Below are positions 1-64,000 of a DNA stretch of 64,000 nucleotides, piece by piece. Numbering within the stretch: the first letter of the stretch is position 1; every line of letters begins with the position of its first letter. Made by a program: the position numbers and the translations under genes. The notes under the pieces are model-generated. The model had not been told where the DNA came from, made no database searches, and worked only from the letters and a program-made list of their open reading frames with translations. Source of the stretch: Rhodospirillales bacterium (lineage in GTDB: Bacteria; Pseudomonadota; Alphaproteobacteria; Rhodospirillales; JAPHRK01); contig JAPHRK010000033.1 of the NCBI GenBank assembly GCA_026196105.1, positions 124,001 to 188,000 on the forward strand, given 5' to 3'.

Positions 1-198
1 ATTAAAAACGAAGCTATGGAGCGTGGACTGGTATGTTACCCAGGCTATGGTGGAGTTGATGGAGCGAGAGGAGATCATATCCTTCTGGCCCCTCCTTTTA
101 TAATTTCAGAGGCCCAGATTGATGAACTTGTTTTCAAGTTAGCAGAGTCTCTAGAAGCTGCTTTACAGAAATCTCATGCCTATGAGGTTGCGGCGTAA
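1..198 (+). CDS. Class III aminotransferase, C-terminal end (partial)
   Basis: The reading frame is open from the first base of the window, so this is the 3' end of a gene that begins to the left. The last 65 residues contain the block GARGDHILLAPPFIIS followed by EAQIDELV, which is the usual C-terminus of PLP-dependent class III (omega or beta-alanine:pyruvate type) aminotransferases. The catalytic lysine and PLP site lie outside the window, so the substrate cannot be judged. The stop codon TAA overlaps the next start by one base (TAATG), which implies translational coupling with the BKACE enzyme. Together they suggest catabolism of an amino acid or amino-keto acid. Family call is fairly secure; substrate is unknown. 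Confidence 0.75.
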   Translation: MKNEAMERGLVCYPGYGGVDGARGDHILLAPPFIISEAQIDELVFKLAESLEAALQKSHAYEVAA

Positions 199-1031
199 TG
201 CAAGATTTGTCCCCGGTTATCATCACGGTGGCCCCTAATGGGGCTAGGCGAACGAAGGTTGACCATCCGGCTATTCCCCTCACGCCAGAAGAGCTAGCTC
301 TGTGTGCTGAAGAATGTATGGAGGCAGGGGCAAGCGTTATCCATCTTCATGTCCGTGATGAGCAAAGTAAACACAGCTTAGACGTAGGGCGATATCAAGA
401 GGCAATTGTCGCGATTCGAGAAAAAATTGGCGATGAGTTGGTTATTCAAGTTACCACTGAAGCCGTAGGGCACTATACACCCCACGAACAAATGGAGATG
501 GTTTGTAATCTTCAGCCGGAAGCGGTTTCTTTAGCTCTTAAGGAGCTTATTCCAGATGCGCAATATGAAGCGGGGTTTAGTAATTTTCTTAAATGGCTTG
601 ATATAAAGGGGGTCGCTTCCCAATTTATTCTTTACGACGAAAAGGATGTTGAGCTGTTTGCCTCTCTTAATGAAAAAGGGATTTTTCGCAGATCCTCAGA
701 TTGGGTCCTTTTTGTTCTAGGGAAATATCAAGAGGGGCAAGGGAGTGATCCTAGACAATTGGACACTTTTTTATCGATTTGGAATGCAAAACGTCAAACC
801 CATTCATGGGGTTTCTGCGCTTTTGGAAGCGAAGAGATTAATTGTGCTTTAGCTGGAGCTGTAAAGGGGGGGCATCCAAGAATTGGGTTTGAGAATAACT
901 TAAGAAGGCCAGATGGAGTCTTATTGCACAGTAATGGCGAGTCGGTTCGGACTCTTTCCGAGGCTCTTAAAAGCCAAAACCGGGTGATTGCAAGTGTAAA
1001 AGAGGCAAGAAAAGCTATGGGGATAGCTTAA
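198..1031 (+). CDS. Beta-keto acid cleavage enzyme (BKACE, former DUF849)
   Basis: A 277-residue protein, normal length for the family whose founding member (Kce) condenses 3-keto-5-aminohexanoate with acetyl-CoA to give acetoacetate and an aminoacyl-CoA. The zinc-binding HLH motif is at residues 49-51 (VIHLHVRD), and the conserved glutamate is at residue 232 (RIGFENN). The fold is a TIM barrel and the enzyme should be cytoplasmic. The start overlaps the aminotransferase stop, so the two are one operon. A TAXI transporter follows 190 bases downstream. BKACE enzymes accept many beta-keto acids (for example dehydrocarnitine), so the substrate is not predictable from the sequence alone; the aminotransferase neighbour favours an amino-bearing substrate. 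Confidence 0.85.
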   Translation: MQDLSPVIITVAPNGARRTKVDHPAIPLTPEELALCAEECMEAGASVIHLHVRDEQSKHSLDVGRYQEAIVAIREKIGDELVIQVTTEAVGHYTPHEQMEMVCNLQPEAVSLALKELIPDAQYEAGFSNFLKWLDIKGVASQFILYDEKDVELFASLNEKGIFRRSSDWVLFVLGKYQEGQGSDPRQLDTFLSIWNAKRQTHSWGFCAFGSEEINCALAGAVKGGHPRIGFENNLRRPDGVLLHSNGESVRTLSEALKSQNRVIASVKEARKAMGIA

Positions 1032-1220
1032 TCAGGGTTGTATCGAGGATTGAGGTTGCAGCAGGGAGATTTTATGGTTTAGGCTACCTCTTCGCTTATT
1101 CAAACAAATGCCGTAAGAAAACTAAAAAGCAAAGATAACTATCTAAAACTGCTCCTAAAATATGAATATGCGTATTCGGGGCGAGGGAATATTTACATAA
1201 ACCAAATGAAGGAGGCATAA

Positions 1221-2210
1221 TTGTCTTTCAGCAAATTTTTTACAGTAACCGCAGCGGTCACAGGACTAGCTCTTGTCGGAACTGCCGTTGCTTCAAACGA
1301 TGCTAGTGCAGAACAAAAATTCATCACCATTGGTACTGGTGGTGTTACAGGGGTTTATTATCCAACAGGGGGATCAATTTGCCGTCTTGTAAATAAAGGC
1401 CGTAAAGCTCATGGCGTTCGTTGCTCAGTAGAAAGTACCGGTGGTTCTGTTTACAACATTAACACCATTCGTGCGGGTGAGTTGGACATGGGTGTTGCCC
1501 AATCTGATTGGCAGTACCATGCCTATAAAGGTACCAGCAAGTTTAAAGAAGCTGGTCCGTTTAAAGGCTTGAGGGCTGTTTTCTCAGTGCATCCTGAACC
1601 CTTTACAGTTGTTGCTCGTGCCGATGCAGGTGTTAAGAACTTTATGGACCTTAAAGGCAAACGCGTTAACATTGGTAACCCAGGCTCAGGCCAACGGGGT
1701 ACTATGGAAATTCTTATGGGCGCGTTAGGTTGGGACAAATCAGCCTTTAAACTTGCTTCTGAACTTAAATCATCTGAGCAGTCAAAAGCTCTTTGTGATA
1801 ACAAAATTGATGCAATGGTCTTTACTGTTGGTCACCCAAGTGGTTCCATCAAAGAAGCAACCACTTCTTGTGAAACCGTGTTGGTAACCGTTGACGGTCC
1901 TGCTGTTGATAAGTTGGTTGCTGATAATGATTTCTATCGTACAGCGACCATTCCAGGTGGCATGTATCGTGGTAATCCAAACGACACGAAAACATTTGGT
2001 GTGGGTGCTACTTTTGTGTCTTCTACCGCTACTGATCCAAAGACCGTTTATCAAGTCGTCAAAGCCGTATTTGAAAACTTCGCTACCTTCAAAAAATTAC
2101 ATCCTGCATTCGGTGTTTTGAAGAAAGAAGAGATGATCAAAGACGGCCTTTCTGCTCCATTACATGATGGCGCAGCTACGTATTATAAAGAAGTTGGTTT
2201 GCTTAAATAA
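1221..2210 (+). CDS. TAXI-family TRAP transporter substrate-binding protein
   Basis: A 329-residue periplasmic receptor of the TRAP-associated extracytoplasmic immunogenic (TAXI) family. Residues 1-30 form a signal peptide with a hydrophobic core and an Ala-rich end (ASNDASA). The mature protein opens with [18 protein letters not shown], the typical TAXI N-terminal glycine-rich block, and later has the [14 protein letters not shown] loop. The start is TTG, chosen because a strong GGAGG lies at 1211-1215 and no ATG fits. The permease follows directly, separated by a hairpin. TAXI receptors often bind glutamate, glutamine or other carboxylates; the ligand here is unknown. Confidence 0.92.
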
Positions 2211-2232
2211 ACCAGCCATAAAATTGCTTGGG

Positions 2233-2262
2233 GGAGAGGGCACGGGGTTGTCCTCTCCTTTT
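2233..2262 (+). terminator. Hairpin between TRAP receptor and permease (attenuator-like)
   Basis: Stem GGAGAGG (2233-2239) pairs with CCTCTCC (2252-2258), followed by TTTT. It sits 23 bases after the receptor stop and about 47 bases before the likely permease start. Such partial terminators commonly lower permease expression relative to the binding protein, or protect the upstream mRNA from decay. The U-tract is short, so read-through is expected. Confidence 0.5.
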
Positions 2263-2308
2263 GGCTATAAAGGATAAATTTTCAAGGCTAAACGAAGGGG
2301 AAGGCGTA

Positions 2309-4912
2309 ATGGTTGATACTAACCAGAACGGCGCTGCCGTTAGCGGACGAGTTGAAGACAACAAAGAACTTGATGACATGATTGCCGAAGCCGATACTGG
2401 TGGGCGTCATCCAAAAAATCAAATTGTCTATAAATTTCTATTTTATACGGCTCTAACTTGGTCGATTTTCCAGCTCTATGTTTCGTCACCTCTTGTCCTT
2501 GAGTTTACTCCTTGGATGCATGAAAGCATGGTGAAGGAATTTCACTTAGCTTTCTCAATTTTCTTAGCATATTTAAGCTTTCCTGCTCTTAAAAGTTCTC
2601 CTCGAGATTTTATTCCGATACAAGATTGGATTTGGGCGATTATTGCGGCGTCATGCTGTTTTTATCTTATTGTTATGAGTGAGGCTTTATCAGACCGCCC
2701 CGGTAATCCGACCCAGTTAGATGTGGTTGTCGCGACCATTGGTGTGGTGATGCTTCTCGAAGCCACGCGCAGAGCGCTTGGTCCCCCTTTGATGATCGTG
2801 GCGCTAGTCTTCTTGGTCTATACTTTTGCCGGTCCATATATGCCTGATGTCATTGCCCATAAAGGTGCTTCTTTGAACAAAGGCGCTTCACATTATTGGC
2901 TCTTTACGGAAGGTGTTTTCGGGGTGGCGATCGGTGTTTCTGCCACCATGGTATTCCTCTTCGTCCTCTTCGGTTCATTATTAGAACAAGCTGGTGCGGG
3001 TAACTATTTCATCCGTGTGGCTTTTGCCATGATGGGACACTTTCGAGGTGGCCCGGCTAAAGCAGCGGTTGTTTCTTCAGCTCTCACAGGGATGATTTCT
3101 GGTTCATCTATTGCCAACGTGGTGACGACGGGAACGTTCACGATTCCGCTCATGAAAAAAGTTGGTTTTAGCCCTGAAAAAGCAGGGGCCGTTGAAGTTG
3201 CCTCATCGACCAATGGGCAACTCACCCCGCCAATTATGGGGGCGGCAGCTTTCTTGATGGTGGAGTATGTCGGTATTCCTTATATCGACGTGATTAAACA
3301 CGCCTTTTTGCCTGCGGTGATTTCCTATATCGCCTTGGTTTATATTGTTCACCTTGAAGCCATGAAACTGGGTATGGAAGGTTTGCCTCGCGTTCACAAA
3401 ATGGCTGGGAAGGCTAAGTTACTTGGCTTCTTAAGTGTTGTCATTATTTTGAGTACCTTAGTTTGGGTGCTCCCGCCAGCGGTGGCAATGATCAAGAGTG
3501 TAACGGGTGAAATTACCCTCTATGCCTTTGCGGTCATTTTGGCAGTTTCTTACTTGGGACTCTTATTCATTTCGTCAAGAGTTCCTGACCTACCCCATGA
3601 TGACATGACTGTTTTACCTGAAGTAGGGCCAACTGTAAAAGCAGGTTTCCATTACTTGTTGCCAGTGTTGGTTCTGGTTTGGCTCTTGACCGTTGAACGC
3701 CTTTCTCCGGGCCTTTCAGCTTTTTGGGCGGCTGTGTTCATGGTTTTTGTTATTGTTACTCAAAAACCGCTATTGGCGCTTTTCCGTGGTAGTGGCGGGG
3801 AAGAAATCCAAAAGATCAAAGAAGGTTTAATTGACCTGGAATATGGTTTGGTTGCTGGCGCACGCAACATGATTGGTATCGGTGTTGCGACTGCAGCGGC
3901 TGGTATCATTGTGGGAACTATTACTTTGACTGGTATTGGTCAGGTTATGGTTGAGTTTGTTGAGTTGATTTCTGGTGGCAACTTAATGCTTATCTTGCTC
4001 TTTACGGCTCTGATCAGTTTGATCCTCGGTATGGGTTTGCCGACAACAGCAAACTACATTGTTGTCTCTAGTTTGATGGCCCCGGTTATTGTAACCTTGG
4101 GGGCTCAGGCCGGATTGGTTGTGCCTTTAATCGCGGCACATATGTTCGTCTTTTACTTTGGTATTCTGGCGGATGATACGCCCCCGGTGGGGCTGGCAGC
4201 TTTTGCCGCTGCTGCTATTTCAAAAGGCGACCCTATTAAGACAGGTTTGCAAGGGTTCATGTATGATATCCGGACCGCTATCTTGCCTTTCTTATTTATC
4301 TTCAACACTGAACTGCTGATGATCGGTATTACAGGGCCTGTTCACTTAATCATGACCATCGTCGTTGCTGTCACTGCCATGTTAGTTTTTGCTGCTGCGA
4401 CACAAGGGTTTTTTATTGCCAAGAGTAGGCTCTGGGAATCTCTGATTTTGGTTCTGGTTGCGTTCACTCTGTTCCGCCCTGGGTACTGGATGGACCAAAT
4501 CTATCCGCCATTGATCGAAAAGCCAGGGAGTGAACTTTTTGCAACTGTTGAAGCCATGCCTGAAGGGGATCAACTCAAAATTAGGATCAAAGGCGAAGAC
4601 CTTTCTGGCAACGCTGTAGATAAGGTTGTTTCTTTGACCATGGGTGCTCCTGGAACCGGGGCAGAACGTGTCGCTAATCTTGGTATTGAGTTGCGCCAAG
4701 GTGAAGACAAAACCATTGTTGATAATGTGGGCTTTGACAGTCCGGCCCAGAAAGCCGGTATCGACTTTGATTTTGAGATTACCAATATTCTCGCCAAAGC
4801 AGATCGTCCAGCTAAACAGTTGTTCTACATCCCGGCATTTATTCTTCTTGGTTTAATCATTCTGCTCCAGCGGTCTCGGCGTCGGGTTGAGCTTGCTGAG
4901 CAAGCTACTTAA
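2309..4912 (+). CDS. TRAP transporter fused permease (DctQM-type, TAXI-associated)
   Basis: A membrane protein of 867 residues that fuses the small (DctQ-like, about four helices) and large (DctM-like) TRAP subunits and drives uptake with an ion gradient. Conserved DctM blocks are visible, for example SGSSIANVVTTGTFTIPLMK and GMGLPTTANYIVV. The C-terminus carries an extra soluble stretch between the last helices that resembles the DUF3394 domain of long TAXI permeases. A TTG at 2228 would give a longer product, but the ATG at 2309 has GAAGGGGAAGG before it and removes an improbable N-terminal extension. It works with the receptor upstream and the UspA protein downstream. Confidence 0.9.
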   Translation: MVDTNQNGAAVSGRVEDNKELDDMIAEADTGGRHPKNQIVYKFLFYTALTWSIFQLYVSSPLVLEFTPWMHESMVKEFHLAFSIFLAYLSFPALKSSPRDFIPIQDWIWAIIAASCCFYLIVMSEALSDRPGNPTQLDVVVATIGVVMLLEATRRALGPPLMIVALVFLVYTFAGPYMPDVIAHKGASLNKGASHYWLFTEGVFGVAIGVSATMVFLFVLFGSLLEQAGAGNYFIRVAFAMMGHFRGGPAKAAVVSSALTGMISGSSIANVVTTGTFTIPLMKKVGFSPEKAGAVEVASSTNGQLTPPIMGAAAFLMVEYVGIPYIDVIKHAFLPAVISYIALVYIVHLEAMKLGMEGLPRVHKMAGKAKLLGFLSVVIILSTLVWVLPPAVAMIKSVTGEITLYAFAVILAVSYLGLLFISSRVPDLPHDDMTVLPEVGPTVKAGFHYLLPVLVLVWLLTVERLSPGLSAFWAAVFMVFVIVTQKPLLALFRGSGGEEIQKIKEGLIDLEYGLVAGARNMIGIGVATAAAGIIVGTITLTGIGQVMVEFVELISGGNLMLILLFTALISLILGMGLPTTANYIVVSSLMAPVIVTLGAQAGLVVPLIAAHMFVFYFGILADDTPPVGLAAFAAAAISKGDPIKTGLQGFMYDIRTAILPFLFIFNTELLMIGITGPVHLIMTIVVAVTAMLVFAAATQGFFIAKSRLWESLILVLVAFTLFRPGYWMDQIYPPLIEKPGSELFATVEAMPEGDQLKIRIKGEDLSGNAVDKVVSLTMGAPGTGAERVANLGIELRQGEDKTIVDNVGFDSPAQKAGIDFDFEITNILAKADRPAKQLFYIPAFILLGLIILLQRSRRRVELAEQAT

Positions 4913-4926
4913 GGGAGGTGTAAGTC

Positions 4927-5355
4927 ATGTTTAAGAGTATTCTTCTTGCCGTCGATTTAGACGACCAAGCCGCCTGGGAGAAGACCCTTCCTATTGCTAT
5001 TCAACAAGCAAGGGCTTCAAATGGTAACCTGCATATTTTAACGGTTGTGCCTGACTTTGGTATGTCTGTCGTGGGGCAATTTTTCCCAGACAACTATACA
5101 GAGAAAATGGCTGAAAAACTTTTAAAGCACATCAAAGATTTTGAAGATGAACATGTGCCAGAAGACGTTAATTCCCGCTGTATTGTTGGTGAGGGAACAG
5201 TCTATGAAACTATTTTGAAGATATCAAAAGAGGTTAAGGCCGACCTTATTGTCATCGGTGCTCATCGTCCCGACTTAAAAGATTACCTGCTCGGCCCTAA
5301 TGCAGCCCGGGTTGTCCGTCATGCGACGGCCTCGGTCATGGTGGTTCGGGCTTGA
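4927..5355 (+). CDS. Universal stress protein family (TRAP-associated)
   Basis: A single-domain UspA protein of 142 residues. The C-terminal nucleotide-binding motif follows the G-x2-G-x9-G pattern only loosely (GAHRPDLKDYLLGPNAARVV), ending in the usual ASVMVVR strand. A strong GGGAGGTG precedes the ATG and the gene starts 15 bases after the permease stop, so it is the last gene of the transporter operon. By analogy with TeaD of the Halomonas TeaABC ectoine transporter, it may modulate transport in response to ATP; that role is inferred from position and family only. Confidence 0.9.
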   Translation: MFKSILLAVDLDDQAAWEKTLPIAIQQARASNGNLHILTVVPDFGMSVVGQFFPDNYTEKMAEKLLKHIKDFEDEHVPEDVNSRCIVGEGTVYETILKISKEVKADLIVIGAHRPDLKDYLLGPNAARVVRHATASVMVVRA

Positions 5356-5448
5356 TCACTGGTATTGTTATCTCTGTTGAGTTGCCCATTTCTAGTTCGG
5401 CAGTTCAGTCGGGTACACTGCTATAAAGAAGCTTAAGTGATAAAAGGT

Positions 5449-7545
5449 TTATGCACTTAGTTCTTTTTTGATCGCCCCTATGACATCGGGCATGTTGAAA
5501 GGTTTGGTCAGGTAGGCTTTGAATCCAACACTCATCCCTAGCTCAATATCTTTTTTCATGACGGCAGCACTAATTGCAATAATTGGAATATTTTTGGTCT
5601 TGTCGATCTGAGCCAACGCTTTTGTCGCTTCAATACCATTCATACCAGGGAGGTTAATATCCATTAAGATTAGATTCGGTTGGTCTCTCTCTGCTATTGA
5701 TATGCCAAATTCAGCATTATGTGCAGTGATCAGAGAGATGCCCTTCATCTCATCAATGATAGCCTCCATTAATTGTATATTGGCTGGATTGTCTTCAATA
5801 TAAAGAATGGTTGAGTTGGTTGTTGGTTGTTCATCGATTTCTAACTCTTCAGCTTGTTCCTCTAAAACAGGCTCGGTCGTTTCAATTTTAGTAGCAGGGA
5901 ACTTTATCCAGAACGTGGAACCTTTTCCAATTTCGCTTTCAAGCCCAATTTCCCCGTTCATGGCATCAACAAGTTGTTTGGCGATATTTAAGCCGATACC
6001 TGTCCCACCAATATCAGAAAATTCTCTGCCTAACCTATTAAAGGGCTCAAATAACTTTGCTTGTGCTTCTTCAGAAATACCATTCCCCGTATCTGTTACA
6101 GATACTCTAACCATGTTATCTGTCGTATCCTGAGTTGATAAAATAATACTGCCATCTTCGTGGTTATACTTAACGGCGTTTGATAACAGATTGAGCAAAA
6201 CTTGTTTGAAGCGTAAGTGATCGGCTTTGATGTCGTGAGTTGCGTTAAGATTATATTTGATGTTCAAATTATGTTTCTTCGCCTGATTTTCAATCAGTGT
6301 TAAAGCTTCTTTGCAGACATCATCAAGTACGATGTTTTCTATGGATATTTCTAGTTGTCCCGTTTCAATCTTGGCTAGGTCGAGCACCTGATCTATTAAT
6401 TCTAAAAGGTGCCTTCCCCCGACCATAATATGATCAACGTGCTTTTTTTGTATTGGGGTGAGTGGCTCTTTCTGATTATGTTCCAACAGCTGGCTAAAGC
6501 CTAAAATAGCGTTCATAGGTGTGCGCAGTTCATGGCTCATTGATGATAAAAAATCAGATTTTGCATGATTTGCTAACTCGGCTTCTTTTTGGGCCTTTGA
6601 TAAATTGGCTGTTCGTTCCTTAACGCGGTTTTCAAGAGTTAGATTTAAATTTTGCAAATCTTTTTCAGCATTCTCACGTTTCTTGATGTTCTCGTGGATT
6701 GTATTAAGCATTTTATCAAAGCTTGCAGCCAAGATACCAAGCTCATCTTTGCTTGATGCGTTTACACGTTTATCAAGATCGCCTTCAGCAATTTTCGATG
6801 TGACTTCTTGAAGTTTCTTCAATGGAAGAGTAATTCGGTAGGCGAAAAATAATCCTAACCCACCCGCCAGTAATAATGTCAGCAACATACCCAGAATGGT
6901 TATTTGCTCATTTATGAACAGAATATACCCAAAAGTGTTTCCCTCATTTTGAGCTTCTTCTATGGCCTCAGCCCGTAATAGTTCAATCTTTCTTTGGAGT
7001 TCACGAGAAATGGGTTCAATATTTGTTTCAAAAAATTCATGATAGACCTCAACTTGGGTTGGCCTTTTTTCATGAAGCTTTATGAATATTTTTCCAGCGG
7101 ATATAAATTCCTCAAGTAGCTTCAATAGACTTTGAATTTCCTGAAACTCTTCATTTTCCAGCTCCCAATCAGCACTCCCTTTTTCAAAGCCAGAAAGGTC
7201 TTCTATAATGGCTCTCTGCCAAGTGAGTCCTGTTTGCTTCAGGGTTTCAAGTTCTTCTTTAATAGTTATGCTCGCCTTTTCAACTTCAGCAACGTCGGGG
7301 TCAATGACCACCTTTAGCTCGGGATCAATGGCCATCTCTAGCATGAGTTCTCGGGCATTGGATTTGATCCGCTGGACTTGATAGGCGATTTCAGAAGAGG
7401 CTGCGACTTCCTTGATATTGACATGAACCAGTGTGTCTATGGCCTCGCGAGCTTCCCTATCTTTGATCACGGAATATGCTGTTGGAATGACGACCAACAG
7501 TGTAAGGCTTAAGAAGCTTAAGATGAATTTCGTTCGTAGAGTCAT
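5449..7545 (-). CDS. Hybrid sensor histidine kinase (HAMP-HisKA-HATPase-REC)
   Basis: A 698-residue inner-membrane kinase. TM helices are at about 7-27 and 214-236, enclosing a mostly helical periplasmic sensor of roughly 185 residues with no recognisable fold name. Then come a HAMP domain (about 237-290), a coiled coil to 325, HisKA with phospho-His338 ([11 protein letters not shown]), HATPase with N-box NLLSNAVKYN (452-461) and G-boxes, an acidic linker (556-578), and a receiver with Asp629 and Lys681. Its kinase-receiver core is very similar to those of two other kinases in the window (51583-54255 and 59837-62260). No HPt protein or cognate output gene lies next to it. It is monocistronic. 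Confidence 0.92.
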   Translation of the reverse strand: MTLRTKFILSFLSLTLLVVIPTAYSVIKDREAREAIDTLVHVNIKEVAASSEIAYQVQRIKSNARELMLEMAIDPELKVVIDPDVAEVEKASITIKEELETLKQTGLTWQRAIIEDLSGFEKGSADWELENEEFQEIQSLLKLLEEFISAGKIFIKLHEKRPTQVEVYHEFFETNIEPISRELQRKIELLRAEAIEEAQNEGNTFGYILFINEQITILGMLLTLLLAGGLGLFFAYRITLPLKKLQEVTSKIAEGDLDKRVNASSKDELGILAASFDKMLNTIHENIKKRENAEKDLQNLNLTLENRVKERTANLSKAQKEAELANHAKSDFLSSMSHELRTPMNAILGFSQLLEHNQKEPLTPIQKKHVDHIMVGGRHLLELIDQVLDLAKIETGQLEISIENIVLDDVCKEALTLIENQAKKHNLNIKYNLNATHDIKADHLRFKQVLLNLLSNAVKYNHEDGSIILSTQDTTDNMVRVSVTDTGNGISEEAQAKLFEPFNRLGREFSDIGGTGIGLNIAKQLVDAMNGEIGLESEIGKGSTFWIKFPATKIETTEPVLEEQAEELEIDEQPTTNSTILYIEDNPANIQLMEAIIDEMKGISLITAHNAEFGISIAERDQPNLILMDINLPGMNGIEATKALAQIDKTKNIPIIAISAAVMKKDIELGMSVGFKAYLTKPFNMPDVIGAIKKELSA

Positions 7546-7879
7546 CTTAATGTCTTGCAGCCGTTAAAGGTAGAAACGAAAATCAAAGATATACTCATGG
7601 TCAATTATTTTATTTTTAAATTTGCTTATGAAGTTTGTCTTGTCGATATGATCATTATAGATGACGTTTTCTAGTAATATTAAGCTGTTATCATGAGAAA
7701 ATTTATAAAAATGTCTCCTGAATGCGGTATTCGCAGAAAACACACTTAATCGCTGTATGGTTCTATCTCTTGTGGTATCTTTTAGGCTAAATAGCTCTAA
7801 GCATTTAAGTCATTGCTGATTATGGGCATCAAGAATCTTTGCAGGAATTATTCAGGTATAACAATCACAGGAGCTACAC
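7546..7879. other. Intergenic region between divergent genes, no gene seen
   Basis: About 330 bases, AT-rich, between the kinase start (minus strand) and the small membrane protein (plus strand). It should hold the promoters of both. I see no coding frame, RNA or clear repeat in it. An acceptable ribosome binding site (CAGGAG at 7869-7874) precedes the plus-strand ATG. Confidence 0.6.
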
Positions 7880-8260
7880 ATGCATGAGAAAATAATTACT
7901 GGGTTGATGCTCATCATAGCTGTGATTCATTTACTGCCTTTAAGTGGGTTTTTTGGAGTTGAGCGGTTGGTGTCTCTCTACAAAGTTGAAATAATAGATG
8001 CCAATTTAGAAATATTAATGCGTCACAGGGCCGTTTTATTTGGGATTCTCGGTGGCTTTTTTGCCTATTCAGCATTTAACCCATCTCTACAACCTTTAGC
8101 TTTTCTCGCAGCGTTTATAAGTATTGCATCATTCTTTTTCTTGTCTTTTTCCGTTGGCGATTTCAATGAGGCCATTCGTAAAGTCGTTATTGCTGACGTC
8201 GTTGCCTCTGTGTCACTTTTAGGGGCTGTTGGAGTTTATTTTCTTAAGCGAAATAGCTGA
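7880..8260 (+). CDS. Small four-helix membrane protein, function unknown
   Basis: A 126-residue protein with four predicted transmembrane helices (about 4-23, 47-66, 71-92, 102-122). The pattern IITGLMLIIAVIHLLPLSG near the start and RHRAVLFGILG before helix 2 recurs in a conserved proteobacterial family that is sometimes misannotated as phosphopantetheine adenylyltransferase; nothing in the sequence supports a nucleotidyl transfer activity. It has its own RBS and no co-directional partner within 100 bases upstream. Function not known. Confidence 0.75.
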   Translation: MHEKIITGLMLIIAVIHLLPLSGFFGVERLVSLYKVEIIDANLEILMRHRAVLFGILGGFFAYSAFNPSLQPLAFLAAFISIASFFFLSFSVGDFNEAIRKVVIADVVASVSLLGAVGVYFLKRNS

Positions 8261-8385
8261 TATACTCGCCATAAGGAGCTTCATCTCTAATGTTTTTTGG
8301 CAGGTATCAATCAGGTGAAGAAGGTGGTGATTTTTCCGAAGATTTTTTTGAGCACATAAATGCGTTGATCAGTTGGAGTTGTTCT

Positions 8386-9444
8386 ATGGCGAAAACAAAT
8401 TTAATTCATAAGTGCCTCATATTTTTCATAACTGCCTTAGTCCTGAGTGCACAGTCGACAGCTAGTCGCGCCGAAGCAAATTTTGTTTCTTTGCCGAAAA
8501 TTAAAAACAATACAGTTGCTCCACGGATTATCTATATTGAAAATCCTCGCTTCCAGGCAATATCGCCACTTGACCTTCAGAAGGTAGTTCAAACGGCAAG
8601 AGGCCTAGTAAATGAACACTTTGGTATTGCAGTCAAACTCCCTGGGAAAATAACAACCCTCAAGATCGACGCTATTTTTCCAGAGTTAATAAAAAATAAA
8701 CCACAACAGTTTGACAACCTTATTGGCGATTTCAGAAATAACAAAGTCGATTGGACAAGCATTAAAGAGTTGTTGATCGAGCAGATCAAAAAACAAAAAG
8801 ATCCTCTCGCCAAACAAATCGAATTTGCCCGACCCTATTTGGTGACGCCTCTTGCCAAAGAGGAACCGGGGGCATTTGCTCAGGCTGTAATGACGACCAT
8901 GAAAGAACGGTTGCTATACTGGACCGAGGCCAAATTAGATGATGGTTTGCCCGTGATTGGGGCTCAGCCATATAACGAATATGGTTATTGGACGCTAATG
9001 GCTAAGCTAGGAATTGAAGCGGAGATCGTTCTGACCAATCAACTGGTCGCAAGCGTTGAATATATGCCGACACCTGTTCACACCTCAATCCGTGGCGGAA
9101 TTACGGGAGGGGCTACAGAGTATAACCCCAAGTCAAAGTATGGTGCCTCAGTTTGGGTTTCTCTATTCCCCTACTTTTCTGAGGACCCACAAATCAAGAA
9201 ACTTCGTAATGGTGACAGTTATAGTCGTGATGAAGCCTTAACATATGCAGGAATAATGCTGGCTCATGAGATGGGACATCAACTATTACAACTAGGCCAC
9301 CCCTGGTCAAATAAGGCTTGCCTGATGCGGCCAGCAGAAGTTCTTGATTTTTCCGCTTGGGCTAAGAATCTGGATGCAGAGAAATGTCGGATCGACTCTA
9401 GCCCAGCTATGAAACCAGGAACGGCCAAAGCGCCGATTTGGTAG
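8386..9444 (+). CDS. Exported metzincin-like zinc metalloprotein, uncharacterised
   Basis: A 352-residue protein. An ATG at 8290 is possible, but the ATG at 8386 has GGAG upstream and places a clean signal peptide at residues 1-31 (hydrophobic core LIFFITALVLSA, end SRAEA). Near the C-terminus is HEMGHQLLQLGH (residues 294-305), an HExxH zinc motif with a third histidine, followed by Cys312-Leu-Met314 that could be a Met-turn equivalent. This resembles the metzincin arrangement, but the third His is one residue later than in HExxHxxGxxH. No family name is recognised for the N-terminal 280 residues. Likely periplasmic or secreted; peptidase activity is an inference from the motif. Confidence 0.75.
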   Translation: MAKTNLIHKCLIFFITALVLSAQSTASRAEANFVSLPKIKNNTVAPRIIYIENPRFQAISPLDLQKVVQTARGLVNEHFGIAVKLPGKITTLKIDAIFPELIKNKPQQFDNLIGDFRNNKVDWTSIKELLIEQIKKQKDPLAKQIEFARPYLVTPLAKEEPGAFAQAVMTTMKERLLYWTEAKLDDGLPVIGAQPYNEYGYWTLMAKLGIEAEIVLTNQLVASVEYMPTPVHTSIRGGITGGATEYNPKSKYGASVWVSLFPYFSEDPQIKKLRNGDSYSRDEALTYAGIMLAHEMGHQLLQLGHPWSNKACLMRPAEVLDFSAWAKNLDAEKCRIDSSPAMKPGTAKAPIW

Positions 9445-9476
9445 ATTTTTTCAGTTTAAAACTGGTGGTTTGACGT

Positions 9477-9514
9477 AAAAAAACACGCTCCGGTTTTAAC
9501 CGATCCGCGTGTTT
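9477..9514 (-). terminator. Intrinsic terminator of tRNA-Leu
   Basis: Read on the minus strand, AAACACGC pairs with GCGTGTTT (9481-9488 with 9507-9514), an inner CGGTT/AACCG stem extends the hairpin, and a run of T follows. It lies directly 3' of the tRNA. Confidence 0.8.
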
Positions 9515-9522
9515 ATAAAAGG

Positions 9523-9609
9523 TGGTGCCCCCAGTCGGAATCGAACCGACACTCCGTTGCCAGAACGGGATTTTGAATCCCGCGCGTCTACCAATTCCGC
9601 CACAGGGGC
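9523..9609 (-). tRNA. tRNA-Leu (anticodon CAA)
   Basis: An 87-base class II tRNA with encoded CCA. Acceptor stem GCCCCTG pairs with TGGGGGC, with one G-T pair at each of the two inner positions. The anticodon stem CGGGA/TCCCG encloses loop TTCAAAA, giving anticodon CAA. A long variable arm (about TTCTGGCAACGGAGT) and T-loop GGTTCGATTCC are present. It decodes UUG. Confidence 0.95.
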
Positions 9610-9757
9610 ATATCCTATGCGATTGGAAGGCGCATAATAGCCATCCAATTCGTCGGGTCAACGATGATTTAATGGTTTTGTGTGAGGTTGCTGTTATCAC
9701 GGCTTCCTGCTAAATGAGAAACAGACTTTTGATCCCCCCCTATTGGAGCGTTATTCA

Positions 9758-10336
9758 TTGTTACAGCGGCTTTACGATTGGACTATGGACTTGGCCGGAA
9801 AACCAAATGCCTTGCTGTTTTTGGTGCTTATCGCCTTTGTTGAAAGTTCTTTTTTCCCCTTGCCGCCTGATATCTTGCTTATCCCTATGGTTCTTGCAGC
9901 ACGAGAGCAAGCTTGGCGCTATGCGGCCTTTTGCACTGCGGCTTCAGTTCTCGGGGGCTGTGCAGGCTATGGAATAGGGTACTTCCTCTTTGACACCATT
10001 GGCCAACCGGTTCTAGGTTTTTATGGTTATATGGATAAGTTTGAAGTCTTTAAGGGGTATTACAATGAATGGGGTGCCTGGATTGTTGCCGGAGCTGGTG
10101 TTACACCATTCCCCTACAAGGTCATAACCATTGCCAGTGGTGTTACTAACCTTGATTTCGCCACATTCTCAGTGGCATCTGTGCTTTCTCGTGGGGCTCG
10201 TTTCTTTCTGGTTGCAGCTCTGTTATGGAAATTCGGGCCGCCGATCCGAGGATTCATAGAGCAACATTTAGGGAAGCTAACAGTTATCTTTTTTGTTATT
10301 CTCATCGGCAGTTTTGTCATCATAAAGTATCTTTGA
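9758..10336 (+). CDS. YqaA family membrane protein (DedA/SNARE-associated superfamily)
   Basis: An integral membrane protein of about 192 residues. The motif ESSFFPLPPDILLIPM (near residue 27) and later GAGVTPFPYKVITIASG are diagnostic of YqaA/DedA proteins, now linked to lipid flipping and membrane homeostasis. The start is uncertain: TTG at 9743 is possible, but TTG at 9758 has GGAG nine bases upstream and gives MLQRLYDWTM, the usual N-terminus of this subfamily. It is followed four bases later by dsbB and then coq7, so the three form a compact operon concerned with envelope and quinone functions. Confidence 0.85.
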   Translation: MLQRLYDWTMDLAGKPNALLFLVLIAFVESSFFPLPPDILLIPMVLAAREQAWRYAAFCTAASVLGGCAGYGIGYFLFDTIGQPVLGFYGYMDKFEVFKGYYNEWGAWIVAGAGVTPFPYKVITIASGVTNLDFATFSVASVLSRGARFFLVAALLWKFGPPIRGFIEQHLGKLTVIFFVILIGSFVIIKYL

Positions 10337-10339
10337 ACC

Positions 10340-10849
10340 ATGAACGAATTCGCGGAACGCCTCTATCCATATACAGCCGCTTTTATATTAGCCGTTTGTG
10401 CGGTGGCTTTAGGAAGTGCTTATACAGCGCAATATTGGTTCGACTTGGAGCCTTGTGAGCTGTGCCTTTATCAACGTGTCCCTTACGCCATCGCCGGGTT
10501 TTTATCCATTGTCGCTATGCAGATGAAGGTAATGAGAACGCGGTCCCTCCTACTTTCTCTTTGCGCTGTTGCTTTTGTTGTTGAAGCAGGATTAGCTTTT
10601 CACCATGTAGGTGTTGAGCAGCATTGGTGGCAAGCCTTTACATCTTGTTCAGGGGATATCAAAACGGGCCTTTCCTTGGAAGAGCTTAAAACCGCGTTGC
10701 TCGCGAAAAAACCAAAAGCTTGTGATGAAATTACTTGGCAAATCCTTGGTCTTTCAATCACAGTTTACAACGTTGTTCTCGGTCTGGCGATGGCTGCATT
10801 TAGCTTTGCTGGTGCCCGTTGGACCGCAAAAAAGGTGACCTATGCTTAA
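10340..10849 (+). CDS. dsbB: Disulfide bond formation protein B
   Basis: A 169-residue quinone-linked oxidase with four transmembrane helices that reoxidises DsbA. The first periplasmic Cys pair is Cys39-Glu-Leu-Cys42 (PCELCLYQR, the canonical DsbB motif). The second pair is Cys103 and Cys128 in the second periplasmic loop. It transfers electrons to ubiquinone, which fits its operon with coq7, whose start lies eight bases inside the dsbB end. No dsbA is present in the window. Confidence 0.92.
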   Translation: MNEFAERLYPYTAAFILAVCAVALGSAYTAQYWFDLEPCELCLYQRVPYAIAGFLSIVAMQMKVMRTRSLLLSLCAVAFVVEAGLAFHHVGVEQHWWQAFTSCSGDIKTGLSLEELKTALLAKKPKACDEITWQILGLSITVYNVVLGLAMAAFSFAGARWTAKKVTYA

Positions 10850-11390
10850 GAAACGCCTCCCTGGTGATCCTGCTCCCAAAGAGCAAGTTAAGCGGATGCT
10901 GCGCGTTGATCATGCTGGGGAATATGGGGCAGTTCGTATTTATAAAGGTCAACTTGCAGTGCTTGGGAAAAGCAAAGAGGCTCCAGTCCTTAAAGAAATG
11001 GCGGAGCAGGAGCGAGTTCACCTAGAGACTTTTGATAAGTTGCTCGCAGATCGTGATGTGCGTCCTACTGCGCTTATGCCTTTGTGGCATGTGGCGGGGT
11101 TTGCCCTCGGGGCGGGATCTGCTCTCTTAGGAAAGAATGCGGCGATGGCTTGTACGGTCGCTGTCGAGGAGGTTATTGACGAGCATTACGCCGATCAAGT
11201 GGAAGCTTTGGTGCTAGAAGAGAGAGAACCGGAACTTCAGGAAACTTTCGAAAAATTCCGCTTGGAAGAGCTAGAACACCGGGATCTTGGGATTGAAAAC
11301 GGCGCTAAATCTTCTCCTGTTTATACGCCGCTAACGACTGTTGTTAAAACTGGGTCAAAGCTGGCGATTTGGTTGAGTGAGAGAATATAG
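10842..11390 (+). CDS. coq7: 5-demethoxyubiquinone hydroxylase
   Basis: A 182-residue di-iron monooxygenase for the hydroxylation of demethoxyubiquinone, a late ubiquinone step. Iron ligand motifs are Glu27 (RVDHAGEYGA), Glu57-x-x-His60, Glu109/110 region (AVEEVIDEHY) and Glu143-x-x-His146 (EELEHRD). Length and motif order match Coq7 of alphaproteobacteria. Translation is likely coupled to dsbB by the eight-base overlap. Confidence 0.95.
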   Translation: MLKKRLPGDPAPKEQVKRMLRVDHAGEYGAVRIYKGQLAVLGKSKEAPVLKEMAEQERVHLETFDKLLADRDVRPTALMPLWHVAGFALGAGSALLGKNAAMACTVAVEEVIDEHYADQVEALVLEEREPELQETFEKFRLEELEHRDLGIENGAKSSPVYTPLTTVVKTGSKLAIWLSERI

Positions 11391-11463
11391 CTCTTCCTAT
11401 CTTTGTATCTTTTTAGGCGAGATTATGTTATAATTCGCCATCAAGCAAAAAGGAGGAGCGGTT

Positions 11464-11925
11464 ATGAAAATAAGTGAAATCCTAAAGAACAAAGGCCACT
11501 CACCCGTTGTTTGGCTCAGGCCAGATGACTCCCTTATGACCGCAATGCACCGTATGAAAATTGAACATATTGGATGCATTATTGCCAGTGAAGATGGGAA
11601 AACCCCTCTTGGCATTCTTTCAGTACGCGACATTGTTTATGCAATGGCCTCCCATGGCAGTGACCATGGTTTGTCTGAGCTTGTCGCAACCCCTGAGACA
11701 CAGATTCATGAAGTCATGACCAAGAAACTTACAGTTTGTAACCCTGACGATAGCTTGCATGATGTTATGAAAGAAATGACTCGTTGGCGTTACTGGAATA
11801 TGCCCGTGATGGAAGAAGATGTGCTTGTCGGGGTTATTGGTATTGATGACGTGGTAAAACACGGTGTTCAAGAAATGGAGCTTGAAGCAAACATCCTCCG
11901 CGATACGCTCATTCGGAAGAGTTAA
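11464..11925 (+). CDS. CBS domain pair protein
   Basis: A 153-residue protein made of two CBS motifs (about 8-65 and 75-133), a small nucleotide-binding module. Each ends in the usual block (GILSVRDIV and GVIGIDDVV). AGGAGG lies just before the ATG. It has no catalytic domain, so it probably senses adenine nucleotides and regulates a partner or stands alone. It is preceded by an AT-rich 70-base gap that may carry its own promoter. Confidence 0.9.
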   Translation: MKISEILKNKGHSPVVWLRPDDSLMTAMHRMKIEHIGCIIASEDGKTPLGILSVRDIVYAMASHGSDHGLSELVATPETQIHEVMTKKLTVCNPDDSLHDVMKEMTRWRYWNMPVMEEDVLVGVIGIDDVVKHGVQEMELEANILRDTLIRKS

Positions 11926-12015
11926 GCCAGTACGGGGGCACTATTGTAGGGCTAAATTTAATTTAGTGATCGTCGTCACTTCCATGGGGGCGGAAGGAAG
12001 ATAATGTGGTTCTCA

Positions 12016-12078
12016 GATCAGGGGCCATGATCCCCAACAAACGTCCCCCCAAACGGCGTTCCCTTCAAGCCCCTGATC
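12016..12078. other. Long inverted repeat in intergenic region, possible structured RNA
   Basis: GATCAGGGGC (12016-12025) is perfectly repeated inverted at 12069-12078. The enclosed 43 bases can form inner pairs and expose C-runs when read on the plus strand. A second perfect hairpin (CGATTGCTG/CAGCAATCG, 12134-12153) lies nearby. The region sits between the convergent ends of the CBS gene and the Cys-rich peptide gene. It might be a bidirectional 3'-end structure or a small RNA; I recognise no known family. Confidence 0.35.
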
Positions 12079-12189
12079 CCCCTCTCCTTATTAAAACCGA
12101 TTTGCGTTCAAGCGCCTTGCATTCTCACGCAAACGATTGCTGTGCAGCAATCGCAACCTTGATAGAGAGTAGAGTAAGGATAAATTGGA

Positions 12190-12474
12190 CTAGTAACAGC
12201 TACGTTGGGCGTCTTTGCAGGCTGATTTACATGCTTTATCTTTTTTATCGCAGGATTTACGGCATTTTTTATAGATTGTACCGCAATCGACTGGTTTGCG
12301 GCTCATGCTGCCGATGGAACCAGCGCAACTAGATTTGCAAGTGGCTTTTTCATCTTTGCCATTGTCACGGATACATTTTTCCATACAAGCCATGATGTCA
12401 GCTTGAGCAACTGGGGGGGTTATGAAAACAAAACCTAAGATAATGAGAAGTGCCAAACCAATTTTTTTCATCAT
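12190..12474 (-). CDS. Secreted cysteine-rich small protein with CX3C motifs
   Basis: A 94-residue protein. Residues 1-25 form a signal peptide (hydrophobic core IGLALLIILGFVFI, cleavage after VAQA). The mature 69 residues contain ten cysteines, arranged as CX3C pairs: CMEKC, CKSSC, CRKSC and CKSAC, plus two single Cys. The first two pairs are 11 residues apart and the last two six apart, similar to helical-hairpin twin CX3C folds. The protein is strongly basic. It could be a disulfide-stapled periplasmic or secreted peptide, or a metal-binding protein. Family not recognised; no homologous neighbour. Confidence 0.75.
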   Translation of the reverse strand: MMKKIGLALLIILGFVFITPPVAQADIMACMEKCIRDNGKDEKATCKSSCAGSIGSMSRKPVDCGTIYKKCRKSCDKKDKACKSACKDAQRSCY

Positions 12475-12519
12475 ACGTACCTCGAATTATTTAAAAATAT
12501 TTATGTTGAAGCAATCTGG

Positions 12520-13068
12520 TTAAACATCACCGTTAAGCGAGGCTCTGAGAAGTCGAGATTGCAGGGCACTTATTTCTTTTCGCACATCTTCAAGCTCTTG
12601 GTGAACTGAAACACAGCCCTGGATGCCTAGTTGTTCCTTGAAATCTTCAAAATCTATGCGAAATTCAGCGCCAACGGCTCGATCAGAAGCAAGACGGTCT
12701 TTGATTTCGGCAAGGTCTTTAGCGAGAGCCTGGAGTGAGTCATCTTGGCCAATAGCTGCTGCCTCGATCTCATCACTAGATACCTCTTCCTCTTCAAAAT
12801 TCTCTTCTTCTAATAATTCATCTTCTAACTCTGGTGCTGAAATGGCTTCTTCTTCAATTTCCAACTCTTCAATTTCTACGAGGGGAGGTGGCGGTGGGGC
12901 TTGAAGGGTTTCTTCCAAGCGAACAACGAGCATTTCAAGCAGTCGTCGGGTATCCTTTGCTTTTTCTTCCCAACCAGAGAGGCGTGAAAGTTCCAGCTTA
13001 AGTTCATCGACTTCTGAGCGAAGTTCAATGACCTCTTCTTCTAGTTGATCGTTGTCTAAGTCTGCCAT
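12520..13068 (-). CDS. Acidic coiled-coil protein, function unknown
   Basis: A 182-residue cytoplasmic protein with an N-terminal coiled coil (about residues 5-55), a five-proline turn (57-62), a very acidic segment (62-105, mainly E and D), and a second helical segment to the end (110-178). No signal peptide, membrane helix or known domain is visible. It looks like a small structural or scaffolding protein. The next gene on the minus strand (psuG) lies 59 bases upstream of its start, so the two may be co-transcribed. Confidence 0.7.
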   Translation of the reverse strand: MADLDNDQLEEEVIELRSEVDELKLELSRLSGWEEKAKDTRRLLEMLVVRLEETLQAPPPPPLVEIEELEIEEEAISAPELEDELLEEENFEEEEVSSDEIEAAAIGQDDSLQALAKDLAEIKDRLASDRAVGAEFRIDFEDFKEQLGIQGCVSVHQELEDVRKEISALQSRLLRASLNGDV

Positions 13069-13127
13069 GACACTTATCTAGCTATTTCCAGGGGCTATCG
13101 TCAATGGGTAGCACAAAAACCTTAACC

Positions 13128-14051
13128 TTAGCTTTCTCTTTTTACCGCCCAGTATTGAGCCGCTATTAAGGCGGCAACTCGTGCGTTATCAGCTAACAGG
13201 GTTTTGTTGGTAGTAATTGAGGCTCCATCAGTTAATTTACTGAGGCTTTTCAATAAATAAGGTGTGACAGCTTTTCCTGTTATTCCTTCAGCATGGGCTC
13301 TTTCAAGGGCTAGGTTTATGGATTTCTCAATTTCTTCTTGATCAAGGGCAGCGCTCTGAGGGACGGGATTGGCAAAAAGAATACCTTTTTCAGGGGACAG
13401 CTGCCATTGAAGCTTGGCTAAATGAGCTGCTTGCTTATCTCCCTCTACCCACTGATCGAGATATAGACCGCTTTCACGGCTGTAAAAGGCTGGGAGTTTT
13501 TGAGTTCTGTACCCCACAACAGGGATACAAAGTGTTTCAAGATGTTCAAGGGTTTTTGGTAAATCCAGTATGGATTTTGCGCCGCTGCATATAACAGCGA
13601 CAGGTGACTGGGTAAGCTGTTGAAGGTCTGCCGAAATATCCCAGGTTTTATCAACTCCACGGTGGACACCGCCAATGCCGCCAGTAGCAAAAAACTTAAT
13701 TCCGGCTTTGTGAGCACAAACAACTGTTGCAGCGACGGTGGTTGATCCGTTAGCTCGCTTGGATAAAGCATATGAAAGATCGCGGCTGCTGAGTTTAAGA
13801 ACATCCCGAGCTTGAGCAAACTCTTCTAACTTATCGTCGGATAGGCCAATTTTGATTTTTCCATCCATAACAACAATGGTCGCTGGAAGGGCACCGTTTT
13901 CGCGAACCACAGATTCCATCTTGCGGGCTATGGCTAAGTTATCAGGGAAAGGAAGCCCATGGGAAATAACAGTCGATTCCAAAGCAACAATTGGCTTTTG
14001 GGTCGCTAATGCATCTTTAATTTCAGATGTAATGTCAATAATTTTATCCAT
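13128..14051 (-). CDS. psuG: Pseudouridine-5'-phosphate glycosidase
   Basis: A 307-residue enzyme that splits pseudouridine 5'-phosphate into uracil and ribose 5-phosphate. It opens with the conserved ALESTVISHGLPFPDNLAIA block and contains FFATGGIGGVHRG and SGAKSILDLPKTLE, all PsuG signatures. Length is normal. The usual partner kinase psuK is neither fused nor adjacent here. Upstream on the same strand lies the candidate C-rich small RNA with a terminator, so psuG must be transcribed from the short AT-rich gap at about 14052-14080 or by read-through. Confidence 0.93.
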   Translation of the reverse strand: MDKIIDITSEIKDALATQKPIVALESTVISHGLPFPDNLAIARKMESVVRENGALPATIVVMDGKIKIGLSDDKLEEFAQARDVLKLSSRDLSYALSKRANGSTTVAATVVCAHKAGIKFFATGGIGGVHRGVDKTWDISADLQQLTQSPVAVICSGAKSILDLPKTLEHLETLCIPVVGYRTQKLPAFYSRESGLYLDQWVEGDKQAAHLAKLQWQLSPEKGILFANPVPQSAALDQEEIEKSINLALERAHAEGITGKAVTPYLLKSLSKLTDGASITTNKTLLADNARVAALIAAQYWAVKRES

Positions 14052-14080
14052 TTACATACCATGAACTAAAATTAAGACAG

Positions 14081-14174
14081 AAAAAAGGACCAACCAGGAA
14101 GGTATTTGGGGGAGGGGACGCGGCACGGTTCGGGGTTGGGGAAGGGGGCCGCGGCGTATTTTCCAGGTTGGTCC
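14081..14174 (-). ncRNA. Candidate C-rich small RNA with intrinsic terminator
   Basis: On the minus strand GGACCAACC (14174-14166) pairs with GGTTGGTCC (14095-14087), followed directly by TTTTTT. A further GGAA/TTCC extends the stem after one mismatch, and CGCGGC pairs with GCCGCG to form an inner hairpin. The unpaired parts are C-runs (CCCCCTTCCCC, CCCCTCCCCC) that could pair with purine-rich ribosome binding sites. This resembles alphaproteobacterial small RNAs with anti-Shine-Dalgarno loops. A weak -10 like TAATAG lies upstream. No homology claim can be made from here. Confidence 0.5.
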
Positions 14175-14318
14175 GTAGTTAAGACTATTACATATAAAAC
14201 ACCAGAATTCTAACGCCCGAGCGTATAGTTAGGGCTCGGAAAAGTATACCTAGGGTCCATTCGTATACATTTTGTGGAAAACTTTAGGAAAATTGTGCAA
14301 GACTCTACCAGGAAGGGA

Positions 14319-15824
14319 TTACTTGTTTTTAGTCTCAGAGCCTGCTGCGGTCTCAAAATTTGTAAGATCCATCAAAGCTATGGGAACTGCGGGGTAATTT
14401 GCTGCGGCCCAACTCATTAAAGTCACGCTCAGAACAACCAAGGCTATGGCCGTGAATTTCATTTTCAGAGATTGTATTACTTTGTTTTTGGGATTCAATT
14501 GCGTTGTATGAGCCATTGCGGGGGTACCTACAACAGGTGTTGTCATCCCTGATTGGTAATAACAGGCTTCACCGATACCACTACGCTTTGCATGATACAT
14601 AGCAATATCTGCCCGACCTAAAAGAGTTTCTTGGTCTGTGCCGTCTTTGGGGTATACCGAAATGCCGATACTTACGCCTATCTGGGTGAGTTTTCCCGAC
14701 AGCATGAAGGGTTCAGCCACAGTTTCAATTATCTTTTTTGCGACCAAAGATGCGCTGTCTTGGTCATTAATTTCTGAAACAATGACAGCAAACTCATCTC
14801 CTCCTAAACGGGCCACAGTATCCGAGTCACGGACAGATTTTTTAAGACGCAAGGCAACTTCTTTTAAGAGGGTATCGCCGATCGCATGACCACGGGTGTC
14901 GTTGATCTCTTTGAAGCGATCCAGATCTAGGAAGAAGACAGCGAATTTTTGTTGGCTCCGCTTGGCTTGTTTGCTTGTGGTGTTTAGGCGATCAAAGAAC
15001 AAGGTGCGGTTGGGGAGTTCTGTTAGAGAGTCATAGCTTGCCTGGCGAATAATCTCTTCTTCAAAAAGCTTGCTTCTGGTGATGTCGCGGAAGATTGCTA
15101 GGTAATGAGTAATGCTTCCTTTGGTCGCTTTGATGCACGACATGGAAAGCCAGACCGGGAAGGTTTCCCCATTTTTGCGCTGGTACCAGACTTCGCCTTG
15201 CCAATTGCCTTGGGTGTTTACTTCTTTCCAGAAATTTTCAAAGAAATCGATATCTTGGCAACCGGATTCAAGAAAATCAGGTCTGACCCCAAGAATTTCT
15301 TTAGAAGGAAAGCCCGTTATCTGACAAAAGGCATTATTTACCATTTTTATATGGTGATGCTTATCTGTCAACATGATGGCATCTGTTTCTGAATTAAACA
15401 ACGATTGAGCAATCATTGAAAATTCTTTAGTTTTACCTATTTCGTTCAACTTGCTTTTAAGAGCAATTTCATGATTTAGGGCATCGCAAATTTCTGTCGT
15501 TTGTGAACGGGGGACAACATTATGGACCCCTTGTTTTATCAAGCGAACAGCCATTGCTGCATCTAGATTATCATCAACAACAAGGAGAGGGGTGTCTACA
15601 TGGAGGTCGTTTAAAATATCGAGAGCTTTTTTGACAGGAAGAGCTTCTGACTCTTCAACAATAACGGCATCCCAATTTTGCAACCCTAAAGCAGAACTGT
15701 ATTGGGTTTCATCTTCAACGATCTGGAGAGAAGGCGCAAAACCTCTGGCACGCAACTCAACAGTGAGTGCGTCTACATGTTCCGGCATAATGCCAGAGAT
15801 TAAAATATTTCTTCTAGTCGCCAC
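14319..15824 (-). CDS. PAS-GGDEF diguanylate cyclase with degenerate receiver and C-terminal helix
   Basis: A 501-residue protein predicted to make cyclic di-GMP. Residues 6-120 look like a receiver fold, but the phosphoacceptor position is Glu57 (NWDAVIVEES) and the conserved Lys is missing, so it is probably not phosphorylated. A PAS domain (about 138-255) follows, then GGDEF (260-425) with an intact GGDEF motif at 341-345 and an RxxD inhibitory site (Arg332-Asp335) exactly five residues before it. A single hydrophobic helix (about 457-475) near the C-terminus may anchor it to the membrane, an unusual position. It stands upstream of the candidate small RNA. Confidence 0.9.
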   Translation of the reverse strand: MATRRNILISGIMPEHVDALTVELRARGFAPSLQIVEDETQYSSALGLQNWDAVIVEESEALPVKKALDILNDLHVDTPLLVVDDNLDAAMAVRLIKQGVHNVVPRSQTTEICDALNHEIALKSKLNEIGKTKEFSMIAQSLFNSETDAIMLTDKHHHIKMVNNAFCQITGFPSKEILGVRPDFLESGCQDIDFFENFWKEVNTQGNWQGEVWYQRKNGETFPVWLSMSCIKATKGSITHYLAIFRDITRSKLFEEEIIRQASYDSLTELPNRTLFFDRLNTTSKQAKRSQQKFAVFFLDLDRFKEINDTRGHAIGDTLLKEVALRLKKSVRDSDTVARLGGDEFAVIVSEINDQDSASLVAKKIIETVAEPFMLSGKLTQIGVSIGISVYPKDGTDQETLLGRADIAMYHAKRSGIGEACYYQSGMTTPVVGTPAMAHTTQLNPKNKVIQSLKMKFTAIALVVLSVTLMSWAAANYPAVPIALMDLTNFETAAGSETKNK

Positions 15825-15980
15825 GGCACTGCAACTCCCCTGTGCCTGTTTAGAAGTGTTATAATTACATTTTTATGGAAAGTCTACCCGTAAAGAGTTT
15901 AAAGTGAGGGTTTTAACAGAAAATTTACGTTTATGGCGGGTGCTTTGGGAGAAAAGGTCTTGAACAGGGATATATGACTA

Positions 15981-17129
15981 TTATATGGCCCGTTTAATGG
16001 AGAGGGTTGTAACGTCATCTGCAATCTCTGCCTGACCAGCAAAATCTTTCACCAGTTGCTGGACTCGGTCGCAAATTTCTTGTGCCGAGGCCCCGTGTTG
16101 ACCCTCCAAGAACTCGACTAGGCGCTCTTCGGTAAGCTGATTTCGTTGTTCATCCATGGCTTCGCTGACCCCATCAGTAAAGAAGAAAACTGAATCCCCT
16201 GGCTCAATTTGAACCTCAGATTTCTCGTAAGGCATTCCTTTCTCTACCCCTAAGACGATCCCTTCACCCCCTTCTAAGGGCGTGGATTTTCCGGTTTTGT
16301 GACGGGTGATTAATGGAGGGTGGTGTCCTCCATTTGCATAGCTTAGGGTCCAGGTTTCCATGTCTAAGGTGCAGTAAAAAACGGTCACGAACATGTTGGT
16401 GATGTCGTGGCGACAGAGGAGGTCGTTTGCTTGAAAAAGGCTAGCTGCAGGGTCTCTACCATGGGTTGCTGCTGCTTGAATGAGGGTCCGGGCGACAGCC
16501 ATGAAAAATGCCGCAGGAATACCTTTACCTGCCACATCAGCAATTACCATTCCGATCTTGGTTGGTTCGACAAAAAAAACATCATAAAAGTCACCGCTCA
16601 TCTCTTTTGCAGAGCGAATATCTGCAGCAATTTCTAAGTTCTCAAATTCAGGAAAAATTGAGGGCAGAATGCGCATTTGAATGTCGCTGGCGATATCGAC
16701 TTCTCGGCGAATAGCTGAAAGTTGGGCCTCAGTTCGCCAAGCTTTGCGCCGCCGCTCGCAATCTTTATAAACTCTACCGATCGTACTAATCAGGTCAGCA
16801 GGAGCGACAGGCCGTGTTAAAAAATCTGCGGCTCCATTGTTCATAGCTTCTCGAATGTGAGGGATATCATCCCCTTTGGTTAAGGCGACTCTGGGGATAC
16901 GAACTTTGCGGCCACTTAATTTGTGAAAGAGCTCAAGGCCATGTAATTCTTCTTTGTCGATAGCAACAATCGCCAAATCGAGGTCAGGTTCATCACGTAG
17001 TATTTCTACGGCTTCTTCGTTGGATTGCGCAAAAATGAATTGGTAATTCTCATCCTTAAGTCTTTCCGCTTGCTGTTTGCACTCAGAGATGAATTGATCA
17101 TCGGTATCGACTATAAGGGTGACTGGCAT
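15981..17129 (-). CDS. RsbU/SpoIIE-type PP2C phosphatase with N-terminal receiver
   Basis: A 382-residue two-domain protein. Residues 1-122 form a receiver-like domain in which the acceptor Asp is replaced (Ala56) and the conserved Lys is Arg106, so classical phosphorylation is doubtful. A coiled linker (125-150) leads to a PP2C/SpoIIE phosphatase with metal-binding motifs MSGDFYD (178-184), ADVAGKG (197-203), FTDG (317-320) and ADDVT (370-374). It should dephosphorylate an anti-sigma factor antagonist in a partner-switching cascade; no such partner is in the window. It lies just upstream of the diguanylate cyclase on the same strand with a 156-base gap. Confidence 0.9.
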   Translation of the reverse strand: MPVTLIVDTDDQFISECKQQAERLKDENYQFIFAQSNEEAVEILRDEPDLDLAIVAIDKEELHGLELFHKLSGRKVRIPRVALTKGDDIPHIREAMNNGAADFLTRPVAPADLISTIGRVYKDCERRRKAWRTEAQLSAIRREVDIASDIQMRILPSIFPEFENLEIAADIRSAKEMSGDFYDVFFVEPTKIGMVIADVAGKGIPAAFFMAVARTLIQAAATHGRDPAASLFQANDLLCRHDITNMFVTVFYCTLDMETWTLSYANGGHHPPLITRHKTGKSTPLEGGEGIVLGVEKGMPYEKSEVQIEPGDSVFFFTDGVSEAMDEQRNQLTEERLVEFLEGQHGASAQEICDRVQQLVKDFAGQAEIADDVTTLSIKRAI

Positions 17130-17251
17130 TGGTTTTCCGTGAGAAAGGGAACAATTATTTTCCTTACTATAAGGCAGTTTTCCATCCCGGCAAGCTGGAG
17201 GGGCTGTAATCGTGCGTGACCACGGGCTTTTGTCATGATACCTACGTGTCT

Positions 17252-17575
17252 ATGAACACAGATACAGAAAACAACTCAAAAGAAAAACCCGCAAAAGCGA
17301 AACGGAAAGACCCGATCGCTGATTCAATTATGGGCCTTCTTCAGGCTGGCAAGCCTTTGACCTTTCAAGCTGCCGCCCAACAAATTGCAGAGCAGCGCCG
17401 TAAACCGAAAGATCGTAAAGATCTTTGGAAGCGCTACCTTACTGCTGTTCGCCAACAGGCGATTCACTTGGCTCGTGAAGGAAAGATTGATCTTGTCCAT
17501 CGCGGGGCCGTGGTTGATCCAGGTGATTTCAAAGGCTTGGTCTCCATGCGGCTTAAAGGTTCATCGGCTGAATGA
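17252..17575 (+). CDS. DUF3253-like small protein
   Basis: A 107-residue protein if translation begins at the ATG at 17252; an upstream GTG at 17216 is possible. The N-terminus is a lysine-rich tail. Residues from about 25 match the DUF3253 pattern: a helix-turn-helix-like region (DPIADSIMGLLQAGKPLTFQ), then W-R-YLTAVRQQAIHLAREGKI and a final RGAVVDPGDFKGLVSMRL strand. The fold looks like a small winged helix. Its stop overlaps the MFS start (ATGA), so the two proteins are translationally coupled. Function unknown. Confidence 0.75.
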   Translation: MNTDTENNSKEKPAKAKRKDPIADSIMGLLQAGKPLTFQAAAQQIAEQRRKPKDRKDLWKRYLTAVRQQAIHLAREGKIDLVHRGAVVDPGDFKGLVSMRLKGSSAE

Positions 17576-18819
17576 TCGCCAAAAACCTAGCTGAACGATT
17601 ACCGTTTCATTACGGCTGGGTTATTGCTGCTACTGCTGTCACGGTAATTTTTTCCTGCTTGGGCATGGCCCGTTTAGGTCTGGGCATGTTGCTCCCATCA
17701 ATGGGAGATGACCTTTCCTTGAGCTACTCCCAGATGGGTTACATCAGTACAGGTAATTTTGTTGGTTACTTAATCGCTGTTGCCTCGGCTCCATACCTTA
17801 TGGGAAAACTAGGAACACGAAAAACTATCGTGCTTGGCTTGCTTCTGATCGCCTTAACCACAATGGTTATGAGCCAGATGCAAGGTTTCTTGGCGGCAAT
17901 CGTTGTCTACATTATTACAGGGCTTGGCAGTGGGTTCGCGAATATCCCGGTAATGGCGCTTTTAGCACATTGGTTTTTAAGCAGATATCGTGGGCGCGCT
18001 GCTGGATTGGCTGTTACGGGTAGCGGTTTTGCCATTATGTTGGCGGGGGTTGTTGTTCCTGAAATCAACCAAACTTTTGGAGCGTCGGGCTGGCGCATCG
18101 GTTGGGGGGGAATTGGGGCCTTGTCAGCCCTTATTGCGCTCATAAGCTGGATCACTATTCGCGATACACCAAAAGAAGTTGGGCTGCTGGCAGTTGGTGA
18201 AGTCAAAGTAAGTAACCCGAACTTAGGCCCTACTCCTAACATTGCTCAGCCAAAAATTTTTAACGGCCTGATGGTTCACGTAGGACTTATCTATTTTGCC
18301 TTTGGTGCGACCTATATTACTTACAGTACATTCATCGTCACGACCCTGATTAAAGAATTTGGCTTTAGCGAGGATGTTGCTGGAGGTTTTTGGTTTTGGA
18401 TAGGTTTCCTTAGTCTGTTTTCTGGGCTTATTTTTGGCCCTCTCTCAGATAGATTGAGCCGTAAAGCTGCTATCGCTATTGTTTATGGTTTGCAGACCGC
18501 AGCTTATGCCTTGGCCGCTGTCGCTACTAGCGGGTGGGCGCTTTATTTGTCGGTCGGTCTATACGGCATCGCTGTATTTTCTATTCCGGCAATCATTTCA
18601 GCTATGATGGGTGATTATTTAGGGCCTCGACGGGCAGCCGCTGGGTTATCGTTTATCACCTTCTTTTTTGCTGCCGGACAAGTGATTGGCCCTGCTTCAG
18701 CAGGGATTGCTGCCGATATACTCGGAAGCTTTACTCCAGCCTATGGCTTTTCCGCTCTGGTGACAGGCCTTGCAGTTATTGCAACTCTGCTTTTAAGGAC
18801 ATCAAAAAACAGCGATTAA
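17572..18819 (+). CDS. MFS transporter (YbfB/YjiJ type)
   Basis: A 415-residue major facilitator with 12 predicted membrane helices. The N-terminal block FHYGWVIAATAVTVIFSCLGMARLG and the GLGSGFANIPVMAL segment in helix 4 are typical of the YbfB/YjiJ subfamily of proteobacteria. The intracellular loop 2-3 motif (MGKLGTRKTI) is present. The gene overlaps the DUF3253 stop by four bases. Substrate unknown; members have been annotated as permeases or exporters without biochemical proof. Confidence 0.88.
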   Translation: MIAKNLAERLPFHYGWVIAATAVTVIFSCLGMARLGLGMLLPSMGDDLSLSYSQMGYISTGNFVGYLIAVASAPYLMGKLGTRKTIVLGLLLIALTTMVMSQMQGFLAAIVVYIITGLGSGFANIPVMALLAHWFLSRYRGRAAGLAVTGSGFAIMLAGVVVPEINQTFGASGWRIGWGGIGALSALIALISWITIRDTPKEVGLLAVGEVKVSNPNLGPTPNIAQPKIFNGLMVHVGLIYFAFGATYITYSTFIVTTLIKEFGFSEDVAGGFWFWIGFLSLFSGLIFGPLSDRLSRKAAIAIVYGLQTAAYALAAVATSGWALYLSVGLYGIAVFSIPAIISAMMGDYLGPRRAAAGLSFITFFFAAGQVIGPASAGIAADILGSFTPAYGFSALVTGLAVIATLLLRTSKNSD

Positions 18820-19073
18820 GGAGAAAAAAATAAGATGGTTGGTCTTCCTAATTTTAGCATTTTTCCGCTTATAACCCACGCTGTGAGCCTTAATAGCGTC
18901 GAGATGGCTCCTAGGATTTTTTATCCTTTGAGGTCAGTGGTATAAAAATTTTGCTTTGTGTTAAGCACTCACGCGATACATTATAATCCCGCGTTGATTA
19001 ATACTTAATCATAACCACATGTATGGTGGGTGTTGTGCAATTATATGGGAATATTAGAGGTTTATAAAACAAG

Positions 19074-21335
19074 GTGACTAAGCCCCTCTCACCAAAACCA
19101 TCACGGTCACCAATATCCATACAAATGTGGACACGATTTTCTGCGATTCTTGTAATCCTTGGGTTACTTTCAATCGGTTCGCAAATGCTTACTGAATGGC
19201 TAATTACTGCCAACGAAAACAGTAATGCCATTGTGAATATCAGTGGTCGCCAAAGGATGCTTTCGCAACGGATAACCTTATTGAATATCAAGTTAAGTCA
19301 AGCTCCTGATGAGATTAGTTACCATGCTCTTCAAAGACAGCTAACTGATGACATCAATTTGATGGAAGCTTCCCATAAAATCTTAACCAAAGGTGACAAA
19401 GGCCTTAATATGCCTTCTGATATGCCTCCAGACATATCTGCTTTATATTATGGGCCAAAAAGCTTTGTTGATCGGGATGTGCAACGGTTCATAAAATTTG
19501 CGCGTGCTGCCGCTAAAATCAAATACGAACAGCAAACCCCAGATAGTGAAAATATTCAGCGAGTGTTCAGGATGTCGCGGGCAAGTCTACTTGCTGATTT
19601 GGATAATGTCGTCAGGCAATATCAAATTGAAGGAGAGGCGCGGGTACAGGAGTTGAAATCTCTTGGTTTCGCTTCAGTGGTTGTTTTTATTTCGGCTTTA
19701 ATCGCTTTGGCGACAAGTGTATTTAAGCCCCTTGTCGCTCGTGTCCAAAAAGAGCTTGCTGAGAAAGAGAATACCCAACGTCTCTTAGCTGCTAGTGAGC
19801 GCCGCCAGCGAACCATTGTTGAATCAGCTTTGGACGGGGTGATCACCATTAATAAAGAGGGACGCGTGGTTGAGTTCAACCCCTCAGCCCTTGCCACCTT
19901 TGGCTATGATGACTTAAGTGAAGTTGAAGGGAAGCGGCTAGAAAAGCTGATTATTCCCCATGATGTTCAGCATAAGCATATTGACGGTATGGCCCGATTT
20001 TTAGCGGGTGGGAAAAGCGTCATCTTAGGGAAAAGGATTGAAGTCGAAGGAGAGCGTCGTGATGGCACCATTGTTCCCATTGAGCTTACGGTAACAAGTT
20101 TCCGAATTGCGGGAGAGCAATATTTCACAGCTTTCCTTCGTGATTTAACCGATAAAAAAAGTGCGGATGCTGAAAAAAAGATACTTGAAGAGCGCCTCCA
20201 GCAAAGCCAGAAAATGGAAACTATGGGGACCCTGGCAGGGGGTATTGCCCATGATTTCAATAATATTCTCACGCCGATTGTGGGGTATCTGCAATTGCTA
20301 TTACGTAAAGCTGGCGATGACCAAGATTTAAAAACCTCTTTAAACCGTATTCTTAAAGCCGCGAATAAAGCCACTGATTTGGTCGGGCAGATTTTGACAT
20401 TTAGCCGGCAAGCTTCCTTTGAAAAGAAGCCTATTAGCATTTCTCCCATCTTAAAAGAAACGATGAGGCTTCTTCAGGCAACAACGCCGAGCTCTATAAA
20501 TTTTGTTCAGAAGATTGAAGATGACGGCCCCCCTATTTTGGCGGACCCTTCTAGGATTCAGCAAGTGGTCATGAATCTTTGTACCAACGCGGCACATGCC
20601 GTTGAGGATGCAAAAGGTACGATTACAGTAGAGCTAGAGACAATTACCTTTGATGAGGAACAAGCGAAACTATATCACAATTTGGACCCAGGTGTTCATG
20701 TGAAACTTGTCGTTTCGGATACTGGAAAAGGGATGGACGAGGAAACTCAAGTGAAGATTTTCGATCCTTTTTTCACGACCAAGCGCCACGCGGGTGGTAC
20801 AGGCTTAGGGCTTGCAACCTGCCATGGGATTGTTACAGAAATGCGCGGTGAAATATTAGTTGAGAGTAAGCTAGGCGAAGGAACTACCTTTATTATTTAT
20901 TTCCCAACAACTGAATTTGCAGAAGAAAGTTTTAACACTGAAGGAGCCGCCGACCTTGCAGGAACGGGAACTGTTTTGCTGGTGGATGATGTTGAAGATA
21001 ACGTTGTTCTCATTAAGGAAATGCTCGATACCTTAGGCTACGGAGCAATAGGTTTTCATAGTAGTGCGGAAGCTTTGCAGTACTTTAAAAACAATCCCTA
21101 TAAAGTAGATGTCGTCCTGACGGATCAGGAAATGCCAGAAATGACGGGAGACATTCTTGCACAAGCGGTAAAGGAAATTCGCCCAGAAATTCCCATTGTA
21201 TTGATGACTGGTTTTAGTGAGAAAATTTCAGGTAAAGCACCGGAAGATCAGGGGTTGTCAGATATTATCCAAAAACCCCTCACTATTGAGAGCTTAGGCA
21301 AGTCGATCAAAAGTGCTTTTCATCAAGCCGCTTGA
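19074..21335 (+). CDS. Hybrid sensor histidine kinase with P-box sensor, PAS and receiver
   Basis: A 753-residue kinase starting with GTG. TM1 is at about 22-42, TM2 at 198-218. The periplasmic domain starts with NISGRQRMLSQR (residues 55-66), the PilJ/NarX-type N-terminal motif (P-box-like, the nitrate-binding region in NarX). Then come a coiled coil, PAS (about 242-362), HisKA with His393 (GGIAHDFNNILTP, the class used by many PAS-kinases), HATPase with GTGLGLAT, and a receiver (about 632-750) with its Asp in VVLTDQEMPE. A second kinase with the same P-box is at 51583-54255. It overlaps the rhodanese gene tail-to-tail by 13 bases. Confidence 0.9.
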   Translation: MTKPLSPKPSRSPISIQMWTRFSAILVILGLLSIGSQMLTEWLITANENSNAIVNISGRQRMLSQRITLLNIKLSQAPDEISYHALQRQLTDDINLMEASHKILTKGDKGLNMPSDMPPDISALYYGPKSFVDRDVQRFIKFARAAAKIKYEQQTPDSENIQRVFRMSRASLLADLDNVVRQYQIEGEARVQELKSLGFASVVVFISALIALATSVFKPLVARVQKELAEKENTQRLLAASERRQRTIVESALDGVITINKEGRVVEFNPSALATFGYDDLSEVEGKRLEKLIIPHDVQHKHIDGMARFLAGGKSVILGKRIEVEGERRDGTIVPIELTVTSFRIAGEQYFTAFLRDLTDKKSADAEKKILEERLQQSQKMETMGTLAGGIAHDFNNILTPIVGYLQLLLRKAGDDQDLKTSLNRILKAANKATDLVGQILTFSRQASFEKKPISISPILKETMRLLQATTPSSINFVQKIEDDGPPILADPSRIQQVVMNLCTNAAHAVEDAKGTITVELETITFDEEQAKLYHNLDPGVHVKLVVSDTGKGMDEETQVKIFDPFFTTKRHAGGTGLGLATCHGIVTEMRGEILVESKLGEGTTFIIYFPTTEFAEESFNTEGAADLAGTGTVLLVDDVEDNVVLIKEMLDTLGYGAIGFHSSAEALQYFKNNPYKVDVVLTDQEMPEMTGDILAQAVKEIRPEIPIVLMTGFSEKISGKAPEDQGLSDIIQKPLTIESLGKSIKSAFHQAA

Positions 21336-21658
21336 GGCGACGTATCAACAGGCATACCTGCTGCAGCCCAAGCCTGTAACCCACCCGTTAGGCTGTAAGC
21401 TTCTTTCAAAATTCCATTGTCGAGCAAGTGCTGACCAATTTGATACGATCTCACCCCGTGGGCACAGATAAAGACGACCCGTTTATCTTTCTCTTTTTCC
21501 ATTGCGGCGACATTGAACTGAGAAAGCGGGTGGTGAATAGCGTTTGGAACCCGCGCAAATTGAAGTTCGCTATCTTCGCGCACATCAATCAGAACTGTAT
21601 CGCTGTCTTCTAGCCACTGGCCCACATCAACAGCATTAGCTTCTTTTACAAACTGCAT
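21323..21658 (-). CDS. Single-domain rhodanese-like protein
   Basis: A 111-residue sulfurtransferase domain. The start at the ATG at 21658 (MQFVKEANAV) is preferred over a TTG at 21673, since AGG lies eight bases before it. The catalytic loop is C65-AHGVR (CxxGxR), with cysteine intact, and the N-terminal VLIDVREDSEL and C-terminal LTGGLQAWAAAGMPV blocks are typical. Cytoplasmic, about one domain long. Its 3' end overlaps the hybrid kinase gene, so antisense effects are possible. Substrate unknown; similar to GlpE-type enzymes. Confidence 0.9.
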   Translation of the reverse strand: MQFVKEANAVDVGQWLEDSDTVLIDVREDSELQFARVPNAIHHPLSQFNVAAMEKEKDKRVVFICAHGVRSYQIGQHLLDNGILKEAYSLTGGLQAWAAAGMPVDTSPQAA

Positions 21659-21744
21659 CTCAATACCTAACAATAAACCTAGTAAAATAGTTGGGTATTA
21701 AATGATGTCGCACAGGGCAAAGGTCAAGACCCAGATGGAGAAAT

Positions 21745-22254
21745 TTATAAAAGCGTTATTTTCATATGTATTGAAGGGAGAACAAGGCCTGGTTTTATGG
21801 GAATATCAATTAGTGCGATTTTTTCAAATCCAAGAGCTTGATAAAAACCTTTGGCATTTAAACTCGAATAACATTCGAAATATTTTACACCTTGTGCCTT
21901 TGCCATTTCTTCACACTGATCATAAATTTTACGCCCAATTGAATGTCCAATCCAATCAGGGTGAGTTGCAAAATGCCGGATATGCCCAAGCTCAGGGGTA
22001 ATATTTCCGGCCCCTGGTCGTTCCAGGGTCCAACCGCCACAACCAACCGCCAAGCCCTCATTGTTTTGCGCAATAAAATAGGTGCCAGAGGCGAGTAACT
22101 TTGAGTTTGCTTGGGTAATTAAAGGCAGCAGTTTTTTAAGGATCGCTTCGTCATAACTAGCTGGCATAAGCTGTGAGTAGGAAGCTTTGAGTAAGCCTGT
22201 GACAGCGGCTTCGTCTTGCGATGTTGCAACCCGAGGGGTGATTTTGTCAGACAT
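21745..22254 (-). CDS. GNAT family N-acetyltransferase
   Basis: A 169-residue acyl-CoA-dependent acetyltransferase. The acetyl-CoA-binding stretch is HIRHFATHPDWIGHSIGRKIYDQC, where the usual R/Q-x-x-G-x-G/A is present only in relaxed form (WIGHSIGR). The C-terminal FYQALGFEKI is a common GNAT block. It sits between rhodanese and the Lrp regulator, both on the same strand, with an 8-base gap to the regulator. The substrate is unknown. Confidence 0.85.
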   Translation of the reverse strand: MSDKITPRVATSQDEAAVTGLLKASYSQLMPASYDEAILKKLLPLITQANSKLLASGTYFIAQNNEGLAVGCGGWTLERPGAGNITPELGHIRHFATHPDWIGHSIGRKIYDQCEEMAKAQGVKYFECYSSLNAKGFYQALGFEKIALIDIPIKPGLVLPSIHMKITLL

Positions 22255-22262
22255 GATTTAAG

Positions 22263-22739
22263 TTACCGCTTTGGCAAAGGAATAGCGGTGGAATGTTGTA
22301 TTTCGTCAACAATGACCGATGTTTTAACACTCCCGACTCCTTGCATTTCGACCAACCGATGCATGAGGAACTCTGACATAGCTTTGAGGTCGGGCAAGCA
22401 AACCTTAAGCAGGTAATCTGTCTCTCCTGTCACTGAATAACATTCCAGCACTTCGGGCACATCTTTGATAGCATCAATAAAAGTTTGCGCCGGATTGACC
22501 CCATGAGCATCAAGGGATACAGAGACAAAAATGGAAATATCCATGCCGACGGCATTGGGGTCAATCAAAGTGACATAACCTTTAATTACCCCCATCCCTT
22601 CCAGGCGTTTTACCCGCCGGTGGCATTGTGAAGGGGAGAGAAAAGCGATCTCTGCCAGTTCATTGTTCGAGGCCCTAGCATTCTCTTGTAAATGAGCCAA
22701 AATTCGGAGGTCTGCAGCATCAAGTTCTGGTTTTTGCAT
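22263..22739 (-). CDS. Lrp/AsnC family transcriptional regulator
   Basis: A 158-residue regulator starting at the ATG at 22739 (MQKPELDAADLRIL); a longer frame to 22811 lacks an RBS while GGGAA lies just before this ATG. The N-terminal winged helix (about 8-60: ILAHLQENARASNNELAEIAFLSPSQCHRRVKRLE) and the RAM ligand-binding domain (65-150) are complete. It diverges from iorA with a 134-base shared promoter region, so it probably controls iorAB in response to an amino acid, a frequent arrangement for Lrp-type activators. Confidence 0.92.
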   Translation of the reverse strand: MQKPELDAADLRILAHLQENARASNNELAEIAFLSPSQCHRRVKRLEGMGVIKGYVTLIDPNAVGMDISIFVSVSLDAHGVNPAQTFIDAIKDVPEVLECYSVTGETDYLLKVCLPDLKAMSEFLMHRLVEMQGVGSVKTSVIVDEIQHSTAIPLPKR

Positions 22740-22873
22740 GAAATTCCCGTTTTCAGCAGTAAAAATGCAATGATTTAGCAAAATATAGCCTTTCTGAAGG
22801 GCGTTTTGCAAGATGCATGAGGCGACTCAGTGGTAAGTTCTGCGGACAATTTAAGGCTTAGAGGAGACGGCCC

Positions 22874-24757
22874 GTGAATCAGATGACTAACCCGAATAAA
22901 CCCGCCGAAAATACTGCCCTGCTTATTTCAGGCAATGAAGCTGTTGCCCGTGGGGTTTGGGAAGCTGGCGTTGATGTCGCCACCGCCTATCCTGGCACAC
23001 CATCGACTGAGATTTTAGAAGCGGTGGGAACGTTTGACGGCATTCATGCCAACTGGTCACCCAATGAAAAGGTAGCTCTTGAAGTTGCCGCTGGTGCTTC
23101 CATGGCGGGGTCTCGCGCTTTTTCTGCCATGAAGCATGTGGGTCTGAACGTGGCCGCTGATGCTTTGATGACTTTAACACTGACAGGCGTCAACGGGGGG
23201 TTGGTGATTGCAGTGGCTGATGATGTCGGCATGTCTTCTTCGCAAAACGAACAAGACTCCCGTTACTGGGGTCGCTTTGGTCATGTTCCTATTCTTGAGC
23301 CTTCAGATTCTCAAGATGCTTATGACATGACAAAAGCCGCTTTTGAGATTTCAGAAAAATTTAATGTTCCCGTGATCTTGCGTATGACCAGCCGGGTTTG
23401 CCATGTGAAAACTATGGTCAATGTGGGTGAGCGCCAAAAGCATGAAATTACAGGCTTTAATATTGACCCATCTCAATGGGTCATGGTCCCAGGTAATGCC
23501 AAAGGCCGCTTAGTTTTACAACACCAGCGCGACAAGGTTTTAAAAGAGTACACCGAAACCTGTGAGTTAACGGTCATCGAAGAAGGCAGCGACACCTCGG
23601 TTGGTTTTATCACTTCTGGTCCGGCGTACATGCATGTCAAAGAAGCTTGCCCTGATATGTCGGTCATGAAACTTGGTTTGACCCATCCGCTGCCGATTGA
23701 AAAAATCCGCGCCTTTGCCAAAACTGTTGATACTGTGATTATTGCTGAAGAAACTGAGCCGCTGGTTGAGCTAGAATTGACAGCCGCCGGGATCAAAGTC
23801 GTTGGTAAAGACATCCTTCCTGCTTTTGGTGAGCTAACCCCTAAGCTTGTTCGCAACGCCTTGCGCAAACTTAACGGTGAAACCATCGAAGAGAACAAAG
23901 CCCCCGCACAACTTTTCCCACGTCCACCAACCATGTGCAGTGGTTGTCCTCACTTGGGTGTCTATTACACCCTGTCACGCTTCCGCAAGAATGCCATCTT
24001 CTCAGGTGATATTGGGTGTTATACCTTGGGTGCGGGGCATCCTTGGAACGCGCTTGATACCTGCGTCTGCATGGGTTCTGCCATTGGCCTTGGTCTTGGT
24101 ATGGACTTAGCCCGGAAAGCTTCAGGCGAAGACGGCCCAGACAAAGACAAAGCAATTTTTGCCATCATCGGTGATTCTACCTTCCTCCATATGGGTATCC
24201 AAGGTCTGCTCGATCTGGTTTACAATAATGGTAACGTCACGGTTATGCTGCTTGATAACTCAACAACTGGTATGACGGGTGGACAGGATAACCATTCCAG
24301 CGGACGTGATCTGCGCGGTAATGAGGCCCCTAAGGTGAACTTTACTGAGTTGGTCAAAGCTTTGGGCATGAATCCCGAGCGTATTCGTGAGGTTGACCCT
24401 TACGAAATGCCAACTCTTTACCGTGTTATCAAAGAAGAGATCGCTGTTCCAGAGCCATCTGTCATCATCACCAACAGACCCTGTGTTTTGATTGATACAT
24501 TTGAATCTCATCGCCCTTTGAAAGTTATTGACGATGAATGCACAGGTTGTGGAAACTGCCTCAACGTTGGTTGCCCCGCGATCATTGTGACCAAGCGCTC
24601 AATGGAAACTACAGAGAAAGGCAAGGAAGTCGAAAAAGCCTGGGTGAAGATTGAGACCCAAGCTTGTACGGGCTGTGATCTCTGCCCTAAAACCTGTGGT
24701 CCTAATGCCATCGTTCCTGCGACCCTTTCTGATATTGCTAACCTGGGAGCCAACTAA
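22874..24757 (+). CDS. iorA: Indolepyruvate ferredoxin oxidoreductase, alpha subunit
   Basis: A 627-residue TPP- and Fe-S-dependent enzyme that oxidatively decarboxylates aryl-pyruvates (indolepyruvate, phenylpyruvate) made by transamination of aromatic amino acids, reducing ferredoxin and forming aryl-acetyl-CoA. TPP-binding features are GDIGCYTLG and GDSTFLHMGIQG with NSTTGMTGGQ. Two 4Fe-4S ferredoxin motifs lie at the C-terminus (CTGCGNCLNVGCP and CTGCDLCPKTCGP). Starts at GTG 22874 with GAGGAG upstream. iorB overlaps the stop by one base. Full length for the family. Confidence 0.95.
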   Translation: MNQMTNPNKPAENTALLISGNEAVARGVWEAGVDVATAYPGTPSTEILEAVGTFDGIHANWSPNEKVALEVAAGASMAGSRAFSAMKHVGLNVAADALMTLTLTGVNGGLVIAVADDVGMSSSQNEQDSRYWGRFGHVPILEPSDSQDAYDMTKAAFEISEKFNVPVILRMTSRVCHVKTMVNVGERQKHEITGFNIDPSQWVMVPGNAKGRLVLQHQRDKVLKEYTETCELTVIEEGSDTSVGFITSGPAYMHVKEACPDMSVMKLGLTHPLPIEKIRAFAKTVDTVIIAEETEPLVELELTAAGIKVVGKDILPAFGELTPKLVRNALRKLNGETIEENKAPAQLFPRPPTMCSGCPHLGVYYTLSRFRKNAIFSGDIGCYTLGAGHPWNALDTCVCMGSAIGLGLGMDLARKASGEDGPDKDKAIFAIIGDSTFLHMGIQGLLDLVYNNGNVTVMLLDNSTTGMTGGQDNHSSGRDLRGNEAPKVNFTELVKALGMNPERIREVDPYEMPTLYRVIKEEIAVPEPSVIITNRPCVLIDTFESHRPLKVIDDECTGCGNCLNVGCPAIIVTKRSMETTEKGKEVEKAWVKIETQACTGCDLCPKTCGPNAIVPATLSDIANLGAN

Positions 24758-25374
24758 TGTCTGACGAAAACAGAATCACAAATATCCAGGTTGTCGGCAT
24801 TGGCGGACAAGGCGTGATGACCGCTTCTGAAGTTTTGTCTCAAGCTGCGCGCTCTTTAGGTTTTGATGTCAAGAAAACCGAAGTGGCTGGCATGGCCCAA
24901 CGGGGTGGTGTGGTTTCTTCCCACGTCCGTTTTGGCAAACGGGTTTTCTCGCCTGCCATCCCCCAAGGTGAAACTGACATCCTGGTCGCTTTTGAGCCAG
25001 CCGAAGGCATGCGCTGGTTGACTGAGGTTAACGAAGGCGGCGTCGCCATGGTCAACACCCTGCGCCAAAAACCTCCTGTAGTGAACATCGGCCTGTTTGA
25101 TTACCCTGATGATCCAGTAAAGTACATGCGTGACGAAGGCGTCAAAGTCTATGACTTTGACGCTGGCGCTATCGCTCAAGGTTTGGGCAATCCCAAAATG
25201 GTTAACACCGTCATGCTCGGCGCCATCGCCGATCACCTGCCTTTTGCTTCAGATACCCTGAAATCAATCATCGTTGAACGTTTCAGAGTTAAGAAGCCAG
25301 AACTAGCTGACCTAAACGACCGCGCCTTTGAAGCCGGCCGCCAAGCCGCCAGTGACTCAGAACAAGCCGCTTAG
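24757..25374 (+). CDS. iorB: Indolepyruvate oxidoreductase, beta subunit
   Basis: A 205-residue gamma-type subunit that pairs with IorA. The start ATG overlaps the iorA stop (TAATG). The N-terminal block VVGIGGQGVMTASEVLSQAA is the usual pyruvate/2-oxoacid ferredoxin oxidoreductase gamma-domain signature, followed by EVAGMAQRGGVVSSHVRFG. An intrinsic terminator lies 50 bases downstream, so iorAB ends here. The product carries no Fe-S motif of its own. Confidence 0.95.
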   Translation: MSDENRITNIQVVGIGGQGVMTASEVLSQAARSLGFDVKKTEVAGMAQRGGVVSSHVRFGKRVFSPAIPQGETDILVAFEPAEGMRWLTEVNEGGVAMVNTLRQKPPVVNIGLFDYPDDPVKYMRDEGVKVYDFDAGAIAQGLGNPKMVNTVMLGAIADHLPFASDTLKSIIVERFRVKKPELADLNDRAFEAGRQAASDSEQAA

Positions 25375-25423
25375 AGAGATTTTGTCTCTTTATTTAAGTT
25401 TATGCCACTACACAAGATATCGA

Positions 25424-25450
25424 AAAGCCCGAACCTGTTTCGGGCTTTTT
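25424..25450 (+). terminator. Intrinsic terminator after iorAB
   Basis: AAAGCCCGAA pairs with TTTCGGGCTTT, with a short loop (CCTG) and a T-run. It works on the plus strand and its stem is nearly symmetric, so it may act on both strands. Confidence 0.85.
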
Positions 25451-25649
25451 GCTTTCATATAAGATGATTTCTTTTTTGTTGCTTTTTGAACGTACTCCTC
25501 CTATTTAACCGCTTAGGCCTTAAGGGAAGCCTCCCCGTAGAAAGATGGATTCACCCTGATTAGCAGTGATGCTGATTGATGAGACGATGATGACAATTTT
25601 TGCTTTTAAGTTGGCCTTGCGGGAGCGCCGATAGAACTTAGGAGTATTT

Positions 25650-26174
25650 GTGATCATGAACAGATCAATCGAAGAACTAAAAATCCGCGCTAAAAAATTG
25701 CAAAAATCTTTTGCTTCTGGTGATAAGAACGCGATTAAACACCTAAAACGTATCCATACAACTCATCAAGAAGTTAAGCGGAGAACTTGCCTTAACAGCA
25801 TCGCGATGGACTTAGGTTTCAGTGATTGGAGCCAAGCTAAAACGGTGTTGTCCGGAGAAGACGTCGATGGGGTGAATAGAGGAACCCTGTGGTATTCGCA
25901 AAAGTGTATGCCGTTTTTGAACCTTTGGTTTGCAACTTATGAAGAAGCACGGGCTGTATTAAAAGATAACCCTGATTTCTATCTAGTTCCTTATAAGAAG
26001 CAATTTATTGTTGTTGATCATAATTATCTCAAAGCGATCAATCTTTGGGAGGGATGTCAAACGGAATGGCAAGCGATTGACCGGGATGCGGTTAATGGAT
26101 ATGGGGCGCCAGAATGGCATCATTTGGTCTGGGCTCGAATTGTTGATTTACGGAAGAAAACCCTTTCGACTTAA
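25650..26174 (+). CDS. Hypothetical protein with ankyrin-like N-terminal motif
   Basis: A 174-residue cytoplasmic protein; GTG at 25650 and ATG at 25656 are both possible starts, with TAGGAG upstream. The N-terminal 60 residues (IEELKIRAKKLQKSF then LGFSDWSQAKTVLSG) resemble the helix pair found at the start of bacterial proteins with a 'GFSSWPKLK'-type ending. The rest (about 75-170), with several aromatic residues, is not recognised. It is followed by a strong terminator, so it is a single-gene unit. Function not known. Confidence 0.65.
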   Translation: MIMNRSIEELKIRAKKLQKSFASGDKNAIKHLKRIHTTHQEVKRRTCLNSIAMDLGFSDWSQAKTVLSGEDVDGVNRGTLWYSQKCMPFLNLWFATYEEARAVLKDNPDFYLVPYKKQFIVVDHNYLKAINLWEGCQTEWQAIDRDAVNGYGAPEWHHLVWARIVDLRKKTLST

Positions 26175-26185
26175 GGTGAAACGCT

Positions 26186-26226
26186 AACCCACCCGTTGTG
26201 AATGCTTCGGGTGGGTTTTGTTTTGT
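26186..26226 (+). terminator. Intrinsic terminator
   Basis: AACCCACCCG (26186-26195) pairs with CGGGTGGGTT (26208-26217), followed by TTGTTTTG. It closes the 25650-26174 gene. Confidence 0.85.
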
Positions 26227-26274
26227 CATAAATTAAAAACATCCTTAAGGGCGGATATGGTTAAACGTTGAAGT

Positions 26275-26883
26275 TTAAGACTCGCTGAAGAGTCGTAAAA
26301 TCAGATCATATGCTCGATCCGATCTCTCCTTCATTTCATCCGCACTCAAAACATCCCTTACTCCAATTACCCTCTCAATCTGAAGATCGCCGATTAGGAG
26401 GGCTATGTAGGTGTTGGCAACTTCTTGTGCGTCCTCAAACTGCAGGAGGCCTGCTGATCGGGCTTTGTCGAAAACCTGGGCCAGCATTTTGGTGACGGCT
26501 TCTTTGCCGCCGGCAGCAATGGTTTTGCCGAGGGTTCCGGTTTCGTAGACGTCCCCCACGGCGGCTCTATTAAGGATAATGGCTTTTTCCCCGGTGACGA
26601 TCTTGAGCAAGATAGGGCCGAGTTGCTGTATTGTTTGCAATGGGTCGACATTGCTCTCTAAGCAATCCTCCAGGAGTTTTTTAGCTTCCTTGGCGTTTTC
26701 TTTGACCATGGAACTAAAGAGTGTCGATTTGGTGCCATACCATTTATAGAGGGTTTCGTTTGACGCCTTGGCTTGCTTGGCAATTGCCAGCATCGAAGCG
26801 CCTTTGTAGCCTTTTTCCTTAAAAACCTTATAGGCAGCAACCTCAATTTCAATGCGCCGCGCTTCCTTTTTATCGTGTTTCAT
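26275..26883 (-). CDS. TetR/AcrR family regulator
   Basis: A 202-residue regulator starting at the ATG at 26883 (MKHDKKEARRIEIE); an upstream frame to 26973 would run through the promoter. The helix-turn-helix occupies residues 15-60 (AYKVFKEKGYKGASMLAIAKQAKASNETLYKWYGTKSTLF, the standard TetR block). The C-terminal domain is of the TetR_C AefR-like type. It diverges from the DUF6544 gene at 26973, and the intergenic palindromes are good operator candidates for both. Ligand unknown. Confidence 0.9.
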   Translation of the reverse strand: MKHDKKEARRIEIEVAAYKVFKEKGYKGASMLAIAKQAKASNETLYKWYGTKSTLFSSMVKENAKEAKKLLEDCLESNVDPLQTIQQLGPILLKIVTGEKAIILNRAAVGDVYETGTLGKTIAAGGKEAVTKMLAQVFDKARSAGLLQFEDAQEVANTYIALLIGDLQIERVIGVRDVLSADEMKERSDRAYDLILRLFSES

Positions 26884-26902
26884 CGACTGCTTCCAATATT
26901 GG

Positions 26903-26964
26903 TTGACAGCTACCGTACATAAATATACGGTAGCCAAAATACGTACATTATTATACGGAAAAGG
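26903..26964. promoter_or_regulatory. Divergent promoter with two TetR operator candidates
   Basis: TTGACA at 26903-26908 forms a -35 for the plus-strand gene, with TATACG 15 bases on. A palindrome TACCGTA-N8-TACGGTA (26911-26932) overlaps this promoter. About 20 bases downstream a second similar site (CGTA..TACG half-sites, about 26942-26960) follows. The arrangement fits repression of both the TetR gene and the neighbouring DUF6544 gene. Confidence 0.6.
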
Positions 26965-26972
26965 ATAACCCA

Positions 26973-27824
26973 ATGTCTACTTTAAAAAAAGCCGCCATTT
27001 CTTTTGGGGCAGTAATTGTCGTGGTGGCTGGCTTTGTTACTTACTCAGCCGTCAGCACTCGTAGTGAAATTACCGCGTTTGAACAAACCTTGATCGCGGA
27101 AAATAAGAACGCTGCGAGAGTCGATGTTTCCCAAAGTGATCTAGAAGGTTTACCTGTACCTGTGCAGGCATATTTTAACTTTGTTTTCCCCAATGGCCCA
27201 CGGACAGATACGAAATGGGTCGAGTTCGAACAGGAAGGGCAGTTTCGTCGTCCTCTGACGAAAGGTTTTGCCCCTACAACGGGACGTCAGGTGGTTGCAG
27301 CTCGTAAGCCTGATCTGGTTTTCTCTGCTGTTACGCCGCTTCTTGGCCCCATTTGGGCCGTTGCTTATGATGTCTATATTAGCGGTAAAATGCAGATGGA
27401 GGCGCGCCTTCTATCTGCTGTCTCGGTTATGAAAGAGTTCAGCTCCCCAACACTTGATCAGATTTCCCTACGGCGTTGGTTGTTGGAAAGTCCCTCTTTC
27501 CCCTCAGCCTTGTTGCCTGGCGGCCCGGTCACATGGGAAGCAATTGATGATACTCACGCACGTGCTGTTGTCCGCGCTCATGGTTACCAAACCTCCATGG
27601 TTGCAAGTTTTGATAAAACTGGCGCGTTGACAACTTTCGCTGCCGAAGAGGATGGGGACTTAACAACGCCTTATCATGGCTCTGGTGAACACGTGGCACG
27701 GGGTGACTATCAATTGGTTGATGGTGTGCGTATCCCAATGTCATTTGAAATCTCACGTGCTGCTAAAGGTAAGATTTATCCTTTCTGGTCTGGCCGTATA
27801 ACACAGATTAAATTTATTAAATAA
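26973..27824 (+). CDS. DUF6544-like exported or anchored protein
   Basis: A 283-residue protein. The first 25 residues form a hydrophobic segment (signal anchor or uncleaved signal). It then shows LPVPVQAYFNFVFPNG and later LEDGVRIPMSFEIS-type ending, matching a family known as DUF6544 (DUF6920). Members often sit beside TetR regulators. Start at the ATG with AAGGAT upstream. The shared operator with the divergent TetR gene suggests that the pair is one regulatory unit. Function unknown; no catalytic motif is visible. Confidence 0.7.
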   Translation: MSTLKKAAISFGAVIVVVAGFVTYSAVSTRSEITAFEQTLIAENKNAARVDVSQSDLEGLPVPVQAYFNFVFPNGPRTDTKWVEFEQEGQFRRPLTKGFAPTTGRQVVAARKPDLVFSAVTPLLGPIWAVAYDVYISGKMQMEARLLSAVSVMKEFSSPTLDQISLRRWLLESPSFPSALLPGGPVTWEAIDDTHARAVVRAHGYQTSMVASFDKTGALTTFAAEEDGDLTTPYHGSGEHVARGDYQLVDGVRIPMSFEISRAAKGKIYPFWSGRITQIKFIK

Positions 27825-27835
27825 CTCCCGGACCC

Positions 27836-27871
27836 CCCACCCTCTATTTGTCGTTAATAAATGAGGGTGGG
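27836..27871 (+). terminator. Hairpin after the DUF6544 gene
   Basis: CCCACCCTC (27836-27844) pairs perfectly with GAGGGTGGG (27863-27871), enclosing an AT-rich loop. The following T-tract (CGAGTATATTTT) is weak, so termination is moderately supported. Confidence 0.5.
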
Positions 27872-27986
27872 CGAGTATATTTTACTCTCTCACGATTAGT
27901 TCCCTCGTGTTTTGGGTTGAAGATGAAGACGAGTACTTGTACATCAGCACTCAAATCTACGATGCCTTCTTCAAAGGAAACTAGCC

Positions 27987-28268
27987 GTGTTTGACGTAAA
28001 CGAATATTTTGATGGAAATGTAAAATCTATCGCTTTTAAAACAGCAACCCTACCTGCCACTGTGGGCGTTATGGCTCCTGGTGATTATGAGTTTGGCACC
28101 AATCAGAAAGAAACCATGTCTGTGGTGAGTGGGGCGCTGACGGTTAAATTGCCGGGCAGTGATGATTGGCAAACATTTGAAGCCGGGGTGTCTTTTATCG
28201 TTGAGGCCAATCAGAAGTTCCAGCTTCAAGTCGCTGTCGATACGGCTTATTTCTGTACTTACGAATAA
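27987..28268 (+). CDS. ppnP: Pyrimidine/purine nucleoside phosphorylase
   Basis: A 93-residue single-domain cupin (former DUF1255/YaiE). It phosphorolyses several nucleosides to base and ribose 1-phosphate. Length and blocks ([48 protein letters not shown]) match E. coli PpnP. The start is GTG with AAAGGAAA before it. It ends 10 bases inside the convergent SDR-like gene. Confidence 0.93.
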
Positions 28269-28936
28269 ACCATCTCGCGCCAAAGATAAGTTTTGCTTGC
28301 CTCTGATTGATTTGGGGCGAGCTTAGCTATGGCATGGGCCAGTGTTTCTACCTTAATGGATCGATATTGGGCTAAACCCCCGACCATGAGAGCATCAACT
28401 AAGGGTAAAAGAGGGAAAAGCAGCGTCTCAGATAACCTCGGTTTATCCCTTTTAGTGATAATCATGCTGGGTTGGAAAATAGCCAAATTTTGAAACCCTA
28501 CTTCCTTAAGGGCCACTTCCGTTTGGCCTTTCAGCCGCGGGTAATAAAGAGAAGAAGTTGGTTTAGAACCGACAGCAGAGAGATAAGCAAACCTCTTAGC
28601 CCCTGCTGCCAAACTTGCTTTGGCAAACTCCATGACGTACTCATGATCAATCAGGGTCATAGCTTTTTTCGACCCAGCAGTTTTTAAAGTTGTGCCAAAG
28701 GTGCAGTAACAATCATCAATCTCTAGGTCTTGAAACCCATGCGCTAAGTTGTCAAAAGTGACAATACGATTTTCGAGCTTGGGGTGTTCAATGCCAATTT
28801 CTTGGCGGTTTAAAGTTACCACTTTGCTATAGAGCGGGTTGTCTAACAAAAGCGGTAATAACTTTCGCCCTGTAGCCCCGGTTGCACCTAAGAGAATGGC
28901 GGTTTTTGCTTTTGCTTCTTGATTGGTTGTTTCCAA
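28259..28936 (-). CDS. NAD(P)H-binding oxidoreductase (atypical SDR, HTATIP2-like)
   Basis: A 226-residue protein if it starts at the TTG at 28936, which has GGGAG upstream and matches the family's normal size; a longer frame to 29062 adds an unlikely N-terminus. The nucleotide motif is [19 protein letters not shown] (GxxGxxG). The block [25 protein letters not shown] is typical of the TIP30/HTATIP2-like atypical SDRs. Cytoplasmic. The substrate is unknown. It overlaps ppnP convergently by 10 bases. Confidence 0.8.
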
Positions 28937-29248
28937 GAGGAACTTCTCCCGAATGTTAGATTTTAGGTTAGGTGAAACAGGCGAACAAGGATTTTGCAAC
29001 ACCCAGACATAAGGGTGAGTTATTCCTCTATATTTATATGGAGCAGAATGAGGCATACTCAAATATTTTTGGAAGGTTGATACGAAGGATCATTCTTTTG
29101 GCGATTAAACTACCAAAGGAAACAAACCTCTCGATGAGGTTGAATAGCTAGAAAACCCCTGCGTTACGTAAGGTCGCAATAACGACCTATAAATCCTTTC
29201 TCATCCCCGTCATAATAGGCAGAGCAGAAATGAGCAGGGAAAAATCAA
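28937..29248. other. Intergenic region between divergent genes
   Basis: About 310 bases with no supported gene. It holds the promoters of the SDR-like gene (minus) and the MaoC gene (plus). A weak AT-rich palindrome (CTCTATAT-TT-ATATGGAG, 29026-29043) may be an operator for the minus-strand gene, with one mismatch. Nothing else stands out. Confidence 0.4.
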
Positions 29249-29737
29249 ATGTCGTCAGCTAATCCAGCCTATAAGCCCAAGTACCATGCTTTTGAAGACA
29301 TGAAGGTCGGGCAAATTAATGAGTATGGGGCCTATAAGGTAACGGCTGAAGAGATTATTGAGTTTGCCTCAAAGTATGACCCCCAACCTTTCCATTTAGA
29401 TCACGAAGCTGCCAAGCATTCTCTCTTTGGTGGGCTTTGTGCGAGTGGCTGGCATACCTGTGCCATGACCATGTCCATGATGGTGGCTGACATGATGGAG
29501 AATGGATCATCACTTGGCTCTCCTGGGGTTGAGAACCTTAGGTGGGTTAAACCGGTTTATCCTGGCGACACCCTCTCAGTGCGCATGGAAATTCTCGAAA
29601 CGCGTATCTCCGAGAGTCGCCCAGAAATTGGCATTATCAAGGCCAAGACCACCACCCTTAATCAAAAAGGGGAAGTGGTGCAGGAATTTATTAGCAGAGG
29701 GATGTTCCCCAGGATGGAGGCCGAAGCCTCTAACTAA
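29249..29737 (+). CDS. MaoC family (R)-hydratase/dehydratase
   Basis: A 162-residue hot-dog fold protein. The conserved hydratase block is FASKYDPQPFHLDHEAA, with the catalytic Asp/His pair, followed by LFGGLCASGWHT. The later VENLRWVKPVYPGDTLSVRMEI is the usual MaoC domain end. It probably hydrates an enoyl-CoA or acts in polyester/fatty acid metabolism. It overlaps the convergent gph gene by 8 bases. Confidence 0.9.
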   Translation: MSSANPAYKPKYHAFEDMKVGQINEYGAYKVTAEEIIEFASKYDPQPFHLDHEAAKHSLFGGLCASGWHTCAMTMSMMVADMMENGSSLGSPGVENLRWVKPVYPGDTLSVRMEILETRISESRPEIGIIKAKTTTLNQKGEVVQEFISRGMFPRMEAEASN

Positions 29738-30398
29738 GTTGCTCCATAGCCTTTGGGAGTTCTGACATTAAGTCAATTAGCAGATTTGCTCCCATTTCAG
29801 CGGGAGGAACTCGCGTGTAGCCGTAGCTCACAGCGACCACAGTAAGGTTGGCGTTTTGGGCAGCCTGGACATCGTTGGGGCTGTCGCCAACAAATAAAGT
29901 CTCCTCTTTGGTAACACCAAGTTCTCTCACCACAGCTTCTACATGGCGGCCATCTGGTTTGCGAAAGGGTAGGGTGTCGCCTCCGATGACTGACTGGAAG
30001 TAAGGTGCCATTTTAAGCTCTTCAAGAATGCCATCAGTTGGGCCTTGAGGCTTGTTGGTGCAAACGGCCAGTTTAAGACCATCAGCCTTAAGTTTTTCAA
30101 GCACTTCCATAACCCCTTCGTAAGGGATGGTTTTAACCGCGCCTTTGCCATCATAAAAATTGATGAAAACTTCTGTGAGTTTGGGTAAATCGCTCTCGGG
30201 GCAAGGGGACCCAGTGAGATCAAATGCCCGTTGGATGAGAACAGCGGCTCCATCTCCGACCATCTGACGAACATCGCTGACTTCAATAGTCCGTCGACCA
30301 TTGAGTTTTAGCACCTCGTTTGTGGCTGCACAGAGGTCGGCAGCGCTATCAACAAGCGTTCCATCTAGGTCGAATATGACGGCTTTAAAACGGGACAT
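29730..30398 (-). CDS. gph: Phosphoglycolate phosphatase
   Basis: A 222-residue HAD hydrolase that removes 2-phosphoglycolate (from DNA 3'-end repair or Rubisco-type oxygenation). Motif I is FDLDGTLVDS, motif II CTNKPQ, motif IV VGDSPNDVQAA; the cap domain is of type I. Start at the ATG at 30398 (MSRFKAVIF) has GGAG nine bases upstream. It diverges from glmU. Closely related to Gph/PGP of proteobacteria, though other HAD phosphatases have similar motifs. Confidence 0.88.
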   Translation of the reverse strand: MSRFKAVIFDLDGTLVDSAADLCAATNEVLKLNGRRTIEVSDVRQMVGDGAAVLIQRAFDLTGSPCPESDLPKLTEVFINFYDGKGAVKTIPYEGVMEVLEKLKADGLKLAVCTNKPQGPTDGILEELKMAPYFQSVIGGDTLPFRKPDGRHVEAVVRELGVTKEETLFVGDSPNDVQAAQNANLTVVAVSYGYTRVPPAEMGANLLIDLMSELPKAMEQLS

Positions 30399-30532
30399 CC
30401 CCAACTTCTCCTATTTGCAACTTTTGGAAACAAAGTTTGACTTTGCTTGTCACGGTTGCTTGTGGCAAATTCCCCCCAGAATTAAGGGCTCAATTAAGTC
30501 CCTTCCCCGAAGTTTTAAACAACGGCACCCAA

Positions 30533-31870
30533 ATGTCCAAGAACAAAACTGCAGTTATCGTCCTTGCCGCTGGCATGGGCACTCGTATGAAATCTGACCT
30601 GCCGAAGGTGATGCACCCCTTGGCAGGACGTCCCATGATCAAACATTTGTTGGCGACTGTGGAAGGCTTGAAGCCTGAACGCATTGCCGTTGTTGTTGGC
30701 CCTGACATGGATGACTTGGAGCAAGCTGTTGCGCCCCATCCAACGGCTATTCAGACGGACCGCCTCGGGACAGGACATGCCGTTCTTGCTGCTCGGGAGG
30801 CCTTGGAAGGGTTCACAGGCGATGTGCTGATTGTTTATGGTGATACCCCGTTGCTGAGCAAGCATACTCTGGTGAGTATGTTGGAAGCGCGGCGCACCAA
30901 GCCGAACCCCGCTGTGGTTGTGCTCGGTTTCCGTCCCTTTGATCCCGGCCAATATGGGCGCTTGATGGTGGATGAAGAAGGTGACCTTAACCAGATTGTT
31001 GAGTTCAACGACGCCACGGCGGAAGAGAAAGAGGAAGATCTGTGTAATTCCGGCGTTATGTGTGTCGATGGTAAATTGCTGTTTAACCTGCTTGATCAGG
31101 TTACTAACGATAATGCCAAAGGTGAGTACTATCTGACTGATATTGTCGAGCTCGCTGGAGAAGGTGGTTCCCGGTCCGTTGTTGTTGAGGGTGACGAAGA
31201 AGAATTGCTGGGGATTAATTCACGGGTTGAGTTGGCCGCGGCTGAAGCGATTATTCAAGATGATATGCGCACCAAAGCCATGGAAAACGGCGTGACCCTG
31301 CTTGACCCCAGTACGGTTTATTTTAGTCATGATACTAAAATTGGCAAAGAAGTGACCATTGAGCCTAATGTCTTTTTTGGTCCTGGTGTCACTATTGGCG
31401 ATCACGTTCATGTTCGTGCCTTTTGTCATTTGGAAGGGGCTACCCTCGAAGGGGGCTCCACCATCGGGCCATTTGCTCGTTTGCGTCCTGGGTCACAGCT
31501 TGATCAAGGAGCTAAAGTTGGTAACTTTGTTGAAGTGAAAAATGCTGTTTTGGAGAAAGGGGCTAAGGTTAGCCACCTTACTTACATCGGCGATGCGCGT
31601 GTTGGCGAAGAAGCCAATGTAGGCGCCGGAACCATCACTTGTAACTATGACGGGTTTGATAAATCCCATACGGATATTGGTGCCGGAGCCTTTATTGGCT
31701 CTAATACGGCTCTCGTAGCCCCGGTTAAAATCGGGGATGGCGCTATTGTTGGAGCGGGCAGTACCGTGACCAAAGATGTCGCCCCTGATGCGCTTGCTGT
31801 TTCGCGGGCAGACCAGCGCGGGGTTGATAGCTGGGCTAAGCGCTTCCGTCAGCAAAAGAATAAGGATTAA
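30533..31870 (+). CDS. glmU: Bifunctional UDP-N-acetylglucosamine pyrophosphorylase / GlcN-1-P N-acetyltransferase
   Basis: A 445-residue enzyme making UDP-GlcNAc from GlcN-1-P in two steps. The N-terminal domain has the uridyltransferase motif LAAGMGTRMKSDLPKVMH, and the C-terminal left-handed beta-helix has the hexapeptide-repeat blocks ending in GAGTITCNYDGFDKSHT with the acetyltransferase active site. Start at the ATG at 30533 is preferred over 30437, because it gives the usual MSKNKTAVIVLAAG. glmS follows six bases after the stop, so both cell-wall amino sugar genes are co-transcribed. Confidence 0.96.
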   Translation: MSKNKTAVIVLAAGMGTRMKSDLPKVMHPLAGRPMIKHLLATVEGLKPERIAVVVGPDMDDLEQAVAPHPTAIQTDRLGTGHAVLAAREALEGFTGDVLIVYGDTPLLSKHTLVSMLEARRTKPNPAVVVLGFRPFDPGQYGRLMVDEEGDLNQIVEFNDATAEEKEEDLCNSGVMCVDGKLLFNLLDQVTNDNAKGEYYLTDIVELAGEGGSRSVVVEGDEEELLGINSRVELAAAEAIIQDDMRTKAMENGVTLLDPSTVYFSHDTKIGKEVTIEPNVFFGPGVTIGDHVHVRAFCHLEGATLEGGSTIGPFARLRPGSQLDQGAKVGNFVEVKNAVLEKGAKVSHLTYIGDARVGEEANVGAGTITCNYDGFDKSHTDIGAGAFIGSNTALVAPVKIGDGAIVGAGSTVTKDVAPDALAVSRADQRGVDSWAKRFRQQKNKD

Positions 31871-31875
31871 GCACT

Positions 31876-33699
31876 ATGTGCGGCATTGTAGGGATTGTCG
31901 GAAAACAGGAAGTCGGGCCGCTTTTATTAGAAGGGCTGAAACGACTGGAATACCGCGGCTATGATTCTGCCGGAATTGCCACCTTGGTCGAGGACCGCAT
32001 TGAACGGCGTCGGGCCGAAGGTAAGCTCTCTAATTTGGCCGATCTTGTTGAAAAGCAACCTGTTGTCGGGACCATCGGGATCGGACATACTCGTTGGGCT
32101 ACCCATGGAATTCCGAACGAAGTAAACGCCCACCCTCACAAAACCGATCGAGTTGCCATGGTTCATAATGGCATCATCGAGAATTTTCAGGAGTTGCGCC
32201 AGGAGCTTGATGGTCTTGGTCACAAGATGACTTCTGATACGGATACTGAAGTGGTCGTCCAACTCATCGACTATTATTTGCAGCAAGGCAAAACTCCTGT
32301 TGAGGCCGTTTCAACCACCCTAAAACGGCTAGAGGGCGCTTTTGCTCTCGCCATTATTTTCGCTGGTGAACAAGACCTGATGATCGGGGCACGCAAAGGT
32401 AGCCCTCTGGCGGTTGGGTTTGGTGACGGGGAGATGTATTTGGGCTCAGATGCCCTTGCTTTGGCTCCGTTGACTAAAAAGATTGCCTATATGGAAGAGG
32501 GCGATTGGGTGGTTTTGAATTCCCAAGGGGCAACATTCCATGACTATGAAGATACCGTAGTTGAGCGCGAAGTTAAGCTTACAGAGCTTTCAGGGGCCTT
32601 GATTGGCAAAGGTGGTCATCGTCACTTTATGCTCAAAGAAATCTATGAACAGCCGCAGGTAATTGGTGACACATTACACGCTTTCCTTAACCCTGCGACC
32701 CGCACTTTAACGCTTCCCGACCTACCGTTCGATTTAAAAGATATTAGCAAGATAACGATCATTGCCTGTGGCACCTCGTCTTATGCTGCGCTGACAGCGA
32801 AATACTGGCTTGAAGGGTTGGCGAAGGTTCCGGTGGAAGTGGATATTGCTTCAGAGTTTCGTTATCGCAATGTTGAGATGCCTGAGAAGGGTGTCGCTAT
32901 CTTTATTTCCCAATCGGGAGAGACGGCAGATACCTTGGCGGCCTTGCGTTATTGCCGGGAACAAGGACAAAAAATTCTTTCTATTGTTAATGTCCCAGAA
33001 AGCAGCATCGCGCGGGAGTCTGATGCCGTTCTTCTTACCTATGCCGGGCCAGAAATCGGTGTTGCTTCGACCAAAGCTTTTACCACACAGTTGATGGTGT
33101 TGGCTTGTTTCTCTGTGGTGATGGCGAAAGCCCGAGGACGTATTGACGCAGAGACCGAAGGGCAGCTAGCAGAAGCGCTTACCGAAGTTCCCGCTCGTGC
33201 TGCTGAAGTGCTTAACCATGATGAACGTTTGTTGGAGCTAGCTCACGAAGTTGCGGAAGCTCGTGATGTGCTTTATCTCGGGCGGGGCTCAAGCTATCCC
33301 ATCGCTTTGGAAGGGGCTCTTAAGCTCAAGGAAATTTCCTATATCCATGCTGAGGGTTATGCTGCGGGTGAAATGAAGCACGGCCCGATTGCTTTAATCG
33401 ACGAAAATGTCCCGGTTATTGTTATCGCACCTAGTGACGAGTTGTTCGACAAAACCGCTTCAAATATGCAGGAAGTGATCGCCAGAGGTGGCCGCGTCAT
33501 TTTCTTAAGCGATGCGCCAGGGTGTAAAAAACTTGCAGAAATGGCCAACCACGCGATCGCCCTCCCCCAAGTAAACCCCTTTGTCGCTCCTATCCTCTAT
33601 TCCATCCCCGTACAACTGCTGGCTTACCATGTTGCTGTGATCAAAGGGACTGATGTGGACCAACCCAGAAACTTGGCGAAGAGCGTGACCGTCGAGTGA
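31876..33699 (+). CDS. glmS: Glutamine-fructose-6-phosphate aminotransferase (isomerizing)
   Basis: A 607-residue enzyme that makes glucosamine 6-phosphate. It begins MCGIVGIVG with Cys2 as the N-terminal nucleophile of the glutaminase domain (after Met removal). Two SIS domains follow with sugar-phosphate motifs (ACGTSSYAALTAKYW and FISQSGETADTLAAL) and the conserved C-terminus PRNLAKSVTVE. Full length. No glmS ribozyme is present, as expected outside Firmicutes. Confidence 0.97.
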   Translation: MCGIVGIVGKQEVGPLLLEGLKRLEYRGYDSAGIATLVEDRIERRRAEGKLSNLADLVEKQPVVGTIGIGHTRWATHGIPNEVNAHPHKTDRVAMVHNGIIENFQELRQELDGLGHKMTSDTDTEVVVQLIDYYLQQGKTPVEAVSTTLKRLEGAFALAIIFAGEQDLMIGARKGSPLAVGFGDGEMYLGSDALALAPLTKKIAYMEEGDWVVLNSQGATFHDYEDTVVEREVKLTELSGALIGKGGHRHFMLKEIYEQPQVIGDTLHAFLNPATRTLTLPDLPFDLKDISKITIIACGTSSYAALTAKYWLEGLAKVPVEVDIASEFRYRNVEMPEKGVAIFISQSGETADTLAALRYCREQGQKILSIVNVPESSIARESDAVLLTYAGPEIGVASTKAFTTQLMVLACFSVVMAKARGRIDAETEGQLAEALTEVPARAAEVLNHDERLLELAHEVAEARDVLYLGRGSSYPIALEGALKLKEISYIHAEGYAAGEMKHGPIALIDENVPVIVIAPSDELFDKTASNMQEVIARGGRVIFLSDAPGCKKLAEMANHAIALPQVNPFVAPILYSIPVQLLAYHVAVIKGTDVDQPRNLAKSVTVE

Positions 33700-33722
33700 T
33701 ATAGATCGGCGGTATTCTTTTT

Positions 33723-34589
33723 CTAATTATTTTTTAAATATTGCTCTTTATGATACTCGAGGAACTCCGTATCAATTTTGTGCTTCGGATGGATATTTAT
33801 TTTTTTCCCGTTAAAGTCGATCAGACCTATTACCTGGAATGTATTGGGATCAATAAAATAAGAAAAATAATCAAACTGATCATGATGGTTTGGGCATAAA
33901 CAAAGCATATTTTGAATAACATCTGGTCCATTATGCGGATTACCTAAACCTTTGATGTGTGCACCAATAGCGATGGGTCCAGACGGAGAGTCTAATGTAA
34001 CATCGCAAATCTGACATTGATATTCATACATAGACTTCAACTTTTCGCTTATGGCGACATTGCGCTTTAATCGATTTACGGTAGTCTCTGATCTAGGTGT
34101 CCTCTCATAGGTTGGTTTTAGGGTCGAGCTAAGAACGGTTTCCAGTTGATTAACATTAGACTCACTTATCAGATGAAAACGGCAGATGTAGAATCCTCTT
34201 TGGCCCCTGATTCGTTCAAAATTTTTTACATAATACAATCCGTCATAACGATATCCCGTTTGAGGGCCATTTTTGATTTGGTGTCCCCTAGTAACCCGCA
34301 CAGGTAAACTATATTGACAGCTAAGTTGGAGCCCTCGGTTTCCTTTAATGAACTCTTGATCTGCAACCTGTTTACCACCAGGAGTATCTTGTCCGCCCTG
34401 ACCAGTATAAAGAATGTAATCTAGTTCATCTATATCGTCTTCATATCCACCAGAAAGAACGATCGAATAAGCACCACCTTGAGCACCCCAGATGCCTGAC
34501 ATGAATGGTTTATGGACACCTGCATTTGCCAAATCTCGACGTGAGTCAAACAATTGTCCAACTTTAATTCCCTCAGGTTCGCCAAACAT
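33723..34589 (-). CDS. SRA-HNH modified-DNA-dependent endonuclease
   Basis: A 288-residue protein with an N-terminal SRA/YDG domain (about 1-150: IWGAQGGAYSIVLSGGYEDD and YDGLYYVKNFERIRGQRGF) that binds modified cytosine by base flipping, and a C-terminal HNH nuclease (about 188-245) with Cys192-x-x-Cys195 and Cys232-x-x-His235 zinc knuckles, and the AHI...N...H catalytic arrangement (His211, Asn227, His236). This is the architecture of TagI-like and other type IV restriction enzymes that cut 5-methyl- or 5-hydroxymethylcytosine-containing DNA. It is alone, without a methylase, helicase or specificity subunit. It lies next to umuDC on the opposite strand. The start at ATG 34589 is reasonable. 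Confidence 0.9.
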   Translation of the reverse strand: MFGEPEGIKVGQLFDSRRDLANAGVHKPFMSGIWGAQGGAYSIVLSGGYEDDIDELDYILYTGQGGQDTPGGKQVADQEFIKGNRGLQLSCQYSLPVRVTRGHQIKNGPQTGYRYDGLYYVKNFERIRGQRGFYICRFHLISESNVNQLETVLSSTLKPTYERTPRSETTVNRLKRNVAISEKLKSMYEYQCQICDVTLDSPSGPIAIGAHIKGLGNPHNGPDVIQNMLCLCPNHHDQFDYFSYFIDPNTFQVIGLIDFNGKKINIHPKHKIDTEFLEYHKEQYLKNN

Positions 34590-34918
34590 CAGAATTTAGA
34601 CTCGTGTGGTATCTTCATTATATATCCCCCGATCATATTCTTTAGATGAAATGCTATCATAATCTTATCTAAAATAAGAATTTTTATATTTGTTAGAATT
34701 TGGTCGATGAGTGTCCTGTCTATCAAGTGTATTCCAAAATAACTTTTCTCTGGTTGTGGGCATTTCATTTTCGCTTAGCCAATTAGATATCCTTGGAAAC
34801 GATCAGTGTTTTGAACAAAGACCATTTTTCGTTTCTGAGGCTAAATTTTTCAGATTCAGATTGAACTCTCTCCCTTAAACTCTATATAAGTTCATGAATT
34901 GTTCTTTTGGATTTTACG
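34590..34918. other. Intergenic region between SRA-HNH and umuD
   Basis: About 330 AT-rich bases with no supported gene. The right-hand end holds the umuD promoter and SOS box. The promoter of the SRA-HNH gene should lie at the left end, but no clear hexamers are visible and no LexA box is present on that side. Confidence 0.5.
34861..34904 (+). promoter_or_regulatory. SOS promoter of umuDC (LexA box GTTC-N7-GTTC)
   Basis: TTGAAC at 34861-34866 and TATATA at 34883-34888 form a promoter with a 16-base spacer. Directly downstream is GTTCATGAATTGTTC (34890-34904), an exact alphaproteobacterial LexA box (GTTC-N7-GTTC). LexA bound there would block transcription start. Confidence 0.9.
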
Positions 34919-35329
34919 ATGGTTTTTGCGGCTGATATATCTGCGGGGTTGTTGAGGCCTTTGTTTGCTTCCAGGGTTCCTGCTGGGTTTCCAAGTCCGG
35001 CAGAGGATTTTGTTGAAGGGACGTTGGATTTAAATCGTCATCTTATTGACCACCCGGTGGCGACGTTTTTCCTGCGGGTTTCAGGGGATTCTATGGTTGG
35101 GGCAGGGATATTTGCCGATGACCTGCTGATTGTCGACCGCAGCCTGACGGCGAAATCTAATGATATTGTAATTGCGGTTTTGCATGGAGAGTTGACGGTG
35201 AAGCGATTGATCCAGGAGAAAGGTCGGTGGCTGCTTCGGGCAGAAAACCCTCAATACCCTGATTTTACCCTACCGGAAGATGCTGAAATCTGGGGGGTAG
35301 TAACCAATGCAATTCGAGATTTCCGATGA
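34919..35329 (+). CDS. umuD: SOS mutagenesis protein UmuD (LexA-like S24 peptidase)
   Basis: A 136-residue protein from the ATG at 34919; a TTG at 34907 is possible but less likely. The self-cleavage site is Ala22-Gly23 (PAGFPSPAED). Catalytic Ser58 (SGDSMVGAG) and Lys95 (GELTVKRL) are in place. The cleaved UmuD' activates UmuC for translesion synthesis. The stop overlaps the umuC start (ATGA), and expression is under the LexA box upstream. Confidence 0.95.
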   Translation: MVFAADISAGLLRPLFASRVPAGFPSPAEDFVEGTLDLNRHLIDHPVATFFLRVSGDSMVGAGIFADDLLIVDRSLTAKSNDIVIAVLHGELTVKRLIQEKGRWLLRAENPQYPDFTLPEDAEIWGVVTNAIRDFR

Positions 35330-36663
35330 TTGTGGCCTTGGTTGATTGCAATAATTTCTACTGCTCTTGTGAGCGGGTCTTTCAGCCCAAGCTTAGAAAT
35401 CAACCCGTTGTCGTTTTATCTAATAACGATGGCTGCGTTATTGCGCGCAGCAACGAAGCGAAAGAACAGGGTATTCCTATGGGGACACCCTTTTTCAAGT
35501 ACCGTCGCCAACTGGAGCAGGAAGGTATTTTTGTCCGCTCCAGTAACTATGCTCTCTATGGGGATATGAGCAATCGGGTGATGACGGCTTTAGCTGAATT
35601 TGTTCCTGATCTTGAAATTTATAGCATTGATGAATGCTTCTTGGACCTCACGGGAATGGCGCATGTGGATTTGACTGATTATTGTCGCCAGATTAAGGCT
35701 AAGGTTTATCAGTGGACGGGTATTCCGGTTTCCATTGGGATTGGGTCGACGAAAACCTCAGCGAAATTAGCTAATCGTTTGGCCAAGAAGATGCCAAAGA
35801 CAAAAGGTGTTTTGGATTTATCAAATGCGCCGCACCTATTGGAACGGGCTCTAGAAAAAACCGATGCTGGTGATGTTTGGGGTATTGGACGACGGTGGTC
35901 GAAAATGTTGGCGGGTCGGGGGATCGTTACGGCTAAAGACTTTCGCGATGCTCCTGAAGGTTGGGTGCGGCAAAAAATGGGAGTCATTGGCGCCCGAACT
36001 CAACTGGAATTGCAGGGGACACCTTGTATCGAATTGGATATAGAAACACCGGATAAAAAGACGGTATGTGTTTCACGTAGTTTTGGCAAAGAGATTGAGA
36101 AAATTGAAGGGCTTCATGATGCCTTAGCAACATTTGCTATGGGAGGAGCGGCAAAGCTTAGAAAGTTAGGGCTAGTTGCCAACGCTGTTAATATTTCTAT
36201 TCGAACCAATGTTCATCGCAAAGACCAAAAGCAACACTCTGAGTCAGCAACCATTGCCTTTCCCACTCCATCCAGTGATAGCCTAGAAGTTCTCTCAGTG
36301 ACACTCAGCGGATTAAAGCGTCTTTTTCGCCCGGGCTTAAAGTACAAAAGGGCTGGTATTCTTTTGCTTGATCTGGTGCGCAAAGAAGATGCTTCACGCA
36401 CATTGTTTTCCACTCCGGGTGAGGGAAAAACAAAAAACCTGATGTCGGCCTTTGATGATATTAATCAACGGGTGGGAAGCGGCCTAATAACCTTTGGACA
36501 GGTGCGCCGATCGACAACATGGTACATGACCCAAAACCATGTTTCTCCCCGCTTCACCACACGCTGGGATGAGCTTGCTATGGTTGGTGAGCCTGGCCAG
36601 ATAAATCCACCCCCCTTGAAAAACAGCTCGGCTGAGTTAATTAAGGGGAGGCGCAAAACCTGA
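35326..36663 (+). CDS. umuC: DNA polymerase V catalytic subunit (Y-family)
   Basis: A 445-residue translesion polymerase. It opens ALVDCNNFYCSCERVFQP, with the first metal-binding Asp, and has the second catalytic cluster SIDECFLDLTG. The little finger domain continues past residue 260. It overlaps umuD by four bases. It is slightly longer at the C-terminus than E. coli UmuC, which is common in alphaproteobacteria. Confidence 0.95.
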   Translation: MIVALVDCNNFYCSCERVFQPKLRNQPVVVLSNNDGCVIARSNEAKEQGIPMGTPFFKYRRQLEQEGIFVRSSNYALYGDMSNRVMTALAEFVPDLEIYSIDECFLDLTGMAHVDLTDYCRQIKAKVYQWTGIPVSIGIGSTKTSAKLANRLAKKMPKTKGVLDLSNAPHLLERALEKTDAGDVWGIGRRWSKMLAGRGIVTAKDFRDAPEGWVRQKMGVIGARTQLELQGTPCIELDIETPDKKTVCVSRSFGKEIEKIEGLHDALATFAMGGAAKLRKLGLVANAVNISIRTNVHRKDQKQHSESATIAFPTPSSDSLEVLSVTLSGLKRLFRPGLKYKRAGILLLDLVRKEDASRTLFSTPGEGKTKNLMSAFDDINQRVGSGLITFGQVRRSTTWYMTQNHVSPRFTTRWDELAMVGEPGQINPPPLKNSSAELIKGRRKT

Positions 36664-36802
36664 TTTTGCCTAGAGATGAGTTTCCTGTCGTAACAAATCC
36701 TTCAAAAAACAGTCATGTAGATGCGCATGAAGAAGTTTGTTCGCGAGGCTAAATAAGTGGGGACACTAATTGAATAAAATAGAAAATTAAGGACTAAAGA
36801 CG

Positions 36803-37066
36803 ATGACTAAAACGATATACAAATTTGGCAAAGAAAGGTCAAAACAGAGACTTTCTCCCCGTCCCCTTGAAGGGCGTATTGAAAAACCTGTTTATGATAC
36901 GATTGCAGAACCTCCTTTGGCAGAAGTTCTTGCCGACCCGATTGTTCACGCTGTTATGAAGCGCGATGGGGTTACCATGGAAGAACTATCAGGCCATATT
37001 AACCAAGCCCAACATACCCTCGTGGTAAAGAATGCAGGTTCCTACGTAGAGCGCACCGCTGCTTAA
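36803..37066 (+). CDS. Small conserved hypothetical protein
   Basis: An 87-residue cytoplasmic protein with a basic N-terminal half and the block LADPIVHAVMKRDGVTMEELSGHI, which resembles short proteins seen in other alphaproteobacteria. A second half of about 20 residues is unremarkable. It has no predicted membrane helix and its own weak ribosome binding site (TAAGGA at 36789-36794). Position between umuC and the HAD gene gives no clue about function. Confidence 0.65.
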   Translation: MTKTIYKFGKERSKQRLSPRPLEGRIEKPVYDTIAEPPLAEVLADPIVHAVMKRDGVTMEELSGHINQAQHTLVVKNAGSYVERTAA

Positions 37067-37168
37067 AAGCGGTTGCGCCAACCTACCCAGACGTGAACTA
37101 CTTGCTCAAGTTCATCCTCTCCTATAGCTTCCTTGAAAATTTAAATTGTCATAAAGGGAGCGCTTATC

Positions 37169-37810
37169 TTGATCCGCGCTGTAATCTGGGATTTTGGTGG
37201 TGTTTTTACCACCAGTCCATTCGTTGCCTTTCGCCGTTTTGAAATGGAAAATGGCTATCCGCAGGATATTATCCGGACCGTTAACTCAAAGAACCATCAT
37301 GAAAACGCTTGGGCCAAGTTTGAGCGCAATGAAGTGGATCTTGATGAGTTTGACCAATTGTTTCGCCATGAAACCGCTGCTGAAGGCTGTGAAGTTTCTG
37401 GAAAGGCTGTGATTGAGCTTCTGGCAGGAGATTTCCGCCCCGAGATGATCGAAGCCCTGCGTCGTTGCACAGAAAAGTACATCACAGCTTGCATTACAAA
37501 CAACGTTAATGTTGGAGCGGGACCGGCGATGTTTATGTCGGAAGACCGGGAGAAACAAGCCGCTGAAGTGATGTCTATGTTCGAGCTTATTATTGAGTCC
37601 AGCAAGGTTAATTTGCGCAAACCTGACCCTCGTATTTATCAACTAGCCTGTGAAAAAATTGGAGTTAACCCAGAGGAAACGGTGTATCTGGATGATTTAG
37701 GCGTCAACCTCAAACCCGCGCGCGAGTTAGGTATGAAGACGATCAAAGTCGTTGATCCTGCGGTGGCCATTTCAGAGCTTGAAGGGTTTACAGGCTTAAC
37801 TTTGAGATAA
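37169..37810 (+). CDS. HAD-IA family hydrolase
   Basis: A 213-residue HAD hydrolase with motif I WDFGGVFTTSP (Asp8 as nucleophile; the second Asp of DxD is replaced by Gly10, as in soluble-epoxide-hydrolase N-terminal phosphatase and haloacid dehalogenase-like proteins). Later blocks are SSKVNLRKPDPRIY and EETVYLDDLGVNLKPA. The start is TTG with GGGAG upstream. Substrate unknown. Motif I alone cannot decide between phosphatase and dehalogenase activity. Confidence 0.85.
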   Translation: MIRAVIWDFGGVFTTSPFVAFRRFEMENGYPQDIIRTVNSKNHHENAWAKFERNEVDLDEFDQLFRHETAAEGCEVSGKAVIELLAGDFRPEMIEALRRCTEKYITACITNNVNVGAGPAMFMSEDREKQAAEVMSMFELIIESSKVNLRKPDPRIYQLACEKIGVNPEETVYLDDLGVNLKPARELGMKTIKVVDPAVAISELEGFTGLTLR

Positions 37811-38114
37811 AAACTCTCAAGGCTGTCAGAAATAAACTAAAAAAGGGGTTGGAATGGCGGGTGTGACGGGCTAGGTTCACCTCATGACGCCCGTAATGCT
37901 CAAAAAGATAGAGCATAGCGACAGGTCTTTTGGGGAAAGCCGAAATAGACCAGAGAGGCGTATTTTGAAAATCACCCATAAGCCGGGCCTTACTGTTAGC
38001 GTGCATGGTATATGCAAATTGCACAATAAGGTGCGTATAAGCTGAAGCGGAAGCAAAGAGGCTCCCAGTTTCTAAGCTCAGTGGGCAGAAAATTAAAACG
38101 GCAAATCAGGTATT
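37811..38114. other. Intergenic region upstream of the DUF4167 gene
   Basis: About 300 bases without a supported gene. It contains a perfect inverted repeat ACGGGC/GCCCGT (37866-37894) that could be a weak 3' hairpin of the HAD gene, and it must contain the DUF4167 promoter. Nothing else recognised. Confidence 0.4.
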
Positions 38115-38738
38115 ATGAACAGAAGCTCCAAACCTCATCGCCCAAGAGGGCGTGGCCCCGGACGTAACACTGGCAGACGCGGCCCAAATCGCCCGAATAA
38201 TAACCGCAATAATGCAGGCTCAGAAGCCCGTATTCGCGGTAATGCAAAGCAGAACCTTGATAAGTTTTTAGGTTTAGCTAAAGACGCAGTTTCTGCTGGC
38301 GACCGGGTAGCTGCCGAAAATTATTATCAGCATGCTGACCATTATTTCCGGGTGGTTCAGGAAGTAGACAACGCTCGTGCGGCCCGTACAGAGCATCGTA
38401 AAGAACAAAACCCAGGACAAAACCCTGAGGCACAAGCTCCTGCGGAAGATGAAGCTGTTCAAGGATTGCCAAGTGGCGCAATTGAAAACACTCTTCTTGA
38501 CCCGACCTTAGAGGATGTTTCTGCAGGGAATGAAGCTGAAGAAGAGGCTGAAACAGAGGTGGCTGAGCAAGAAGCTGCCCCTGCTCAAGAGGAACAACCT
38601 CAAGAAGCAAAACCTGAAGAGACCGCAGCAGAGACGGAAGTTGCCCCTAAACCTAAGCCGAAACCAAAACCTAGGCCACGGGGTAGAAGACCTGCTAAAC
38701 CTAAGCCAGAAGCAAAGCCAGAGGTAGCGTCAGCTTAA
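38115..38738 (+). CDS. DUF4167 domain protein
   Basis: A 207-residue protein typical of alphaproteobacteria. The N-terminus is rich in arginine, glycine and asparagine (residues 1-35), followed by the DUF4167 core (about 36-85, RGNAKQNLDKFLGLAKDAVSAGDRVAAENYYQHADHYFRV). The C-terminal half is disordered, low-complexity and alternates E/A/Q and K/P stretches. The basic tail suggests nucleic acid or ribosome association; function not established. A terminator follows, then clpB. Confidence 0.9.
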   Translation: MNRSSKPHRPRGRGPGRNTGRRGPNRPNNNRNNAGSEARIRGNAKQNLDKFLGLAKDAVSAGDRVAAENYYQHADHYFRVVQEVDNARAARTEHRKEQNPGQNPEAQAPAEDEAVQGLPSGAIENTLLDPTLEDVSAGNEAEEEAETEVAEQEAAPAQEEQPQEAKPEETAAETEVAPKPKPKPKPRPRGRRPAKPKPEAKPEVASA

Positions 38739-38764
38739 GGTTATTGCTATCAAATAGAATAAAT

Positions 38765-38797
38765 GGGCTCTGGTGTATTTCGGCAGAGCCCTTTTTT
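38765..38797 (+). terminator. Intrinsic terminator after the DUF4167 gene
   Basis: GGGCTCTG (38765-38772) pairs with CAGAGCCC (38784-38791), followed by TTTTTT. Confidence 0.92.
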
Positions 38798-38923
38798 ATG
38801 CCTGTACCTCGTAAAAAATGCCCTTGCGTTAACTCTTTTTCGTAATAAATCAGAGTAATAGAGGAGTCTAAGATTGCCTAATGCTGGGATTTAAGACTCT
38901 GTCGTAAAAGAGGAAATGTAGTT

Positions 38924-41509
38924 ATGGATTTTGAGAAATATACCGAGCGCTCGCGCGGTTTTTTCCAGGCGGCACAAACCCTGGCAACCCGAAGCGGCCA
39001 TCAACAGTTATCACCTGAACACCTCCTGAAGGTCTTGCTTGACGATAAAGAAGGTCTGGCAGCTAATCTCATGCGCGCTGCAGGGGCAGACCCTGCCAAG
39101 GCTTTGCAAGGGGTTGAAGTCGAGCTTGCCAAAAAACCAAAAGTTCAAGGTAGTGGTGCCGGGCAAGTTTATTTAACCCAAGACCTATCCCGAGTTATGG
39201 AGCAAGCCGAAACCGTCGCTGATAAAGCTGGCGATAGCTTTGTCACTGCTGAGCGTCTTTTGCTTGCCTTGACCCTCTCCCAAAGCACGGCTTCAGGCAA
39301 AGTTCTCGCCCAAGCCGGGTTGACGGCACAAAACCTTAACAAAGCGATTGAAGATGTGCGTAAAGGGCGCACCGCGGACAGTGCTTCGGCTGAAGACTCA
39401 TATGATGCCCTTAAAAAGTATGCCCTTGACCTGACCCAAGCAGCCCGTGATGGCAAGCTTGATCCGGTGATTGGGCGTGATGAAGAAATCCGCCGGACTA
39501 TCCAAGTTCTTTCCCGACGGACAAAAAATAACCCAGTCTTAATTGGTGAGCCAGGAGTTGGCAAAACTGCCATTACGGAAGGGCTCGCCCTACGTATTGT
39601 CAACGGTGACGTGCCTGAGACTTTGAAAAACAAAAAACTCATGGTGTTGGATTTAGGTGCATTGGTCGCTGGGGCAAAATTCCGTGGCGAGTTTGAAGAA
39701 AGGCTGAAGGCTGTCCTTAATGAAGTAATATCTTCCAACGGAGAACTCATCTTGTTCATTGATGAGATGCACACTTTGGTTGGGGCTGGGGCTGCAGAAG
39801 GTTCGATGGATGCTTCCAACCTCCTTAAGCCTACCTTGGCGCGAGGAGAGCTTCACTGTATTGGGGCAACGACTTTGGATGAATATCGCAAGCATGTTGA
39901 AAAAGATGCTGCCTTAGCGCGACGGTTCCAGCCGGTTCTCGTTACTGAACCAACATTGGAAGATACTATTTCCATCTTGCGTGGCATCAAGGAGAAGTAT
40001 GAGCTTCATCATGGGGTGCGTATTGCGGATTCAGCTTTAGTCGCGGCGGCAACCTTGTCGAACCGTTATATTTCGGATCGCTTTTTACCAGATAAAGCCA
40101 TCGATCTTATGGATGAATCTGCTAGCCGACTTCGTATGCAGGTGGATAGCAAGCCTGAAGAAATTGACGAACTTGACCGTCGCATTATTCAGCTAAAAAT
40201 TGAGCGTGAAGCGCTGAAGAAGGAAAGCGACAGAGGGTCGATTGATCGGTTGAAAACCTTGGAGACAGAGCTTGTTGATTTGGAAGAAAAATCCAAAAAA
40301 CTGACAGGCCAGTGGCAAGCTGACAAGGATGGTTTGGCTGAGGCTCAAAAGTTAAAGGAACAGCTAGACCAGGCCCGCATTGCGGCTGATCAAGCCCAGC
40401 GCTCTGGTGAATATGAAAAAGCAGGAGAGCTGCAGTATGACCTGATCCCTCGCCTTGAGGCCAAATTGGTTGAAGCGGAGGAAAGTGAAGAAAAATCCAT
40501 GCTTGAAGAGGCCGTAACTGAAGAGCATATCGCCACAGTTGTTTCGCGTTGGACCGGTATTCCTGTTGATAAAATGCTCGAAGGTGAGCGCGATAAACTG
40601 CTGAAGATGGAAGACACCCTTCAAAAAAGAATAATTGGTCAGGAAGAGGCGGTTGTCGCTGTTTCAAATGCGGTACGCCGAGCACGGGCTGGACTGCAAG
40701 ATCCTAATCGTCCAATTGGTTCGTTCTTGTTCTTGGGGCCAACGGGTGTAGGTAAAACAGAGCTAACCAAGGCTCTAGCTGCTTTCTTATTTGATGATGA
40801 AACCGCCATGACTCGCATTGATATGTCGGAGTATATGGAAAAACATGCGGTTGCCCGTTTGATTGGGGCGCCTCCTGGCTATGTGGGTTATGACCAAGGT
40901 GGGGCTTTGACTGAAGCAGTTAGACGTAAACCATATCAGGTGGTTCTTTTTGATGAAGTGGAAAAAGCCCACCCAGATGTGTTTAACATTATGCTTCAGG
41001 TCCTGGATGAAGGGCGTTTAACCGATGGACAAGGGCGAACTATTGATTTTAAAAACGTCCTGATCATTCTGACCTCGAACTTAGGCGGGGATATCTTAGC
41101 TCAACAAGAAGAAGGTCATGATTCTACGGAGTTGCGTGAACAGGTGATGGAAGTGGTGAGAGCTTCTTTCCGCCCTGAATTCATCAATCGACTGGATGAA
41201 ACCATCTTGTTCCATCGCTTGTTCAGGGAGCATATGGGAGGGATTGTCAAAATCCAATTGAAGCGCCTTAAAGCCTTGTTAGATGATCGTAAAATTACTC
41301 TTGATCTTGATGAAGCCGCGATGAGTTGGCTCGCTGATGCAGGCTATGACCCTGTTTATGGGGCACGTCCCCTTAACCGAGTGATCCAAAAGAGTTTGCA
41401 AAATCCTTTGGCAAGTATGATTTTGGAGGGGTCAATTAGTGAGGGGCAAAAGGTACAGGTTTCAGCACATGAAGGGAACTTAACTCTGAATGGGGAAGAA
41501 AGACTCTGA
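38924..41509 (+). CDS. clpB: ATP-dependent chaperone ClpB
   Basis: An 861-residue disaggregase. It has the N-terminal Clp-N domain, AAA1 with Walker A GEPGVGKT, the middle coiled-coil propeller (about 400-530, charged), and AAA2 with Walker A GPTGVGKT and a complete sensor and C-terminal segment. The presence of the long middle domain and absence of the tripeptide IGF loop of ClpA identify it as ClpB. GAGGA precedes the ATG. A heat-shock promoter was looked for but not clearly seen. Confidence 0.96.
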
Positions 41510-41610
41510 TCTGGGAGGCTGAAGCTACTTTTGGGTTTACTGCGAGTTTGACTCCATTAAACTTAAATATAAGCTGAGTTATGAAACATTGATCTAGGAG
41601 GGGCAACCAG

Positions 41611-43995
41611 TTGAAGCGGGCAACAATTTATATCGCTGCCTATTGCTTGATTGTTGCTCTCTCAATTTTTTCATTGAGCCAGTATACGGCCTTTACCCGA
41701 GAGGTGGAAAACAAGCGGGTTGATGAGTATGCCCGTGTTATGTCCAACTACCTGTGGACAATGAATAAGGATAGTGCCGATGACTTTTTGTTTCTTGTCG
41801 TCAATGGGGACCCTTTTAGCAAAATCAAAATTACCCACAGTGATGATACTCTTTTTGTTGATAGCTCCTTCCTCCATGAAAAGCGGCGATGGGGATTGAG
41901 GATAGCCCCTCGCAAAGTGGCGGTACCCATCCACCAAGAAAATGAGGTCATTGGGCATTTTAGTGCAGAGATAAAACAAGATCCGACAAGTTATCTTATT
42001 ATTGGATTGCTCGATATTCTCATGGGGGGCAGCCTCTTCTTCTATTACGGCTACACTAGAAAACGAAAAGAATTCGAAAACCTGTCTCAACTGGCGACAA
42101 CTGTTCTGCAACATGCAGCAGAAGGCATTATGGTTGTTGATGTTGATGGTAAAATTGAAGCTGTAAATCCGGCTTTTAGTAGAATTACAGGCTATCAGCC
42201 CTCCGATGTTATTGGGTTTGATACAAGCTTTAGGCGATCCAATCTCCATGATGGGGACTTCTATAAAGAAATTTTTTCTACGCTTGAATCTATTGGGCTG
42301 TGGGAAGGGGAGGTTTGGCGCAGACGGAAAAATGGAGAAGTTTATCCCGAATGGCTCTCAGTTACTGCGGTTAAAAATGACGTAGGAAAAGTTATTAGAA
42401 GTATTAGCCTTTTCCGCGATATTACCGAACAAAAAACTGCTGAGGCTGAACTCATTAAAGTTAGAAACCGTTTAGCTGAAGCTGAGCAAATTGCTCAGAT
42501 TGGAAGCTGGGAGTGGAAGGTAAATGAAAATAGCTTTTGGTGGTCCGATGAGGTCTATAGAATTTTTGGTCTCAACCCCAATCATCATGAAGCCTCTCTA
42601 GAGAATTTTAATGAAATTATTCACCCCGATGATGCAGGTGAATTTGTTTGGGAGAAGCCAGGGCAAGCTGAAAACATCAGTGATCGTAAGTTTAACTGCA
42701 GGATCATTCGTCCGGATGGGGAGTTAAGGCATATCCAGCTTGTGGCTGATTTTCAACACAATGCTGACGGCAAGTTGATCCGTCTCATTGGCACAGCTCA
42801 TGATATAACTGAAGGAAAGAAAACTGAAGAAATATTGAGGAGTGCCAAGGAAAAAGCCGAGCGAGCTGATATGGCAAAGTCCAGGTTCTTGGCAGCAGCT
42901 AGTCATGATTTGCGCCAACCTTTGCAGGCTCTCAATCTCTTGGTTGCTGCCCTTGACCAACTGGTTAAGCTTGAAGGTAATGATCTGAATGGGCGTCAAG
43001 CAGGATTGATTGGTAAAATTGAAAGATCTTTAGAATCTCTGTCTGATCTTCTTAATGCCCTCCTAGATATTTCCAGGCTTGATGCGGGAACTCTTATCCC
43101 TGAAATGGAAAACTTCCCGATCTCCGAACTTTTGGAATGGGTCGATGAAACCTATAGACCTAAGGCGCAAAATAAAGGGCTCGAGTTTGTCGTAATCTCC
43201 TCATCTCTCACGGTTTTAAGTGATCCTCAGCTTTTGCGCCAAGTGGTTGGTAATTTGGTCTCCAATGCAATCCGCTATACCAAAGAAGGCAAAGTTTTAA
43301 TTGGGTGTCGACAACGAGGAAAAAGAATTACGATTGAAGTTTACGATACTGGCGAAGGTATTCCTCGTGACAAAGTGAAGGTCATTTTCCAAGAATTTCA
43401 TCAGCTAGGGAATGCTGCTCGCCGTAGAGAAAAAGGGCTTGGGCTTGGGTTGGCAATCGTTGATCGAATTACAACGTTGATGGGTCACAAAGTTAATGTT
43501 CATTCAAGAATTGACCAAGGGTCGTGTTTTTCAATTGATGTAAATGTTGGTGAAAAAAATCAAGAAAAACCTGAACAACCCCTTGGGAAGATAGTGGCTA
43601 AACCTTCCTTGGAAGGAGTTGCTTTGGTAATTGATGATGACCCTGCTGTTCTTGACAGCATGTCTCTCTTACTATCGCAATGGGGTATGACAGTCATTGC
43701 AGCTCTATCTTCTTCAGAAGCACTGAAACAGTGCCTTGAAGCTTCGGAGGTGCCAATAATTATTTTGGCCGATTATCGTTTGCAGGAACCTCGAACAGGG
43801 GCTCAGGCAATAACTCTGATTAATGACGAACTAAAAGCAAATATCCCAGGGGTAATTATTACAGGGGATACAGGGGCAGACCGTATCCAAGAAGCAACGG
43901 CGAGTGGCTTTAGGCTTCTTCACAAACCTCTACAACCGGCAAATCTTAAAACTGTTTTAATCGAGATATTGTTTGATGAATCAACGAACTGGTGA
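41611..43995 (+). CDS. Hybrid sensor histidine kinase with two PAS domains and receiver
   Basis: A 794-residue kinase. TM1 (about 7-24) and TM2 (about 127-147) flank a small periplasmic sensor of about 100 residues. Two PAS/PAC units (160-275 and 290-405) follow, then HisKA with His432 (AASHDLRQPLQAL, the HDLRQP class), HATPase (NLVSNAIRYT, GLGLGLAI), and a receiver (about 670-790) with Asp in ILADYRLQEP. The TTG start has AGGAGG before it. The VPIEG-repeat gene lies 129 bases downstream on the same strand, so the two may be linked. No response regulator is near. Confidence 0.9.
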   Translation: MKRATIYIAAYCLIVALSIFSLSQYTAFTREVENKRVDEYARVMSNYLWTMNKDSADDFLFLVVNGDPFSKIKITHSDDTLFVDSSFLHEKRRWGLRIAPRKVAVPIHQENEVIGHFSAEIKQDPTSYLIIGLLDILMGGSLFFYYGYTRKRKEFENLSQLATTVLQHAAEGIMVVDVDGKIEAVNPAFSRITGYQPSDVIGFDTSFRRSNLHDGDFYKEIFSTLESIGLWEGEVWRRRKNGEVYPEWLSVTAVKNDVGKVIRSISLFRDITEQKTAEAELIKVRNRLAEAEQIAQIGSWEWKVNENSFWWSDEVYRIFGLNPNHHEASLENFNEIIHPDDAGEFVWEKPGQAENISDRKFNCRIIRPDGELRHIQLVADFQHNADGKLIRLIGTAHDITEGKKTEEILRSAKEKAERADMAKSRFLAAASHDLRQPLQALNLLVAALDQLVKLEGNDLNGRQAGLIGKIERSLESLSDLLNALLDISRLDAGTLIPEMENFPISELLEWVDETYRPKAQNKGLEFVVISSSLTVLSDPQLLRQVVGNLVSNAIRYTKEGKVLIGCRQRGKRITIEVYDTGEGIPRDKVKVIFQEFHQLGNAARRREKGLGLGLAIVDRITTLMGHKVNVHSRIDQGSCFSIDVNVGEKNQEKPEQPLGKIVAKPSLEGVALVIDDDPAVLDSMSLLLSQWGMTVIAALSSSEALKQCLEASEVPIIILADYRLQEPRTGAQAITLINDELKANIPGVIITGDTGADRIQEATASGFRLLHKPLQPANLKTVLIEILFDESTNW

Positions 43996-44124
43996 GGGGT
44001 TTAAAAGAAAAATTGCTTGAAATAGGGGCTTTATAAGCCCCTTATAGAAAAATCAGTTCAAAGCCTCTATATGAATTGCTACAGTTTATAACGCGATAAA
44101 ATAAAAAGAGATAACTTTTAAGTC

Positions 44125-46530
44125 ATGGCAACTTTCGACTTTTCAAAGCACAAAGTGTTGATGGTAGATAGGGATTCGAAAACCTTTGAACGGGCGAAAG
44201 CTATTTATGAACTAAAAGGGTTGTCTGATTTTAAGGGTGTGACCTCGGCAAATGCTGCGATGGGAGCTATTAAAAATTTCGCTCCCAGCCTTGCTTTCAT
44301 CAATGCCGACCCCGGTGCGGGGGGGCATGAATTGATTCAAATGTTGCGCGACTTTCCTGATGGGCGGTTTAATGATCTTCCTATTGTGGTAATGCTTACT
44401 AAGGTTGAAACGCGTCAGCTCAAAGACCTTTGCCGAATTGGTATCGAAGGAGCATTGCGAAAACCGATTGACCCAGTTCGGTTATTACGTCTCACACGAC
44501 TTACCATTCGTCGCCCACAGCGGTTTATTAGTATCCGCAACTATTTTGGCCCCAACCGCCGTACACGCTCTCAAGCGCCTGCGGATGGCTACGATCGACG
44601 GATTAAGCATGATGGGCCAGAAGAATTCGTTCCTCGTCAGAAGAAGCAAGACAACATACGCATGGTCCCCATTGAGCATCACGGTATCAATAAAGATGGC
44701 ATAACCATGGTGCCTATTGTCGGTGTGGGTATTAATGACAAAGAAATAACCATGGTGCCGATTGAGGGGCACCAAATTGATAAAGATGGTGTCACTTGGG
44801 TTCCAGTAGAAGGATTCGGTGGAAAAGATGGCATTACGATGGTGCCAATTGAAGGACGTGAAGGGCGCAATGGAGATATTTCCTTCGCACCCATAGAAGG
44901 ATTTGGGATGCGAGATGACCTCACGTTTGTTCCTATTGAAGGGAATGGAAATGCGGGTGAAGGCATTACCATGATTCCTATCAAAGGATATGGGGGGAAT
45001 GGGAATGAGCCTGATTATAAATATGCAGATCAAAAGGAATTTGCGGCTGATTTAGAAGTAACCCCTGTTGGCACCTTGAGTGATGAAGGGGAGCTTTCCA
45101 GCGAGGCGATCCAATCTTTCAAGGATAAAGGAGAAATTGCCTTTGACCAATTAGGGCCAGGTGATGATGGCAGCTCACAACCTGACTTTGAGGCAAATAT
45201 GGGTGGTAGTGTCTTTGACCAATCGTTTGAAGACGCGATGAGGGAAGCTAAAGGAATGGCAGGTGACGGAGCCGTTTCTCATGATGATTTGGTTGGTGGC
45301 CAGAAAAACGGCGAAATGGAGATTGTTAACTCGGGTGATCTCCTAACTGGCGCTTCAGGCCCAATGAAAAAAGACGGGGCTAAACCTTCGAGACGACCTC
45401 CTCCATCTATTAATCTTGATCTCGATATTGATGATGATGAACCTGCTACAAAACCTGATGACGTTGTCCCTGTCCACGAAAAACCTCCAATAACCGAGTT
45501 GATGGTTGATAGCAAAGGAATGGTCGAGCTTGGCTCGCTTGAAGAGCTTGTTGCTGAGCCTGAGTTGGCTAAGGTAGAGGGGAAAGAACCGCCTGCTTCA
45601 GGTGGGTTTGATGTTGCAGCAGCTTTAAATGCTGCACAAAATGCCAAAGGTAATCTGACCAAAAAGAAACGCGAAAAAGAAAAAGCAGCGCGTATTGCCG
45701 AAGGTAAAGCTAAAGCCGAAGAAGCTTTGAAAAAAGTTGATGAGAAATTAGAGGAGCCAACTTCGAAGGCCAAGTCAAAGAGAAAGCCAAAAGCGAAAAA
45801 AGAAACTACGGCTACTAAAGCGAAACCTACTGCCTCTAAGCCGACAAAAAAGAAAGCACCTGCTAAGAAGGCAAAAGCTAAAGAAGTTAAGCCAGAAGTG
45901 CTGGAAGAAATTAAGCCGGAACCAAAAAGACGAGGACCAAAAACAGCTAGTGCACCGGAAGTTCAAATAGCTCTCGGGGCCCATAAGCTTTGGGTTAATA
46001 CGGGTGGTAAAGAAGGAGCTCAACTCACTTTGCCAAGGGCGGATATGCGGGGCCACAATTTAGCGGAATCTGATTTTACCCAGGTGAGAATCCCAGGTGG
46101 GAATTTTAAAGGAACGGATTGTACCGAAACAGTATTCCGTAAAGCTTTTCTCAGTCGTTCAGATTTTACAGGTGCACAACTTAGCAAATGTGATTTTGCC
46201 GTTTCGAGGTTAAAGCAGGTAAACCTTAAAGATGCCAAGCTCAAAATGGCCAATTTACATGGTGCTGATTTGGCTCGTGCAAATCTATCCGGAGCAAGAC
46301 TTATGCGCTGTGATATGAGCGCGGCTAATTTGGATGGCACTAACTTAATAGGAGCCAATCTGAGTTCTGTAAAAGGATTGCTTCCTGATCAACTGCTTCG
46401 GGCTAGAATAGACAGTACCACCAAGCTCCCCTATCACCTCAGGAGCAATCAAAAACTAGAAGCAGCTACCAAAGTAATTGCCAATAAGAAAAAAACAACA
46501 AGACGGACTCGTAAACCTAAAGCGAAGTAG
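44125..46530 (+). CDS. Receiver-like/VPIEG-repeat/pentapeptide-repeat mosaic protein
   Basis: An 801-residue protein of unusual architecture. Residues 1-145 form a receiver of the alphaproteobacterial family that ends in YFGPNRR; the acceptor Asp is replaced (Asn60) so it is likely a pseudo-receiver. Residues 178-288 hold eight tandem repeats of 14-15 residues with consensus (I/L/V)T(M/F/W)VPIEG; the prolines are at 182, 197, 212, 227, 241, 256, 270 and 285. A long acidic then K/A/P-rich linker (about 300-610) follows. Residues 632-750 form a pentapeptide-repeat beta-helix (A(D/N)LxxA type). The tail is again basic. Cytoplasmic, no signal peptide. I know no described protein with this layout; function is not predictable. 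Confidence 0.8.
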   Translation: MATFDFSKHKVLMVDRDSKTFERAKAIYELKGLSDFKGVTSANAAMGAIKNFAPSLAFINADPGAGGHELIQMLRDFPDGRFNDLPIVVMLTKVETRQLKDLCRIGIEGALRKPIDPVRLLRLTRLTIRRPQRFISIRNYFGPNRRTRSQAPADGYDRRIKHDGPEEFVPRQKKQDNIRMVPIEHHGINKDGITMVPIVGVGINDKEITMVPIEGHQIDKDGVTWVPVEGFGGKDGITMVPIEGREGRNGDISFAPIEGFGMRDDLTFVPIEGNGNAGEGITMIPIKGYGGNGNEPDYKYADQKEFAADLEVTPVGTLSDEGELSSEAIQSFKDKGEIAFDQLGPGDDGSSQPDFEANMGGSVFDQSFEDAMREAKGMAGDGAVSHDDLVGGQKNGEMEIVNSGDLLTGASGPMKKDGAKPSRRPPPSINLDLDIDDDEPATKPDDVVPVHEKPPITELMVDSKGMVELGSLEELVAEPELAKVEGKEPPASGGFDVAAALNAAQNAKGNLTKKKREKEKAARIAEGKAKAEEALKKVDEKLEEPTSKAKSKRKPKAKKETTATKAKPTASKPTKKKAPAKKAKAKEVKPEVLEEIKPEPKRRGPKTASAPEVQIALGAHKLWVNTGGKEGAQLTLPRADMRGHNLAESDFTQVRIPGGNFKGTDCTETVFRKAFLSRSDFTGAQLSKCDFAVSRLKQVNLKDAKLKMANLHGADLARANLSGARLMRCDMSAANLDGTNLIGANLSSVKGLLPDQLLRARIDSTTKLPYHLRSNQKLEAATKVIANKKKTTRRTRKPKAK

Positions 46531-46702
46531 TTCAAAGTTGATCTGGTAGTCATGTCAAAAGTACGATGACTTTATCCTCCCTGTATATAAGAGAGTCTTG
46601 TTCCTACCGTAGCCGTTTTTAGACTCGCGAAGAAGAATATAGATCCCATAGCATTGCTTCCAAAGTGAGCGAATAGGTTGCTGATCCTGATTCGTAGCTA
46701 AC

Positions 46703-47215
46703 CTATTTAATTGCCGATGCAGGGTTAGAAAAATTCAACACAAGGTGCTGCTCAGTCACACCTGCGCTCCATTGATCGTCGTAACGCTCTTCCTCAAGCT
46801 TAAAGCCTATTTTCTGGTAAAGATGGGCTGCGGCGCCAAGTTCTGCGAATGTATGCAGATAGATTTTTGGGTACTTTTTTTCCCTGCAAAATTTGATCGC
46901 CTCATTGAGTAGTTGAGTGCCCAATCCACTCCCCTGGCTTTCCGGAGCGACAATGAACCAACGAAGGTGTGCGCCCTTGTTGAGGGCGTCGATGCCATCA
47001 ATAGTGATGGAGCCTTGGAGGTTCGCATCCACGTAAGCGCATAAAAAAAGGTCCCGCTTAACGACTAATCGGTCGAGAAAAGATAATAGTTCGGTTGTTA
47101 CTTTGGTTTCAAATTTTTCCCCGAACCCCCATTCCTTCTCGTAGTAATCTTGGTGCAACTTGATTACGTCTGCAGGTGAGCCGTGTCTTGTAAATTCAAA
47201 TTCATAGTTTTTCAT
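46703..47215 (-). CDS. GNAT family N-acetyltransferase
   Basis: A 170-residue acetyltransferase. The acetyl-CoA site is SQGSGLGTQLLNEAI (Q-x-x-G-x-G), followed by YLHTFAELGAAAHLYQKIGFK, the usual GNAT C-terminal block. It is the last gene before the GC-rich aidB-like gene but its own codon use looks like the neighbours, not like aidB. Substrate unknown. Confidence 0.88.
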   Translation of the reverse strand: MKNYEFEFTRHGSPADVIKLHQDYYEKEWGFGEKFETKVTTELLSFLDRLVVKRDLFLCAYVDANLQGSITIDGIDALNKGAHLRWFIVAPESQGSGLGTQLLNEAIKFCREKKYPKIYLHTFAELGAAAHLYQKIGFKLEEERYDDQWSAGVTEQHLVLNFSNPASAIK

Positions 47216-47263
47216 TTGATACCTGACTGTATAGTTAGCAGAAATTATCGTCCCTTTTTGCGT

Positions 47264-48952
47264 TCAGGTCATCAGGGCGCGGTCTAAAATTTCCTGCACA
47301 GCATTGGGAGAATTGAGCCGACCGAACAGTGGGCCGTGCCCCTCGACGACGCGGCTGGCGATGAAGGCGTCGGCAATTGGTGTTGATGCGTGTTGGCGTA
47401 ATAGTGCCGCTTGCCACAATAGCGCCATGCGTTCTACAAGCCGCCGAGCTTGGAACTCCCAAGTCGTCTTGTTGGCGAGGGCATCTTTTAAACCTTCAAG
47501 GGCACGGTCAAGGGGAGTGTCCGTGCCGCGCACTGATTCGATTTCAGCGAGTACAGCGTCCAGGCTGCCCGGTTCGCGCTCTGCGGCCCGGAACACATCC
47601 AACGCGACCATGTTGGATGAACCTTCCCAAATGCCGTTGAGTGGTGCTTCGCGGTAAAGTCGTGCCATTGGCGCATCCTCAATATAGCCGTTACCGCCTA
47701 TGCATTCCAAGGCTTCAGCAACAAAGCCGGGCGCGCGTTTACAGCACCAATATTTGGCCATGGGTGGACCGATGCGTGCCAACAGGGCGGCGGTTGGATC
47801 AGTTCCTGTTTCATCGACGGCCCGCGCGATGCGCAGACACATGGCCAATGAGCCTTCCACATCAAGTGCTAGGTCGGCCAGGATGTTGGACATTAACGGT
47901 AGATCCACGAGTGAGCGCTGAAAGGCACGACGGTGGCGGCCGTAATGCATCGCCTGACTCAGGGCTTGGCGCATCAATCCGGTGGAGCCAGCTGCAAAAT
48001 CAAGGCGGGTATAGTGCACATCGGTCATCGCCTTACGGATGCCTTCCCCCTCTTCCCCTATCAATAAGGCCCAGGTGTCGGAGAACTCAACATGGCTAGA
48101 TGCGTTGGAACGGTTGCCGCATTTTTCTTTCAGCCCTTGAATGAAAATACGATTACGACCACCGTCGGGTAGAAAGCGCGGTGCGGCGAATAGTCCTGGA
48201 CCGTTCGGCGTGATTGCTGTGGTCAAGAATACATCGCCCATCGGTGCCGAACAGAACCATTTGTGCCCAGTCAGTCGATATGCCTGACCTGCGCCACCGT
48301 GATCTACGGGTGCTGCTGTTGTAGTGTTGGCGCGCAGGTCGCAGCCGCCGTGTTTCTCGGTCAGTGTAGTGGCTACAGTGATCGCCGATTTTTCCTCAAT
48401 AGGCATTATGCGTGGATCGTAAGTCGTGGCTTGCATTTTGTCGGCCCAGGCCTTGGTTTCTGGTTGTGTGCGAAGCAGTGGAATGGCGGCATAAGCCATG
48501 CCGGTGGGGCAACCAACACCGTTTTCTACCTGGTTCCAAAGATAACTCATGGCGGCGCGTGCCACATGGCCGCCGGGTTTGTCGGTGCTCCACGCGAGGC
48601 TATGCACTTCGGCTTCCATGGCGGTTGTCATCAGTTCATGATAAGCGGGATGATATTCGACTATATCGACACGGTTGCCGTAACTGTCGAAGGGGCGGAA
48701 CTCTGGAATGTGCCGGTTCGCCAGCCGTGCGCGCTCTTGCATATCGGGATTACCAACAGAGGCTCCTAGGTGGTGTGCACGACTTTCTGCCCAGCCAGCG
48801 TTCTCACGGTGCAAGGCTTCGCCCAAGGCCGGGTCGGCGTTGTACGCATTGTAACCGCTGAGTGTCGGTGGCGTGTTGGTGACCTCATGTGTGTCGCCTG
48901 TTGAGGTTGGCGTTAGCGCTACAGTGTTGGCGGTAGTGTGGCGATGTGTCAT
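47264..48952 (-). CDS. aidB: AidB-like acyl-CoA dehydrogenase
   Basis: A 562-residue flavoprotein of the AidB clade. Its N-terminus has the AidB block (PPTLSGYNAYNADPALGEALHRE) and the region HPAYHELMTTAMEAEVHSL, and its C-terminal acyl-CoA dehydrogenase domain includes FVAEALECIGGNGYIED and EGSSNMVALDVFRAA. AidB is induced by alkylating agents in E. coli and binds DNA. The gene is clearly richer in GC than its neighbours, with many GGC, GCG and CGC codons, which suggests transfer. A TetR gene lies 112 bases upstream on the same strand. Confidence 0.85.
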   Translation of the reverse strand: MTHRHTTANTVALTPTSTGDTHEVTNTPPTLSGYNAYNADPALGEALHRENAGWAESRAHHLGASVGNPDMQERARLANRHIPEFRPFDSYGNRVDIVEYHPAYHELMTTAMEAEVHSLAWSTDKPGGHVARAAMSYLWNQVENGVGCPTGMAYAAIPLLRTQPETKAWADKMQATTYDPRIMPIEEKSAITVATTLTEKHGGCDLRANTTTAAPVDHGGAGQAYRLTGHKWFCSAPMGDVFLTTAITPNGPGLFAAPRFLPDGGRNRIFIQGLKEKCGNRSNASSHVEFSDTWALLIGEEGEGIRKAMTDVHYTRLDFAAGSTGLMRQALSQAMHYGRHRRAFQRSLVDLPLMSNILADLALDVEGSLAMCLRIARAVDETGTDPTAALLARIGPPMAKYWCCKRAPGFVAEALECIGGNGYIEDAPMARLYREAPLNGIWEGSSNMVALDVFRAAEREPGSLDAVLAEIESVRGTDTPLDRALEGLKDALANKTTWEFQARRLVERMALLWQAALLRQHASTPIADAFIASRVVEGHGPLFGRLNSPNAVQEILDRALMT

Positions 48953-49064
48953 TGAACATTCTCCAGGGCTAAATCTTTTTTAAACAGATTGAAACCAATA
49001 AAGAGTTTAGTTTGGTTGTTGGCCTCTTGATTATCGTAGTTGACAGATTTCCTATTTGTTTGCG

Positions 49065-49691
49065 TTAGGCTTCATTGGTGCTTTTTGATGTTTTTGCTAT
49101 TCCGATACAAATTTCAACAACCCCTTCAATGAGCGCCTCGTCTTCAAACTTATTTCGGTTGGGGAGTGATAATGGGCTGATTAAGACTTCCATAAACGCT
49201 CCAACGATGCAGGCTGCACTAATATCGGCCTTTTGATCTGGAAACTCATGAGTGACTATGCCCTCATGAATGATCTGCTCAAAGACTTCACAGCAGGCCC
49301 TTCGGTATACCAGCCTTTCAATTGCGACACTCTCTTCCATTGGTTCGGCAATTAGAGAGTAGGCGACGGATCGACCTTTCATGCTGCGCGAGGCAAAAAC
49401 ACGGACGCAATCGGCAAGTTTTTCACTGGCAATAGCATCGGTCGCCGCGATTTCGCGAAGTATGGATACTTCTCGCTCTGACAATGAGCGGACAAGTTCT
49501 GCAAGCAGGTCTCCTTTTGAAGGAAAGTATCGGTACACTGTTCCAATGGCGATTTCAGCTAATTGAGCAACCGTAGAAATTTGCACATTTACAAAACCTC
49601 CTTCTGAAACCAACTGGCGAGTAACTGAAAGAAGGCGCCGGCGGTTATTAGCCTTTTTTGCCTCAGTTTTAGGTGTTTTTTTATACGCCAT
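49065..49691 (-). CDS. TetR family regulator
   Basis: A 208-residue regulator. Residues 10-55 form the helix-turn-helix (TRQLVSEGGFVNVQISTVAQLAEIAIGTVYRYFPSKGDLL). The C-terminal ligand domain is divergent. It precedes the aidB-like gene on the same strand. The AT-rich region upstream contains two palindromes (see the next entry) that are probably its operators. Its codon use is less GC-rich than that of aidB. Confidence 0.88.
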   Translation of the reverse strand: MAYKKTPKTEAKKANNRRRLLSVTRQLVSEGGFVNVQISTVAQLAEIAIGTVYRYFPSKGDLLAELVRSLSEREVSILREIAATDAIASEKLADCVRVFASRSMKGRSVAYSLIAEPMEESVAIERLVYRRACCEVFEQIIHEGIVTHEFPDQKADISAACIVGAFMEVLISPLSLPNRNKFEDEALIEGVVEICIGIAKTSKSTNEA

Positions 49692-49707
49692 AAAGTGAAT
49701 CTATTTC

Positions 49708-49785
49708 ATTATTAGTAAAAATTAAGCTAATAATAGCCATAAAATTGTAATCATAGTCAATATAAAATGAAACTAATTCATTTTA
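49708..49785. promoter_or_regulatory. TetR operator candidates upstream of the 49065-49691 gene
   Basis: Two palindromes: ATTATTAG-N11-CTAATAAT (49708-49734) and TAAAATGAA-ACTAA-TTCATTTTA (49763-49785). Both lie within 95 bases of the TetR start and are symmetrical, as expected for autoregulatory TetR operators. Confidence 0.55.
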
Positions 49786-49868
49786 TTGGATTGTAGGGAG
49801 TACATAATTTCCCAGACCTAAAAATAGGGTGGGTAAAATTTGACGAACAGATGTCACGGAATCGTAAA

Positions 49869-49915
49869 GTTAAAAGCGACTCAATTATGCGTTTGGTGGA
49901 TGCCTAGTTTGGCAT
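49869..49915 (+). pseudogene. Remnant of 23S rRNA 5' end
   Basis: The stretch contains GTTAAAAGCGACTC, then GCGTTTGGTGGATGCCTAG and TTTGGCA. This closely follows the conserved 5' end of bacterial 23S rRNA (GTTAAGCGACTAAGCGTACACGG..., GGTGGATGCC..TGGCA), with a few insertions. After about 47 bases the match stops, and the rest of an rRNA operon is absent. It seems to be a decayed fragment of an rRNA gene rather than a functional one. Confidence 0.6.
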
Positions 49916-49954
49916 AAACTGTTGGAGGGGTCGTCAGATTGCATTAATCAACAC

Positions 49955-50134
49955 CTAAAGCGAAGTAACCCTTCCAGCTTTTCGTATTTTATCTAAGGCG
50001 CTGTCCCAGAACTCGTCACTGTCCTCTGGTTGGGTAAGGTCAAGAATTTCCACATCAAATAACCCTTTGTTTAAGCTTTCAAGGGTGTGGTTTTGGTCGG
50101 TGAAGAGATTTGTTTTAATCGCAAGATAAGTCAT
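49955..50134 (-). CDS. Small hypothetical protein, third gene of DsrE-like cassette
   Basis: A 59-residue ORF too short for many ORF callers. The ATG overlaps the stop of the upstream gene (ATGA), as the other two genes of this cassette do. It starts MTYLAIKTNL and ends GRVTSL; the C-terminal half is acidic then basic (DLTQPEDSDEFWD). It has no cysteine and no recognised domain. The overlap is the main support that it is translated. It may be a small partner of the DsrE-like proteins, in the place of DsrH/TusB. Confidence 0.6.
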   Translation of the reverse strand: MTYLAIKTNLFTDQNHTLESLNKGLFDVEILDLTQPEDSDEFWDSALDKIRKAGRVTSL

Positions 50135-50409
50135 ATGCTCACCACATGGTCGGCCTTAGAAATGGCTTGTGAAAGGTCTTCTTGAGTATGGAGGATTGCG
50201 ATACCATCAAGACCAGGCAAGAGGGTCTTAGCCTCAATTTCCATTACTTCTAACATCTCTAAATTGACAATGCGGCCTGAGGCGTCCTGCTCAGGAGGGA
50301 CCAAGAAATAAAAAGTGAGGTGATGGCCCCGGACAGCGAGCCCGGCTGTGACGCGCATGGCCTCACGGGGGTCACGGCGGGCCAGCATAAGAATTTTTTT
50401 TTCTTTCAT
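50131..50409 (-). CDS. DsrE/DsrF-like small protein
   Basis: A 92-residue protein starting at the ATG that overlaps the upstream gene stop by four bases. It starts KKILMLARRDPREAMRVTAGLAVRGHHLTFYFLVP, a Rossmann-like beginning as in DsrE/F/TusC proteins, and ends ADHVVSI, an ending also seen in the upstream protein (ADKVISL) and in DsrH/TusB proteins. It lacks cysteine, so it cannot itself carry a persulfide. Related in size and order to the TusBCD or DsrEFH sets, but too divergent for a firm name. Confidence 0.6.
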   Translation of the reverse strand: MKEKKILMLARRDPREAMRVTAGLAVRGHHLTFYFLVPPEQDASGRIVNLEMLEVMEIEAKTLLPGLDGIAILHTQEDLSQAISKADHVVSI

Positions 50410-50699
50410 AGGCTAATTACCTTGTCGGCTTTAGCAATCAGCCCTGCATGATCAAATTGGCTACCAATTTCAAGGGGGCAGGGGAGGCCATCCATGAGGT
50501 CTTTCCAGGATTGAGCACAAACAATAGCCTCATTAGCCGATTCGTGGAGAAGGTCACAAAAAGCAGAATCTGTTAAGGTCCTTACCCCGTCATTGGTGAA
50601 AAAACAGGCCCAGGAAACTCCTTTGCGCAGGCAAGCTGCTGCTAAAGGCTTGGCTATTTCACCGCCTTTTTCCGACGAGACAACAAACAGTAGTTCCAT
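50406..50699 (-). CDS. DsrE-like small protein with conserved cysteine
   Basis: A 97-residue protein; the ATG at 50699 has GAGGA upstream and is preferred to a TTG at 50717. The block ELLFVVSSEKGGEIAKPLAAACLRKG opens like a DsrE/TusD domain, and NEAIVCAQSW carries a cysteine at the position where TusD has its sulfur-carrying Cys. It ends ADKVISL. The gene is first of an operon of three with ATGA overlaps, on the opposite strand from a secreted FKBP-rhodanese fusion. Role in sulfur transfer is inferred. Confidence 0.6.
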   Translation of the reverse strand: MELLFVVSSEKGGEIAKPLAAACLRKGVSWACFFTNDGVRTLTDSAFCDLLHESANEAIVCAQSWKDLMDGLPCPLEIGSQFDHAGLIAKADKVISL

Positions 50700-50739
50700 G
50701 AGCGTCCTCTGAGTCAAATTTCTGCAATAGTAGATACAC

Positions 50740-50779
50740 TAACGAACAAGTTACTGGCAACCTGGACGAAAGTTCGTTA
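50740..50779. promoter_or_regulatory. Inverted repeat between the DsrE-like cassette and FKBP-rhodanese gene
   Basis: TAACGAAC (50740-50747) and GTTCGTTA (50772-50779) are perfect inverted arms separated by 24 bases, in the divergent promoter region. Likely regulator binding sites acting on both directions. The regulator is unknown. Confidence 0.45.
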
Positions 50780-50826
50780 ATTAGTAAAGTATGATTTACA
50801 CCTTATGCCAACCAAGAGGCCTTTCT

Positions 50827-51576
50827 ATGTTTAAGAATATTTCGGTGCCCTTTCTATTCCTCGCCCTCATAACTTTTGCAATCCCACAAACAGCCATGGC
50901 TAAAGGCCTGGAAGTTAAAGATGTGAAAGTTGGTGAGGGTGCTGGGGCCTTTCGCTACTCAAAAGTCACCGTCCACTACACAGGATGGCTCATGGATGGG
51001 ACAAAGTTTGATTCCAGTAAAGACCGTAATAAGCCTTTTGTCTTTATGATTGGTGCTCACCAAGTGATTCCTGGTTGGGATTATGGTGTCCAGGGTATGA
51101 AAGTTGGTGGCGTGCGTGAGTTGGTCATTCCGCCAAAGATGGCCTATGGCTCTCAGGGGGCTGGTCCGATTCCAGGAAATTCCACCCTTAAATTTAAAAT
51201 TGAACTTCTCGGTGTTGATGGTCCCGAATTTGGTAATCTCAACAATGAGCAACTGAAAGCTAGAATCAGTAAAGGCGTTAAAGTTATTGATATTCGTCGC
51301 CCTGAAGAGTGGAAACAAACGGGTATTGTTGAGGGGAGTATTTTGATAACGGCTTTTAACCGACGCATGAAGCTTGAATCTGATTTTTCCGATAAATTAG
51401 AGAAAGCGGTTAAAAAAGACGAAGAATTTATCCTTATCTGCCGGACCGGGAACCGCTCTGCTGTTTTAGCAAACATGCTTTCCCGCAGAGCTGGTTACAC
51501 CAAAATTCAGAACGTCACCGATGGTATTGTCGATTGGATTGGCCAAAAGAATCCTGTTTCATCTCATAAAGGATAA
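50827..51576 (+). CDS. Exported FKBP-type peptidyl-prolyl isomerase fused to rhodanese
   Basis: A 249-residue protein from the ATG at 50827 (the TATGATTTAC start at 50791 adds a poor N-terminus). The signal peptide is residues 1-25 (cleavage after AMA). Residues 27-130 form an FKBP domain (VTVHYTGWLMDGTKFDSS, VIPGWDYGVQGMKVGG, FKIELLGVD). Residues 138-245 form a rhodanese domain with Cys205 in CRTGNRS. Both domains are complete. The fusion, placed in the periplasm, combines protein folding with sulfur chemistry and is not a standard architecture. A terminator overlaps the next convergent gene. Confidence 0.88.
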   Translation: MFKNISVPFLFLALITFAIPQTAMAKGLEVKDVKVGEGAGAFRYSKVTVHYTGWLMDGTKFDSSKDRNKPFVFMIGAHQVIPGWDYGVQGMKVGGVRELVIPPKMAYGSQGAGPIPGNSTLKFKIELLGVDGPEFGNLNNEQLKARISKGVKVIDIRRPEEWKQTGIVEGSILITAFNRRMKLESDFSDKLEKAVKKDEEFILICRTGNRSAVLANMLSRRAGYTKIQNVTDGIVDWIGQKNPVSSHKG

Positions 51577-51582
51577 TTAGTT

Positions 51583-54255
51583 CTAAGATAGCTTGGGGGG
51601 GGCTTTTGTTCCCCCTTTTTGCCGATGAGTGGCACTGTCTCCTAAAACATCATCTAAGGTGGCTAAAACCTGTTTGACGTTGATAGGCTTTGACAAGTAG
51701 GCGCGGAAGCCGGCCTCCATACCTTTTTCAATATCCGTCTTCATAACGGCAGCGCTCACTGCAACGACAGGGATATTTTTTGTCTCATCCATCTCTTTAA
51801 GAACTTTAAGAGCGCTTACTCCATCCATACCAGGGAGGTTAATATCCATTAAAACGAGGTCTGGGCGAAGTTGCTTTGCCAGCTCGATCCCTGCCTCAGC
51901 TGTTTCAGCGCAAATAAGTTTTACCCCAGCCATACGCCCTATCATCATGGTCATAAGTTGGAGGTTGGCTGGGTTGTCTTCAACGTAAAGAATTTTGCCT
52001 ATTGGATCATGGCTCACAACTTCGGCGGCCATATCGCGTATTTCAGAAGCTGTTGCTTCATGTTCGCTGGAAAATGATAAGGGGATATCGACCCAGAAGG
52101 TTGATCCCTTTCCTTTTTCACTAATAAAACCGACTTTCCCCTTCATGGCCTCTACTAGGCGTTTGGTAATTGTGAGGCCAATGCCGGTTCCTTCAATTTC
52201 GAGGCTTTCAGCACCTAAACGATTGAAGGGTTCAAAAAGTTGGTTCTGCTTTTCAAGAGCCACACCTCGTCCATTATCTTTGACGGAAAGGCGAACATAG
52301 CTTTTACCTAAGCTCTCCCATTGAACCCAAACTGTTCCATTATCGGCATTATATTTAATAGCATTCGACATCAAGTTAATGATAACTTGGCGTAATCGAG
52401 TATAGTCCCCTTTGGCGGTGAGGTCTGCCTCGCCCATGGTTTTAATAGTGATGTTCTTGCGCTTGGCGATGCCGCTAATGAGGGTTATACAATCTGAAAT
52501 CAAGCTATCAACGATGACGTTGTCTAGAGATAGGCTTATTGATCCGGCTTCAATTTTTGAAAGATCAAGGATATCGTCAATAAGTTCCTTCAAAAGACGA
52601 CCGCCGCCAACAATCTGCTCAATACAAGTTTGTTGTTCTTCGCTGAGGAACTCATCGCTATCCATTTGAAGCATCTGACCGAAGCCAAGGATTGCGTTCA
52701 AAGGGGTGCGTAATTCATGACTCATGGAGGAAAGAAATTCAGATTTAGCTTTGTTAGCTTTCTCGGCAGTAACAATAGCTTTGCGCAGATCGGCTTCAAC
52801 TTTTTTGCGATCCGTTACATCTTGAACGCTGCCCATAAGATTTATAGGTTTACCCTTTTTACTGAACTCCGATTTCATCAACAGATTGCCGACACGGGGG
52901 CTGTTACTTGATGGGAAAAACTCAATTTCTAGAGCATCACTATAGCCAGGAGTCTTCAAGGATTTGCGGAATTCCTCTTTGACAAGCTCTTTATCGGTAG
53001 GGCTAATAAGATTAAGAATGGTTTTAAGGCTTAACTCAAAAGTCCCTTTTTTGAGATTAAAAATTCGGCACATCTCATCAGACCAAGTGACTTCATTGGT
53101 TATCAAATCCCAATTCCAACTTCCAATACGGGATAATCTCTGAGCTTCGTCTAGGCTATGTTCACTAACTCTAAGTTTAGCCTCGGTTTTAACAGAGCGG
53201 GTTACGTCTTTACCGGTCCCCCTATACCCTAAAAACCGACCATCTGAGTCATAGATTGGTTTGCCGTTAATATCGATGTGGTGGGTATACCCTTCCTTAT
53301 CTTTCACGTCGTATTGAAAATTTTCAAAGGGTTTTCTGTTTTCTAAATCTTGTCGGTGGGCTGTCCAGTGGTCGCTATCTGTATCAACCACAGTTGGGTC
53401 TAAACGTTCCCATCTGGTATGTCCGATTAAGCTTTCTTTCTCGATATGGAAGAGGTCAAAAAATCGTTCTGAAACTCTGGTAAAACGAAGCTCTTCATCC
53501 ATTTCCCAAACCCAATCAGAGGCGGTATCTGTGAAATCTCGAAAACGGGCGTTGGATTTTTGCAAGGAAATCTGAGTTTCTTCAAGTTGTGCGATATGTG
53601 CTTTGAGGCGCTTTATGGCTGGAGCAAAAACACCGACTGCTGATAAGAAGAGGAGTAATAAAGTTGCTGCAAGGGCGCTATCTTCTAAGTGGGATAAAGC
53701 GACGAGTTTCTTCTCGCTTTCCCTTTGATATTGGGCGACAACATCATCAAGTAAAGTTAAGAACCCGGTTCCCCCAAGGTTGTTGAAAGCGGATTGGTGG
53801 TTGTGGTCATCTTTTCTGGGGTTGGCGCCAGGGGGATGCAAGGTGAGCAAAGCTTTGGCATCTTTGATATATGCTTCAACTCGGGCATTGACGTTAAATT
53901 TTTCGCCAAAATACATGGCCTTGATGGTTTCAGAAGGAGGGGAAAATCCCCAAACTTTATTTCCTGAAACAAGGGCGTGATGGGAACGGGCCATTTTGTC
54001 AATGGTTGCGGTATATTCCTGACGTATCCAAGCTCGTTCACGGCTTTCTTTTAAACGGTCAAGTTCTAAGCCTAGGAGCATGATGCGTTGGGAAAGCATA
54101 CGCTGACGACCGGCAATATTAATTTCAGCGGCATCAGTTTTTTGTTTATCAATGAATTGTTTGAAAACAAGATTGCTGGCAACCGCCAGACTAGCGAGTC
54201 CAATAAGAACAGCTATATATCGGAAAGTCAGACCTTTAACAAAGGTTACACCCAT
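51583..54255 (-). CDS. Hybrid sensor histidine kinase with P-box sensor, PAS domains and receiver
   Basis: An 890-residue kinase. TM1 (about 10-30) is followed by INIAGRQRMLSQR (residues 45-57), the PilJ/NarX-type P-box motif, then a helical periplasmic domain to TM2 (about 203-223). Two PAS domains (about 240-365 and 375-490), HisKA with His513 ([20 protein letters not shown]), HATPase, and a receiver (about 740-870) with Asp in [12 protein letters not shown] follow. It shares the P-box with 19074-21335 and its kinase-receiver core with 5449-7545 and 59837-62260. Strong AGAGG lies before the ATG. Monocistronic. Confidence 0.92.
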   Translation of the reverse strand: MGVTFVKGLTFRYIAVLIGLASLAVASNLVFKQFIDKQKTDAAEINIAGRQRMLSQRIMLLGLELDRLKESRERAWIRQEYTATIDKMARSHHALVSGNKVWGFSPPSETIKAMYFGEKFNVNARVEAYIKDAKALLTLHPPGANPRKDDHNHQSAFNNLGGTGFLTLLDDVVAQYQRESEKKLVALSHLEDSALAATLLLLFLSAVGVFAPAIKRLKAHIAQLEETQISLQKSNARFRDFTDTASDWVWEMDEELRFTRVSERFFDLFHIEKESLIGHTRWERLDPTVVDTDSDHWTAHRQDLENRKPFENFQYDVKDKEGYTHHIDINGKPIYDSDGRFLGYRGTGKDVTRSVKTEAKLRVSEHSLDEAQRLSRIGSWNWDLITNEVTWSDEMCRIFNLKKGTFELSLKTILNLISPTDKELVKEEFRKSLKTPGYSDALEIEFFPSSNSPRVGNLLMKSEFSKKGKPINLMGSVQDVTDRKKVEADLRKAIVTAEKANKAKSEFLSSMSHELRTPLNAILGFGQMLQMDSDEFLSEEQQTCIEQIVGGGRLLKELIDDILDLSKIEAGSISLSLDNVIVDSLISDCITLISGIAKRKNITIKTMGEADLTAKGDYTRLRQVIINLMSNAIKYNADNGTVWVQWESLGKSYVRLSVKDNGRGVALEKQNQLFEPFNRLGAESLEIEGTGIGLTITKRLVEAMKGKVGFISEKGKGSTFWVDIPLSFSSEHEATASEIRDMAAEVVSHDPIGKILYVEDNPANLQLMTMMIGRMAGVKLICAETAEAGIELAKQLRPDLVLMDINLPGMDGVSALKVLKEMDETKNIPVVAVSAAVMKTDIEKGMEAGFRAYLSKPINVKQVLATLDDVLGDSATHRQKGGTKAPPKLS
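51598..51620 (+). terminator. Terminator of the FKBP-rhodanese gene inside the 3' end of a convergent gene
   Basis: GGGGG-N8-CCCCC followed by TTTTT on the plus strand. It lies within the last 40 bases of the kinase coding region on the other strand. Confidence 0.5.
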
Positions 54256-54420
54256 CCTACCTCTTTCTTCCAGCGTTTACAGGTGTCTATAATTTCCCAA
54301 CGACATCTGTAATTGCTTCAAATATATGCGTGTCGAGAAGGCCCCTTAGACCTTCTCTCCATGCATAAATAGTAGTCGATTTTCTTTAAAATATATATAA
54401 CTTTCGGCAATTATCAGAAA

Positions 54421-55554
54421 CTAATCTGATAACTGCGCAAACCTCTTCATGTGGTGATCGACACTACCAAACAGGGTGTTGATCATTGTTAGGCGTTTGA
54501 AGTAATGGCCGACACTCATTTCATCAGTCATTCCCATGCCGCCGTGAATTTGAATCGCCTGTTGGCCCACGAATCGTCCGGCTGTACCAACTTTCGCCTT
54601 AAGAGCTGAAACGGTTTTAGCCGCATCGTCGGCTCCTTCAGCCAATTTCATAATGGCAAGATAGAGGAGAGATTTAGTTTGTTCAGTTTCCATAAACATT
54701 TCAACCATGCGGTGTTGCAAAACCTGAAATTGACCAATCGCAACGCCAAACTGTTCCCGTGTCTTAGCGTACTCAACAGAGGCTTGGTAAGTCACTTCCA
54801 TTGCGCCGACGGCTTCAGCACAAACAGCAGCAGTGGCTTCATCGATTATCTTTTCAATAATGGGGAGAGCGTTACCCTCTGCCCCTAATAGATCACTATT
54901 GGCGAGTGAGACGTTATTGAAAGTAATATCAGAGGCTTGGTTGCCATCAACCGTCGTGTAATTACGCCGTGAAACACCGCTAGCATTAGCATCAACAATG
55001 AAAAGGCTGATGCCGTTACTATCCATTTGATCGCCAGAAGTCCTGGCACTAACCACAAGTTTATCGGCAGACGGCCCACCAAGAACCACGCACTTAGACC
55101 CCTTGAGAACCCAGCCATCGCCTTGTTGACTGGCCGTGGTGACCAAGTCGGCCAGATTGTAGCGTCCTTGGGCTTCTGCATAGGCAAATGCCATCATCGT
55201 GGACCCATCTACAATGCCACCAATTAACTCTTCTTGTTGGGCAGGGGACCCGGCTTCTTTAATCAATCCGCCAGCAAGAACTACTGTCGCCAAATAAGGT
55301 TCAACAATAAGCCCTTTGCCAATACTCTCCATGAGAACCATGGTTTCAACCGGTGTACCATCAATACCCCCCATTTCTTCAGGGAAGGGCATTGCTAGCC
55401 AACCAAGCTCAGCAAAAGTTTTCCAGTTGTCACGGCTAAAGCCATCTTCACTGCTGATAATCTTGCGACGTTTTTCGAATTCATATTCGTCTTGCACAAA
55501 GCGAACAACGCTATCTTGCAAAAGAATTTGTTCCTCAGAAAGTGAGAAATCCAT
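54421..55554 (-). CDS. Acyl-CoA dehydrogenase, small subunit type (PimD-like)
   Basis: A 377-residue acyl-CoA dehydrogenase. It begins MDFSLSEEQILLQDSVVRFVQDEYEF, has AEAVGAMEVTYQASVEYAKTREQFG and ends in QIHGGMGMTDEMSVGHYFKRL, all standard FAD-binding blocks. In pairs of this kind (pimeloyl-CoA dehydrogenase PimC/PimD, large and small) both genes are needed. It follows the 398-residue subunit by 36 bases in the same operon. Substrate unknown. Confidence 0.88.
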   Translation of the reverse strand: MDFSLSEEQILLQDSVVRFVQDEYEFEKRRKIISSEDGFSRDNWKTFAELGWLAMPFPEEMGGIDGTPVETMVLMESIGKGLIVEPYLATVVLAGGLIKEAGSPAQQEELIGGIVDGSTMMAFAYAEAQGRYNLADLVTTASQQGDGWVLKGSKCVVLGGPSADKLVVSARTSGDQMDSNGISLFIVDANASGVSRRNYTTVDGNQASDITFNNVSLANSDLLGAEGNALPIIEKIIDEATAAVCAEAVGAMEVTYQASVEYAKTREQFGVAIGQFQVLQHRMVEMFMETEQTKSLLYLAIMKLAEGADDAAKTVSALKAKVGTAGRFVGQQAIQIHGGMGMTDEMSVGHYFKRLTMINTLFGSVDHHMKRFAQLSD

Positions 55555-55590
55555 TTAGTTATGCCTCCTAATTCAAGAAACCACTGCTGC

Positions 55591-56787
55591 TCACAGGCGC
55601 AGGACGGCTTTCGAAATAATGTTCTTTTGAATTTCGTTTGACCCGCCGTAGATGGAGGTCTTACGCATATTGAAATATTTTGATGCCGTCCCAACAGCCT
55701 CTTCAGGGCCAATAGGGTCGCCATTCCATCCAGGCTCTAAGCTTTCGGGAATAAAGGGCATGGCATAATAACCTGAGACTTCCATAGCCAGTTCTGTCAG
55801 GGCTTGTTGAATTTCTGTTCCCTTGATTTTAAGGATAGAAGATTCTGGGCCAGGCGCTCCGCCGAGAGAAACAGCGGCCAGAGTTCTCAAATCGGTCATT
55901 TCAAGGGCCATCAGCTCAATTTCTATCTCTGAAATACGACGCCTGAAGGTTTCATCTTCTAAGAGGGGAAGACCACCATTCATCTGTTTCGCAGCGAATT
56001 TCTTGATTTTGGAAAGAGAGCGTTTGGAACGTGCTACAGCGGCGATGCCTGTGCGTTCATGGGTCAAAAGAACTTTAGCGTATGTCCATCCTTTGCCTTC
56101 TTCTCCGATCAAGTTTTCGGCAGGAACGCGAACTTCTTCAAAATGGGTTTCGTTAACTTCATGACCACCGTCAATCGTGATGATTGGCCTTACGCTGATT
56201 CCTGGTGATTTCATGTCAATAAGCAGGAATGAAATACCTTCTTGTTTTTTGCCGGAGCCGTCCGTGCGAACAAGGCAGAAAATCCAATCAGCGTGTTGGG
56301 CGAGGGTTGTCCAGGTTTTCGTACCTGTCACCACATAATGGTCATCATCGCGAACGGCTTTGGTTTTTAAGGATGCTAAATCCGAACCTGCACCAGGTTC
56401 AGAATATCCCTGGCACCACCAAACATTGCTTTCAAGAATATCAGGCAAGAAACGCTTCTTTTGCTCATCATTGCCAAAAGTATAAATTACCGGAGCAACC
56501 ATGCTGAGACCAAAAGGGACCAACGGCTGCAAATCAACGGCTGCTGCCTCTTCCTCATAAATATAACGTTGTGTTGCTGTCCAGCCAGTGCCGCCATGTT
56601 CCACGGGCCAGTTCATAGCCGCCCACCCTTTAGCTGCTAGTGCTTTTTGCGAACGAACAATATCATCTTTGCTAAGGACCTGTCCTTTGCTACGCTTTTC
56701 TAATAAATCTTTGGGGTATTCTTCTTTGAAAAAACGACGCACCTCATCGCGAAACGCAAGTTCCTCAGCGCTAAAACTTAAATCCAT
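55591..56787 (-). CDS. Acyl-CoA dehydrogenase, large subunit type (PimC-like)
   Basis: A 398-residue flavoprotein. Motifs: WCQGYSEPGAGSDLASLKTKA (FAD/substrate block), VTGTKTWTTLAQHADW, and GGSNEIQKNIISKAVL near the end. Similar to pimeloyl-CoA dehydrogenase large subunits and to heteromeric fatty or steroid side-chain ACADs. It is first in the two-gene operon. A TetR gene lies divergently upstream with a palindrome overlapping the -35 of this operon. Confidence 0.88.
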   Translation of the reverse strand: MDLSFSAEELAFRDEVRRFFKEEYPKDLLEKRSKGQVLSKDDIVRSQKALAAKGWAAMNWPVEHGGTGWTATQRYIYEEEAAAVDLQPLVPFGLSMVAPVIYTFGNDEQKKRFLPDILESNVWWCQGYSEPGAGSDLASLKTKAVRDDDHYVVTGTKTWTTLAQHADWIFCLVRTDGSGKKQEGISFLLIDMKSPGISVRPIITIDGGHEVNETHFEEVRVPAENLIGEEGKGWTYAKVLLTHERTGIAAVARSKRSLSKIKKFAAKQMNGGLPLLEDETFRRRISEIEIELMALEMTDLRTLAAVSLGGAPGPESSILKIKGTEIQQALTELAMEVSGYYAMPFIPESLEPGWNGDPIGPEEAVGTASKYFNMRKTSIYGGSNEIQKNIISKAVLRL

Positions 56788-57275
56788 TAAATTCGACTCC
56801 CATTTCGTATTTTTTTAGCAATTGCTTATCTATGCTATGCTTAACGCACGTGTAATAAATTAACCATTGTGCAGGTCTATTAAACTTTCGGTATAATTAA
56901 GCATAAACTTTCTGCCCTGCATAGAATTATTCGCCAAAATTTATAGTAGTTCAAAATTGAACTAAAATCCTGTCTGGTATAAGATTAGGATAAATCAATA
57001 TATTCATAACTTTAAGGAGTAATGTAATAAAGTTCGTATACTAAACAAATGAGGGTTAAGTGATCACAAAAATTTGATGAAGTTTACTTAGGTAATTAAT
57101 TAGAAATACCTTTTATTATCTAGCATTTTGAGTTTAGCTGTATCAAAAGATGAAAATAAACATAATTAATAATGTTTATTTGGGTGAGGTACTGAGATTA
57201 ACTTGCGTTAGCAAAATAATTTCAAAATTAATCTCTGAGCAGAAAATGCTCTGGATTGCTTGAAGGGTTTTTAAA
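56788..57275. other. AT-rich intergenic region between ACAD operon and TetR gene
   Basis: About 490 bases, noticeably AT-rich, with no supported gene. It contains the minus-strand ACAD promoter and its operator near 56926-56964. The remaining 300 bases toward the TetR gene hold several imperfect AT repeats but no recognisable RNA. Confidence 0.5.
56926..56964 (-). promoter_or_regulatory. ACAD operon promoter with palindromic operator
   Basis: On the minus strand TTGAAC (56954-56949), 17-base spacer, AATAAT (56931-56926). A perfect 18-base palindrome TAGTTCAA-AA-TTGAACTA (56947-56964) covers the -35. This fits repression by the divergently encoded TetR protein. Confidence 0.7.
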
Positions 57276-57956
57276 TTGGTTAAGAAAAAAGGTCTTGATA
57301 CTAGAACAAAAATGATTTTGGTAGCTGAACGGATGTTTGCGGAAATGGGCGTGTATGCTATTTCCCTTCGCCAAATCAATATTGAGGCAGGACAAAGGAA
57401 TGGCTCCGCGCTTCACTATCATTTCGGTTCCCGTGAAGGCCTTATTTCAGCGATTTTTGAATACCGTATGGAGCCAATCAATCAAATACGATTGGAACTT
57501 CTTGAAGAAGTAAAGGATCAGGCATCTCCAGATTTACCTGATCTGAAATCATTAATGGGTGCTTTATTAATTCCAGGTACTGCGCACCTAAAAACTCCTG
57601 GTAGTGTTACCCATTTCAGCCGGTTCCTATCACAAGCAGCGAACACCTACTCAGATAAAATTCAAGAGTTGATGGATAACAAACATAACTCTGGTGCTCG
57701 GGAAATAAGACGCTTATTTCGTTCTGCCCTTAGGGACCTCCCTGAGCCAATCATTAAGCAAAGGGGCATGATAGCCGAGCAGTCTTTGATTCAAACCTAT
57801 GCCGCTTTTGAAGCCTTAAAAGAAGAAAAAGGTGAAGCTGTTGGAATAGAGGACTATGATTTGATGGTCGCCAACCTATCGGATTGTATATACGCTCTGC
57901 TCACGGCTCCTGTTTCAGAAAAAACTAAACAAGCTGCTGACAAACTTGTCGGCTAA
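57276..57956 (+). CDS. TetR family regulator of acyl-CoA dehydrogenase operon (inferred)
   Basis: A 226-residue regulator starting at TTG, with AAGGG upstream. The helix-turn-helix lies at 10-58 (MILVAERMFAEMGVYAISLRQINIEAGQRNGSALHYHFGSREGLISAIF). The C-terminal domain is typical for TetR regulators of lipid or acyl-CoA pathways. It diverges from the ACAD operon, whose promoter carries a palindrome; this makes it the most likely repressor. An acyl-CoA ligand is likely but not shown. Confidence 0.88.
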   Translation: MVKKKGLDTRTKMILVAERMFAEMGVYAISLRQINIEAGQRNGSALHYHFGSREGLISAIFEYRMEPINQIRLELLEEVKDQASPDLPDLKSLMGALLIPGTAHLKTPGSVTHFSRFLSQAANTYSDKIQELMDNKHNSGAREIRRLFRSALRDLPEPIIKQRGMIAEQSLIQTYAAFEALKEEKGEAVGIEDYDLMVANLSDCIYALLTAPVSEKTKQAADKLVG

Positions 57957-57991
57957 CTGCTTAGTAAGGGCAATTAACATAGTATTTTTTA

Positions 57992-58660
57992 TTATTCAGT
58001 TTGAGCATCATCGCCAAAGTCACCACTTTGGCCACCGCTTAAACCGTTATCGAGAAGTTTTGGGCTGTTCTTTTTATAAGTCGCGATGATCTCTTCATAG
58101 GGGACATCCGCAAATGAGCCACGATCTTTCACATATTCCATATGCTTACGTTCATCTTCATCGTAGGGATGAAAGATTGAATCTTCCAAGCCATTGAACT
58201 CCAAAGGCTTAACCCGGAATTTATCACATAGTTTTTTGTTAAAAGCTGGCGTGGCCTTTACCCATTTACCTTTTAGATAAAACTCCGTAAAGGCGTGCCA
58301 TTGCATCAAGTCCCCCCCGTTGAGTTCGCGAAGGCGGGGGGTATTGAGGTGGTTTTCTACATCAGCAAATCCTATCCGAGAAGGAATACCGACGGCTCGA
58401 CCACAAGCTGCAAGCAAGGAAGCCTTCGATGCGCAAAATCCCCACCCTTGTTCCAATACTGTGCTTGCTCGGTAAACACCTTGTTTGCCGAAATCAAGGT
58501 AAGGGGTGTAATGAATACCATCTCTAATTTTGTAATAGAGCTTCAGAGCCTTATCTAGATCTGTTGTTGCGTCCCCAATGGCTTCGTTTGCGTATTCTTT
58601 AATGGCTTCAGAATCGCTGTCAATGAAGCTTGCAGGCTGTAAATAAGTCTCTTCGGTCAT
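57992..58660 (-). CDS. Transglutaminase-like domain protein
   Basis: A 222-residue protein with a transglutaminase-like core. Cysteine is in GWGFCASKASLLAACGRA and histidine in QWHAFTEFYL. The third catalytic residue (Asp in classic triads, in VDPT) is Thr in KATPAFN, as it is in relatives of this subfamily. It ends in an acidic, Gly/Ser-rich tail. Cytoplasmic. It lies 21 bases downstream of the transaldolase gene, so it may be in one operon with it. Function unknown; probably a peptidase or amidase. Confidence 0.85.
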   Translation of the reverse strand: MTEETYLQPASFIDSDSEAIKEYANEAIGDATTDLDKALKLYYKIRDGIHYTPYLDFGKQGVYRASTVLEQGWGFCASKASLLAACGRAVGIPSRIGFADVENHLNTPRLRELNGGDLMQWHAFTEFYLKGKWVKATPAFNKKLCDKFRVKPLEFNGLEDSIFHPYDEDERKHMEYVKDRGSFADVPYEEIIATYKKNSPKLLDNGLSGGQSGDFGDDAQTE

Positions 58661-58681
58661 AATGTTCTCCAGGAAAAACGA

Positions 58682-59335
58682 TTACAAAATAGATTGTCCA
58701 GTTTTTTTCCAATCGGCCAAGAAGTCTTCTAGACCTTTGTCAGTGAGCGGATGTTTGAACATTTGCCATATTGCTTTAGGGGGCGCTGTTATAACATCTG
58801 CGCCGAGCTTGCCAGATTCAACAATGTGTAATGGGCTGCGAACAGAGGCGACAAGAACTTGCGTGTCAAATTCATAGTTGCCGTAGATATTGACTATATC
58901 TTCAATCAGTTGCAGGCCATCAAGAGACAGGTCGTCTAAACGCCCTACAAAGGGAGAGATGAAGGTTGCACCTGCTTTTGCTGCGAGGATGGCTTGAGCT
59001 GCTGAGAAGCAAAGGGTAACGTTAACCATAGTCCCTTCATCGCTCAATGTTTTACAGGCTTTAATTCCATTTTCAGTCAAGGGAACTTTAACGGTTACAT
59101 TGTCGGCTATTTTAGCAAGCTTCCGGCCTTCTTTGATCATACCGTCATAATCTGTGGCTGTTACTTCGGCGCTCACAGGGCCATCGATTAAATCGCAAAT
59201 TTCTTTAACTGTAGAAACAAAATCTCGACCTGTTTTAGCAATTAAGCTTGGGTTTGTGGTTACGCCATCAACAAGGCCCACGTCATTGAGTTTAGTAATT
59301 TCATCTAAATCAGCGGTATCAACAAAAAACTTCAT
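58682..59335 (-). CDS. tal: Transaldolase (TalC/FSA-type, short form)
   Basis: A 217-residue class I aldolase of the fructose-6-phosphate aldolase/TalC family. The Schiff-base lysine is Lys83 ([16 protein letters not shown]). Residue 129 in [10 protein letters not shown] is Phe; the FSA subtype usually has Tyr there and transaldolases have Phe, so transaldolase activity is more likely than fructose-6-phosphate aldolase. The N-terminal [18 protein letters not shown] is typical. The start ATG has GGAGGG upstream. Confidence 0.92.
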
Positions 59336-59424
59336 TATCCCCTCCGGATGTGGATAGATTGTTATTTAGCTCAATAAATCTCATACTGTGAGAGAACAAG
59401 CAAAAGGAAATGGAGGTAAACCTC

Positions 59425-59835
59425 ATGATTTTCCATAAGCCATTTTTCTTCAGAGCAGATGAAGGCGAAAAAGTAACGATAAAACCGCGAACAAAAGGCC
59501 TAGTTAAACCTGAAGAAGAAAAATTATTTTGTAAGAATTGTGGTCAATGGATCACTTCAGGCCCTTGGCGCATTGCTGTGAATGGTGAGCATGAGCACAT
59601 ATTTTTCAATCCTGCTGGGGTGGTTTTCAAAATTGGTTGTTTTAAAGAAGCGCCAGGGACTATCAGAGTTGGGAAATCCAGCGATGAGTTTACTTGGTTC
59701 AGGAACCATGTATGGCAGATTGTGATCTGTAACGAATGTGAAACCCACTTAGGATGGTTTTTTTCAGAAGCGAAGATGTCCTCCGTTTTCTTTGGCCTAA
59801 TTTTACCGAAATTAACATCAAAGAAGTTGCTTTAA
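59425..59835 (+). CDS. CULT domain protein (bacterial cereblon thalidomide-binding domain)
   Basis: A 136-residue protein with a single CULT domain. GGAGGT lies seven bases before the ATG at 59425, so that start is chosen over 59410. Zinc ligands are Cys36-x-x-Cys39 and Cys102-x-x-Cys105. The tri-tryptophan pocket of thalidomide-binding proteins is Trp91 (FTWFRN), Trp97 (HVWQIV) and Trp111 (HLGWFF). The spacing agrees with the Magnetospirillum gryphiswaldense MsCI4 model (offset of 12 residues at every position). The core FFNPAGVVFKIGCF is also characteristic. Natural ligand unknown; uridine and other glutarimide-like compounds have been proposed in the family. It converges with a CHASE kinase gene, ending one base before it. 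Confidence 0.93.
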   Translation: MIFHKPFFFRADEGEKVTIKPRTKGLVKPEEEKLFCKNCGQWITSGPWRIAVNGEHEHIFFNPAGVVFKIGCFKEAPGTIRVGKSSDEFTWFRNHVWQIVICNECETHLGWFFSEAKMSSVFFGLILPKLTSKKLL

Positions 59836-59836
59836 A

Positions 59837-62260
59837 TCAAACTTTCTTTAGGGCCTTATCAATAGTGCTAATGGTTTCTATGACGTTTATTGGTTTAGTC
59901 AAATAGTCAGTGAAACCTGCTGCAAGTCCTCGTTCAATATCTTTTTCTAAAGCATTTGCACTGACGGCGATGACGGGGGTTTTATTTAATCGTTCATTTT
60001 CTTTGATTCGCTCAAGAGCTTGAAAACCGTCCATACCGGGGAGGTTGATATCTAGAAGGATAAGAGTAGGGTTAAGGCTTTCAAGAATTTCAAGACCTTC
60101 CTCAGCACTTTCCGCCGTAAACATCTTACGGCCAAGTTTTGCTGTAATGATGGCTTCCATCAGCTTTAAATTTGCTTTGTTATCTTCAATGTATAAAATT
60201 TCACCAGAAGCATTAATATTCTCTATTTTATCTTCACGTGGTGCTGCTTTTGGTAATTGATTGATACGTGCCGCAAGTTCTAATTCTACCCAGAAAAGAC
60301 TTCCTTCACCTATAGTGCTCTCGACCCCCATTTTCCCGCCCATGAGCTCAGTAAATTTTTCAGCAATGGTTAAGCCGATACCAGCACCTTCAATCGCTGA
60401 TCCTTCGGCATCCAGGCGGTTGAAAGGTTGGAATATTTCAGAGAGTTTTGTTTCTTCAATTCCAAAACCAGTATCAGAAACAAAAAAGCGGACATGGTTT
60501 TCGTCTATTCTCGTGGCGGAAACCTTAACCTGACCCTCAGTCTTGTTATATTTAATTGCGTTTGAAATCAAGTTAACGAAAACTTGCTTTAACCGTGTGA
60601 AATCCCCCCTCACTGAGGGGATTAAAGCCAAAGCTTCCCAATCAATGATTACTGTTATGTTTGCCTTATCTGCGATCGGGGTTACCAGGCTTTCACTCTG
60701 TTTTAAAACCTCAGTTGGGTTTATAGGTTCTAAAGTTAGCTGGATAGTTCCAGCCTCGATTTTTGAAAGGTCAAGAACCTCATTAATGAGTTCAAGTAGG
60801 TGATCTCCGGCTGATAGGATATGGGCAATGTAGAGATCACTTTTTGCAGGGTCAGGATGGTCTCGGTTTAAATCCAAAAGTTGGGCAAATCCCAGGATAC
60901 CATTTAGCGGTGTTCGTAATTCATGGCTCATACGAGAAAGAAATTCAGACTTAGCTAAATTGGCTTTTTCGGCTTCATCTTTTGCGGCCATGAATTCTTG
61001 AGTTCTTTCAAGTACTCTTTGTTCCAACTCTTCATGGGTTTGCTCTAATTCAGCCTGCACCTGTTTCATCTGAGTAACATCTGTCTGAACGCTAACACGG
61101 TCTCCTAGTCCTGTTCTGCGCTCCCGGATAAGAATATGACGTCCATCAGCCATATGGATGGTGAAGGTTTCTTGAGATTCCTGGGTTGCTCCCTTAACAC
61201 GCTCTTCAAAATAAGCTTGTTGGTCTTTTTCTGACCCAGCGATAATATTTCGTTCCACGTCAATGTACCCAAGTTCAACAAAATGTGTACCAGGTGCGAC
61301 TTCTTCTTCTGTATATTGGTAAAGGTCCTTGAACCTGTCGTTACACAAAACCAATTGATCATTGGAGTCATAGAGTACAAAAGACTCAGGGATGCTTTCG
61401 ACAGCTTCTTTAAGCCTACTCTGGTTTCGGCGACTAATAAGCTGGGACTGAAGGACAGAGCGAAGGGCGAGGGTAAGGGCTATAATTGCGAGGAGCATAA
61501 TAAAAAATGCAAAGTTCTCGACACGAACAATGCCGTTGGGCGTGAGATTAACTATCCACCCTTGACCAGCAATAAGTATAGGAGTCTGTGTGGCGAACTC
61601 ATCACGTCCGTCGTCCTCGCCAAGTTGAAAAAATACTTTGCCATTCGCATGAATAGAAAGATGATAATCCCCCCCCATTCCTGTTATGAACAATTGGTTC
61701 ATAAGCGATGTCAAATTAAATACGGCATTAATATACCCTGTGAGTTTCCCACCTGAGAACACAGGGTAATAGATAACAAACCCTTCGCCCCCTTGTGCTA
61801 GATTAATAGGGGGGGTCGCCGTTGGCTGTTGTGATTGGAATGCCCTCTCAATAGCTTTTGCTGAAGGAGGTATTTTTTTTAAATCCAGATTAAGGGCTGG
61901 TTTATTATCTTCTTCAGGGACAATTATTCGTATGATTTTGTTCGTATCCACCCAATTTATAGCCTGAAAGCCTGGAAATTTATTTTGCAAAGCTACAGAA
62001 TGATTTTTAAAATAAATATCGCGTTCATTCTCCGTTTTTTCTGCAACTTCTTTGACAAGAAGCTCAATACTGTTTGTCCGGGCTTTGACGAATTCTTCAA
62101 TGCGAGCCGAAAACTGTTTGGCAGCAAAAGCAGTTTGTTGGCGGATAGATTTTTCATTTTGTTGGACGACGTTTAGCCAGGCAGTTCCAATTAACAATGT
62201 CAGCAGAACAAACACAGCCATTGCTGTTCGACTCGGATTGTTAAGGAATATGGCACTCAT
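59837..62260 (-). CDS. CHASE-PAS hybrid sensor histidine kinase
   Basis: An 807-residue kinase. TM1 (13-31) and TM2 (about 249-270) flank a CHASE domain (about 60-235), with the characteristic block [25 protein letters not shown] domain (about 282-398) follows, then a coiled coil, HisKA with His446 ([20 protein letters not shown]), HATPase with [10 protein letters not shown], and a receiver with Asp in [17 protein letters not shown] domains sense small extracellular ligands, such as cytokinin-type molecules in plants and quorum or amino signals in bacteria. It shares its kinase core with 5449-7545 and 51583-54255. Confidence 0.93.
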
Positions 62261-62477
62261 GTAACTTTGCCTTGCCTGAAATTATTATTTTTGTTTATGA
62301 GGCCCCTGTTAAGACCTTCAGAATTTTGCTGTTTTTCAATATTGCCTCACATGGGATTTCAGTTCAAAAGAAAAACCCGATAAATGTGAAAAATCATAGA
62401 GATTGTATAGTTTAATTTGGCTCACTGTAAAAGCAGCGTTATGATAAAATCTAGATCACTTATAGAAAGAAAACCCT

Positions 62478-62921
62478 TTGGCATTACCTGAACCATACGT
62501 ATCCCCAAGGAAGAAACCAAAGCGAAGGAATCGTTCCGTTATAATGATGATAGCCTTTATGGTTGTTGTTGTAGGGATAAACTTCACGGTGGTTAAGTAT
62601 GCCACGGGTACGAAAGATATTGAGATGGTGCCGGACCCGGTCTTTTATTCTGAAGGGAAACAAGGGGACTCTTACAAAGGGCGATTGCGTTTGTCATACA
62701 AAACAAAAAGTGGCAAGGTTTTAAAAGGGATGAGGATAATTGCCGTTTTTGCCCTTCCGAGCAGAAATAATCTCACTTTCGAGCACCGAGTTCCTAAAAT
62801 TGATGATGGTGTCTATGAAACGAGTGTTGATTTCCCATACCCTGGACAATGGGAAGTAAGACTGTACGCCTCAAAAGGTCTAGCAAATTCTGAAAGCATT
62901 ATGGATTTGGATGTAAAGTAA
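62478..62921 (+). CDS. FixH-like small membrane protein
   Basis: A 147-residue protein with a TTG start. It has a basic N-terminus (RKKPKRRNR), one transmembrane helix (about 21-40) and a beta-rich periplasmic domain with the FixH/YtkA-type end (PYPGQWEVRLYASKG). It resembles FixH proteins of cytochrome oxidase assembly only in layout, and the other fix genes are absent. Possibly a periplasmic accessory protein. Identification is tentative. Confidence 0.6.
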   Translation: MALPEPYVSPRKKPKRRNRSVIMMIAFMVVVVGINFTVVKYATGTKDIEMVPDPVFYSEGKQGDSYKGRLRLSYKTKSGKVLKGMRIIAVFALPSRNNLTFEHRVPKIDDGVYETSVDFPYPGQWEVRLYASKGLANSESIMDLDVK

Positions 62922-62941
62922 CTAGTTTTTACTGAATTAAA

Positions 62942-64000
62942 TCAAGTTTTTTTACACCAGAATTGGTACATACCCCTGAAAGTATCAGGGTTCTCTAGTT
63001 CGAATTTATGCCACATAGAAAGAGATGTTAGAGCTTTTCTATTGCGATGGATTTTTCTGAATTTGTTGAGGGCTTTAGGGCTTTGAAACTCAAACCCTAA
63101 AAACTCTAGCTTGAGTATTTTCAGAGCCTCTTTGATCTGCAGCAATGTAAAACGATGTTCTTGGACATGGAAAAGAAGATCACGGCATTCACTCAGGCTA
63201 AAGAAATCTTTCGCTGTGCATAACTCAGCCATTTTTTGATCCCCATCCTCAGCCATGACAGCAATGTCATGGCGATATTGGCGAATGCCTTCTGGAGTAG
63301 AGGGATAATTCTTATCGGCGATCAGGGATCGTCCATGAACGACATCTTGACGGGCTGTTTCACTATATAAGGCTATCATCATGACTCCTCCCGGTTTCAA
63401 GAGATCAGTCAAAATACGCCAGCCAACTAATGGGTCACCAAGGTGGTGAAGAACTCCGGCGCTTTCGACCACATCAAATTGTCGATCAAGCTTCCCGAGT
63501 TCCATGATATCGGCTTGGTAATACTCAATATTTGATATACCTAACTCGTGCGTTTTTCTTTTGGCATAGGAAAGACTGCTGAGACTTAAGTCCAAAGCGA
63601 GTACTTTCGAATTTGAGAATCTGGAGGCTGTTCCAATAGGATGTTGGCCTGTTCCACAACCTGCAACTAAGATTTCAGGATTTGCTGGGGGACGATATTT
63701 TCCCAAATCAAACCTCATAGGATCCCCTTTTAGGATGGTGTCGATCCTCTCACCTGTGTCTCGTACATTTGTTTTTACCCAACGCGGGTATGGGTTTTCC
63801 TCATATTGAGCTTGGACTTCCTGGGAAACAGTATCTTGGATGGAAGTTAAGGATGCAATTTTCGAACGCAAAGATTGCTCTTGAGCGGGTTCAATAATAT
63901 GCCGTTTGATAACTTCCTGAACACTTTCTGGCCAGTCAGCATTACGTACCTCTTTTGCCCATGGAAAATTAAAAAGAGGTCTGTAGGCGCTTAGAATTAC
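62942..64000 (-). CDS. Class I SAM-dependent methyltransferase (5' end outside window)
   Basis: The 309-residue frame continues upstream without a stop to the right edge (43 more codons), so the gene is truncated by the window. The N-terminal extension in view (for example ALSAYRPLF-type and WPESVQEVIKRHIIEPAQEQ) resembles the linker of TPR-methyltransferase proteins. The SAM-binding motif is EILVAGCGTGQHPIG, followed by the usual DVVESAGVLHHLGDP block. The block SQEVQAQYEENPYPRWV before it is typical of this group. Substrate unknown. Confidence 0.85.
   Translation of the reverse strand, partial: VILSAYRPLFNFPWAKEVRNADWPESVQEVIKRHIIEPAQEQSLRSKIASLTSIQDTVSQEVQAQYEENPYPRWVKTNVRDTGERIDTILKGDPMRFDLGKYRPPANPEILVAGCGTGQHPIGTASRFSNSKVLALDLSLSSLSYAKRKTHELGISNIEYYQADIMELGKLDRQFDVVESAGVLHHLGDPLVGWRILTDLLKPGGVMMIALYSETARQDVVHGRSLIADKNYPSTPEGIRQYRHDIAVMAEDGDQKMAELCTAKDFFSLSECRDLLFHVQEHRFTLLQIKEALKILKLEFLGFEFQSPKALNKFRKIHRNRKALTSLSMWHKFELENPDTFRGMYQFWCKKT

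Follow-up and report, generated by a model that had tools for sequence, protein, structure and literature searches.

Small RNAs with C-Rich Loops

The RNAs of the cuckoo/CcsR/alpha-r14 group carry CCUCCUCCC loops in two or more consecutive hairpins, often with an adjacent DUF1127 gene (the CIN1 locus), according to the portions of the literature available on them (PMC10253847, PMC3927594, PMC7143759). The anti-Shine-Dalgarno (aSD) motifs of the AbcR RNAs silence transport mRNAs, in the available portion of their account (PMC8844928). In PmaR, an intergenic RNA of Agrobacterium with a narrow phylogenetic range, a long stem carries a C-rich single-stranded loop that engages the targets, which are mostly activated, and the portion of the source available describes it as not using an anti-Shine-Dalgarno sequence (PMC6234868). 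Pairing between C-rich loops and G-rich mRNA sites is also described for sX13 of Xanthomonas, where the sites lie near translation starts, and for GsrN of Caulobacter, in the sections available on these two RNAs (PMC3771888, PMC5869019). A literature search joining the terms sRNA, Rhodospirillales, and C-rich found no paper.

Structure of the Intergenic Element

The candidate element lies on the minus strand, at positions 14174 to 14081 of the window, that is, the whole stretch of 64,000 nucleotides analyzed here, which belongs to contig C7 of a 3.9-Mb draft genome with 45% GC. A window scan and the fold (z −4.61) both point to a putative terminator-closed C-rich-loop sRNA of about 94–96 nt. 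Domain identification assigns the upstream gene (14319–15824, minus strand) to a PAS-GGDEF diguanylate cyclase, and the downstream gene (13128–14051, minus strand) to psuG, a pseudouridine-5'-phosphate glycosidase of the Indigoidine_A family.

The anatomy of the element, the polarity of its T-run, and its closing stem are as given in the preliminary description, which had reported a perfect nine-base stem with a T-run on the minus strand. In the predicted fold and in the repeat analysis, the 5' arm GGACCAACC (14166–14174) pairs with the 3' arm GGTTGGTCC (14087–14095) over nine perfect base pairs, six of them G-C, and a T6 tract (14081–14086) follows at once, on the minus strand only, giving GGACCAACC ... 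GGTTGGTCC-TTTTTT at 14174–14081. This tract is a putative intrinsic-terminator tail, and possibly an Hfq-type U-tail. The stem is predicted to run further inward beyond one U·U mismatch, through the pairing of GGAA (14161–14164) with TTCC (14097–14100), which extends the arms to 14 nt each (14161–14174 and 14087–14100) at 93% complementarity (13 of the 14 positions).

The second hairpin and the two long C-runs that had been claimed for the interior are located there as well. The inner hairpin (14119–14153) has a predicted 6-bp stem, CGCGGC/GCCGCG (14148–14153 with 14119–14124), and its loop contains C-run A, CCCCCTTCCCCAACCCCG (14131–14148), which is mostly unpaired. C-run B, TCCCCTCCCCCAA (14106–14118), is placed after the hairpin, is predicted to be unpaired, and includes both UCCCCUC and CCUCC, the core anti-Shine-Dalgarno sequence, and is the proposed anti-Shine-Dalgarno seed; the base-pair probabilities leave both runs largely single-stranded in the predicted ensemble. 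Each run is associated with a GCCGCG motif in a module of 20 nt (14136–14155 and 14105–14124), and the two modules, which are 31 nt apart and 75% identical, form an imperfect repeat. This repeat is a modest signal, because the same similarity is reached in 12 of the 400 dinucleotide shuffles of the element interior, and in 3 of the 400 mononucleotide shuffles. Two short open reading frames, of 24 and 35 codons, share sequence with the element, and a coding interpretation is supported for neither.

The minimum free energy of the minus strand between 14070 and 14185 is −30.4 kcal/mol (z −4.61), a value equaled in none of the 200 shuffles, and the plus strand folds with a z-score of −3.90, again with no equal among 200 shuffles.

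Comparison with Described RNAs

The preliminary description had filed the element among the CcsR/cuckoo-type or other C-rich-loop sRNAs of the alphaproteobacteria; the general kind survives as the best reading of the locus, but the diagnostic features of the CcsR/cuckoo type do not. The element shares with the cuckoo/CcsR/alpha-r14 RNAs, as far as the available sections describe them, the exposed C-rich loops, the CCUCC core, and an alphaproteobacterial host, and it differs from them in having no CCUCCUCCC, no repeated motif hairpins, and no DUF1127 neighbor (PMC10253847, PMC3927594, PMC7143759). The motif CCUCCUCCC is absent from the element, and no tandem pair spaced 8–38 nt was found in the whole genome, while the consecutive hairpins, each with its motif, are replaced by one hairpin nested within a single closing stem, and the adjacent genes are the GGDEF cyclase and psuG. 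By the features tested, membership of the cuckoo/CcsR family is not supported. The genome does have four DUF1127 matches, on contigs C59, C75, and C8, with the element on C7. These four (loci L190–L193) include two that are 13 kb apart on C59, and the search for cuckoo-type RNAs beside DUF1127 genes covered the tandem CCTCCTCCC pattern.

The AbcR (alpha-r15) motifs aSD1, CUCCUCCC, and aSD2, UUCCCCUC, are both absent from the element. In the part of the source that describes AbcR1/2, the likeness is an unpaired anti-Shine-Dalgarno seed, with the UCCCCUC of C-run B matching 7 of the 8 nt of UUCCCCUC, and the differences are the several stem-loops of the AbcR RNAs, the use of CUCCUCCC as aSD1, their tandem arrangement, and their conservation (PMC8844928). 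In shape, there is a likeness to PmaR, as portrayed in the available part of its account, which shares the spoon form, the one long stem, the large loop with several C-rich stretches, the very narrow range, and the intergenic position, although the fold of the element is a predicted one, and its interior has an additional 6-bp hairpin and the two C-run modules (PMC6234868). The predicted fold thus places a long stem around several C-rich single-stranded stretches, in the manner of the PmaR spoon, a likeness of kind rather than of family, drawn by comparing descriptions.

The C-rich loops of sX13 and GsrN offer a parallel for pairing, but sX13 has three separate stem-loops, with no single closing stem around the C-runs described in the sections available, and GsrN, for which there are homologues in the Caulobacteraceae, carries a 5' C-rich loop, with no all-enclosing stem described in those sections (PMC3771888, PMC5869019). 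UpsM of Rhodobacter is a precedent for an sRNA located within the 5' leader of a downstream gene, and, in the portion of its account available, it occupies a different locus with different downstream genes (PMC5089854). By analogy, the architecture resembles that of PmaR, and the seed logic would resemble that of AbcR, of sX13, and of the C-rich loop of GsrN. If the element is expressed, the Rhodospirillales-like lineage of its host would possess a C-rich-loop sRNA, another that acts like PmaR or AbcR without their motifs, and this would suggest that C-rich anti-Shine-Dalgarno regulators arise repeatedly.

Proposed Action and the Flanking Genes

The best reading of the locus, to which we would give an even chance, is a minus-strand sRNA with its own terminator, in which the C-rich loops pair with G-rich ribosome-binding sites. 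Such an RNA may be transcribed from a promoter of its own immediately ahead of position 14174, or arise through the processing of the 3' UTR of the cyclase mRNA, and would fold into a spoon by the pairing of its 5' and 3' ends as the closing stem, which, together with the six U residues, would act as an intrinsic terminator and shield the ends of the RNA. The C-runs, above all UCCCCUCCCCC, would remain unpaired and available for base-pairing with the G-rich ribosome-binding sites of mRNAs in trans, lowering the translation of these targets, with C-run B as the main seed and a less clear part for C-run A. An element of this kind is plausible and ordinary, and its function is putative; its transcription, termination, processing, and targets, as well as the direction of the regulation, are inferred.

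The strongest rival, which is possible but doubtful, is that the element is a plain terminator of the cyclase mRNA, in other words, a stable structure of the 3' UTR with no action in trans, in which the C-runs are incidental loop sequence. The position fits this, given that the cyclase stop is at 14319 and the element starts 145 nt further downstream in the same orientation, where its strong stem runs into the T6 tract. The predicted stem is GC-rich and stable, with the U-run directly after it, as in an intrinsic terminator with an unusually long loop, and this long interior, which is unusual for an intrinsic terminator, also counts against the sRNA reading. A terminator scan of 12000–16500 listed no minus-strand terminator, a point in favor of this rival; the element itself went unlisted because the scan permits loops of only 3–8 nt.

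A simple terminator would not need the long interior with its two duplicated C-run modules, and clusters of C-runs are rare outside genes in a genome with 45% GC. Three C4 runs spaced 1–6 nt apart occur at only eight distinct places in the 3.9-Mb genome (from nine matches to the pattern, with one overlapping pair), and a stop-to-stop frame with 80 or more codons overlaps each of these but one, the element being the only exception among the eight. Among the places with just one such frame, the shortest case (L154) has a frame of 113 codons. The arrangement would also sever psuG from any upstream promoter, leaving it 29 nt for one of its own.

This position directly ahead of psuG is the starting point of a further, improbable alternative, in which the closing stem would be a regulated terminator in a cis-acting leader (an attenuator), 29 nt ahead of the start codon. 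The psuG ATG (14051) lies 29 nt past the T6 tract, with an in-frame TAA directly ahead of it, too little space for an ordinary promoter, and, in front of the ATG, no clear Shine-Dalgarno sequence. An exact 10-nt direct repeat, ACCAGGAAGG, is found at 14093–14102, on the 3' side of the closing stem, and at 14307–14316, just past the cyclase stop, and the latter copy (14316–14307 on the minus strand), which repeats part of the 3' arm, could serve as a weak antiterminator by pairing with the 5' arm. Read from the sequence, this alternative pairing would be the shorter one, with about 7 bp to the terminator's 13, and when 14052–14330 is folded as a whole the closing stem forms unchanged, with the entire leader no more stable than its shuffles (z −0.87). 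The attenuator reading is also disfavored by the lack of a candidate for ligand binding or for a leader peptide, and by the absence of a homologous leader from all the relatives searched.

Consensus scanning found no promoter match adjoining the element, and the promoter-like sites in 12000–16500 number 6, against 6.1 in the shuffles. Promoter hexamers read by hand were too weak to be counted as parts. An operator-like inverted repeat, AAAAGTATAC / GTATACATTT (14240–14272), with 90% identity and 13 nt between its arms, lies upstream of the element.

Chance Expectation and the Search for Relatives

There is only a slight probability that the structure arose by chance, or is the remnant of a decayed mobile element. 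Each part taken alone is expected in 12–20% of shuffled windows, as a 9-bp stem followed by T5 (interior 20–120 nt) is present in 20% of the 200 Markov-shuffled windows, and 12.5% of them contain a triple C4 cluster. In the actual window, the element is the only place, on either strand, where a perfect 9-bp stem precedes T5 with an interior of 30–150 nt. The single parts are common by chance in 64 kb, but their coincidence at one intergenic spot, combined with the z-score of −4.61, is beyond chance. A 7-bp direct repeat, TTAAGAC, is found on both flanks of the element (14072–14078 and 14179–14185), like a target-site duplication, although a repeat of this length is often expected by chance at such a distance. 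The element is present as a single copy in its genome, with no second element end, which also argues against a mobile origin. An integron attC site was considered and set aside, given that the outer arms resemble the attC core consensus but do not fit it, and there is only the single copy.

The absence of a homologue in any of the searches is an observation in favor of a chance or decayed structure. The compared genomes listed belong to the same order as the host, but to other families, with none closer than the order. The COQ7 protein encoded in the window has its nearest match, at 71%, in a Rhodospirillales MAG, and the Rhodospirillales-like placement of the host is based on this one protein. 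A BLAST search with the 311-bp stretch 14020–14330 matched 1 of the 317 genomes of the order, which was the host genome, and none of the other 316. When the element itself was the query, 11 of 60 order genomes gave matches, including the host, and those in the other ten were short (18–41 bp), and were judged to be chance after being viewed with their folds, with no formal annotation of their coding status. A covariance model derived from this one sequence recovered only the host genome in the order (1 of 297, with 0 of the 296 others) and in the class (1 of 385, with 0 of the 384 others), and nothing in 80 named loci (0.92 Mb). Weak or diverged relatives could be missed in the searches of the order and class, because strict filters were applied and only some of the first-look candidates were scored per genome.

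The check suggested in the preliminary description, a covariance search with known sRNA families, yields nothing at the element, where Rfam 15 has no family at the gathering threshold, and the matches in 13900–14400 are far below the thresholds. Elsewhere in the window, Rfam gives one match, a tRNA gene (9526–9609, minus strand). No viral contig matched the exact stem pattern, and no phage matched the element. The 2.2 kb around the element recovered 12 plasmid records, in which the match is to the coding sequence of psuG or of a GGDEF gene; two of these records are unannotated.

The neighboring genes were followed across the order as well. The psuG gene is patchy, with matches in 20 of 100 genomes, including the host, the others at about 43–52% identity, and a scan of the named genomes that carry it revealed no relative. 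The cyclase has matches in 193 of 297 order genomes, including the host, mostly through the PAS part, and there is no full-length relative of the N-terminal plus PAS part among the matches listed. Comparisons of the synteny of psuG and the cyclase gave no aligned intergenic region. As no homologue was found, there is no covariation, and conservation cannot support the element; conservation and covariation thus argue neither for nor against it. In one relative from the order (G024, locus L018, approximately 1501–1523), a C-rich stretch, CCCCCTCCCCCAACCCCG, lies shortly ahead of an ATG, and pairs with an upstream G-run in the predicted fold.

Pairing Potential with Ribosome-Binding Sites

The anti-Shine-Dalgarno role that had been proposed for the loops was compared with the 54 gene starts of the window, taken mechanically, with the ribosome-binding site of each set against five coding controls. 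C-run B binds better at the ribosome-binding sites than at the coding controls by a mean of 1.14 kcal/mol, a difference that is not significant (one-sided Wilcoxon p = 0.11), and 2 of 40 shuffled loops reach values as low, while the reversed loop is equally good. The tail sequence of the 16S rRNA gave p = 0.016 in the same test of 54 starts, and C-run A has no preference for these gene starts. The proposal finds backing in the CCUCC of C-run B, which is predicted to be unpaired, but not in a significant preference for gene starts, nor in C-run A, and the preference of C-run B is suggestive only.

The best sites for C-run B in the window are those of the transaldolase (58682–59335), a hybrid histidine kinase, a DUF3253 gene, and the cyclase itself, whose ribosome-binding site, AGGGGAG, has a predicted energy of −12.7 kcal/mol, the fourth best of the 54 genes. 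In a composite interpretation, for which we see only a slim chance, a lineage-specific RNA at the 3' side of the cyclase mRNA would combine the roles of terminator, trans-acting anti-Shine-Dalgarno sRNA, and feedback regulator, through which the cyclase would curb its own production, with read-through setting the level of psuG. If this feedback does occur, it would link c-di-GMP signaling to pseudouridine salvage.

Across the genome, the sequence GGGGAGGG occurs 2–14 nt ahead of an ATG in 34 matches, against 11 with a reversed-pattern control. Thirty of these loci were examined and 29 resolved, with only a minority opening a long frame. Comparison of four of them with Pfam identified a BPD_transp_2 protein (a branched-chain amino-acid permease component) and a DctM TRAP permease, and two without a family. 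Plausible targets for the proposed sRNA therefore appear to exist in the genome, which does not imply that they are actually targeted.

G-Runs on the Plus Strand

An action at the level of the DNA, through a plus-strand quadruplex or a minus-strand i-motif affecting transcription or replication, draws on the G-runs opposite the C-rich loops, but is highly improbable, given that it would make the perfect outer stem and the strand-specific T6 tract superfluous, and that no four-run quadruplex with loops of up to 12 nt is found in the element. The several G-runs of the earlier claim are indeed there, with five runs of four or more G and a G4Hunter score of 2.12, the strongest in the window, and the G-quadruplex is possible in a non-canonical form, requiring a loop of about 13–14 nt.

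Follow-up and report, generated by a model that had tools for sequence, protein, structure and literature searches.

An aspartate-less, Cle-like receiver joined to a VPIEG repeat array and a pentapeptide-repeat rod: a candidate flagellar-motor regulator in a Rhodospirillales bacterium

What might be the role of a protein that begins with a receiver domain devoid of its acceptor aspartate, continues through eight tandem VPIEG repeats and carries a pentapeptide-repeat helix towards its end? This question is raised by an ATG-initiated, 801-aa open reading frame in a 64,000-nucleotide stretch of a Rhodospirillales contig (JAPHRK010000033.1; hereafter the window). The initial annotation had delimited this reading frame and named a receiver with a replaced acceptor, the repeats, a long charged linker and a pentapeptide beta-helix, and the sequence, Pfam and AF2 modelling bore out the coordinates and every one of these parts (Table 1). 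Its term "mosaic protein" turned out to be too weak, since the receiver-linker-pentapeptide architecture is conserved order-wide, being found in many families of the order and in three copies in this genome, with only the VPIEG array being unique; an arginine-rich region (ARR) and the linkage of the relatives' genes to motAB had, moreover, been missed.

Table 1. Location of the gene, its parts and related features (window coordinates, unless a locus is named)
Feature	Position	Strand	Basis
Whole gene, 801 aa: aspartate-less receiver, arginine-rich region, VPIEG array, disordered linker, pentapeptide rod	44125..46530	+	ORF, Pfam, AF2
Aspartate-less receiver, residues 1-127 (acceptor Asp = N60; second Mg-binding acid = R16)	44125..44505	+	Pfam PF00072, CheY alignment, AF2
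Cle-type ARR, residues 128-163: YFGPNRR (140-146) and degenerate ADGYDRR (153-159)	44506..44613	+	ARR profile; motif from PMC5677366
Eight VPIEG units, residues 176-293, core consensus D-G-I-T-M-V-P-I-E-G	44650..45003	+	Periodicity, codon analysis
Disordered linker, residues 297-605: acidic part, charged helix ~516-540, Lys/Ala/Pro-rich part ~545-590	45013..45939	+	AF2 pLDDT, charges
Capping helix and pentapeptide-repeat beta-helix, residues 610-758, net positive	45952..46398	+	PF00805, AF2, Foldseek, charge
Conserved C-terminal segment (QLLRARIDSTTKLP) and basic tail, residues 759-801	46399..46527	+	Family alignment, AF2
PAS-PAS-HisKA-receiver hybrid kinase, upstream and adjacent	41611..43995	+	Pfam; neighbourhood comparison
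Two own paralogs	L058:5040-6302 and L059:8194-9270		
Terasakiella-type linkers with repeated aromatic-acidic motifs	L060:8653-10242, L061:8952-10535, L111:4001-5485		

The N-terminal part of the protein matched the Pfam Response_reg domain (PF00072, 1.7e-7) and was confidently modelled by AF2 from an alignment with 15 family members (pLDDT ~90), the structural matches of this head in Foldseek being CheY/OmpR-type receivers. Alignment with CheY placed an asparagine at the phospho-acceptor position, and among the 37 aligned family members, 36 had another residue (G, A, E, N, Q or S) in place of the acceptor aspartate, with the second acidic Mg-binding residue mostly lost as well. To judge from these alignments, the receiver of the window protein is an aspartate-less pseudo-receiver whose phosphorylation site has been lost. 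The hybrid kinase gene that had been noted upstream, on the same strand, ends 129 bp before the gene; an 8-bp perfect hairpin (AGGGGCTT-TAT-AAGCCCCT, near 44024-44042) lies between the two, so that their co-transcription is not established. A conserved kinase partner, which the initial annotation had raised as a possibility, was not found in the compared neighbourhoods of family members, and the acceptor aspartate that this kinase would phosphorylate is absent from the window protein. The remaining neighbours of the gene are clpB and housekeeping genes. Elsewhere in the window, two adjoining genes (14319-17129, minus strand) encode proteins of 501 and 382 aa with receiver-like N-termini, and two kinase-cluster proteins (51583-54255, minus strand, and 19074-21335, plus strand) have in common an N-terminal PilJ-like stretch (NxSGRQRMLSQR), the first of them being a PilJ-PAS-HisKA-receiver hybrid according to Pfam.

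In Caulobacter, a tandem [YF]XGP[DE][RK]R motif that binds c-di-GMP defines the Cle proteins, which bind the motor switch protein FliM and whose activation requires c-di-GMP, not phosphorylation (PMC5677366). An ARR-like motif is found directly after the receiver of the window protein. Using a profile built from 28 single-domain receiver-ARR proteins of the order, we obtained a score of 26.0 bits for this region, against 11.6 bits for the best of 1969 scored shuffles, while the two paralogs of the same genome scored about 0; hence, among the three own copies, only the window protein keeps the ARR. Across the other family members the scores were either excellent (33-38 bits), weak or nil, and the Thalassospira members displayed a single degenerate copy (13-17 bits), which means that c-di-GMP binding cannot be general in the family. 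No strict match to the tandem Cle motif is present in the window protein, the first copy having Asn instead of Asp/Glu and the second being degenerate. Nor is the alpha4 Arg, required by Cle proteins for polar localisation, kept: this stretch reads DLCRIG in the window protein versus EAR[DE]xG in the single-domain relatives used as reference, and EACxxG or EAVDAG in other family members. Taken as sequence comparisons, these data make descent of the receiver-pentapeptide protein from Cle-like receivers well supported and the predicted binding of c-di-GMP by the window protein plausible; full Cle membership is not claimed for it. As for the single-domain receiver-ARR (Cle-type) proteins of the order (L126-L155), matches were detected in 48 of 50 genomes, with up to 20 such proteins per genome, a number well above the five known in Caulobacter.

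The eight repeats of about 15 residues, with regularly spaced prolines, had been described precisely and as nameless, and both statements stood. The prolines occur at residues 182, 197, 212, 227, 241, 256, 270 and 285 (spacing 15, 15, 15, 14, 15, 14 and 15), and the eight units, of 14-15 residues each, have the core D-G-I-T-[MFW]-V-P-I-E-G, in which Pro is invariant; the lag-15 self-match of 35 compares with a maximum of 24 among 20,000 shuffles. Core residue identity between units is 56% versus 34% at third codon positions, codons for the same residue are identical in 52 of 148 instances (58 expected from codon usage alone), unit-to-unit comparison by the Nei-Gojobori method yielded a saturated pS of 0.77 and a pN of 0.28 in the core, and TRF detected no DNA-level tandem repeat within the array. 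The third-position identity, codon counts, pS and TRF result together rule out that the array arose by recent tandem duplication. Because silent sites are saturated and pN is low, the units diverged long ago and purifying selection held the peptide; by this codon evidence the VPIEG array is an old, selectively maintained peptide.

Relatives of the array were sought in the genome itself and in samples of 317 genomes from the order, 385 from the class and 398 from the phylum. Nothing rose above noise in any of them; in the class- and phylum-level sets the best other matches (E ~0.01 per genome) are at chance level over hundreds of genomes. The window's taxonomic family is represented in these samples by this genome alone. 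Phages, plasmids and viral contigs gave no match. For residues 173-302 no described repeat family was recovered, the best Pfam match (E 0.005) falling below the cut-off and the best PDB match having an E of 0.04, and NCBIfam and PHROGs returned none. A phage or plasmid origin of the array and its membership in a known repeat family were rejected on these grounds; the initial annotation had left room for a described repeat family or an assembly from a phage or toxin protein, and neither was encountered. Modelled alone from its single sequence, the array reached an AF2 pLDDT of 36, a value that neither shows nor excludes a fold.

In the AF2 model made with the 15 family members, the receiver and the rod are confident, residues 151-605 mostly stay below a pLDDT of 50, and the linker mostly lies between 30 and 50. 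The rod (pLDDT 92-98) matched PF00805 (8.9e-23), its Foldseek matches are pentapeptide and beta-solenoid structures (5di5, rmsd 1.4 over 151 columns), and its net charge is +6 to +9, so that it is confidently modelled as a pentapeptide-repeat beta-helix. It was not assigned to the Qnr and MfpA families, with scores of 29.6 against a cut-off of 240 and 35 against a cut-off of 360. A significant motif array in the linker of every family member is unsupported, as only four linkers stand out: that of the window protein (z ~22), one Pro/Ala-rich linker of family f4 (z 6) and two of the Terasakiella type (z ~5). Linkers of this last, neighbouring clade harbor short aromatic-acidic motifs, e.g. SYALSEVPEEKKKRQDYALTDEEGAQKKSRDYDLAPEE, spaced ~15-16 residues apart, which differ from VPIEG and occupy the same place in the protein; their occurrence suggests that the linker may generally be a site for docking motifs.

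The same genome encodes two further proteins of the receiver-pentapeptide kind, in which the linker is short and the array absent. In a tree of receiver and rod, the three own copies group together (support 92/92), beside Terasakiella (83/67), and the window copy shows the shortest branch of the three inparalogs (0.37 vs 0.87 and 0.87); several other branches of this tree are long and its wider topology is unsure. Both paralogs evolve faster than the window copy, and the ARR and the greater part of the linker are gone from them.

With regard to gene neighbourhood, motA-motB directly precede the receiver-rod gene, on the same strand, in each of the 23 loci of Thalassospira or Terasakiella type in the named collection; MotA and MotB domains were confirmed at one Terasakiella-type locus, and one of the 23 has the receiver-rod gene broken into two frames. 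By coordinates, this order recurs in six genomes of f16 and 28 of f29; in all 34 genomes of these two families having both, the gene lies less than 4 kb from motA, one of them showing a 3.6 kb gap. These counts cover many species but two lineages, and hence are not independent events. In two f4 genomes, the receiver-rod gene adjoins a MinD/ParA-type ATPase gene and flhA. No flagellar linkage was seen at the gene's neighbourhood in many other lineages, and the window gene itself is not beside motAB, motA-motB being followed here by an acetyltransferase gene; FliM and two stator pairs are encoded in this genome. In an f21 genome (L083:6219-9048), the genes after motA-motB encode a hemerythrin-like protein and, in convergent orientation, a single-domain receiver, a further case of a receiver close to the stator genes.

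We tentatively favour a reading in which the window protein is a phosphorylation-independent, probably c-di-GMP-responsive flagellar-motor regulator derived from Cle-type CheY proteins, with the VPIEG array as a multivalent docking tether. c-di-GMP bound at the ARR, instead of phosphate, would set how the head touches the motor (at FliM or on the stator side), the rod would form a second docking surface, docking elsewhere than the head, and the eight VPIEG units would serve as repeated short linear motifs conferring avidity for a multi-copy partner, such as the motor ring. Pointing in this direction are (i) the acceptor aspartate replaced in 36 of 37 members, (ii) the ARR (26.0 bits vs 11.6 for the best shuffle) kept by only this own copy, (iii) the c-di-GMP-dependent, phosphorylation-independent binding of Cle proteins to the motor (PMC5677366), (iv) the motAB linkage (23 of 23 loci and 34 genomes) and flhA nearby in another family, (v) the position of the window copy as the slowest-evolving inparalog, beside the Terasakiella clade, and (vi) the FliM and two stator pairs of the genome, together with the pS and pN values of the array. 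Weighing against it are the location of the window gene away from motAB and the many lineages devoid of flagellar linkage, the association of the strongest motAB linkage (Thalassospira) with a degenerate one-copy ARR, the Asn in the first ARR copy, the degenerate second copy and the alpha4 Arg that is not kept, and an array with neither a confident fold (pLDDT 36) nor a known partner. Both the flagellar role and the c-di-GMP binding are what we infer for the window protein. We think it somewhat unlikely that the claim extends as far as a new class of flagellar-motor regulators switched by c-di-GMP alone, combining a Cle-derived unphosphorylatable receiver, a lineage-specific multivalent array and a rod, made with the stator proteins in relatives, and with VPIEG as a new motif for docking to a motor component present in many copies.

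Possible, if doubtful, is a scaffold of the FrzS or ChePep type, localised at the motor or pole and working without c-di-GMP. Here the receiver would serve purely for docking to proteins, the linker would be a spacer bearing binding motifs and the rod a structural foot, with the ARR left over as a remnant. Such a scaffold would suit the aspartate-less receivers of almost all members, an ARR that is degenerate or lost in several proteins, those of the motAB-linked Thalassospira among them, in which receiver, linker and rod persist, and the example of FrzS, which has an atypical Asp-less receiver and is polar in motility (PMC1974792); a remnant, however, should be lost, and a recognisable ARR is kept in the window copy and several other families. 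Flagellar neighbours are absent here and in several other families, and clpB, the kinase and housekeeping genes surround the window copy, as would be expected if the regulator or scaffold had nothing to do with flagella in this genome and the motAB linkage were a recruitment peculiar to the lineages of Terasakiella and Thalassospira. We consider this decidedly unlikely. Against it, the copy in the window has diverged least among the own copies, and its clade stands, albeit with modest support (83/67), beside the motAB-linked Terasakiella. A recent, neutral and functionless expansion would fit an array found so far in only one of the sampled genomes, but is contradicted by the codon evidence (synonymous sites saturated, non-synonymous ones held) and by the absence of a DNA repeat, and is very improbable. 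As to a DNA mimic that would protect gyrase, as Qnr and MfpA do, the common beta-helix fold class is set against a rod that is not strongly acidic (net +6 to +9), model scores far under the cut-offs, and a receiver, array and flagellar linkage that do not fit, making this explanation extremely improbable.

The switching of pseudo-receivers is an open question (PMC12632262), to which the family offers a testable answer, namely that the phosphorylation site has been lost from receivers bearing a tail of the c-di-GMP-binding kind; members encoded with motAB occur in the culturable Terasakiella and Thalassospira. The fusion of a Cle-type receiver to a pentapeptide rod is apparently undescribed, as full-text searches of the openly available literature turned up no receiver-pentapeptide protein that has an ARR or is encoded in a motAB operon, and the word "pentapeptide" is absent from the 2025 review of pseudo-receivers (PMC12632262). 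The VPIEG array, for its part, is an old repeat kept by selection, of which no relative is known.

HetL, MfpA and Qnr have the rod fold in common with the window protein and differ from it in having neither receiver nor array, the window rod, furthermore, not being acidic; sharing the pentapeptide fold with them says nothing about the partner. ChePep of Helicobacter and Campylobacter, situated at the flagellar pole, resembles the window protein in combining a receiver with a long repeated region. It is not known to have a pentapeptide rod or to occur outside Campylobacterota. The chePep mutant shows hyper-reversal (PMC9665402). FrzS of Myxococcus (PMC1974792) and the pseudo-receivers at large (PMC12632262) resemble the window family in a receiver fold without phosphorylation site and in a link to motility, and differ in that an ARR is the possible input here. 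Like the Cle proteins (CleA-E of Caulobacter; PMC5677366), the window protein has a CheY-like receiver followed at once by an ARR of the form [YF]xGPx[RK]R, and the flagellar context and function without phosphorylation of the Cle proteins are both proposed for it. It departs from them in the lost acceptor aspartate, in the alpha4 Arg, which is not kept, and in ~640 extra residues, which include the repeat array and the pentapeptide rod, the extra domains given for Cle proteins being only cNMP-binding, hemerythrin and adenylosuccinate-synthetase domains (PMC5677366).

Follow-up and report, generated by a model that had tools for sequence, protein, structure and literature searches.

A stand-alone CULT-domain protein from a Rhodospirillales bacterium, with a conserved zinc site and a cereblon-like pocket of predicted human-type cage base

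CULT domains form a family of their own, separate from Yippee / Mis18, and bacterial CULT proteins, MsCI4 among them, were already described in 2015 (PMC4287342). MsCI4 (MGR_0879, 'cereblon isoform 4', from Magnetospirillum gryphiswaldense; PDB 4v2y and numerous further entries) is a single-domain CULT protein like the one reported here. Its cage tryptophans are W79, W85, and W99; glutarimide is held by bonds to the Phe77 and Trp79 backbone, and a third ligand hydrogen bond is provided from the base of the cage by Tyr101, a bond that is absent in human cereblon, where the residue is Phe (PMC8900816). MsCI4 Tyr83 anchors a mobile pocket loop, and its human counterpart, Tyr384, belongs to a binding-deficient mutant; the pocket is partly disordered when empty and becomes ordered on binding thalidomide or uridine, the latter with low micromolar affinity, but neither cytidine nor thymidine is bound (PMC4449219). 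Human cereblon, whose CULT pocket binds thalidomide, reads C-terminal cyclic imides on proteins through this pocket. No handle is used more in targeted protein degradation than cereblon.

The window, by which we mean the whole 64,000-nucleotide stretch analyzed here (contig JAPHRK010000033.1 of assembly GCA_026196105.1, positions 124,001 to 188,000), carries one such gene, and its features and immediate neighbors are as follows.

58682-59335, minus strand: transaldolase, divergent, 89 bp upstream of the ATG at 59425
59412..59417, plus strand: Shine-Dalgarno sequence GGAGGT, read directly from the sequence, 7 nt 5′ of the ATG at 59425
59425..59835, plus strand: stand-alone CULT-domain protein of 136 amino acids (ORF reading and homology)
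59530..59541, plus strand: first CxxC zinc knuckle, C36 and C39, invariant in 102 homologues
59608..59619, plus strand: NPAG, residues 62-65, the conserved NPxG hairpin tip (alignment; PMC4449219)
59689..59715, plus strand: pocket segment F89-T90-W91 ... H95 ... W97, with two cage tryptophans (alignment and comparison with MsCI4)
59728..59739, plus strand: second CxxC zinc knuckle, C102 and C105 (alignment and conservation)
59755..59763, plus strand: third cage tryptophan W111 and cage-base F113 (comparison with MsCI4 and alignment)
59837-62260, minus strand: CHASE-PAS-HisKA-HATPase-REC kinase, convergent, 1 bp downstream of the CULT gene

The reading frame is open for 136 codons from the ATG at 59425 to a TAA stop. 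An alternative upstream ATG at 59410 would yield 141 residues, but the GGAGGT lying 7 nt before the ATG at 59425 makes the latter the likelier start. No signal peptide was apparent by eye, and promoter and terminator scans revealed nothing above chance.

A phmmer search of PDB sequences matched the protein to MsCI4 (PDB 4v32/4v2y) with an E value of about 1e-29, residues 27-131 forming a 105-residue ungapped alignment, and also to human cereblon (best E 7e-9, others weaker); these matches bear out the preliminary description of a complete bacterial CULT domain protein, and we regard chance similarity to either as excluded. Profile searches were less direct: the Pfam Yippee/CULT search proposed in that description gave only a sub-threshold hit, Yippee-Mis18 (PF03226) scoring 21.2 bits against a gathering cut-off of 26.6, no CULT-specific model came up in either Pfam or NCBIfam, and NCBIfam had no significant match at all. 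The possibility of a full cereblon-type E3 substrate receptor was considered and rejected, as Pfam finds no LON match and the protein has just 136 residues, 26 of them before the aligned region. Similarity to characterized CULT domains is accompanied by i) two CxxC motifs (C36, C39, C102, C105) for one predicted structural zinc; ii) three cage tryptophans (W91, W97, W111); and iii) the hairpin tip, here NPAG. We conclude from sequence that the product of ORF 59425-59835 is a genuine, ordinary new member of the bacterial CULT domain family.

Conservation was assessed in 102 aligned CULT proteins, comprising the window protein and loci from 101 other genomes, and in a non-redundant subset of 85 proteins less than 80% identical to each other. 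C36, C39, C102, C105, N62, W91, F92, W97, G110, and F122 never vary in the 85; the zinc cysteines and two of the cage tryptophans are likewise invariant in all 102, and W111 is replaced once, by Cys in L034. This constancy indicates that the zinc site and the cage are under strong purifying selection. The L034 homologue (L034:5947-6309) may have a changed or decaying pocket. The cage-base site is more labile, with Phe in 56 and Tyr in 46 of the 102 proteins and at least 19 changes on the CULT tree, a count that comes from few columns and many weak forks; the site equivalent to MsCI4 Tyr83, His95 in the window protein, is Tyr in 77 and His in 11.

The cage might read some mark other than a cyclic imide, such as a methylated lysine, a quaternary ammonium compound, or, as with the related MsrB fold, a group resembling methionine sulfoxide. 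Aromatic cages often bind cations (PMC4449219), CULT and MsrB share a fold (PMC4287342), and the window protein does have a weak MsrB-family match; that match, however, is below significance (E 0.08), and cationic-ligand tests reported in PMC4449219 were inconclusive, so we rate this alternative as very unlikely.

CULT proteins are widespread in the order, with a match in 82 of the 297 genomes sampled (the window's own included), one copy each; elsewhere they are sparse, further samples of the class and the phylum giving matches in 3 of 384 and 21 of 397 additional genomes, and one match lies in a gammaproteobacterial MAG. Such wide single-copy spread within one bacterial order means that a deletion phenotype could be tested in a culturable relative. 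On the CULT tree the window protein groups with sequences not belonging to its order, at a support of 88 that is not decisive, and this placement hints at possible lateral transfer; its highest identity, 57%, is to a sequence from the same order. A mobile origin was rejected after no match was found in plasmids, phages, or viral contigs.

The placement of the gene beside a convergent CHASE kinase and a transaldolase had been described correctly. Both neighbors lie on the opposite strand, leaving the CULT gene to stand alone, and neither is conserved beside CULT in other genomes, so they carry little information about its role. In the other loci, surveyed by a heuristic choice of genes from six-frame ORFs that admits some spurious ORFs in GC-rich genomes, 74 of 100 upstream neighbors are on the same strand as CULT by our ORF choice, and 54 of the 74 lie within 60 bp or overlap it. 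The identity of the upstream neighbor varies by family (Der GTPase, short-chain dehydrogenase, HIT protein, PPK2, parvulin, TadA-like deaminase), and a conserved operon partner, sought in all 102 loci, was not found; neighbors are family-specific. The clearest pairing to recur across families is a rhodanese directly downstream of CULT in six loci (L114, L115, L121, L128, L129, and L131) from three families outside the window's order. This rhodanese is a single-domain protein with a CRSGHRS active-site motif, encoded on the same strand and nearly touching CULT, and was confirmed by Pfam for two loci. The loci most closely related to MsCI4, L062 and its relatives, have a parvulin prolyl isomerase gene (L062:5318-5956) on the CULT strand, 2 bp upstream, whose product carries two PPIC domains; genes resembling parvulin are also near CULT in other members of L062's family and in a second family.

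The adjacent kinase raises the question of whether CULT is a two-component signaling accessory that partners the CHASE hybrid kinase. Two-component genes fill 17 of 201 immediate-neighbor slots compared with 26 of 655 slots further out, and CULT in L034 and L070 is preceded on its own strand, at a distance of 9-23 bp, by a histidine kinase gene, but the excess loses significance once relatives are collapsed (p of 0.07 at the genus level and 0.15 at the family level), and by family the mean two-component fraction is no higher than background. An apparent enrichment in the first 42 loci was thus abandoned once 102 were considered. Moreover, the window kinase is on the strand opposite CULT, and with 119 receiver-domain matches in the genome chance adjacency must be common; a signaling partnership therefore seems highly improbable.

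A uracil-type native ligand, either uridine or, for example, the degradation product dihydrouracil, would instead make CULT a sensor or buffer of pyrimidines, consistent with the selectivity of MsCI4 for uridine (PMC4449219). In three genomes of one genus (L045, L099, and L106) CULT and a histidine kinase gene are divergently oriented, and the sole kinase copy scanned (L045:6488-8425) carries an NMT1/THI5-like sensor domain that may bind pyrimidine-like molecules; the NMT1/THI5-like fold in other proteins binds pyrimidine precursors. Pyrimidine genes, however, are not a recurrent neighbor of CULT among the loci examined, and the authors of the uridine study (PMC4449219) found no biological context for uridine binding; we consider a pyrimidine ligand rather unlikely.

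We favor, with a probability of roughly 0.6 for the mechanism as a whole and for no single ligand, a cytosolic single-domain CULT reader whose flexible pocket would close on a flat cyclic imide. Two CxxC motifs would hold one structural zinc, pinning two β-sheets together; the three-tryptophan cage, partly unfolded when empty, would shut on the imide, which would hydrogen-bond to the backbone of F89 and W91, the pocket segment at 59689..59715 including the positions whose backbone hydrogen-bonds glutarimide in MsCI4. For the physiological ligand our preferred candidates are a cyclic imide carried by the damaged C-terminus of a protein or a small molecule equivalent to it, and the protein would then mark or sequester damaged products. 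Since the LON and DDB1-binding parts of cereblon are absent, such action would have to be ubiquitin-free and proceed through some partner; we know of no ubiquitin system in bacteria of this kind to receive a target. The beta-tent fold of the window protein would follow from its alignment to the solved MsCI4 structure; an AlphaFold model built from a two-sequence alignment only (window and L002) had a mean pLDDT of 35.5. Folding on binding and micromolar affinity for thalidomide and uridine would similarly carry over from MsCI4.

In favor of a cyclic-imide reader are the ungapped 105-residue alignment to MsCI4 and the match to human cereblon, the zinc-site and pocket residues that are invariant in the 85 homologues, the structural and binding data on MsCI4, and the reading of cyclic imides by human cereblon; against it are the replacement by H95 of the tyrosine equivalent to human Y384 of the binding-deficient mutant, and the lack among 102 loci of a conserved operon partner that would support a role in protein quality control or elsewhere. 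PCMT, which belongs to related damage chemistry, occurs in 295 of the 297 genomes and is so nearly universal that its co-occurrence with CULT is uninformative. It is tempting, though quite doubtful, to go further and regard bacterial CULT as an ancestral ubiquitin-free reader of cyclic-imide damage in which Phe/Tyr switching at the cage base tunes affinity, the window protein representing a natural 'human-type' cage.

To what was known of the family our survey adds how far it extends within one order, how nearly absolute the conservation of its cage is, how often Phe and Tyr switch at the cage base, and that some families pair it with a rhodanese; no earlier account of these was found in the open-access passages and searches consulted.

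Compared with known systems, the window protein would have a beta-tent fold related to that of Yippee / Mis18 (PF03226) but falls under that family's cut-off. The preliminary description had given its zinc and cage residues exactly the spacing of MsCI4, and this holds, C36, C39, C102, C105, W91, W97, and W111 all being where it placed them, at the MsCI4 positions shifted by 12; the likeness fails elsewhere in the pocket, where F113 replaces Y101, with predicted loss of the extra ligand hydrogen bond, and H95 replaces Y83. N94 also replaces G82, the N-terminus is longer, and fewer than half of the aligned residues are identical. The F113, H95, and N94 substitutions could alter stability or affinity, and for this reason thalidomide binding should not be assumed. 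Human cereblon differs in having a LON domain, a DDB1-binding region, and a ubiquitin system, as well as His378 where the window protein has F89 and Tyr384 where it has H95, but the zinc knuckles, tryptophan cage, and cage-base Phe are common to both. The window cage base is thus predicted to be of human type (F89, W91, F113), and the protein could be used in drug-binding work as a soluble stand-in, a purpose for which MsCI4 needed a Y101F mutation.
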